IMG/VR virus record: IMGVR_UViG_3300041403_000200
Coordinates: 1-25,958 of that record
Source of the DNA: a virus
Reading direction: 5' to 3' (one strand)
DNA length: 25,958 nt
Shown: one piece after another, positions 1 to 25,958 of the stretch
Layout: every line of letters begins with the position of its first letter
Numbering within the stretch: the first letter of the stretch is position 1
Notes under the pieces: model-generated
Seen by the model: only the letters and a program-made list of their open reading frames with translations
What the model was told of the DNA's origin: nothing
The model's database searches: none
Translations under genes and position numbers: made by a program

Positions 1-900
1 CAGGAACTTTCAAAACTTGGAATAAAAGGAGTAGTGCAAGGCGACATCATGTTCACCTCGGATGATTTAAAAAAGGAGAACATAGATGGGGATTCTTATA
101 TTACTTTTCATCCTAACACCATTGTTTATGCTGTGCCTATGTCTAGCGATGAAGCCAAACGAATTCGACAAGCGCGTATTGGGGTGGTATTCCACACTAC
201 ATACAAAGGGAAAGACTTTGAATCAATGCGAGCAAGTTACGGAGTTGACGTTGACAAATTTAGAAAAGTCAAATCAGTCTGGGCTCAAGATGCAACCGTG
301 CGAGATTTATCTGGCTCTGTTACGCTCACAAAATCAGAAACAGCCGAAGTCACTAAAGCTTTATCTTTGGCTGGGAAAATTTTTAAGCAAATCTCATCCA
401 CCACATTAAAACAAATTGAAAATAATGAAGATTTAGCAAAAACAATTGAAACATATAATAATACTTTTGTAAGAGCAAATAAACCTATTGGCGATACAAA
501 GAAACATGTTGATGGATTAATTAAATATATTGAAAATAAATATCAAAAAGAAATTGATAAATTAAAATCTGAAAAGGGTAAAGCTGGTAAAGCAGCAAAA
601 AGAGATGAATTTCTCAAGTTTTTTTCAGATTCTAATAAAAGAAACCTTAAATTATTGTTCGATTTACAAAAAGCCATCGTTGTTGCGAAACTAAAAATTA
701 TAAATAAACTAAACAAATTAAATAAAATGAATACCTTCGTTAAAACCAAAAATGGTTTTAAGGTAACAGGAGCCGAAGGCTTTGTTGCGATTGATAAAAT
801 CGGAGGCGGGGCAGTTAAGTTAGTAGACAGATTAGAATTTTCTGCAAATAATTTTAGCCCTGATATTATTAAAGGCTGGGATAAGCCGTCCCGATCCTAA
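1..900 (+). CDS. Conserved phage protein of unknown function, 5'-partial
   Basis: The reading frame is open from base 1, so the start lies outside the window; a GTG at 34 and an ATG at 49 are in frame but nothing marks them as real starts. The visible 299 residues begin with a short beta-rich stretch (GIKGVVQGDIMFT, then SYITFHPNTIVYAVP) followed by a long, lysine-rich, largely helical region and a glycine-rich segment (IDKIGGGAVKLVDRLEF) near the C-terminus. The first part resembles a family I recall from T4-like marine phages (annotated as a DUF, possibly DUF6267), with no known function. No catalytic motif is evident. It is followed 18 bases later by a basic protein, and the whole run to 6919 reads in one direction. 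Confidence 0.75.
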   Translation, partial: QELSKLGIKGVVQGDIMFTSDDLKKENIDGDSYITFHPNTIVYAVPMSSDEAKRIRQARIGVVFHTTYKGKDFESMRASYGVDVDKFRKVKSVWAQDATVRDLSGSVTLTKSETAEVTKALSLAGKIFKQISSTTLKQIENNEDLAKTIETYNNTFVRANKPIGDTKKHVDGLIKYIENKYQKEIDKLKSEKGKAGKAAKRDEFLKFFSDSNKRNLKLLFDLQKAIVVAKLKIINKLNKLNKMNTFVKTKNGFKVTGAEGFVAIDKIGGGAVKLVDRLEFSANNFSPDIIKGWDKPSRS

Positions 901-918
901 TGGAAAGAGCGAGAACAA

Positions 919-1299
919 ATGTTAAAATTTAAACAATATGTTGCTGAAGAAGCAGAACTAGATAAAGAATTAGAAGAAGTTGCGGACATTCAGACCCGCA
1001 TCAAAATGAAAGCTGCTATGCGTCGCAATAAAGCCAAGATTAAACTTGGTAGAAAAAAGGCGATGCGTAAGGTAGCAAATAAAGAAGTTCTTCAAAAGCG
1101 AGCTAGACGTCAAGCACGTAAAGCTGTTCTCGATAAAATCCTCAAGGGTAAAGACAAAGGCGAACTTTCATATGGCGCACGTGCTTCAATTGAGAAGCGT
1201 GTAAATAAGCGTGCTGCATTAATCACAAGACTCGCAAGAAAGCTATTACCTACTGTACGTAAAGCTGACCGATCCAAATTCTCCAGTAAAGGTAAGTAA
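919..1299 (+). CDS. Small highly basic protein with capsid-targeting-like N-terminus
   Basis: A 126-residue protein with an unusually high content of Lys and Arg, predicted helical throughout. It starts MLKFKQYVAE, closely resembling the T4 internal-protein capsid-targeting sequence (IPIII begins MKTYQEFIAE), which T4 prohead protease gp21 cleaves after the Glu. After that leader the protein is nearly all basic helix, as expected of a DNA-associated internal head protein. A GAGCGAGAAC sequence precedes the ATG and the next gene starts one base after the stop. What is seen: composition and leader. What is inferred: packaging inside the head and DNA binding. It could instead be a scaffold or core component. 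Confidence 0.8.
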   Translation: MLKFKQYVAEEAELDKELEEVADIQTRIKMKAAMRRNKAKIKLGRKKAMRKVANKEVLQKRARRQARKAVLDKILKGKDKGELSYGARASIEKRVNKRAALITRLARKLLPTVRKADRSKFSSKGK

Positions 1300-1300
1300 T

Positions 1301-2731
1301 ATGGCTTTTAAAGGTTTTGCAGAATACGTCACAGAAGCCACCAAAGAAGTAACATTCACCTTTGGTCGATTTAATCCTCCTACGACTGGTCACGAAAAAT
1401 TACTTGACACGGTAGCTAAAGTAGCCCGTGGAAGTAAGTATATGGTCTATGCATCACAATCAGCTGATGCTAAAAAGAACCCTTTGGATTATTCAACCAA
1501 AGTAAAATATATGCGTAAGATGTATCCTCGGCACGCTCGTTCAATTATGATGGACAAGGGTGTGAGAAATGTATTTGACATCTTAACGAATTTATATAAA
1601 GCTGGATACAATAAAGTCAACATGGTAGTTGGCTCTGATCGTGTACCAGAATTTGAAGCACTCACAAACAAATACAATAACGTTAAAGGTAAACACGGCT
1701 TCTATAACTTTGAAGGTGGAGTTAATATTGTCTCTGCTGGTGAAAGAGATCCAGATGCTGAAGGTGTTGCTGGTATGTCTGCATCTAAAATGAGAGCAGC
1801 TGCTACCGCAAATGATTTTGCAGCTTTTGCAAAAGGTTTACCTCGTGGCTTTAAAGATGGCCAAGCATTATTTAACGATGTTCGTAAAGGTATGGGATTA
1901 AAAGAATCTTATAACTATAGAGAACATCTACAATTAGAAAAAGTTTCTGAAGAAAGAGAAGCATATATCCAAGGTGAACTATTTACCGAAGGAGATATTG
2001 TTGTTGTCAAAGAAAACGATGAAGTAGGCCAGGTTATTATGCTTGGTTCTAACTATGTTTTAATTGAAATGTCTGATGGCAAAAAGCTTCGTAAATGGAT
2101 TGACGATCTAGAAAAGATCGATGAAGGTATGTACTCTGACAAAGCCAGAGATAAAATCGATCGAGAAAAAGAACGTGACGAATTAAAACATGCTCGTCTA
2201 ATAGCCAAAGCAGCTGAAGATGATGAGCGTGAAAAAGAAAAAGATGCTGAAGAAAAGAATAAATTAAAAGCATTGAAAATCGAAAAGAAAGCATATCATT
2301 CCGGTTTATCTAAATCAACATCCGATAAGAGAGATGCTCAATTTAAAAAGCAAGCTAAAATGGATGATGATAACCCTGCGGCTTATAAGCCAGCTCCAGG
2401 TGATGCAACTGCAAAAACAAAATTATCAAAGCATACTAAAAAGTATCGTGATATGTATGGTGAAGGTGTAAAATCCTTCTCAACATTTTCTGAATTAGTA
2501 ACAGAAGATGTAAAAGCTGGTCTGCAAAAGAAAGCAGATAAATCAGGAATCTCGTATTCTATTCTAAAAAAGGTATACGATCGTGGCGTAGCTGCATGGA
2601 GAACTGGACATCGTCCTGGTACTACTCCATCTCAATGGGGCTATGCTAGAGTTAATTCATTTATAACGGGAGGCAAAACGCGTACAACAGCAGATGCCGA
2701 TCTCTGGAAAAGACACAAAGGTGGAAACTAA
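1301..2731 (+). CDS. Nucleotidylyltransferase-domain protein with CTS-like leader and C-terminal phage domain
   Basis: The 476-residue protein has several parts. Residues 1-12 (MAFKGFAEYVTE) form a T4-like capsid-targeting leader with a plausible prohead-protease site before Ala13. Residues about 17-195 are a HIGH-type nucleotidylyltransferase: GRFNPPTTGH at 22-31 is the nucleotide-binding T/HxGH motif, VVGSDRVPEF follows mid-domain, and MSASKMR at 159-165 matches the ISSTxxR signature. This fold includes NMN/nicotinate-nucleotide and other adenylyl- or cytidylyltransferases; the substrate cannot be told here. A small beta domain follows (GDIVVVK to RKWIDDLEKI), then a charged helical linker, a second leader-like sequence at 391-402 (KSFSTFSELVTE), and a C-terminal block with GHRPG and ARVNSFITGG that resembles DUF5824. 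The stop codon overlaps the next start by one base. Confidence 0.85.
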   Translation: MAFKGFAEYVTEATKEVTFTFGRFNPPTTGHEKLLDTVAKVARGSKYMVYASQSADAKKNPLDYSTKVKYMRKMYPRHARSIMMDKGVRNVFDILTNLYKAGYNKVNMVVGSDRVPEFEALTNKYNNVKGKHGFYNFEGGVNIVSAGERDPDAEGVAGMSASKMRAAATANDFAAFAKGLPRGFKDGQALFNDVRKGMGLKESYNYREHLQLEKVSEEREAYIQGELFTEGDIVVVKENDEVGQVIMLGSNYVLIEMSDGKKLRKWIDDLEKIDEGMYSDKARDKIDREKERDELKHARLIAKAAEDDEREKEKDAEEKNKLKALKIEKKAYHSGLSKSTSDKRDAQFKKQAKMDDDNPAAYKPAPGDATAKTKLSKHTKKYRDMYGEGVKSFSTFSELVTEDVKAGLQKKADKSGISYSILKKVYDRGVAAWRTGHRPGTTPSQWGYARVNSFITGGKTRTTADADLWKRHKGGN

Positions 2732-3906
2732 TGGCAAAAGAATTTTTTGATTTAAGAGAAGCACTAGGGCATTTGAAAGAAGCAGCTCCTAAAATTAGTC
2801 AGGGCAAAGCTAAAGGTGCTATTACTGCAACAGGTATGCGCGGTAAAGGCATGAAAAAGTACGATGTCTCTATTAAAGTAGTAAACGGTAAACTTGAATT
2901 CCGTATTATGGATGACACCGGTAAATTCCAAACAGTTGGTATTAAACAAGCTGCTAAGATGCTGGGCGAAGAAGTTCAACTTGAAGAAGCAATGAATCAA
3001 AAGAAATTCACTGCTGGCGCAAAAGCAATGAAAGCATATGCTCAAAAGAATGGTGGAATCGATAAAAAAGATTTCATGGAAGTATCAAAGCTTTTAGATC
3101 AAATTGGCAGAGTAAATATGCTACAAGCTGGCCAGCTTCTTTCCCGTTTAAATAGAATTGTTGATGGTATGGATACTGATGTTCGTGAAAGAATTTTTAT
3201 TGAACTTAAAAAAGTCGGTCTTGTAGAATCTGTAAATGAAGCAAAAGAACCAGCATCACCTGATGAGCAATCAATGGCTATGCGTCAAGCTAACTTTATT
3301 CTTGATGTAGCCGAAGATTTGGTTGAATTCATTGAAGATGGTGATGACTTCCCAGAGTGGATGCAGAATAAAGTTACTGCTCTTCATGAAAAAGCAAAAG
3401 ATCTTTACGCTGCTTTGGAAGGTTCAGATGACGAAGAAGAAGAAGTTAAAGAATCTAGATATGGTACACAAGCTCAGCGCTTAATGTCACCATTACAAAA
3501 AGCTCGTCAAGACAAAGAAAAGCGTGATCGTGACCGTGATGGTAAATTAAAATCAACTGCTCTTCCAATGAGAAAAAAAGAAGAAGTTGAAGAAGCAGTT
3601 AAGTTTACTGATAAGCAAATCAAAATGGCTTATGGTGTTGCTAATGATAAGCGTTACAAAGGTGGTAACTATTCAGGTGCCGTAAGAGCTATTGAAAAGA
3701 TTGCAAAGGGTTTATCTGATCATCCCGCTGTTAAAAAGGTTTTAAAGCGTACAAATGAAAATAAAGTAGATGAATCAACTGCGGCATATCGTAAGTCACA
3801 GGAAAAAATTGCTAACGATAGAAAGAAAGCAAACATTAAACCTGGCGAACTAAATAAGCTTGCAAAAATTAGAGCAATGTTAGATCGCGAGAAGAAAAAG
3901 AAATGA
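2731..3906 (+). CDS. Multi-segment phage protein with repeated LxE/VNE-type putative processing sites
   Basis: A 391-residue, charged, mostly helical protein beginning MAKEFFDLREALGHLKEAAPK, whose LKE-Ala segment looks like a prohead-protease site. Residues about 25-80 form a basic beta-containing segment (KKYDVSIKVVNGKLEFRIMD). Further LxE- or VxE-like steps followed by Ala occur at 84-87 (LEEA) and 168-171 (VNEA), each between compositionally different segments, and an acidic patch DDEEEE follows mid-protein. No enzyme motif is visible. Its start shares one base with the preceding stop (TAATG) and its end overlaps the next gene by ATGA. I infer a precursor cut during head maturation, in the manner of T4 internal proteins; a non-cleaved structural protein is the alternative. 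Confidence 0.8.
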   Translation: MAKEFFDLREALGHLKEAAPKISQGKAKGAITATGMRGKGMKKYDVSIKVVNGKLEFRIMDDTGKFQTVGIKQAAKMLGEEVQLEEAMNQKKFTAGAKAMKAYAQKNGGIDKKDFMEVSKLLDQIGRVNMLQAGQLLSRLNRIVDGMDTDVRERIFIELKKVGLVESVNEAKEPASPDEQSMAMRQANFILDVAEDLVEFIEDGDDFPEWMQNKVTALHEKAKDLYAALEGSDDEEEEVKESRYGTQAQRLMSPLQKARQDKEKRDRDRDGKLKSTALPMRKKEEVEEAVKFTDKQIKMAYGVANDKRYKGGNYSGAVRAIEKIAKGLSDHPAVKKVLKRTNENKVDESTAAYRKSQEKIANDRKKANIKPGELNKLAKIRAMLDREKKKK

Positions 3907-4202
3907 TTTCGTTCAAAAAATATATTGTTGAAAAACATGGAGCTGGCGATGAAGGCACTCCAGAGTTGGTCAATAAATATAAGAAAGATACTCCTATGGA
4001 AGGGTCTGAGTCTTGGGAATCTGGCTTTAAACGTAGAGTCGTAAAGACTACGAAACCCGAACATAAAGAGAAGGGATATAACTGGAGAATCAAAGGTAAA
4101 GATAGACCAGAGATTAGTATTAAGTTATATAAGGATAAACCAGATTTTGCCGAATTTAAACGGCAAATGAAAAGAGTAGCGGGGCACGAATTTGGTGGAT
4201 AA
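3903..4202 (+). CDS. Small phage protein with CTS-like N-terminus
   Basis: A 99-residue protein starting MISFKKYIVE, again matching the aromatic-x-x-aliphatic-x-Glu leader of its neighbours. The rest is basic and soluble (YNWRIKGKDRP, then EISIKLYKDKPDFAEFKRQM) with no recognisable motif. The ATG overlaps the previous stop as ATGA, indicating translational coupling. I do not recognise a family. The leader suggests it is a head-internal protein. Confidence 0.75.
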   Translation: MISFKKYIVEKHGAGDEGTPELVNKYKKDTPMEGSESWESGFKRRVVKTTKPEHKEKGYNWRIKGKDRPEISIKLYKDKPDFAEFKRQMKRVAGHEFGG

Positions 4203-4548
4203 TTTTAAAAAATATAAAGAAAAGGTTGTCGACGAAATCTGTGAAAATTGTGAGATTTACGAAGACTTAGAGATTCAAGAATCTGAATATCAAGGAAGAA
4301 AGGTAAAACTTAATGACCCGTTTCGTACTCCTGATGGCCCTCGTAAGTTTAGCGTTTATGTTAGGAATGAAAAAGGGAATGTCGTTAAAGTCAACTTCGG
4401 AGACCCCACAATGGAAATCAAGCGGGACGATCCAAAGAGAAGAGCTTCCTTCCGTGCAAGACATAATTGCGACAACCCAGGACCAAAATGGAAGGCAAGA
4501 TACTGGAGCTGCTATCAATGGAGAGCAGGATCCAAGGTGGATAACTAA
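4195..4548 (+). CDS. Conserved phage protein with Cys/His/Trp-rich C-terminus
   Basis: About 117 residues from GTG 4195; TTG 4192 is the in-frame alternative, and no ATG precedes the conserved region, so the start is non-ATG. The N-terminus (VDNFKKYKEKVVDE) is amphipathic with CENC nearby. The C-terminal two thirds (DPFRTPDGPRKFSVYVRN, VKVNFGDPTMEIKRD, FRARHNCDNPGPKWKARYW) belongs to a family I recall as widespread in T4-like and other large phages with unknown function; RARHNC and YWSC are the most invariant parts. Cys and His could bind a metal, but that is inference. It overlaps the preceding gene by 8 bases and the next gene starts directly after its stop. Confidence 0.8.
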   Translation: MDNFKKYKEKVVDEICENCEIYEDLEIQESEYQGRKVKLNDPFRTPDGPRKFSVYVRNEKGNVVKVNFGDPTMEIKRDDPKRRASFRARHNCDNPGPKWKARYWSCYQWRAGSKVDN

Positions 4549-4860
4549 ATGAGTGAAGTCGAACAAAAATTAGAGGCACACTTAATGTCAGACGGGCATA
4601 GGCTAGATCGTATTGAAGCGAAGATTGATAAACTGTCAGAGACAGTTATCTCGCTGGCTCGTGCTGAAGAAAAATTAGTATCTTTAGAGAATGATAAAAA
4701 AATTCTAATGGAACGCATGGTTAGACATGAAGAGAAATTAGATGTTGTTGAAAAGAAAGTTGATGAAACGTCTATTACTGTTACCGTAATTAATAGATTA
4801 TTTTGGATTGTTATAATGGCCGTCTCAACCGGATTGGCTGGAATGTTTTTTATAAAATAA
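4549..4860 (+). CDS. Coiled-coil protein with C-terminal membrane anchor
   Basis: The 103-residue product has heptad-rich helices from about residue 5 to 80 (ending VVEKKVDETSITVTVI) and one hydrophobic helix at about 83-101 (LFWIVIMAVSTGLAGMFFI). This is the layout of small XhlA/haemolysin-like and tail-anchored phage proteins, in which a cytoplasmic coiled coil is held to the inner membrane by the C-terminus. No specific function can be assigned. The ATG follows the upstream stop immediately. Confidence 0.75.
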   Translation: MSEVEQKLEAHLMSDGHRLDRIEAKIDKLSETVISLARAEEKLVSLENDKKILMERMVRHEEKLDVVEKKVDETSITVTVINRLFWIVIMAVSTGLAGMFFIK

Positions 4861-4876
4861 AACTAGGAGAACTTAA

Positions 4877-5449
4877 ATGAACGAAACGCAAAAACTTGCC
4901 GAAATCTACAAGCGAATGAAGCTTGAAGAGGCAAAGAAAAAGATGGATCCGGTTGGCCAAGCTGACGGTGACATCGATAACGACGGAGATGAAGACGAGT
5001 CTGATGAATATCTTCACAATCGTCGTAAGGCCATTAAAAAGTCTATGAAAAAAGACGATAAAAAAATGGATGAAAAAACAGAATGCCCTAAGTGCAAAGG
5101 CGAAGGTTGTGACCATTGCGACAATAAAGGCTATCATGAAGCTTTGGAAATTGATCCAGACGATGGTGAAACTAAAAAAGTTTCTGGTAAAGATGATAAA
5201 AAGAAAAAGAAATCGTCTGATACTGAAACCAGTGATGGTGAACAACAGGTACAAGAAGTTGCTGAGCCTAGCACCGAATTAGGTAAAAAATTCAAAGGTA
5301 TGCATAAGGTTAAAGTAGACGATAGCGAAGAAAAAGGACACCAAGATGCTGTTTCTGCTGGCCGTGCTGGCCCGACGCGTAAGCTACGTCCGGGTGACAA
5401 TTCGCAAGGCGATACAAAAGGTAAAAAACTTAAGGAGTTAAGAAAATGA
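4877..5449 (+). CDS. Acidic protein with EF-hand-like Asp loop and CxxC zinc-knuckle-like motif
   Basis: A 190-residue, very charged protein. After the start MNETQKLAEIYKRMKLEEAKKK it carries DPVGQADGDIDNDGDEDES at about 24-42, an Asp-rich loop resembling EF-hand or dockerin calcium loops, and this DPVGQ...DIDNDGD block recurs in marine T4-like phages. A CPKC-x4-CDHC motif at residues 70-81 resembles a DnaJ-type zinc repeat but occurs once. The rest is low-complexity Lys, Asp and Glu ending in LRPGDNSQGD. An AGGAG Shine-Dalgarno lies upstream, and the stop overlaps the next start as ATGA. Calcium or zinc binding is inference; no function is known. Confidence 0.75.
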   Translation: MNETQKLAEIYKRMKLEEAKKKMDPVGQADGDIDNDGDEDESDEYLHNRRKAIKKSMKKDDKKMDEKTECPKCKGEGCDHCDNKGYHEALEIDPDDGETKKVSGKDDKKKKKSSDTETSDGEQQVQEVAEPSTELGKKFKGMHKVKVDDSEEKGHQDAVSAGRAGPTRKLRPGDNSQGDTKGKKLKELRK

Positions 5450-5703
5450 ATAAACCAAGTTGGTTAAAGCATTCTATTGCAAAAGCTGATGGTTATTATA
5501 CTGTCCGCGGTGAAAAGCTTAAGTCTATTAAATTAACTAAGCAACAAATTACTGAGTGGAACGGTGTTCAAGCTGAACCTGCTCCAGAACCTACACCTGA
5601 ACCAGTTGTTGAAGAAGCACCGGTTGAAGAAGTAGCAGCTGAAGATACAGCTGTTGAAGAAGTACCCGCTAAAAAAACGTATTCACGTAGGAAAAAGAAG
5701 TAA
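5446..5703 (+). CDS. Small protein with Pro/Glu-rich tail
   Basis: The 85-residue protein has a compact N-terminal half (WLKHSIAKADGYYTVRGEKL then KLTKQQITEWNG) and a low-complexity C-terminal half of Pro, Glu, Val and Ala ending in a basic RRKKK cluster. The first half resembles a short conserved phage peptide; the second is likely an unstructured spacer. It overlaps the preceding gene by ATGA. Function unknown. Confidence 0.7.
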   Translation: MNKPSWLKHSIAKADGYYTVRGEKLKSIKLTKQQITEWNGVQAEPAPEPTPEPVVEEAPVEEVAAEDTAVEEVPAKKTYSRRKKK

Positions 5704-5739
5704 TAAATAATTCTGTCAATAATTTATACAGGCAGGATT

Positions 5740-6105
5740 ATGCAACTATTTAATGAACTAAATAATGATAACTTTGTCTTGTTTGCATCAAGGCATTATA
5801 ATAACAATCAGTGTACTGACATTGAAGAATTCTATGAAGATTTGCAACGATTCAAATATTTGAAACGACTCTTTAGTAGATATGAACAAGGTGATTTACA
5901 AGAAAGATTAATACTAAATCATCTTATTGTGGTATATAACGTATTTGGTATTGAAGCCGCAAATAAAATGGTGTTTTATAAAATTGAAGAAAAACACTAT
6001 TCGGCTTTAAAACCATTTTTGATATATCTAAATTATATAAAAGAAAATGACTATATTGATGTTCCTTTAGATCAAAACATAGTCGATAAGTTGAGGAAAC
6101 TTTAA
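5740..6105 (+). CDS. Conserved T4-like phage protein, unknown function
   Basis: A 121-residue, mostly alpha-helical soluble protein. The segments EEFYEDLQRFKYLKRLFSRY and LQERLILNHLIVVYNVFGIE look like a family that I recall as conserved across T4-like cyanophages without a function. A short 36-base gap (AT-rich, with GCAGGA before the ATG) precedes it, and its stop shares a base with the next start (TAATG). No enzymatic motif is visible. Confidence 0.8.
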   Translation: MQLFNELNNDNFVLFASRHYNNNQCTDIEEFYEDLQRFKYLKRLFSRYEQGDLQERLILNHLIVVYNVFGIEAANKMVFYKIEEKHYSALKPFLIYLNYIKENDYIDVPLDQNIVDKLRKL

Positions 6106-6692
6106 TGGGAATTATATCTGCTGCGGCTGATACTTACTATACGTACCGATTTATGCGTACCTTGGTAACCCCTTGGAACGAGACGGAAGCGTATCAGAAT
6201 GGTATTGTCGACGAAAATGGTAAAGTTCTTAAAAAGTCTTCACAGCTTAAAACTACAGCAGAGAAGTCTTCATATACGTTATTTCATAGATTAGTTTTTA
6301 ATTTAAAACGTATTATGGAAAAACTTCCGTTTGGTAAATATAAACTAGCATCTTTTGCAGCAGCTTTGTTTCTATTAAAAGAAGAAACTAATTTGTCTGA
6401 AAAGCAATTAAAAGATATTATCGATAAACTAGAATTAGATTTTGACGACTCTATAAATGAAAGTTATTGGAACGTAGATTCTGATGACAATCTCTCTCCT
6501 GGTGTTTATAGTTTGGCGTCAGATATTGCACACCCTCTTACTGGAGAAATGGTTGCATTAAAGGGAACTACTGTAATTGTTCCAGCGATGTGTGAAGCTG
6601 TAGATAATATATTTGGTACACCCATCTATAAAGTTAAACATTCGCCAACAAAAAGTGATATATACATTAGTCCCGAGGATATAAAACGATGA
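6105..6692 (+). CDS. Conserved T4-like phage protein, unknown function
   Basis: The 195-residue product contains FMRTLVTPWNETEAYQNGIV near the N-terminus and YTLFHRLVFNLKRIMEKLP mid-protein, both recognisable as strongly conserved blocks of a widespread T4-like phage family, plus a C-terminal beta-rich part (GEMVALKGTTVIVP). A short hydrophobic run (LASFAAALFLL) may be buried rather than membrane-spanning. Function is not known. It is coupled to both neighbours through TAATG and ATGA overlaps, and in related phages I recall it paired with the previous gene. Confidence 0.8.
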   Translation: MGIISAAADTYYTYRFMRTLVTPWNETEAYQNGIVDENGKVLKKSSQLKTTAEKSSYTLFHRLVFNLKRIMEKLPFGKYKLASFAAALFLLKEETNLSEKQLKDIIDKLELDFDDSINESYWNVDSDDNLSPGVYSLASDIAHPLTGEMVALKGTTVIVPAMCEAVDNIFGTPIYKVKHSPTKSDIYISPEDIKR

Positions 6693-6919
6693 AATCATTT
6701 AAACAATACGCCGAAGCTTGTTGGGATGGATATAAACAAGTAGGCATGAAAAAGAAAAACGGTAAAGAAGTTCCTAATTGCGTACCTGAAGATGTTGCAG
6801 CAAATTCTGTAGCTGGGGGTGGCGTAGATATGAACCCTACGGGTAAACCTAAAAAAATGGATAGGCGCTCTAAATATCATGTTGAGAAGATGTTTAGGAG
6901 AGCTCAAGGAGCTAAATAA
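6689..6919 (+). CDS. Small CTS-like phage protein (CWDGYKQVGMKKK family)
   Basis: A 76-residue basic protein beginning MKSFKQYAEA, the clearest repeat of the capsid-targeting-like leader, then CWDGYKQVGMKKKNGKEVP with a conserved NCVPE. The WDGYKQ-GxKKK-VPNCVPE pattern is common in T4-like marine phages, where copies sit behind various leaders. It overlaps the upstream gene by ATGA and the spanin gene by one base. Probably a packaged head protein or structural peptide; no biochemical role can be given. Confidence 0.75.
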   Translation: MKSFKQYAEACWDGYKQVGMKKKNGKEVPNCVPEDVAANSVAGGGVDMNPTGKPKKMDRRSKYHVEKMFRRAQGAK

Positions 6920-7344
6920 TGTTTTCCTCTATTAAAATAGCCATGTTGCTATTTGTACTCGCTGCTGCTGGTGGCGGTGTTTTTTATGTTAAAAAGCTGC
7001 AAGGTGATTTAGAAATTGCTAGAGCAAATGTAGCTAAAATGGAAGTTGCGGTACAAACAAGTGAAGCTTCATTAAAATTAGAACGAGAAGAAACTGTACG
7101 TCTAAATAATTTAAATATGGAGCTTGGTACTCAATTAAGAAAAGCTGAGCAATATGGTGACGAATTAAGGTCAACATTGCAAAAGCATAATTTAACACAT
7201 TTGGCCAATAAGAAACCTGGCCTTATTCAAAATAGGATGCAAAATGCGACTGATAAACTATGGGATGATCTTGAGTCTATCACTGCTGTTCCTGACGGGA
7301 TGCAGCTTTCTGACTCCGGAACCGAAAATAGTAACGGTAACTAA
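6919..7344 (+). CDS. Inner-membrane spanin (i-spanin, Rz-like)
   Basis: A 141-residue protein with an N-terminal membrane helix at about residues 6-24 (IAMLLFVLAAAGGGVFYV) and a long periplasmic coiled coil to about residue 95, then an extended tail. This is the type II signal-anchor plus coiled-coil layout of Rz. The outer-membrane partner starts inside its 3' end in another frame, the hallmark of Rz/Rz1 arrangements. Spanins fuse inner and outer membranes in the last step of lysis of Gram-negative hosts. The assignment rests on topology and gene arrangement, since spanin sequences are poorly conserved. Confidence 0.8.
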   Translation: MFSSIKIAMLLFVLAAAGGGVFYVKKLQGDLEIARANVAKMEVAVQTSEASLKLEREETVRLNNLNMELGTQLRKAEQYGDELRSTLQKHNLTHLANKKPGLIQNRMQNATDKLWDDLESITAVPDGMQLSDSGTENSNGN

Positions 7345-7618
7345 TACCGTAAAGACAACCGTACCTTTAGTACCACGCCCTAAGCAAGTTCAGCTTAATG
7401 ACGTGAAAATTTATGTTGTCTCAAAAGAGAACTATGAAGAATTCGTAAAAGACTTCGAAGCCAAAAATGGTGGAGATGCTTACATTGCCATTTCAATCAA
7501 AGACTACGAAAACCTGTCACTCAATTTTGCTGAACTTCGTAGGTATATAGAACAGCAAAAACAAATTATTGTTTATTATGAAGAAGCCGTAAAACCTGAG
7601 GCTCCTGAAGAACAATAA
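7244..7618 (+). CDS. Outer-membrane spanin lipoprotein (o-spanin, Rz1-like)
   Basis: The 124-residue product has a lipoprotein signal peptide with lipobox LTGC; Cys20 would be lipidated and become residue 1 of the mature protein. The mature chain includes a Pro-containing segment (PLVPRPKQV) and C-terminal helices. It begins 101 bases inside the i-spanin gene in a different frame, and about 80 codons extend beyond it. At about 105 mature residues it is larger than lambda Rz1. I infer that it pairs with the upstream coiled-coil protein across the periplasm. A non-spanin lipoprotein is possible but the nested arrangement argues against it. Confidence 0.82.
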   Translation: MRLINYGMILSLSLLFLTGCSFLTPEPKIVTVTNTVKTTVPLVPRPKQVQLNDVKIYVVSKENYEEFVKDFEAKNGGDAYIAISIKDYENLSLNFAELRRYIEQQKQIIVYYEEAVKPEAPEEQ

Positions 7619-7671
7619 CTGATATATAATTTACAAGCAAAAACAAAGACTACGCTGATACTTAGGATTAT

Positions 7672-7748
7672 TTTTACTCCTTTGTAAAAAAGGTGTGTAC
7701 ATTTGCGCCGTTTTGTTATATAATAATAGCATATTGATTGGAGTAAAA
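7672..7748 (+). repeat. Inverted repeat joining the region upstream of the promoter to the nrdA Shine-Dalgarno
   Basis: TTTTACTCC (7672-7680) is the exact reverse complement of GGAGTAAAA (7740-7748), which contains the nrdA ribosome site. The left arm lies upstream of the promoter, so only a read-through transcript would carry both arms. The intervening loop is 59 bases. Confidence 0.55.
7696..7724 (+). promoter_or_regulatory. Sigma70-like promoter for nrdA
   Basis: TGTACA (7696-7701) and TATAAT (7719-7724) are separated by 17 bases in the 131-base gap before nrdA. The -10 is perfect and the -35 matches 4 of 6. Transcription would start near 7731, nine bases before the GGAG at 7740. Confidence 0.65.
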
Positions 7749-7749
7749 C

Positions 7750-10035
7750 ATGGTAAAAATTATTAAAGTCACTAAAAGAGATGGCCGAACTGAGCCATTT
7801 GATCTTGACAAGGTGCATAAAGTTTTAGAATGGGCTACCGATGGAATTTCTGGAGTTTCAATTTCCGAGATAGAACTTAAAGCTAATATTCAATTATATG
7901 ATGGTATTCATGCTTACGATATTCATGAACTACTTATCAAATCAGCTGCAGAATTAATTTCAGATAACACGCCAAACTATCAGTTTGTAGCAGCAAGACT
8001 AATTAACTATAAATTACGTAAAGATGTTTATGGCCAATATGAACCTTGGCTATTGAGTCATCTTATTGAGAAGAACATCGAGCTCGGCGTTTATGACTCT
8101 GATATATTGAATAAATATACGGAAGAGGAGCTTGAAAAACTTGATACATTTATTAAGCACGAGCGTGACGACCTTTTTACTTATGTTGGGATGGAGCAAT
8201 TCCGTGGAAAATATTTAGCCCAAGATAGATCTACTAAAAAGATTTATGAAACTCCTCAAATGTTGTATATGATGATTGCAGCAACTTTGTTTAGCAATTA
8301 TCCAGAGGAGACAAGATTAAAATGGGTAAAAGAATTTTATGATGCGGTATCACAATTCTACATCTCACTACCGACGCCTATTATGGCGGGTGTCCGTACT
8401 CCTACAAGACAGTTCTCATCGTGTGTGCTCATTGAAAGTGGCGATTCTCTTGACAGCATCAACTCAACGTCGACGTCGATTGTACGCTACATTTCTAAGA
8501 AAGCTGGCATTGGTATTGGAGCTGGTTCAATACGAGCTTTGGGATCTAGGATTGGCGATGGAAGTATCGTTCACACGGGACTTATACCGTTCCTTAAGTA
8601 CTTTCAATCAGCGGTTAAGTCATGTTCACAAGGCGGAGTTAGAGGCGGAGCAGCAACGGTCTATCTCCCAATCTGGCACTTAGAGTTTGAAGAACTTGTA
8701 GTATTAAAGAACAATAAAGGTACTGAAGAAACCCGTGTAAGACATATGGATTACGCATTTCAGTTCAATAAGCTAATGTACGAACGCTTATTGTCTGGTG
8801 GTGATATTACTTTATTTTCTCCTAATGACGTTCCTGGTCTAATGGAGTCTTTTTATTCAGACCAAGAAGAGTTTCGTCGTCTCTACGAAAAGTACGAAGC
8901 TGATAAAAATATTAGAAAAAAGGTATTACCAGCAATTGATGTCTTTAGTCAGTTTATTCAAGAACGTAAAGACACTGGTCGTATCTATCTAATGAATGTA
9001 GATCATGCAAATGAGCATGGTGCATTCGATCCAAAGGTAGCACCTATTAAACAATCTAATTTGTGCTGTGAAATTGATCTACCAACTAAACCATTGAATG
9101 CTTATAATGACGAAGAAGGAGAAATCTCCTTATGCACACTGTCAGCAATTAACTGGGGCATGATCAATGAGCCAAAAGACTTTGAGAAGTATTGCAATTT
9201 ATCCGTTAGAGCACTGGACGCTTTGCTTGATTATCAAGCTTATCCAGTTAAAGCAGCGGAGATATCGACGTTTAATCGGCGCCCTCTTGGGATTGGTATT
9301 ATTAACCTTGCTTACTTTTTGGCTAAAAGAGGATTGGGATATAACGAAGATGCATTGGCGACTGTGGATGAGTACGCTGAAGCATGGTCCTACTACTTAA
9401 TCAAAGCATCTGTTGAACTTGCTGCAGAAAAAGGTTCGTGTCTGAAGTCAAGTGAAACTAAATATCATCAAGGTGTATTACCTATTGATACGTATAAAAA
9501 AGAAGTAAACGAACTAGTACCACATAAGGAAAGGATGCCGTGGGCACAACTCAAAGGAGATCTACTTACATATGGGATCCGAAATAGCACGCTTATGGCA
9601 CTCATGCCCGCAGAAACGTCAGCACAAATTAGTAACAGCACTAATGGGATTGAGCCTCCTCGCGCTCTTGTATCTTACAAACAGTCTAAAGACGGTGTTA
9701 TGGCTCAAGTCGTACCTGGCTACCATCATTTAAAAAATAAATATGATTTATTGTGGGATCAAAAAAGCCCAGATGGTTACTTAAAGATTTGTGCAGTACT
9801 GCAAAAATATATTGATCAGGGTATTTCTGTAAATACTTCTTATAACCCAGATCACTTCGAAGATGGTAAGGTGCCTATGTCTACCCTTATCAAAGATATT
9901 GTTACTTTCTATAAGTACGGTGGAAAACAACTATATTATAATAACACACACGACGGCGCAGGTGAAATAGATGAATTTGTAGATCTACCTTCTACAATTG
10001 AAGATGATGAAGACTGCGATAGCTGTAAAATTTAA
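7750..10035 (+). CDS. nrdA: Ribonucleoside-diphosphate reductase class Ia, alpha (large) subunit
   Basis: A 761-residue protein, the same length as Escherichia coli NrdA and apparently collinear with it. An N-terminal ATP-cone (about 1-90, VTKRDGRTEPFDLDKV) is present. The active-site cysteines fall at the E. coli positions: C225 in FSSCVL, the thiyl-radical C439 in NLCCEID, and C462 in LCTLSAINWG; the asparagine and glutamate next to C439 are also present. The C-terminal redox tail is CDSCKI, with a CxxC spacing shorter than the E. coli pair. With NrdB it reduces ribonucleoside diphosphates to deoxynucleotides for phage DNA synthesis; the adjacent glutaredoxin can supply electrons. It has its own promoter and a GGAG site and is followed by nrdB after 11 bases. 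Confidence 0.97.
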   Translation: MVKIIKVTKRDGRTEPFDLDKVHKVLEWATDGISGVSISEIELKANIQLYDGIHAYDIHELLIKSAAELISDNTPNYQFVAARLINYKLRKDVYGQYEPWLLSHLIEKNIELGVYDSDILNKYTEEELEKLDTFIKHERDDLFTYVGMEQFRGKYLAQDRSTKKIYETPQMLYMMIAATLFSNYPEETRLKWVKEFYDAVSQFYISLPTPIMAGVRTPTRQFSSCVLIESGDSLDSINSTSTSIVRYISKKAGIGIGAGSIRALGSRIGDGSIVHTGLIPFLKYFQSAVKSCSQGGVRGGAATVYLPIWHLEFEELVVLKNNKGTEETRVRHMDYAFQFNKLMYERLLSGGDITLFSPNDVPGLMESFYSDQEEFRRLYEKYEADKNIRKKVLPAIDVFSQFIQERKDTGRIYLMNVDHANEHGAFDPKVAPIKQSNLCCEIDLPTKPLNAYNDEEGEISLCTLSAINWGMINEPKDFEKYCNLSVRALDALLDYQAYPVKAAEISTFNRRPLGIGIINLAYFLAKRGLGYNEDALATVDEYAEAWSYYLIKASVELAAEKGSCLKSSETKYHQGVLPIDTYKKEVNELVPHKERMPWAQLKGDLLTYGIRNSTLMALMPAETSAQISNSTNGIEPPRALVSYKQSKDGVMAQVVPGYHHLKNKYDLLWDQKSPDGYLKICAVLQKYIDQGISVNTSYNPDHFEDGKVPMSTLIKDIVTFYKYGGKQLYYNNTHDGAGEIDEFVDLPSTIEDDEDCDSCKI

Positions 10036-10046
10036 GGATAAAATAC

Positions 10047-11168
10047 ATGTCGATTTTTACTAAAAAGAAGAAGTCACACCTTTCGTCTATGATGTTTTTT
10101 GACGAAAGTGTTGACATTGCTCGTTATGATACTTTGAAATACCCTCAATTAGATAAATTGACTGACAAGCAATTAGGTTTCTTTTGGAGACCCGAAGAGA
10201 TCGATGTATCAAAGGATAAATCAGACTTTGCTGCATTGAGTGATTTTGAAAAACATATTTTTACTAGTAACTTAAAACGCCAGATTCTATTAGATTCTGT
10301 TCAAGGCCGTGGTCCATCTGAAACATTGATGCCTGTTGCATCAATTCCAGAAATTGAACCATTGGTTATGACTTGGACTTTTATGGAAACAATTCATAGT
10401 CGTTCTTATACTCATATTATTCGTAATGTATATGCTAATCCATCAAAGGTTTTTGATGAGATGCTAAACATTAAAGAAATCGTTGATTGCGCTAAAGATA
10501 TTTCAAAGTACTACGATGACTTTATTGAATCAACTAAATGGTATGATCTATTAGGTGAAGGTAAGCATACTGTCAATGGTAAAGAAGTTATTATTGACAA
10601 ATACGAACTTAAAAAGAAACTATGGATGGTTCTCAATTCTATTAACGTGTTAGAAGGAGTAAGATTTTATGTCAGCTTCGCCTGTTCCTGGGCATTTGCA
10701 GAACTTAAAAAGATGGAAGGTAATGCTAAGATCATTAAGTTTATTGCACGCGATGAGAACACCCATTTGGCAGCGTCCCAGAGTATTCTTAAATTGTTAC
10801 CGAAAGATGATGCAGATTTCATCAAAATCAAAGAAGAATGCGAGCCAGCAGTTATAGATATGTTTGTTAAAGCAGTTGATCAAGAAAAAGAGTGGGCTCA
10901 CTACTTATTTAAAGATGGATCAATGCTTGGACTAAACGAAAGATTATTAAGTGAATATATTGAATGGATTGGTGCAAAGCGCATGCGTGCTTTGGGTTAT
11001 ACCTCACCATATCAAGTATCACAATCAAATCCTTTACCTTGGACTGAAAAATGGATTGGTGGTGGAAACGTGCAAGTTGCTCCACAAGAAACAGAAATCA
11101 GTTCATACGTAATTGGTGGTGTTAAACAAGACGTAGACAATAATGTACTAAAGGGGCTATCACTGTGA
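10047..11168 (+). CDS. nrdB: Ribonucleoside-diphosphate reductase class Ia, beta (small) subunit
   Basis: The 373-residue protein has the full metal-site and radical set: D83 (LLDSVQGR), E114 and H117 with radical tyrosine Y121 (METIHSRSYTHIIRN), E203 (VLEGVRFYVSFACSW), and E237 with H240 (ARDENTH). The SRSYTHIIRN block is that of E. coli and T4 NrdB, pointing to a class Ia diiron-tyrosyl enzyme rather than a Tyr-less or NrdF type. It makes the radical used by NrdA. The stop overlaps the GTG of the glutaredoxin gene (GTGA), so the three genes form one coupled operon. A GGATAAAA sequence precedes the ATG. Confidence 0.97.
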   Translation: MSIFTKKKKSHLSSMMFFDESVDIARYDTLKYPQLDKLTDKQLGFFWRPEEIDVSKDKSDFAALSDFEKHIFTSNLKRQILLDSVQGRGPSETLMPVASIPEIEPLVMTWTFMETIHSRSYTHIIRNVYANPSKVFDEMLNIKEIVDCAKDISKYYDDFIESTKWYDLLGEGKHTVNGKEVIIDKYELKKKLWMVLNSINVLEGVRFYVSFACSWAFAELKKMEGNAKIIKFIARDENTHLAASQSILKLLPKDDADFIKIKEECEPAVIDMFVKAVDQEKEWAHYLFKDGSMLGLNERLLSEYIEWIGAKRMRALGYTSPYQVSQSNPLPWTEKWIGGGNVQVAPQETEISSYVIGGVKQDVDNNVLKGLSL

Positions 11169-11416
11169 TTACAATTTACACAAAAAACGAACCGCCTTGT
11201 TCTTATTGCGAACAAGCAAAAAACTTACTCCGACAAAAACAAGTAGAACATAAAGTTTTGACTGTTGGTGAAGATGTAACAAAAGAGGAAATGCTTAATA
11301 TTGTACCAAATGCTAGAACATTTCCAGTAGTTTTAGATAATGGTAATTTTGTGGGAGGACTAAAAGAACTTAGAGCATATCTATTCTCTAAAGATATGCA
11401 AGGTATGACCATATGA
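11165..11416 (+). CDS. Glutaredoxin, reductant for ribonucleotide reductase
   Basis: An 83-residue thioredoxin-fold protein with a dithiol active site PPCSYC (C12, C15) and the cis-proline loop TFPVV (P54), followed by GG near residue 64, which in glutaredoxins contacts glutathione. CSYC differs slightly from the usual CPYC but keeps both cysteines. Starting at GTG 11165, it overlaps the nrdB stop and in turn overlaps the next start by ATGA. The position behind nrdAB and the fold suggest it recycles the NrdA C-terminal disulfide, as phage NrdC/glutaredoxins do. Confidence 0.92.
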   Translation: MITIYTKNEPPCSYCEQAKNLLRQKQVEHKVLTVGEDVTKEEMLNIVPNARTFPVVLDNGNFVGGLKELRAYLFSKDMQGMTI

Positions 11417-11568
11417 ATGAGTTTGAGTGTATTGAATGTGGTTGCTTATTTAAAGCACAAATGGTGCATGAAGACTCGGAAGACGAAGTCATCTATTGTG
11501 TAAACTGTGGAACCGAACTTGAAGATCAACTAGATGAGAATCTTTTTGAGGATGAGGATGATCTATAA
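11413..11568 (+). CDS. Small zinc-ribbon protein
   Basis: A 51-residue ORF starting at the ATGA overlap with the glutaredoxin stop. Its sequence has CIECGC (C6, C9, C11) and CVNCG (C29, C32), a two-knuckle zinc ribbon, then an acidic tail (DENLFEDEDD). Tight coupling to the nrd operon and the spaced CxxC pairs support a real gene. Small zinc ribbons of this type occur in T4-like phages; a role in redox or transcription cannot be decided from sequence. Confidence 0.8.
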   Translation: MNEFECIECGCLFKAQMVHEDSEDEVIYCVNCGTELEDQLDENLFEDEDDL

Positions 11569-11571
11569 ATA
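11564..11571 (+). promoter_or_regulatory. Possible T4-type late promoter (TATAAATA)
   Basis: TATAAATA overlaps the stop of the zinc-ribbon gene and lies 28 bases before the next ATG, the right distance for a late promoter. The 8-mer is expected several times by chance in AT-rich DNA of this length, so confidence is limited. Confidence 0.4.
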
Positions 11572-11599
11572 GTACAATAAGCAACAATATGGTACATTT

Positions 11600-12025
11600 A
11601 TGGAACAGTGGATTTATGAAAACAAAGTATTTGAGTCAGCCCAAATTGAAGACTGGGCTGGCTTTGTATATTTAATTACAGATCTATCAAATAATAAAAA
11701 ATACGTTGGTAAGAAAAACTTTTGGTCTACTAGAAGGTTACCACCACTCAAAGGTAAAACTAGACGTAGAATTAAAAAGACTGAATCAGATTGGCAAGAC
11801 TATTTTGGTTCTAACGAGGAAGTTAAGCTTCTAGTAGAGCAAAATGGTAGGTCAAACTTTAAAAGAGAGATTATTCGGTTGTGTAAGACCAAAGGTGAAA
11901 TGAGTTATTTTGAGGCAAAAGAGCAGTTTGATAGGGAAGTCCTATTCAAAGATGACTATTATAATGAGTTTATTGGGTGCAAAATTCACGCAAAACACGT
12001 AAAAAACTGTTTACAAACCGATTAA
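11600..12025 (+). CDS. SegE-like GIY-YIG domain protein (putative homing-type endonuclease)
   Basis: The 141-residue protein shows a divergent GIY-YIG core: VYLIT at 23-27 for the first motif and YVGKKNFW at 35-42 for the second, then SDWQDYFGS at 63-71, FKREIIRLC at 87-95 and YFEAKEQF at 103-110, where E105 could be the metal-binding glutamate. This arrangement matches the SegE-like GIY-YIG family I recall from T4-type phages. Length is typical of a catalytic domain with no separate DNA-binding domain. No clear Shine-Dalgarno precedes ATG 11600. It sits between the nrd operon and rnh, the kind of core-gene boundary free-standing seg genes often occupy. Nuclease activity is inferred. Confidence 0.75.
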   Translation: MEQWIYENKVFESAQIEDWAGFVYLITDLSNNKKYVGKKNFWSTRRLPPLKGKTRRRIKKTESDWQDYFGSNEEVKLLVEQNGRSNFKREIIRLCKTKGEMSYFEAKEQFDREVLFKDDYYNEFIGCKIHAKHVKNCLQTD

Positions 12026-12038
12026 ATTGTGATATAAT
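12010..12038 (+). promoter_or_regulatory. Sigma70-like promoter for rnh
   Basis: TTTACA (12010-12015), a 17-base spacer and TATAAT (12033-12038) with a TGA extension just before it. An A-tract and CTG precede the -35, the same box seen at 13722 and 24472. The -35 lies within the end of the SegE-like gene. Confidence 0.85.
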
Positions 12039-12068
12039 ATACCTATAAAATGAATAGAGAGATGTGAA

Positions 12069-12923
12069 ATGATTATCATTGATTATAATGGAATTGCCAT
12101 TGGTAACCTAATTACTCAACGGCTAAACGTAGATGAAGATCTTATTCGCCATATGATTCTAAATACGATTCGTATGTACAATAAGAAGTTTAGAAAAGAA
12201 TACGGGCAAGTTGTGATTGCATGTGATGCTTCTTCTTGGCGCCGTGACTACTTTCCAAATTATAAATTTAAGCGCCGTGAAGCACGTGAAGACGATAAGT
12301 CCACAATGGATTGGAATGAAGTCTTTCGTATTATTAATCAAGTGCGTGAAGAAATCCGTGATAACTTTCCTTATAAAGTTTTACACGTAGACAAATGTGA
12401 AGCTGATGATATTATTGCAACACTAGTCTCTGAAACACAAGAGTTTGGTAAACACGAACCAGTCATGATTGTCTCTGCTGACAAAGACTTTATTCAGCTA
12501 CACAAATACGATAATGTACGTCAATATAGTCCAATGACTAAAAAGTTTATCCAAGATAAAAATCCTCGTACATATATTACTGAGCATATCTTTAAAGGAG
12601 ATTCAAGTGATGGTGTACCTAACGTTCTTAGTCCTGATAATACTTTCGTTGATAGCATACGACAGTCTCCAGTAACTAAGAAAAAAATCGAGACATGGAT
12701 GTCTGGCATTGAGAATCTTCAATCTGTAATGGATGAAGAAACTTATCGAAATTATTGCCGTAATAAAAAGCTGATTGATCTAGAAGAAATTCCAGATGAT
12801 ATAAAACAAAATATTATAAATACATATGAAGGAACTAAAACAGCACATAAAATGAAAGTATTAAATTTTCTTATTAAAAAGCGTTGCAAACAATTAATTG
12901 AATCAGTTGAGGAGTTTTATTAA
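12069..12923 (+). CDS. rnh: T4 Rnh-type RNase H / 5'-3' flap exonuclease
   Basis: A 284-residue FEN/5'-nuclease family protein. The acidic metal ligands are visible in order: D5 (IIIDYNG), D53 (IACDASSWRRDYFPNYKFKR, the helical-arch entry), E111, D113 and D114 (CEADDIIATL), D138 and D140 (SADKDFIQL), and the helix-hairpin-helix region GDSSDGVPN at 177-185. T4 Rnh removes RNA primers and short flaps from Okazaki fragments; length and motif order match it rather than a polymerase-I 5' nuclease. It has its own strong promoter and an AGAGAG ribosome site, and its stop shares a base with the next start. Confidence 0.92.
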   Translation: MIIIDYNGIAIGNLITQRLNVDEDLIRHMILNTIRMYNKKFRKEYGQVVIACDASSWRRDYFPNYKFKRREAREDDKSTMDWNEVFRIINQVREEIRDNFPYKVLHVDKCEADDIIATLVSETQEFGKHEPVMIVSADKDFIQLHKYDNVRQYSPMTKKFIQDKNPRTYITEHIFKGDSSDGVPNVLSPDNTFVDSIRQSPVTKKKIETWMSGIENLQSVMDEETYRNYCRNKKLIDLEEIPDDIKQNIINTYEGTKTAHKMKVLNFLIKKRCKQLIESVEEFY

Positions 12924-13369
12924 TGGCCGTGAATAAAATGCAAAATCTTACAATTCACGAGATTTTGAAAATGGTGGCAGCTAAAAATGCAAAGGCAGAC
13001 AAAGTGCAAGTCTTAAAGGCTTACAATTGTCTTGCTCTGCGCGATGTATTGAAGGGTTCGTTTGACGATCAAATTCAATTCTTACTTCCTGAAGGTGAAC
13101 CTCCTTATGAACCAGCTGATCCTAAATCAATTCCATCTTCTCTGAATAAACAATCACGTAAGTTTCGATACTTCGCAGTTGGTGGACCTGGTGAACGAAT
13201 GATGAAATCTAAAGTAGAAACTATGTACATTGGTCTGCTTGAAGCTATTCATCCAGAAGACGCTAAACTAGTTATTGCAATGGTAAACAAGCAAATGACT
13301 GGTAAATATCGAGGTCTAACTAAAAACGTAATTAGCGAAGCTTTTCCAAATTTGCTTTCAAGTCAATAA
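12923..13369 (+). CDS. Conserved T4-like phage protein (DUF6433-like)
   Basis: A 148-residue soluble protein with ADKVQVLKAYNCLALRDVL followed by FDDQIQFLLPEGEPPY, a pattern I recall from a family of unknown function in T4-like phages (DUF6433, from memory). In the T4 genome the genes next to rnh encode dsDNA-binding DsbA and the late-transcription coactivator gp33, but no convincing similarity to either is visible here. It is translationally coupled to rnh (TAATG) and followed by a terminator, so it closes the rnh transcription unit. Confidence 0.78.
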   Translation: MAVNKMQNLTIHEILKMVAAKNAKADKVQVLKAYNCLALRDVLKGSFDDQIQFLLPEGEPPYEPADPKSIPSSLNKQSRKFRYFAVGGPGERMMKSKVETMYIGLLEAIHPEDAKLVIAMVNKQMTGKYRGLTKNVISEAFPNLLSSQ

Positions 13370-13372
13370 ACT

Positions 13373-13380
13373 TATAAATA
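13373..13380 (+). promoter_or_regulatory. Possible T4-type late promoter (TATAAATA)
   Basis: TATAAATA lies just after the stop at 13369 and about 55 bases before an intrinsic terminator, so a transcript from here would be a short RNA of about 80 bases unless it reads through. A chance 8-mer match is possible. Confidence 0.3.
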
Positions 13381-13435
13381 TCTTTATGAGATTAAAGAAT
13401 AAAAACAATATGCTTTACATTCTCTGAACTACAGG

Positions 13436-13467
13436 GTTAGCAGTTTTCTGCTAGCTCTTTTTTTTTT
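13436..13467 (+). terminator. Rho-independent terminator after the rnh operon
   Basis: GTTAGCAG (13436-13443) pairs with CTGCTAGC (13448-13455), 8 bp including one G-U, around a TTTT loop, followed by TC and ten T residues. It lies 66 bases after the end of the rnh-coupled gene. Confidence 0.88.
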
Positions 13468-13537
13468 CATTTCAACTGAGGAGGACTCTAAAATATCTAA
13501 AAAAACTCGGCCAAATCGAACTAAGGAGATATTTAAG

Positions 13538-13708
13538 ATGTATGGTTCACAACTAGAAAGATTGAAAAGAGATTCAAGAGAGCTCAAAACTTATATTAGA
13601 AAAATAGAATCAAAAGGTGATAGAACATTATTGTTTAAGCTTCAGAAGAAGCACGAATATTTAGAAAGCCGGATTGGTGATATTCAGGAGGAACTTTTAG
13701 CAAGTTAG
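13538..13708 (+). CDS. Small charged helical protein (start uncertain; in-frame AUA 45 bases upstream)
   Basis: From ATG 13538 a 56-residue charged helical protein is encoded (MYGSQLERLKRDSRELKTY at its start, QEELLAS at its end), with AAGGAG nine bases upstream. The frame stays open to an AUA at 13493 that has a perfect AGGAGG eight bases before it; that start would add 15 basic residues (MSKKTRPNRTKEIFK). No ATG, GTG or TTG lies between. It follows the rnh-operon terminator and precedes a strong promoter. Function unknown. Two ribosome sites in one frame could mean two products or a decayed start. Confidence 0.65.
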   Translation: MYGSQLERLKRDSRELKTYIRKIESKGDRTLLFKLQKKHEYLESRIGDIQEELLAS

Positions 13709-13721
13709 GTAAAAATAACTG

Positions 13722-13750
13722 TTTACAACCTCTCACAATTGTGGTATAAT
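13722..13750 (+). promoter_or_regulatory. Sigma70-like promoter with extended -10
   Basis: TTTACA (13722-13727), a 17-base spacer and TATAAT (13745-13750) with TGG immediately before it. An A-rich box and CTG precede the -35. It drives the gene at 13780. Confidence 0.88.
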
Positions 13751-13770
13751 ATACTTATAATTGTGAGAGG
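13729..13770 (+). repeat. Perfect 12-bp inverted repeat spanning the promoter spacer and the Shine-Dalgarno
   Basis: CCTCTCACAATT (13729-13740) and AATTGTGAGAGG (13759-13770) are exact reverse complements. The left arm is in the -35/-10 spacer and the right arm holds the GAGAGG ribosome site of the 13780 gene. A transcript started here lacks the left arm; a read-through RNA would contain both. Confidence 0.85.
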
Positions 13771-13779
13771 ATATACATT

Positions 13780-14418
13780 ATGAATCTATTTTATTTACAC
13801 CCAGATCCCGTCATAGCTGCTCAGTTACAATGCGACAAACACGTCGTCAAGATGATTGTTGAGTCAGCTCAAATGCTTAGTACTTCGCATCGTATTCTTG
13901 ATGGTGCTATGGAAAAACGCTTGTCCAAATCTGGTAAGCGACTCGTAAAATATTGGAAACACGAAGATTTCGTGATGGAAGCAGTATTATATAAAGCTGT
14001 TCATATGGGTCACCCATGTACAGTATGGACTATGGAATCAAATTCAAATTATCAATGGCACTACCAGCACTTCGTTGCGCTTTGCGATGAATATAAGTAT
14101 AGGTATGGTAAGGTACATCATACAGATACTATACTACGTGGAATGCTAAAAACTCTACCAAAAAATATACCTACAGGTGATATGACTCCAATTAAACTTG
14201 CTATGAAATCAAATCCTGAATGTATGTTTCCAGATGATCCAGTAAAATCATATCGTCTATACTATAAAACTAAGAAAGATCGTTTTAAAATGGTATGGAC
14301 TAATCGTGAAACACCCGAATGGTTTTTAGAAGAACCACCTAAACAACAGGAAAGATACTATGATTATATGCTTCGTAGATATCGTGAAGAGGAAAATAAA
14401 ATAAATGCCAAACTATAG
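13780..14418 (+). CDS. Conserved phage protein, unknown function
   Basis: The 212-residue product begins MNLFYLHPDPVIAAQLQCDK and continues HVVKMIVESAQMLSTSHR. Later blocks HPCTVWTMESNSNYQW and YRLYYKTKKDRFKMVW are rich in aromatic and His/Cys residues and look like a family I recall as common in large marine phages. I do not recognise a catalytic signature; it does not resemble T4 DenV. It has its own strong promoter and an SD-sequestering repeat, unlike most genes here, so its expression is probably specially controlled. Its 3' end overlaps the zinc-ribbon gene by 14 bases. Confidence 0.8.
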   Translation: MNLFYLHPDPVIAAQLQCDKHVVKMIVESAQMLSTSHRILDGAMEKRLSKSGKRLVKYWKHEDFVMEAVLYKAVHMGHPCTVWTMESNSNYQWHYQHFVALCDEYKYRYGKVHHTDTILRGMLKTLPKNIPTGDMTPIKLAMKSNPECMFPDDPVKSYRLYYKTKKDRFKMVWTNRETPEWFLEEPPKQQERYYDYMLRRYREEENKINAKL

Positions 14419-14659
14419 TTATTGCTGTCGAAAGTGCGATCATACGTTCGATGGAATATATAATATGGACGATCGAAAGATACCATTATCTGAACCTTGT
14501 CCTAATTGTGGAAAAACTGGTAATATCTATCAAGCTATTACTGCTCCAAAAATTGTTAGAGGCGTATCTACTCAAGGTATTAAAGTCGACGATGGTTTTA
14601 GAGAAGTAATTTCTAAAGTTAAATCAGCTCATAAAATTAATAATATTAAGGATTATTAA
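14405..14659 (+). CDS. FmdB-like zinc-ribbon protein
   Basis: An 84-residue protein starting MPNYSYCCRKCDHTFD with CxxC at 8-11 and CPNCG at 32-36, the N-terminal Y-x-Y-x-C-xx-C-H-x-F pattern of the FmdB/zinc-ribbon family, followed by a polar tail. In phages these small ribbons are usually of unknown role; DNA or protein binding is likely. It overlaps the previous gene by 14 bases, and PhoH starts directly after its stop, so the three are probably translated from one message. Confidence 0.82.
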   Translation: MPNYSYCCRKCDHTFDGIYNMDDRKIPLSEPCPNCGKTGNIYQAITAPKIVRGVSTQGIKVDDGFREVISKVKSAHKINNIKDY

Positions 14660-15349
14660 ATGGCATTAGCCCACAAGATCCGTCTCGAAGATATGATCGA
14701 GATTGAACCATTAACAGACAATCAACAAAAGGCATTCAAAGCTTATGAGAACGAAAACTCACTCGTCTTGGCCGGGTCAGCAGGAACTGGTAAAACATTT
14801 ATGGCCTTATCCTTGGCTCTTGAAGATGTACTTGACCGAGAGACAAGATACGATAAAGTGGTTATCGTTAGATCTATCGTGCCGACCAGAGACATTGGTT
14901 ACCTTCCAGGAAACGAAGAAGAAAAGAAAGATGCATATACTGGACCGTATAGATCTGCTTGTACTGAATTGTTTCAAGATCCTGAAGCGTGGGAAAAATT
15001 AAAAGCTCAAGGGCATATAGAATTTTTATCGACATCTTTTATTCGTGGTATTAATATCCATAACGCAGTTGTTATCATCGATGAGATGCAAAACTTGACG
15101 TTCCACGAATTAGATTCGGTAATTACCAGAATTGGTCGTAATTGCAAATTCGTAATGTGTGGTGATTACTACCAATCTGATTTCGATAAAGAAAAAGATA
15201 GAACTGGTATTCTTAGATTTCTCGAAATCATTGAGTCGCTTAATAACTTTATAGTTATTGAGTTTGGATGGGAAGATATTGTTCGGTCTGACTTTGTCCG
15301 TGACTATATCATGACTAAGGAAATGTTAGAAAGAGATGGCAAAATTTAG
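14660..15349 (+). CDS. phoH: PhoH-like P-loop ATPase
   Basis: A 229-residue single-domain PhoH ATPase. Walker A is GSAGTGKT at 39-46, Walker B is VVIIDEMQN at 137-145, and VRSIVPTRDIGYLPG lies between them as in PhoH. DNQQKAF at 20-26 resembles the Q-motif region upstream of Walker A in superfamily 1 helicase-like enzymes. PhoH is one of the most common genes of marine phages; ATP binding is certain from the motifs, but the biological role (RNA metabolism and phosphate-stress response have both been proposed) is unsettled. The ATG follows the previous stop directly. Confidence 0.95.
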   Translation: MALAHKIRLEDMIEIEPLTDNQQKAFKAYENENSLVLAGSAGTGKTFMALSLALEDVLDRETRYDKVVIVRSIVPTRDIGYLPGNEEEKKDAYTGPYRSACTELFQDPEAWEKLKAQGHIEFLSTSFIRGINIHNAVVIIDEMQNLTFHELDSVITRIGRNCKFVMCGDYYQSDFDKEKDRTGILRFLEIIESLNNFIVIEFGWEDIVRSDFVRDYIMTKEMLERDGKI

Positions 15350-15485
15350 ACGTTTTGACCCAAGAAATAAAAAAGCTAATTCGCACAAAAACAAGTCAAA
15401 AAATGGAATGAGCTTTAAGCGAATTAAGTTCATTGAGAAAAAAGTAGATTATGATGAAAAAACTATTCGAACACAAGGAGGTTGA
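15336..15485 (+). CDS. Small basic protein overlapping phoH and the nuclease gene
   Basis: A 49-residue ORF (MAKFRRFDPRNKKANSHKNK at the start, ending TQGG) whose ATG lies 14 bases inside phoH and whose end overlaps the nuclease gene by 35 bases. It is strongly basic. The MAKFR-FDPRNKK pattern resembles a small conserved protein I recall between phoH and the nuclease in T4-like marine phages, which supports coding despite the overlaps. Function unknown. Confidence 0.7.
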   Translation: MAKFRRFDPRNKKANSHKNKSKNGMSFKRIKFIEKKVDYDEKTIRTQGG

Positions 15486-16137
15486 TCTTGGATATAAGGA
15501 TCTTACTGCAGAAACTGGCCCAAATGGGCGAAAGTATCTTGCTCCCAACGGGGTTTCTTACCCTAGTGTTACTACAGTACTTAGTATATTAAGTGAAGAA
15601 GCAATTCAACGCTGGCGGGCTAGAGTCGGCGAAGAAGAAGCAAATAAAATATCTCACCGCGCTTCAACACGAGGCACTGCAGTTCACTCAATAATAGAAA
15701 AATATATCGACAACGAAGAAAACTTTACAGAAGGCTTTATGCCTAATATCATAGAAAGTTTTCAAGCAGTACAAGATATCTTAGACAAACGCATTGGTGG
15801 TGTGTATGCTCAAGAATGCGCATTGTATTCTGATCATCTAGGCCTTGCAGGTCGAGTTGATTGTGTTGCTGAGTTTGATGGTAAACTATCCATTGTCGAT
15901 TTTAAAACTTCTCGTAAAACAAAAAAGAAAGAATGGATTGAAGGTTACTTTATCCAAGAATCTGCCTACGCTATTATGTGGGAAGAAAGAACAGGTATGC
16001 CTATTACTCAATTAGTTACAATCATATCTGTAGACAATGAAGATCCACAAGTCTTTATTGAACATAGAGATAACTGGACTAGTAAATTATTGGAGACAAT
16101 CAATGAGTACAAGAGGCGCAAAATCTTTGGCAACTAG
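15451..16137 (+). CDS. PD-(D/E)XK superfamily (RecB/Cas4-like) nuclease
   Basis: The 228-residue protein has RGTAVHSIIE near residues 74-83 (conserved H79 and E83), then D137 in LAGRVDCVAEFDGK and the D150-F-K152 step in IVDFKTSRK, followed by a helix with Q (YFIQESAYAIMWEE). This H-E-D-(D/E)xK-Q order is that of RecB/Cas4-like exonucleases. No iron-sulfur cysteine cluster is visible, so it is not a full Cas4. A neighbouring phoH and this nuclease are a recurrent pair in T4-like marine phages. Likely a DNA exonuclease in replication or host-DNA degradation. Confidence 0.85.
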   Translation: MMKKLFEHKEVDLGYKDLTAETGPNGRKYLAPNGVSYPSVTTVLSILSEEAIQRWRARVGEEEANKISHRASTRGTAVHSIIEKYIDNEENFTEGFMPNIIESFQAVQDILDKRIGGVYAQECALYSDHLGLAGRVDCVAEFDGKLSIVDFKTSRKTKKKEWIEGYFIQESAYAIMWEERTGMPITQLVTIISVDNEDPQVFIEHRDNWTSKLLETINEYKRRKIFGN

Positions 16138-16441
16138 GGCTCATCAACAGATTGAAATTTGTTGTCAAACTCTATGTGATAAAGAAGTTGTTCAGGAATA
16201 TATTAAAGAACTAGAAGATGAAGTTCAAAAACTTGAACGTGCAAATAAATTTTATGAAAAGCTACACAACAAGCTAATGCATGAATACCCAGAAAAGTCT
16301 GGTAGGTTTTTCATATGTGGAGGCATTGGAGCTCAAGACAGCTTTGGTGTTCCTGATAGAATTATGATCTGTCCTGAATATGGTTCAGATGGATTCTATG
16401 TTTTTAAAAAAGAGCGTGAACTTAGCTCACCAGAATATTAA
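16103..16441 (+). CDS. Conserved small phage protein, unknown function
   Basis: I use ATG 16103, giving 112 residues (MSTRGAKSLATRAHQQIEIC at the start), because GGAG lies eight bases upstream and the longer open frame from 16037 runs inside the nuclease gene without a ribosome site. The N-terminal half is helical (ELEDEVQKLERANKFYEKLH), the second half beta-like with GRFFICGGIGAQDSFGVPD. It overlaps the nuclease gene by 35 bases. No known motif. Confidence 0.72.
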   Translation: MSTRGAKSLATRAHQQIEICCQTLCDKEVVQEYIKELEDEVQKLERANKFYEKLHNKLMHEYPEKSGRFFICGGIGAQDSFGVPDRIMICPEYGSDGFYVFKKERELSSPEY

Positions 16442-16454
16442 GAAGGAATAAATT

Positions 16455-16601
16455 ATGGCTACAAAATTTGCAATTGGAACTGGCTCATCATATGGTACTA
16501 CTAATAACAAAAAGACATCAATTGGTAGAAAGAACGTGAAAATGGCTTCTATGAATAAGTCTAAAAAGCGGGGATTCAAGAAGTATCGAGGCCAAGGATA
16601 A
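16455..16601 (+). CDS. Small basic phage protein (KKRGFKKYRGQG C-terminus)
   Basis: A 48-residue ORF with AGAAGGAATAA before ATG 16455. It contains TSIGRKN and ends NKSKKRGFKKYRGQG, a pattern I recall from tiny conserved proteins in T4-like marine phages. It is basic and probably unstructured, possibly nucleic-acid-binding. It closes the phoH-nuclease block; 143 bases holding a repeat and a promoter follow. Confidence 0.7.
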   Translation: MATKFAIGTGSSYGTTNNKKTSIGRKNVKMASMNKSKKRGFKKYRGQG

Positions 16602-16645
16602 TTAAAGAAATTAATCATAAGACCCATATCCATATAAAAAAATAA

Positions 16646-16702
16646 TAAAAAAAATGCACTTTTTTGTAAAAAAATGCATTTTAGGGGTTTACATTCTCTC
16701 CA
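16646..16702 (+). repeat. Promoter-upstream repeat, copy A (AATGCAYTTT...TTAGGGGTTTACA)
   Basis: An A-rich tract with AAAATGCACTTTTT then AAAATGCATTTTAGGGG, ending in the -35 and CATTCTCTCC. The same arrangement recurs at 24921-24965 and 25297-25322. In this copy the AAAATGCA unit is doubled. Confidence 0.75.
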
Positions 16703-16715
16703 GATGTTGTATAAT
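16688..16715 (+). promoter_or_regulatory. Sigma70-like promoter
   Basis: TTTACA (16688-16693), a 16-base spacer and TATAAT (16710-16715), preceded by the AATGCATTTTAGGGG box. It drives the gene at 16745. Confidence 0.85.
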
Positions 16716-16741
16716 ATAACTATAAAATGATGGAGAGAATG
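16692..16741 (+). repeat. Perfect 11-bp inverted repeat spanning promoter and Shine-Dalgarno
   Basis: CATTCTCTCCA (16692-16702) and TGGAGAGAATG (16731-16741) are exact reverse complements. The right arm carries the GGAGAG ribosome site; the left arm starts within the -35 and lies upstream of the transcript start. Confidence 0.85.
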
Positions 16742-16744
16742 ATT

Positions 16745-17083
16745 ATGAAAACACAAATTGAAACCCTTGTTAAAGCTATCGGTAACGACTTCGCTTACTG
16801 GACTGGCAAAAGCCGCTACGGCGATGATGATTTTAAATCAGAGCGTGTCAAAGAATTCTGTGAAGGAATCGTTGTTGAAGAAGGTCGTAAATACATTAGG
16901 ATCTTAAAAGACAACGGTGGCTGTGTCTGGGGATTCGTTGTCAAAGAAGACACTAAAAAGTTTCGTAAAGGTGATATTTTGAAAGCAGCTAGTTATAAAG
17001 CTCCTGCGACTAACAAAGCTCGCGGTAATATCATTGATGGTGGCTATACCATTCGTTGGACTGGCCCTGAGTATCTTATATAA
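16745..17083 (+). CDS. Conserved phage protein, unknown function
   Basis: I use ATG 16745 (MKTQIETLVKAIGNDFAYW, 112 residues), which has GGAGAG seven bases upstream; earlier in-frame ATGs at 16727, 16730 and 16739 lie before or inside that ribosome site. Segments GRKYIRILKDNGGCVWGFVV, KFRKGDILKAASYKAPATNK and RGNIIDGG...WTGPEYLI form a compact beta-rich protein similar to one I recall in T4-like marine phages, function unknown. Its promoter and inverted repeat nearly match those at 24951, suggesting common regulation. The next coding start lies 15 bases past its stop. Confidence 0.78.
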   Translation: MKTQIETLVKAIGNDFAYWTGKSRYGDDDFKSERVKEFCEGIVVEEGRKYIRILKDNGGCVWGFVVKEDTKKFRKGDILKAASYKAPATNKARGNIIDGGYTIRWTGPEYLI

Positions 17084-17097
17084 TGAAAGGAGAGAGA

Positions 17098-17685
17098 ATG
17101 TATACGAATAATCAAAAAACAATCCTAGTCGACGCAGACGGTGTTCTGCTTGACTGGGTTTATTCTTTCCGTGCTTGGATGGACCGGCACGGATATAAAA
17201 TCAAAGACTATGATGCTTATCGAATGGATGAGGCATATGGTCTAGATCGTGCTGAAGGCAAAAAGCTTTGCCGAATGTTTAATGAATCAGCAACTATTCG
17301 AAAGCTTCCACCACTACGGGATGCTATCAAATACGTCAAAAAGTTACATGAAGAACATGGTTTTGTTTTTCGAGTAATTAGTTCTTTAAGTGAAGATCAA
17401 TATGCTCAACACTTACGAATCAAAAACCTACGTGAACTTTTCGGTGATACTGTCTTTGAAAGTTATGTCTTCTTAGATACTGGTGCTGATAAAGATGACG
17501 CCCTTGAACCTTACCGAGACAGTGGTTGTTGGTGGGTTGAAGATAAAGCTGAAAATGCTAACTTAGGTTATGACCTTGGTCTTGATTCTTTGTTGATGGC
17601 ACACGATCACAATGAAGGTTATGAAGGTCCAGTTCGAAAAGTAAGTAACTGGAAAGAAATCTATAAAATCGTAACTGGAGAATAA
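17098..17685 (+). CDS. HAD-superfamily phosphatase, 5'(3')-deoxyribonucleotidase-like
   Basis: From ATG 17098 (AAGGAG five bases before; the in-frame ATG at 17083 lies upstream of that site) a 195-residue HAD protein is encoded. Motif I is LVDADGVLLDW with nucleophile D12 and acid D14; motif II is VISSL; the WVEDKAEN segment supplies the late acidic motif. Overall form resembles small phage HAD hydrolases and 5'-nucleotidases acting on nucleotides, fitting a genome with a full ribonucleotide reductase, but the substrate is not determined by sequence. A 31-residue membrane ORF follows. Confidence 0.82.
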   Translation: MYTNNQKTILVDADGVLLDWVYSFRAWMDRHGYKIKDYDAYRMDEAYGLDRAEGKKLCRMFNESATIRKLPPLRDAIKYVKKLHEEHGFVFRVISSLSEDQYAQHLRIKNLRELFGDTVFESYVFLDTGADKDDALEPYRDSGCWWVEDKAENANLGYDLGLDSLLMAHDHNEGYEGPVRKVSNWKEIYKIVTGE

Positions 17686-17686
17686 T

Positions 17687-17782
17687 ATGGGTGATTATAT
17701 TGCTGCGCGTATAGCGCAGGTTTTTATTGTTACAGTTTTTTTCATGGGTGTCATATCTTTCATTCAAGACTTTATTTTATGA
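17687..17782 (+). CDS. Very small single-pass membrane protein
   Basis: A 31-residue ORF one base after the HAD stop: MGDYIAARIAQ, then a hydrophobic stretch VFIVTVFFMGVISFI, and a short tail. A GGAG at about 17677-17680 inside the preceding gene could serve as ribosome site. Its single membrane helix and tight spacing suggest a real peptide, but size makes this uncertain. Confidence 0.5.
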   Translation: MGDYIAARIAQVFIVTVFFMGVISFIQDFIL

Positions 17783-17817
17783 TAAATAAACATATGGCGT
17801 TCAAGTAAGGTATAAAT

Positions 17818-18006
17818 ATGCGTATAACGATTACAAAAATGGCTCAAGATCTTTTAGATCGTATTGTAGATTATGAAGAAGATCCAGAGCCACAATACGA
17901 ACCAGAATTGGAATCATTAGCACGTATGCAAAGACAAGGAATTAAGTCCTCGTTGAACATACTAATCAAAGGGGAATATTTAGATAATCCCTTAGAAGGT
18001 GGTTAA
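17818..18006 (+). CDS. Small acidic phage protein, unknown function
   Basis: A 62-residue protein with MRITITKMAQDLLDRIVDY, an acidic Pro-containing middle (EEDPEPQYEPELESLA) and a short helix (SSLNILIKGEYL). AAGG precedes the ATG, and the next gene begins immediately after its stop. The TATAAATA at 17811 overlaps this start and is too close to act as its promoter. No family recognised. Confidence 0.65.
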   Translation: MRITITKMAQDLLDRIVDYEEDPEPQYEPELESLARMQRQGIKSSLNILIKGEYLDNPLEGG

Positions 18007-18267
18007 ATGAGCGACATATTTGACTTTGGCTTTACTGCCGTAGACGAGGCTGAATTAGAAGCCGTACAAAAAGCACAGACTGTAGCTAATGAAGTTGCAT
18101 CTGATGCTAATAATTTAGAAGAAAGGTTGAATGGTTTATATAACGCTATTCTTCCCTTGCTTTCTAATCTGAAAGCTAATCCAGAAAAAGACTATATCTA
18201 TTGGCCTAATCGGGTTGAAAAGGTAGAAGCTTTTGAAGACCATATATCCAAATTTATAAAGGACTAA
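18007..18267 (+). CDS. Conserved T4-like phage protein
   Basis: An 86-residue protein beginning MSDIFDFGFTAVDEAELEAV and ending with a PLLSNLKANPEKDYIYWPNR block and a helix. Both blocks match a small family I recall across T4-like marine phages, with no function known. Mostly helical and soluble. It sits directly between two genes, four bases before the endolysin gene. Confidence 0.78.
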   Translation: MSDIFDFGFTAVDEAELEAVQKAQTVANEVASDANNLEERLNGLYNAILPLLSNLKANPEKDYIYWPNRVEKVEAFEDHISKFIKD

Positions 18268-18270
18268 TAC

Positions 18271-19143
18271 ATGAGTTTTGACTTTAATTTCACAAAAGAA
18301 CATTTGCAAGAAATCATCTCAGCGGATGCTGACGATTGGTATGATGCACTATGCGAACTATTACCAAAGTATGGTATTACAACAGAGCGCAGAGTAGCAC
18401 ACTTTTTGAGCCAATGCGCTCATGAATCTGCTGGTTTTAAACGACTAGAAGAAAATCTAAACTATTCTGCAAAAGCGCTTCGTGCTGTCTTTGGTCGTTA
18501 CTTTGGTGAACCACCTAAAGCTGATGCAGATGAATATGCTCGTAATCCTGAAATGATTGCGAATCGTGTTTATAATGACGAGTTCCGTAAGTACAAAATG
18601 GGTAATGTCGAAGAAGGTGATGGTTGGCGATTCCGTGGTCGTGGTCTTAAGCAACTAACGGGTCGTGATAACTATACACGGTTTGGTGCTACAATTGACA
18701 TGACTGCTGAAGAAGCTGCAGAATATGTTGCAACACCAGCTGGTGCTATTGAGTCTGCATGTTGGTTCTGGGATGCAAACAATCTAAATGAAATCGCAGA
18801 TACTGATGATGTAAAGCGTATGACCAAAAAGATCAATGGTGGTTCCATTGGTTTAGATGATCGTAAACAGCGTTACATGAATGCGATGAAAGTTCTTGGT
18901 ATGGATGCTGAAGATTTAGTAGCTGATGATGACGATATTGAAGAAATTTTAGATGACATCGGAGTACTTCGCAAAGGTTGCAAAGGCGAAGGTGTGAAAA
19001 TCATGCAAGAAGCACTTGGTATTACAGCAGATGGAGACTTTGGTCCAGGCACCGAACGTGCTCTAAAAGAATGGCAAGCAGCCAATGGTCTTGAAGCAGA
19101 CGGTATCGCTGGACCTGCTACATTTGGCAAATTACTGGAGTAA
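18271..19143 (+). CDS. Endolysin: GH19-type muramidase/chitinase-fold plus peptidoglycan-binding domain
   Basis: A 290-residue two-domain lysin. Residues about 5-205 are a GH19-like domain: AHFLSQCAHESAGF at 43-56 with catalytic Glu E52, a second acid at E60/E61 in RLEENLNYS, and FRGRGLKQLTGRDNY, the family's conserved substrate-cleft block. After an acidic linker (DDDDIEEILDD), residues about 230-290 form a PG_binding_1 domain (GEGVKIMQEALGI, DGDFGPGTERALKEWQ, DGIAGPATFGKLL). No signal peptide is visible, so release into the periplasm would need a holin, which is not identified in the window; spanins are at 6919-7618. It degrades host peptidoglycan at lysis. Confidence 0.93.
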   Translation: MSFDFNFTKEHLQEIISADADDWYDALCELLPKYGITTERRVAHFLSQCAHESAGFKRLEENLNYSAKALRAVFGRYFGEPPKADADEYARNPEMIANRVYNDEFRKYKMGNVEEGDGWRFRGRGLKQLTGRDNYTRFGATIDMTAEEAAEYVATPAGAIESACWFWDANNLNEIADTDDVKRMTKKINGGSIGLDDRKQRYMNAMKVLGMDAEDLVADDDDIEEILDDIGVLRKGCKGEGVKIMQEALGITADGDFGPGTERALKEWQAANGLEADGIAGPATFGKLLE

Positions 19144-19148
19144 GAAAA

Positions 19149-19553
19149 ATGAAAAAACTGATCTTTGCGTTAAGTCTTTTATGTGCTAGCGCGGTATATG
19201 CAGAATCAGAATTGCCTCGTATAGTTGATCCTGAAATACCTAATCCAGAAGAACTGGGTGATATACCAGGCACATATGACTTACCGCAAGGTCAGTTTAT
19301 GATTGACTTGCCAATGATGTGCACTGAATATTCTGAAGCTTTATTTAATTCTTTAAGTCGAAATAATTATGTTTTAGTATTTCTAGGCCAAACAGAATCA
19401 ATGGCCGGTAGTGATCTCTATATCAGTATATTTTTAAATAAAATTGATAACGATTATTTTGCCTTACTTACAAATAAAGACTCCGGTGGAGTTTGTCAAC
19501 TTTCCAACGGAGCCTATGGTCAAGTATTCCCTCTTGATGAAATGGGAATCTAA
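19149..19553 (+). CDS. Secreted protein of unknown function
   Basis: The 134-residue product has a classical Sec signal peptide (MKKLIFALSLLCASAVYAES, cleavage likely after the YA). The mature part has two cysteines (MMCTEYSE and GGVCQLS), compatible with one disulfide, and no known motif. Five bases separate it from the endolysin, so it may be co-expressed at lysis. Its stop overlaps the stop region of the convergent minus-strand gene by four bases. Confidence 0.7.
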   Translation: MKKLIFALSLLCASAVYAESELPRIVDPEIPNPEELGDIPGTYDLPQGQFMIDLPMMCTEYSEALFNSLSRNNYVLVFLGQTESMAGSDLYISIFLNKIDNDYFALLTNKDSGGVCQLSNGAYGQVFPLDEMGI

Positions 19554-20095
19554 TTTGCAAGCGGATTATCAAGGGCTCTTTGAAGTTTAGAGTTTAACCT
19601 ATCTTCAACGTCCTTGATTTTCTGATCAGTAGTATCTCTTAGTGCAGACGCTTTTGAATCATACTGGTTCTGTAAAGCGTCTCTTTTATTATCAAATCTT
19701 TCTTCGGCATTTTGAATAATTTGCCTTACCTCATTTTCAGTATCACGTACTAGCTTTTCAACTCTTCGTACTTGATCGTCAAGGTTATTAATTTGATCGT
19801 TTAGATCTACCTTTTGTTCTCTGCTACGCTTTTCCATATCGTCGAGTTGCTTTTGAATAGACGATAGTTGAACACTAATTTCGGTTTTGGTGTTTGCTAA
19901 TTGCGCTTCAATTTGTTGGTTTCTATTTTCAATAACATCTACATCGATATTCTGAACAATTTCTTTCATATCCATATAGTCTTTATAGAATTCAAAACCA
20001 GCCCAAGCAGCACCGCCGAGGGTCGAAAGTGCGGTTAGGACAATCATCATCTTACCACCGCGGAATGTCATTCCCGCAAATTCGAACTCAGCCAT
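19550..20095 (-). CDS. Membrane-anchored coiled-coil protein
   Basis: A 181-residue protein starting MAEFEFAGMTFRGGKMMIVL, with a hydrophobic helix (IVLTALSTLGGAAWAGFEFY) near residues 18-37 and a long coiled coil from about 45 to 170 (heptads such as QLDDMEKRSREQKVDLNDQI). The N-terminal block is strongly conserved in T4-like marine phages as I recall. Likely an inner-membrane protein with a long extramembrane coiled coil; it may act in lysis or in the envelope, but no role is established. It converges on the plus-strand secreted gene with a four-base overlap. Confidence 0.78.
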   Translation of the reverse strand: MAEFEFAGMTFRGGKMMIVLTALSTLGGAAWAGFEFYKDYMDMKEIVQNIDVDVIENRNQQIEAQLANTKTEISVQLSSIQKQLDDMEKRSREQKVDLNDQINNLDDQVRRVEKLVRDTENEVRQIIQNAEERFDNKRDALQNQYDSKASALRDTTDQKIKDVEDRLNSKLQRALDNPLAN

Positions 20096-20098
20096 AGA

Positions 20099-20308
20099 TT
20101 AGTCCTCTTTAAAATATTTGTTTACCATTTCAAGCATATCATCATATTCAGCGATTTGTTTTACTTCAATTTCAATAGCTTCAATAATATCTGAGTGTTC
20201 GCCAATACCAGCTGGATTATGAAGATATACTTCTACATTTGCCACGTGCTTATCAATGTGGCCTTTAGCGTGTGATTTAAACGCTTCCAATAATTTACTT
20301 CTCATCAT
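20099..20308 (-). CDS. Conserved small T4-like phage protein
   Basis: A 69-residue soluble protein, MMRSKLLEAFKSHAKGHIDK at the start, then HVANVEVYLHNPAGIGEHSD and an amphipathic C-terminus. The KHVANVEVYL-NP-GIGEHSD block is well conserved in the T4-like marine phages I recall; function unknown. It overlaps the upstream membrane gene by ATGA and ends three bases before the coiled-coil gene begins. Confidence 0.8.
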   Translation of the reverse strand: MMRSKLLEAFKSHAKGHIDKHVANVEVYLHNPAGIGEHSDIIEAIEIEVKQIAEYDDMLEMVNKYFKED

Positions 20309-20469
20309 TTTTCTTTCTTAAAAATTGTCCATGCGCCATAAGCAATTGCTGCATATGCAACAAGTCCTGCAATTGGTTTTGCGATAAGAACAATTACACC
20401 AAGCGCAATTAATGCTGCGCCATCCCATGTAGTTCTTTCGCTAATTCTATTCATTACCCATTTTTTCAT
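20305..20469 (-). CDS. Small two-helix membrane protein
   Basis: A 54-residue ORF, MKKWVMNRISERTTWDGAAL followed by hydrophobic segments (IALGVIVLIA and AGLVAYAAIAYGAW) and a basic end. The NRISERTTWDG block is a recognisable conserved motif in small marine phage membrane proteins. It is coupled to the genes before and after by overlaps, with GGAGAA upstream. A holin-like role is possible from size and topology but is only conjecture. Confidence 0.75.
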   Translation of the reverse strand: MKKWVMNRISERTTWDGAALIALGVIVLIAKPIAGLVAYAAIAYGAWTIFKKEK

Positions 20470-20660
20470 TATTTTCTCCTTAATTTTTCTCTGAGTGAAT
20501 CAAGCTCTTTTTCTTTAGATGTTTTTTCCACACTTGGTCTTTGTTCATCCACCGTTGGAACTCTTTCGATAGTTTCGGGTCGTGTGGAATAAATTTTATT
20601 CCTAGCTTCTTCAATTCTTCTTCTGAGGTGTCGAATCCGTTTTTCAAAATCATCTTCCAT
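20469..20660 (-). CDS. Small charged helical protein
   Basis: A 63-residue, highly charged protein (MEDDFEKRIRHLRRRIEEAR to EKELDSLREKLRRK), predicted coiled coil at both ends with a polar middle. It overlaps the upstream gene by 11 bases and shares one base with the downstream start. No family recognised. Confidence 0.65.
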   Translation of the reverse strand: MEDDFEKRIRHLRRRIEEARNKIYSTRPETIERVPTVDEQRPSVEKTSKEKELDSLREKLRRK

Positions 20661-20931
20661 TGTTCTCCAACTCTTGTATTCTAGATTCTAACTCGTCTAT
20701 TTTTTTAGTTACATGTGGATATTTTTTTCTCCAAGCATTTGGATCATTTTGTAACCAAGTCCAACCCCAACGATTGACTAGATACTCGAGTGTCCAATCA
20801 ACCTTTCCTACGGCCCAAATGGCCATCCGAGTATCCTTAAACCAGAATAAAAATGCTGCACCTAATAAAGATCCTGCTATTGCTGTATATATCCACAGAG
20901 TATCTTCAAGCATTGCATTAATTAGATCCAT
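20650..20931 (-). CDS. Membrane protein with Trp-rich segment
   Basis: I choose ATG 20931, preceded by GGAG, giving 93 residues (MDLINAMLEDTLWIYTAIAG); a longer frame from 20985 lies wholly in the lipase gene and lacks a ribosome site. A membrane helix (WIYTAIAGSLLGAAFLFWF) is followed by AIWAVGKVDW, YLVNRWGWTWL, DPNAWRKKYP and a C-terminal helix. The Trp-rich middle looks membrane-surface associated. It overlaps the lipase gene by 14 bases. Function unknown. Confidence 0.72.
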   Translation of the reverse strand: MDLINAMLEDTLWIYTAIAGSLLGAAFLFWFKDTRMAIWAVGKVDWTLEYLVNRWGWTWLQNDPNAWRKKYPHVTKKIDELESRIQELENNGR

Positions 20932-21640
20932 TATATTTCTCCAAGTGCTTAACATAATTATCCATGCCATGATCTTTAGCGCCATCGAGAATACCAGATT
21001 TCCAGCCTCTCCACTTGTCTTTAATCATTTGCCAAGGAGTTAACTTACGAATATTTCCATAAAAGTTAATGTATTGTAAAACACCATGATGTTTATAACC
21101 CATCAACCATAAAGGTACCTTAGTCACAATATCGTTATTATTTACAAATCTCATGTGAGGTGTTTCAATATTTTTTACAAATCTACGAGTACCAACTCTT
21201 GGAGAACCAAAGGTAGTTAATTGCTCTACTTTTCTTGTTTCTTCAAAGCGTGAAGTAGCAATTGTTGCCATAGCTGCTCCAAGTGAGTGACCTGTAATAT
21301 ACATCTTTTTATTTTTATGGCCTTCACGGTGATGCTTAGCAATATCGTTCCAGACTTTATCACATTCATTTCTGAAACCAGAATGAACTAAACCATGCGT
21401 CATAGCACCTCTTGGAATAGCATTTAGATCAGCAAGAATATCAGATATTTCGTCTGGTTCTGTTCCTCTAAAAGCTAAAATATAAGTGTCCTCATTCCAA
21501 GCTGCATGACATTGAGCTCCTTCATAATCAAAGAACTTGTGCCCAGTATAACCTAAATGTTTAAACATCTTTTTACCAGCTTTTCCATCAAGATAAGCTG
21601 CTTGCGCCATTTGCGCCATTGTGTGACAAAGTGCGTTCAT
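20918..21640 (-). CDS. Class 3 lipase (alpha/beta hydrolase)
   Basis: A 240-residue Lipase_3 family protein. The nucleophile elbow is GHSLG with Ser119, next comes TFGSPRVG (143-149), the acid is probably Asp169 in NNNDIVTKVP, and the base His223 in KDHGMDNYV. AFRGTEPDE (56-64) is the conserved oxyanion region. The complete triad suggests an active esterase or phospholipase. No signal peptide is visible, so it could act on the cytoplasmic side of the inner membrane or be released at lysis. It lies in the minus-strand block of exported and membrane proteins, so envelope breakdown or remodelling during lysis is a reasonable inference. Confidence 0.88.
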   Translation of the reverse strand: MNALCHTMAQMAQAAYLDGKAGKKMFKHLGYTGHKFFDYEGAQCHAAWNEDTYILAFRGTEPDEISDILADLNAIPRGAMTHGLVHSGFRNECDKVWNDIAKHHREGHKNKKMYITGHSLGAAMATIATSRFEETRKVEQLTTFGSPRVGTRRFVKNIETPHMRFVNNNDIVTKVPLWLMGYKHHGVLQYINFYGNIRKLTPWQMIKDKWRGWKSGILDGAKDHGMDNYVKHLEKYNGSN

Positions 21641-21649
21641 ATTTGCTCC

Positions 21650-22087
21650 CTATGGTTGTTCCTCAAATCCTCCGTTATTAGCATTAAGTCTTTTTAACGC
21701 TTCCAACTCTTCTTGAAGTTTTAATACTTCTATTCTTTTTTTACGTAACTCTAATTCGTAAAGAGAGTTACAATTAATTCTTTCTTTTGGTTTATCTAAA
21801 GGTATAACAATTCTGGCATATACACCAACATCTCTTTCTGACATTCCATTGTTATTGCCAAATGGACTCTGATAATTATCGATAATACCAGTTACTCCAA
21901 ATTCTAATTGTGTAGATCCACCAATAGCATTTTTACAATCTAAATCACCTGCTCTAATACTATCTTGCCCATATGCACCAGGTGTAGAAGGTAATGCTAA
22001 GTTTAATGAACTTTGTTCAGCAAAAGCTGTACTACTAATTAACGATACAATTAAGGCTATCCATGTGTTTCTCATCCTGTCACTCAC
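21650..22087 (-). CDS. Secreted protein, exported cassette member
   Basis: A 145-residue protein with a Sec signal peptide (MSDRMRNTWIALIVSLISST then AFAEQ). The mature chain contains AGDLDCKNAIGGSTQLEFGV, a beta-rich middle (GVYARIVIPLDKPKERINC) and a C-terminal coiled coil (LRKKRIEVLKLQEELEALKR). I recall a related secreted family in cyanophages and pelagiphages, sometimes linked by annotation to curli-like genes, but I see no CsgA-type repeats or CsgG motif. The ATG overlaps the end of the upstream gene by ATGA. Confidence 0.75.
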   Translation of the reverse strand: MSDRMRNTWIALIVSLISSTAFAEQSSLNLALPSTPGAYGQDSIRAGDLDCKNAIGGSTQLEFGVTGIIDNYQSPFGNNNGMSERDVGVYARIVIPLDKPKERINCNSLYELELRKKRIEVLKLQEELEALKRLNANNGGFEEQP

Positions 22088-22461
22088 TTAAATTTTGAAC
22101 ATATCCTAGAAGCTACAGCAGTTCTTACCGTAGGTTCCTTTCTTAATTTAGAGCGTGAACAAATATATCCAACTCTATTCTTATCACTTTTTCTAATGTA
22201 AACATCAAAAGTTACTTTTCCCAAATAATCAATTTTAATTACATTATAAGAAGTTACAAACGGCACCGGATTCCATTCTTTATCGAATACCGCTATTTCA
22301 TAATATTCTATCTCAGCTCTTTTATTAAACATCTGCATTGTAGTAACTAATAGTCCGTCTAAATGAGATGGTTCAAGCTTAGGATAAGTTGGTGTCATTT
22401 CGTGGGCATTTGCAGTACCCACGAAACACACCAACATTAATGTCATAATCAACTTTTTCAT
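22084..22461 (-). CDS. Secreted protein, unknown function
   Basis: A 125-residue protein with signal peptide MKKLIMTLMLVCFVGTANAH. The mature part has two cysteines (GYICSRS and SRICSKF), basic C-terminal residues and beta-rich segments (YEIAVFDKEWNPVPFV). Not recognised. It is part of the minus-strand exported cassette, 12 bases from the upstream gene and overlapping the next by ATGA. Confidence 0.72.
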   Translation of the reverse strand: MKKLIMTLMLVCFVGTANAHEMTPTYPKLEPSHLDGLLVTTMQMFNKRAEIEYYEIAVFDKEWNPVPFVTSYNVIKIDYLGKVTFDVYIRKSDKNRVGYICSRSKLRKEPTVRTAVASRICSKFK

Positions 22462-22473
22462 AACAAAAAATCC

Positions 22474-22986
22474 TTATTGTGCAATACACTCAGCAACTAC
22501 AAGAGCAGTATAGTTTCCGCCAGGAAACGATTTACTTCCGCCCAATGTAGCTGTTGACGAGGTTTTAAACCAAGTTGAGCCAGTTGCAGTCAAATCGTAT
22601 TTGTCTTTCATGCCGAGTTCAATTTTGTTAGTTTCATATGAACCCATACCCGTAGCATCTGAGACAGCAGACACTTGAGTATCACCAGTCCAAGTTACCG
22701 TATCCGGTAAAGATGGGCTAGTTGAAAATGATGTAGGTGCTGTGATTTCAGCATAGTACGCATCTGCTAAAGATACATCAAAACGAATAATCGCTTCTTC
22801 ACCTCCATCTGCTGCGTTAGTAGTTAGTGTATAAGCATTAGGGTTACCAAATGTACCTGGATTGTCCGTTTGGATTATACACCTAGATTGCACAACGCCA
22901 TTGATCGGTATGTTTTCTGCTTGAGCATAACTCAAGTGTGTTATGGATAAACCTAATACTGTTGTTAGAAATAAATTTCTAAGCAT
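22474..22986 (-). CDS. Secreted beta-rich, pilin-like protein
   Basis: A 170-residue protein with a signal peptide (MLRNLFLTTVLGLSITHLSY, cut near AQA). The mature domain is Thr/Ser/Gly-rich and beta-predicted, with just two cysteines, C36 (SRCIIQT) and C167 (AECIAQ), at its two ends. This resembles fimbrial or spore-coat-U type adhesin domains, but there is no chaperone-usher gene nearby, so the analogy is structural only. Surface display or a periplasmic structural role is inferred. Confidence 0.68.
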   Translation of the reverse strand: MLRNLFLTTVLGLSITHLSYAQAENIPINGVVQSRCIIQTDNPGTFGNPNAYTLTTNAADGGEEAIIRFDVSLADAYYAEITAPTSFSTSPSLPDTVTWTGDTQVSAVSDATGMGSYETNKIELGMKDKYDLTATGSTWFKTSSTATLGGSKSFPGGNYTALVVAECIAQ

Positions 22987-23025
22987 TGTTATCTCCCGTT
23001 TTAAAAAATAATTGTAATATTATAA

Positions 23026-23943
23026 TCATTTATTATATTGCATGTCAATCATTTGTTCATGCAATATTTGTTGAGCTAAACCATTACGTAATCCACCTTT
23101 ATTGTCAGGTAGTTCTTTATCCACAAGCACAACATTATCTTTATATGTCCCACCAGGAATAGTGGTTGCGTAATAAGAATTCATATTAGTTGCATTGTTT
23201 AAAGTATCAAGAATTTGAGACATTGCAATTGCATTTGCAAATAAAGCTGAGTTATCAACAGCTGCTAAAGCTTTTTCTAATCTATCTTTTCTGTCTTTTT
23301 CTTCTTCTGCTTCTTCTTCCGCAAGTTCTTTTTCGCTTTTTACATCATCATCTTCTTTTGAGATGAGGTCCTCATCTAGTGACCGATCAAGGTCTACATT
23401 CTCATCCTCGGTAACGTCGTATAAAGACGTTAAATCTATTTGTTCCACCACAGGTGGAGTTGGCGTTTTATATCCAGGACAGTTTGGATCATATTGAGGA
23501 TCGTAACATGGATTTACTTTATATTGGTAAACCACATTTGCATCTTCAACAGAACCCTTTCCTTCAACTTCAATTGATCCATCTCCCCATGCTTCACGAG
23601 GGATTCCTGGAACAACTGGTACTACCTTATTAATTTCAGTACCACTAAGAGAGCCTGGTTTCCATTCATCAGTCTCTCTAAAAATATAACCAGTGCCAAG
23701 TGCATTTTCGTTTTGTATATGCACGTTTACAGAATCGTCAACATCTTTATTAATAGTGTAGTTGTATATAACACCATTAATATCTAATCCAGGAACACCA
23801 TTAGGCAATACGCTATCCATACCCCAAGTATACCCATTACCAGCAGCGTTTCCAGTCTGTCCATAGTAAGGTAATATACTATCAGAATATGAGTAGGAAG
23901 GCAGCAAGGCCGCCAAGACCATAAGTAGCTTTTTCTTCAACAC
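23026..23943 (-). CDS. Secreted protein of marine phage exported cassette
   Basis: About 305 residues starting at GTG 23943 (MLKKKLLMVLAALLPSYSYS, a good signal peptide); ATG 23922 is the alternative but would leave no basic n-region. The mature part opens DSILPYYGQTGNAAGNGYTW, followed by a beta-rich domain, CYDPQYDPNCPGY (two cysteines), an acidic and Lys/Glu coiled region, and a helical tail. The first block is one I recall from T4-like marine phages, unknown function. It overlaps the upstream gene by 62 bases in another frame, so translation is probably coupled. Confidence 0.72.
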   Translation of the reverse strand: MLKKKLLMVLAALLPSYSYSDSILPYYGQTGNAAGNGYTWGMDSVLPNGVPGLDINGVIYNYTINKDVDDSVNVHIQNENALGTGYIFRETDEWKPGSLSGTEINKVVPVVPGIPREAWGDGSIEVEGKGSVEDANVVYQYKVNPCYDPQYDPNCPGYKTPTPPVVEQIDLTSLYDVTEDENVDLDRSLDEDLISKEDDDVKSEKELAEEEAEEEKDRKDRLEKALAAVDNSALFANAIAMSQILDTLNNATNMNSYYATTIPGGTYKDNVVLVDKELPDNKGGLRNGLAQQILHEQMIDMQYNK

Positions 23944-24421
23944 TAAGTTTATCCGATTCTTCTAATTCTTTGCGAGTTACTTCTACATGGGTTTCCCATC
24001 CTAATCTTGCAGCTTCGCCAATTTGACCATTATAAGGACAAGGTGTTCCAGCATGCATCATCGCATCAAAAACTTTTTCGTCTTGACACATTACAGAAAC
24101 AGCTGCAACTTTCATACCCATATCATAAAGAGTTTTCGCGTTTTTTAATCTAATACAATTTTGTTCAGTAAATGTGGTACCTGCTGAGATACCAAGAATT
24201 TGTGTTTGTACAGCGCCTGCCACACCAATAGTACACAAGTCACTATTATTTCCTCCACTAAACTGAGGAGAAATTGCAGAAGGTGGCGGCTGCTTAATAG
24301 TAGTATCCATTCGACCGTCTGTCGTGATAGTACTATTATTGGTAGACTCTGTAACAATTGGTTCAGCGAATGCATGTGTTGCAAACATAATAGTACCAAT
24401 AGCTACTAATTTTTTTAGCAT
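23882..24421 (-). CDS. Secreted protein with C-terminal membrane helix; first gene of the minus-strand block
   Basis: A 179-residue protein: signal peptide MLKKLVAIGTIMFATHAFAE, a Thr-rich stretch with IKQPPPSAISP, then a domain with C-containing blocks (DLCTIGVAGAVQTQILGISA, NCIRLKNAK, VMCQDEKVFDAMMHAGTPCP), and a final hydrophobic helix GLGGLAAFLLIF. The QPPPSAI and KVAAVSVMCQD blocks occur in a secreted family I recall from pelagiphages and cyanophages. AGGAG lies before the ATG, and a TATAAATA late-promoter motif lies 33 bases upstream, so this is the leading gene of an operon that runs down to 19550. Confidence 0.78.
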   Translation of the reverse strand: MLKKLVAIGTIMFATHAFAEPIVTESTNNSTITTDGRMDTTIKQPPPSAISPQFSGGNNSDLCTIGVAGAVQTQILGISAGTTFTEQNCIRLKNAKTLYDMGMKVAAVSVMCQDEKVFDAMMHAGTPCPYNGQIGEAARLGWETHVEVTRKELEESDKLSVEEKATYGLGGLAAFLLIF

Positions 24422-24453
24422 TTCAGTCTCCTAATGAAATCATCATACAGATC

Positions 24454-24461
24454 TATTTATA
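24454..24461 (-). promoter_or_regulatory. Probable T4-type late promoter for the minus-strand operon
   Basis: On the minus strand the sequence reads TATAAATA, the T4 late -10 element, with an AGGAG and ATG downstream and a T-rich stretch just upstream. The plus-strand tmRNA promoter lies 11 bases away in the opposite direction, so the two units diverge from here. Confidence 0.5.
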
Positions 24462-24471
24462 AAAAAAACTG

Positions 24472-24500
24472 TTTACATGGCCCGATAGTTGTGATATAAT
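24472..24500 (+). promoter_or_regulatory. Sigma70-like promoter of the tmRNA gene
   Basis: TTTACA (24472-24477), a 17-base spacer and TATAAT (24495-24500) with TGA just before it; an A-tract and CTG precede the -35, as at 12010 and 13722. Predicted start near 24507. Confidence 0.87.
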
Positions 24501-24506
24501 ATATAG

Positions 24507-24875
24507 TATATAATTCGATGAAGCAGATCGAAAGGTAAACTGGACGCGGGGGCGGTACCCGCCGCCTCCACCATAAACACACTGAGAGTTCTATGATAGA
24601 AAAGTTCTTTTTAAGATTTAAGTGGTATCGGAATTTTGTTGAAAAACAAGAAAAGAAAAGAATTAAATATCTTGGACTTTAGTGTGCTTATGATGGGGGC
24701 GAATTAGGATCGACAGGTACTAATTAGAGACTGTGGAGAATAGGTGCGCAAGCTACCTTAAACGCAAGAACCAAAGTAAACGCAAACGATAACTTTGCAC
24801 CTTCAGGTTACGCTTTAGCGGCATAATCTGACGGGTATGGGCTCCACCTTGGAACAGAACGGGCCCGCTTTCCAT
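24507..24875 (+). ncRNA. ssrA: Circularly permuted (two-piece) tmRNA gene
   Basis: The tRNA-Ala-like 3' part comes first: T-stem GCGGG (24546-24550) with CCCGC (24558-24562), acceptor strand CGCCTCC (24563-24569), discriminator A and encoded CCA (24571-24573). After a 121-base intervening segment comes the 5' part from GGGGGCG (24695-24701), which pairs with CGCCTCC over 7 bp including G3:U70, the alanyl-tRNA synthetase identity pair. A tag frame follows: GCA at 24782, ANDNFAPSGYALAA, stop TAA at 24824. ANDN and the ALAA end are typical of ssrA tags and mark products for ClpXP. A GCAA-capped hairpin lies at 24742-24758 and a GC-rich structure near 24839-24866. The two ends of the intervening segment pair (TAAACACACT with AGTGTGCTTA, 9 of 10), closing the precursor. 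Outer ends are estimates. Confidence 0.93.
24593..24682 (+). CDS. Micro-ORF in the tmRNA intervening segment
   Basis: A 29-codon ORF (MIEKFFLRFKWYRNFVEKQE then KKRIKYLGL) with GAGAG a few bases upstream lies wholly inside the segment that should be removed from the tmRNA precursor. It is basic and helical. An ORF of this length can occur by chance, and the segment may simply be a spacer, so this is a weak call. Confidence 0.25.
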   Translation: MIEKFFLRFKWYRNFVEKQEKKRIKYLGL

Positions 24876-24920
24876 AAAAAATTTTTATCAATATCCCATC
24901 TTTAATAAAAAAATATTATC

Positions 24921-24965
24921 AAAAAAATGCACTTTTTTTCATTTTAGGGGTTTACATTCTCTCTA
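24921..24965 (+). repeat. Promoter-upstream repeat, copy B
   Basis: AAAAAAATGCACTTTTTTTC then ATTTTAGGGGTTTACATTCT: the same box and -35 as the copies at 16646 and 25297. The 24876-24920 stretch between the tmRNA and this repeat is AT-rich with no gene seen. Confidence 0.75.
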
Positions 24966-24978
24966 GTTGTGGTATAAT
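24951..24978 (+). promoter_or_regulatory. Sigma70-like promoter with extended -10
   Basis: TTTACA (24951-24956), a 16-base spacer and TATAAT (24973-24978) with TGG just before it. Near-identical to the promoter at 16688. It drives the gene at 25007. Confidence 0.88.
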
Positions 24979-25004
24979 ATACTTATAAATTGATGGAGAG
25001 AATG
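24955..25004 (+). repeat. Inverted repeat spanning promoter and Shine-Dalgarno (11 bp with one G-U)
   Basis: CATTCTCTCTA (24955-24965) pairs with TGGAGAGAATG (24994-25004); ten pairs are Watson-Crick and one is T-G, which would be G-U in RNA. The right arm holds the GGAGAG ribosome site. Confidence 0.8.
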
Positions 25005-25006
25005 AA

Positions 25007-25273
25007 ATGTTGAAATTCGAATTACTTGCAAACGTTGGAGATACTATTAAAGCATATGACTTTAAAGGTATGCAAGACCGTTATATCCAAGGCAAAATCA
25101 TCGACAAGGGTGATATTAAACACCCAACTTATGGTTCTGTCATGTACCGTGGGTACTCTATCCTCATCGCGGAAGATTCAGGAAGCACTTCTGGTGGTCG
25201 TGTTGGGGATATTGGATATGTTCCATTTGAAACAGACTTCATGGAATACGATGAACGTGTCACCTTGGTGTGA
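25007..25273 (+). CDS. Small protein of unknown function, likely early gene
   Basis: An 88-residue protein (MLKFELLANVGDTIKAYDFK at the start) with beta-like segments, a glycine-rich GSTSGGRVGDIGYVPF and an acidic end. GGAGAG lies six bases before the ATG. I recognise no family. Its strong promoter with SD-masking repeat parallels the gene at 16745, suggesting the same regulation. A perfect hairpin overlaps its stop codon. Confidence 0.72.
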   Translation: MLKFELLANVGDTIKAYDFKGMQDRYIQGKIIDKGDIKHPTYGSVMYRGYSILIAEDSGSTSGGRVGDIGYVPFETDFMEYDERVTLV

Positions 25274-25285
25274 CACTTTGTCACA
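25269..25285 (+). other. 7-bp hairpin over the stop codon
   Basis: TGTGACA (25269-25275), a CTT loop and TGTCACA (25279-25285) form a perfect stem that includes the stop codon TGA (25271-25273). It is followed by an A-run, not a T-run, so it is not an intrinsic terminator; a 3'-end processing or stability element is possible. Confidence 0.5.
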
Positions 25286-25296
25286 TAAAAAAAGTG

Positions 25297-25322
25297 AAAA
25301 AAATGCACTTTAGGGGTTTACA
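25297..25322 (+). repeat. Promoter-upstream repeat, copy C
   Basis: AAAAAAATGCACTTTAGGGG directly followed by the TTTACA -35; shorter than copies at 16646 and 24921, lacking the spacer between the TGCACTTT and TTAGGGG parts. AAAGTG at 25291 can also pair with the CACTTT. Confidence 0.72.
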
Positions 25323-25345
25323 ACCACGTTTTTTTGTGGTATAAT
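25317..25345 (+). promoter_or_regulatory. Sigma70-like promoter with extended -10
   Basis: TTTACA (25317-25322), a 17-base spacer and TATAAT (25340-25345) with TGG just before it. It drives the gene at 25374. Unlike its relatives, no arm complementary to the downstream ribosome site is seen; only ACCAC/GTGGT pair locally. Confidence 0.87.
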
Positions 25346-25373
25346 ATACTTATATTAATGATGGAGAATCGTA

Positions 25374-25670
25374 ATGACAATGACTAAAGCACAAATGGAC
25401 AAGCGTCTTGAAATGATTAAAGCCGCTGCAAAACGTATGGAAGCACGTAAAGCTTTCAAAGCTAAACAAGCTGCAAACGCTGCTACTATTCGCAGATATA
25501 CTGATGTAGTTGAGAAGCCAAAACGCAAATCTCGTGAAGATGAATTTGATCGTATGCTTGATAAACTCGACGAAAATCATAATCACTGGACAGATGAGCG
25601 CGCTTACGCCAAACAATATTATGGTGATGTAGCTTACCAAACAACTCGATATGACGACGATTGGAACTAA
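25374..25670 (+). CDS. Small basic protein of unknown function
   Basis: A 98-residue, Lys/Arg/Ala-rich protein, helical over the first half (MTMTKAQMDKRLEMIKAAAK, then RMEARKAFKAKQAANAA) and Asp/Tyr-rich at the end (YQTTRYDDDWN). GGAG lies seven bases before the ATG. It follows the third promoter repeat and is probably expressed early. No family recognised; the basic helix could bind nucleic acid or a host protein. Confidence 0.7.
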   Translation: MTMTKAQMDKRLEMIKAAAKRMEARKAFKAKQAANAATIRRYTDVVEKPKRKSREDEFDRMLDKLDENHNHWTDERAYAKQYYGDVAYQTTRYDDDWN

Positions 25671-25671
25671 T

Positions 25672-25866
25672 ATGAGAACAATTCACTACGTCGGCTTCCG
25701 CGGAGACGAATATGTACGTGCATATCGTATCTGGGGTGGACCCGTCATGATCCACAAGGACAACGATCCTCGTGTTATGACCGAGGTCGCTGACTGTGAT
25801 GTTGTGATCTATGGTCCTAAGTCTAAACCTTCACCTTGGGTATGGGATGCAAGTCGAGATATGTAA
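25672..25866 (+). CDS. Small protein of unknown function
   Basis: From ATG 25672, one base after the previous stop, 64 residues are encoded (MRTIHYVGFRGDEYVRAYRI, then DVVIYGPKSKPSPW). An earlier in-frame ATG at 25651 lies inside the preceding gene without a ribosome site, so I prefer 25672. The fold is probably alpha/beta; no motif is recognised. It is likely translated with the preceding gene. Confidence 0.65.
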   Translation: MRTIHYVGFRGDEYVRAYRIWGGPVMIHKDNDPRVMTEVADCDVVIYGPKSKPSPWVWDASRDM

Positions 25867-25958
25867 GTGGCTAGGGACAGTTAGTTTCCTAGCTGCGGCT
25901 TTATTACTTTCGTCGAATATTGAAATATCGCGTTATGGATTTTTGATATTCTTATTTG
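25847..25958 (+). CDS. Small membrane protein, 3'-partial
   Basis: Starting at ATG 25847 (MQVEICKWLGTVSFLAAALL), overlapping the previous gene by 20 bases, the frame stays open to the window end. It contains hydrophobic SFLAAALLLSS, then NIEISRYGFLIFLF, i.e. two membrane segments with NxxxSRYGF between them, a pattern I recall from small integral membrane proteins of T4-like marine phages. Start choice and completeness are uncertain. Confidence 0.6.
   Translation, partial: MQVEICKWLGTVSFLAAALLLSSNIEISRYGFLIFLF

Follow-up and report, generated by a model that had tools for sequence, protein, structure and literature searches.

A probable translation switch governed by transcript origin at a sigma70-type promoter of a marine T4-like phage

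The transposase genes of the insertion sequences IS10 and IS50 are reportedly protected from read-through transcription, as credited to work by Davis, Simons and Kleckner in 1985 and by Krebs and Reznikoff in 1986. In both elements the promoter is of the sigma70 class, and only RNA coming from outside has both arms of an inverted repeat and masks the Shine-Dalgarno (SD) sequence of the transposase gene. A comparable arrangement exists in the phage T4 genes e, soc, 49 and I-TevI and in the relatives segB and Aeh1 mobE, where the 5' strand of an SD-hiding hairpin overlaps a proximal promoter; transcripts from upstream are masked and those from the proximal promoter are translated (PMC3014915, PMC2988022). 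The nested promoters of this type are T4 late promoters (TATAAATA in the case of e), and all genes carrying them are late genes (PMC2988022).

The DNA analysed here (the window) is a viral contig of 25,958 bases from a T4-like marine phage, and all window features given below lie on its plus strand. Our target is the gene at 13780-14418, which is surrounded by genes of RNase H, NrdA/NrdB-type, SegE-type and PhoH-type proteins. It encodes a protein of 212 aa that matches PHROG 624 ('DNA binding protein', E 1e-54), the match to Pfam Pyr_excise being below the cut-off (19.2 versus 23 bits), and the closest named phage as judged by this protein is Phage C48C1 of the Kyanoviridae (67% identity). 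The SegE-type GIY-YIG endonuclease gene (11600; region 11564-12025) has TATAAATA 36 nt upstream of its start, as expected for a T4-like late homing endonuclease.

Upstream of the 13780 gene lies a sigma70-type promoter with a -35 element TTTACA (13722-13727) and a -10 element TATAAT (13745-13750, with TG at 13742-13743), separated by a spacer of 17 nt. The initial annotation of this DNA had claimed a perfect 12-bp repeat with one arm in the spacer and the other over the ribosome site, and both arms are indeed present: CCTCTCACAATT (13729-13740) pairs perfectly, across a loop of 18 nt, with AATTGTGAGAGG (13759-13770), which contains the SD sequence GAGAGG (13765-13770) at a distance of 9 nt from the ATG at 13780. 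Judging from the usual spacing after the -10 element, transcription would start at about 13757; the left arm ends 5' of the -10 element and hence ahead of this putative start. The predicted fold energy of the local hairpin is -22 to -23 kcal/mol. When the predicted folds of the two RNA species are compared, as that annotation had suggested, the stem is the centroid structure of read-through RNA, whereas RNA starting at 13757 cannot form it and folds in an ordinary manner (z = +0.2). The predicted probability of GAGAGG being unpaired is 0.00 in read-through RNA versus 0.22-0.33 in promoter-started RNA; according to the folding model the SD is thus only partly open even in the latter, which counts against a masking switch.

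The locus resembles T4 e, soc, 49 and I-TevI in that the 3' arm is predicted to sequester the SD and the 5' arm precedes the putative proximal start. It differs from them in its nested promoter, which is of the sigma70 type (TTTACA-17-TATAAT) with an arm in the -35/-10 spacer, TATAAATA being found only further upstream, at 13373; moreover, unlike in the T4 late set, the genes involved are largely non-structural and the arms turn over completely between relatives. Its sigma70-type nested promoter places the 13780 case outside the T4 late set. The comparison with e drawn in the initial annotation therefore holds for the logic and fails for the promoter class, which is the opposite of late. With IS10 and IS50 the locus shares the sigma70 promoter and, in our proposal, the confinement of masking to incoming RNA, but there a mobile element is guarded from outside promoters by an arm within its own end, whereas here resident phage genes in operons are concerned. 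On contig G002 we observed TATAAATA promoters inside long dyads beside an SD at 6583 of locus L123 (TCCTCCAATTG/CAATTGGAGGA) and at 2004 of locus L124 (CAATGTTGACCTAAC/GTTAGGTCAACATTG); given these T4-like late dyads, sigma70 and late versions both exist in these phages.

We propose that the hairpin at 13780 is probably a cis-acting translation switch that depends on the origin of the transcript. The hairpin that holds the ribosome site includes the sigma70-type promoter in its loop and left arm, so that RNA initiated at about 13757 would lack the left arm and keep the site usable. RNA arriving from upstream, through a small gene, would contain both arms, fold into the hairpin and hide the site. 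The gene product would then be made only upon firing of its own promoter. What the sequences show are the arms, the promoter-like sequence, the predicted folds and a pairing that is conserved where the sequence is not; promoter use, and the existence and poor translation of read-through RNA, we infer.

The small upstream gene (13538-13708, 56 aa, SD AAGGAGAT) has a conserved position in relatives. We looked for a terminator between its end at 13708 and the 13780 gene and found none; its message would run on into the 13780 gene. On its 5' side are an intrinsic-terminator-like hairpin followed by a T-run (13433-13466), similar in clade A, and, between a DUF6433 gene and the small gene, a T4-late-type TATAAATA (13373-13380), which is located at the same place in 9/9 contigs examined (the window, L163 and seven contigs of clade A). 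The order in these contigs is DUF6433 gene, TATAAATA, terminator-like hairpin, small gene, promoter and 13780 orthologue. By its sequence the TATAAATA at 13373 is a candidate source of late read-through, and in the clade of the window the likeliest late read-through would come from there. In the window itself, the terminator-like hairpin at 13433 is strong and may hold read-through down, which counts against the proposed switch. In L035, L037, L042 and L048 the small gene lies close behind a DUF6433-type gene, and neither TATAAATA nor a terminator was found, so that transcripts of the upstream operon should read through. Since the upstream layouts differ, the masked transcripts may differ between clades, and what the clades would have in common is translation of the gene solely from its own promoter. 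The conserved T4-late-type TATAAATA upstream in the window's clade suggests that the timing may be reversed, and our guess is that the 13780 gene is on early and off late, the reverse of T4 e. Within the segment 13373-13466, TATAAATA is followed after about 50-70 nt by the terminator-like hairpin, an arrangement that recurs at this position in eight other contigs. It could yield a short late RNA of about 75 nt or provide the small gene with a leaky start.

Comparison of orthologues revealed a variety of arms, namely TACATCCTCACT (L004, L174, L177), TACACCCTCATT (L172, L184, L176), ATCCTCACTCTAT (L167), CATCTCCACCAA (L038), CCCTTAAAATTT (L042), CCCCGTAAGT (L048) and ATCCCTGCTT (L052), as well as a stem that includes a G.U pair in L037. 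The arms of L038, L042, L048, L052 and L037 are unrelated in sequence and retain pairing, which argues that pairing itself matters. For clade A, which comprises the alignable orthologues, covariation was computed on loop-trimmed sequences: 93% of the cells are paired, three closely related sequences carry double substitutions at the same two pairs, and the covariation score of 0.193 exceeds those of shuffled sequences (0.124; none of 500 reached it) and of slid versions (0.132 at most). Counting against the switch, the hairpin is present in only 24/73 promoter-bearing orthologues and absent in the closest relative other than near-copies (L163/L003, 76% identity), even though the gene order is kept there. 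Its state changes at least 11 times on the gene tree, indicating repeated gain and loss; judged from these sequences, the hairpin comes and goes, each time with new sequences.

A second module in the window (16688-16741; -35 TTTACA 16688-16693, -10 16710-16715) precedes the gene starting at 16745, its arms being CATTCTCTCCA (16692-16702) and TGGAGAGAATG (16731-16741), the latter over the SD. The third module (24951-25004), paralogous to the second, precedes gene 25007 with the arms CATTCTCTCTA (24955-24965, one U.G pair) and TGGAGAGAATG (24994-25004). Both thus have a common arm sequence, CATTCTCTC(C/T)A / TGGAGAGAATG, which is distinct from the 13780 arms, and the sole arm difference between them retains pairing as U.G. 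For both, folding predicts an SD that is masked when the RNA reads through and open when it starts at the promoter. Viewed more broadly, the regions 16684-16745 and 24947-25007 are a duplicated promoter-leader cassette (GGGGTTTACATTCTCTC..TATAAT..GATGGAGAGAATG) at distant genes, and in the near-copy contig L154 one left-arm change in this cassette shortens the stem. A weak fourth candidate around the promoter of nrdA (7750), TTTTACTCC (7672-7680) / GGAGTAAAA (7740-7748), was set aside as it is unconserved among nrdA relatives and may be due to chance. In other contigs the PHROG 10499 family has four different arm pairs (L151, L242, L412, L436), with pairing kept via one G.U in its member L448, and single cases were found ahead of genes for a sigma-region-4 protein (L012), a 2OG oxygenase (L081) and an exonuclease (L024). 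The initial annotation had named compensatory changes in relatives as a check of its masking interpretation. The two double substitutions in clade A and the unrelated yet pairing arms farther out, together with the recurrence in a second family and in the window, speak for that interpretation at the level of sequence.

The dyad is also symmetric about the -10 element, and a DNA operator centred there and bound by a dimeric repressor or activator was the alternative put forward in the initial annotation. A promoter family of this kind occurs in Pseudoalteromonas phage XG4 (L512, L513), with about 12 cassettes TTGACATGATGATTCTATTTGATATAATAGAATCATCA that carry an 11-bp dyad on the -10 element and that look, by their sequence, like an operator or leader element. 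The XG4 family shares with the 13780 site the symmetry about the -10 of a sigma70 promoter and in this respect favours an operator; it differs in that the dyad sequence is conserved over about 12 promoters, the SD is uncovered and the right arm is kept when the left is lost. A strand-specific test of the helix ends in our promoter survey (see below) gave 21 G.U versus 2 A.C, which is suggestive of RNA but not significant (P = 0.07, local-composition null) and compatible with DNA. The arms, however, are unrelated between orthologues and differ between the promoters of the window, the loops range from about 16 to 39 nt without helical phasing, and the left arms are located in the spacer or over the -35 element, so that a separate repressor would be needed per promoter. 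Arms that differ within and between genomes, combined with variable loops, disfavour one shared operator protein, and we consider an operator unlikely. XG4 contains, in addition, about 14 copies of a promoter with a conserved leader of about 70 nt (AAACACGTAGTGTCTAATTAATTCTAATCACCC...GAGTGGAAAAATATAATT; L510-L516), which may represent a small RNA or leader RNA in repeated copies, and a similar leader precedes the PHROG 624 gene in L484.

Acting on transcription instead, the hairpin could be an insulator that terminates read-through and is passed by polymerase from the nested promoter, whose RNA lacks the left arm. L042, L048, L052 and L242 have a T-run after the right arm, which allows for termination as an additional or alternative effect, but none is present in L038, L004, L172 and L012 or in the window, where GAGAGGATATACATT is present and ATATACAT comes directly after the right arm. 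As loops of about 16-39 nt are also long for terminators, an insulator is likely true for a subset only and appears decidedly improbable as the general explanation.

Finally, the complementarity might be a coincidence, given a strong promoter whose spacer is rich in pyrimidines and a leader rich in purines. With a loop of at most 60 nt, one 12-bp inverted repeat is observed in the window versus 0.22 expected by chance, which is not rare and makes the lone repeat weak evidence, and the hairpin is missing in most orthologues. The repeat count is unremarkable, but its placement and its relatives are not. By permutation, at least 12 perfect pairs between random promoter and leader have a probability of 1.4e-4. 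We surveyed loci from protein-based retrieval and whole contigs (4.2 Mb of related contigs), yielding 1105 non-redundant sigma70-type promoters, each with a downstream ORF, and scored how long a perfect helix the promoter region can form with the leader, using a permutation null that keeps both compositions. At least 10 perfect pairs were found at 19/1105 promoters, whereas permutation gave 1.2 and in no single run more than 7. Helices of 12 bp or longer were found at 12 of 1105 versus about 0.2. Helices of at least 11 bp occur at 2.1% of ORF starts with a promoter versus 0.18% of SD-bearing ORF starts without one. Overall the excess over the composition-keeping permutations is about 16-fold, these statistics resting on some 20 strong cases. 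In 13/16 of the strongest cases, 3 nt or more of the SD lie within the right arm, which is not significantly above random arm placement in the leader (65%), and one-sided arm changes among close variants are few. As a positive control, the known arm of T4 e (AATACCT/AGGTATT) was recovered, only as a 7-bp perfect helix; T4 e would thus fall below our cut-off of 9 bp, and the survey is an undercount. One dyad, in L218, is a false positive located within an RNase H gene. A scan of five named phages and C48C1 gave almost no such cases, and the orthologue leaders of 12 records, the five named genomes and C48C1 gave one strong dyad only; the strong dyad in a named phage is that of XG4 (L514, minus strand, 15425), with the SD just beyond the arm. 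In Salmonella phage PRF-SP13 a similar T5-like promoter is present and the inverted repeat is absent. Considering the excess over permutations, the compensatory changes and the recurrence in the window and a second family, we regard coincidence as very unlikely. A processing or stability element, in which the read-through hairpin is cut or protects downstream RNA and SD masking is secondary, could be served by any long stem, and T4 RNA processing is widespread (PMC3014915), but it predicts neither a left arm stopping short of the transcription start nor the usual SD coverage by the right arm, and we give it hardly any credence.

Owing to their rapid turnover, the arms amount to a set of compensatory mutants made by nature, and the search for helices between promoter spacer and leader, combined with permutation, is applicable to any phage collection. 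If translation at 13780 does depend on transcript origin, a mechanism of a few late T-even genes and of insertion sequences extends to sigma70-type promoters and to non-structural phage genes, and compact operons can hold an internal gene under the control of its own promoter without a terminator. More tentatively, and with considerable doubt, we suggest that some marine T4-like phages use the T4 scheme in reverse, with genes of DNA metabolism being translatable only from early RNA of a sigma70-type promoter and silent on late read-through RNA, and with hairpins that re-arise with new sequences. If this holds true, the ribosome would be made to sort mRNAs by their origin.
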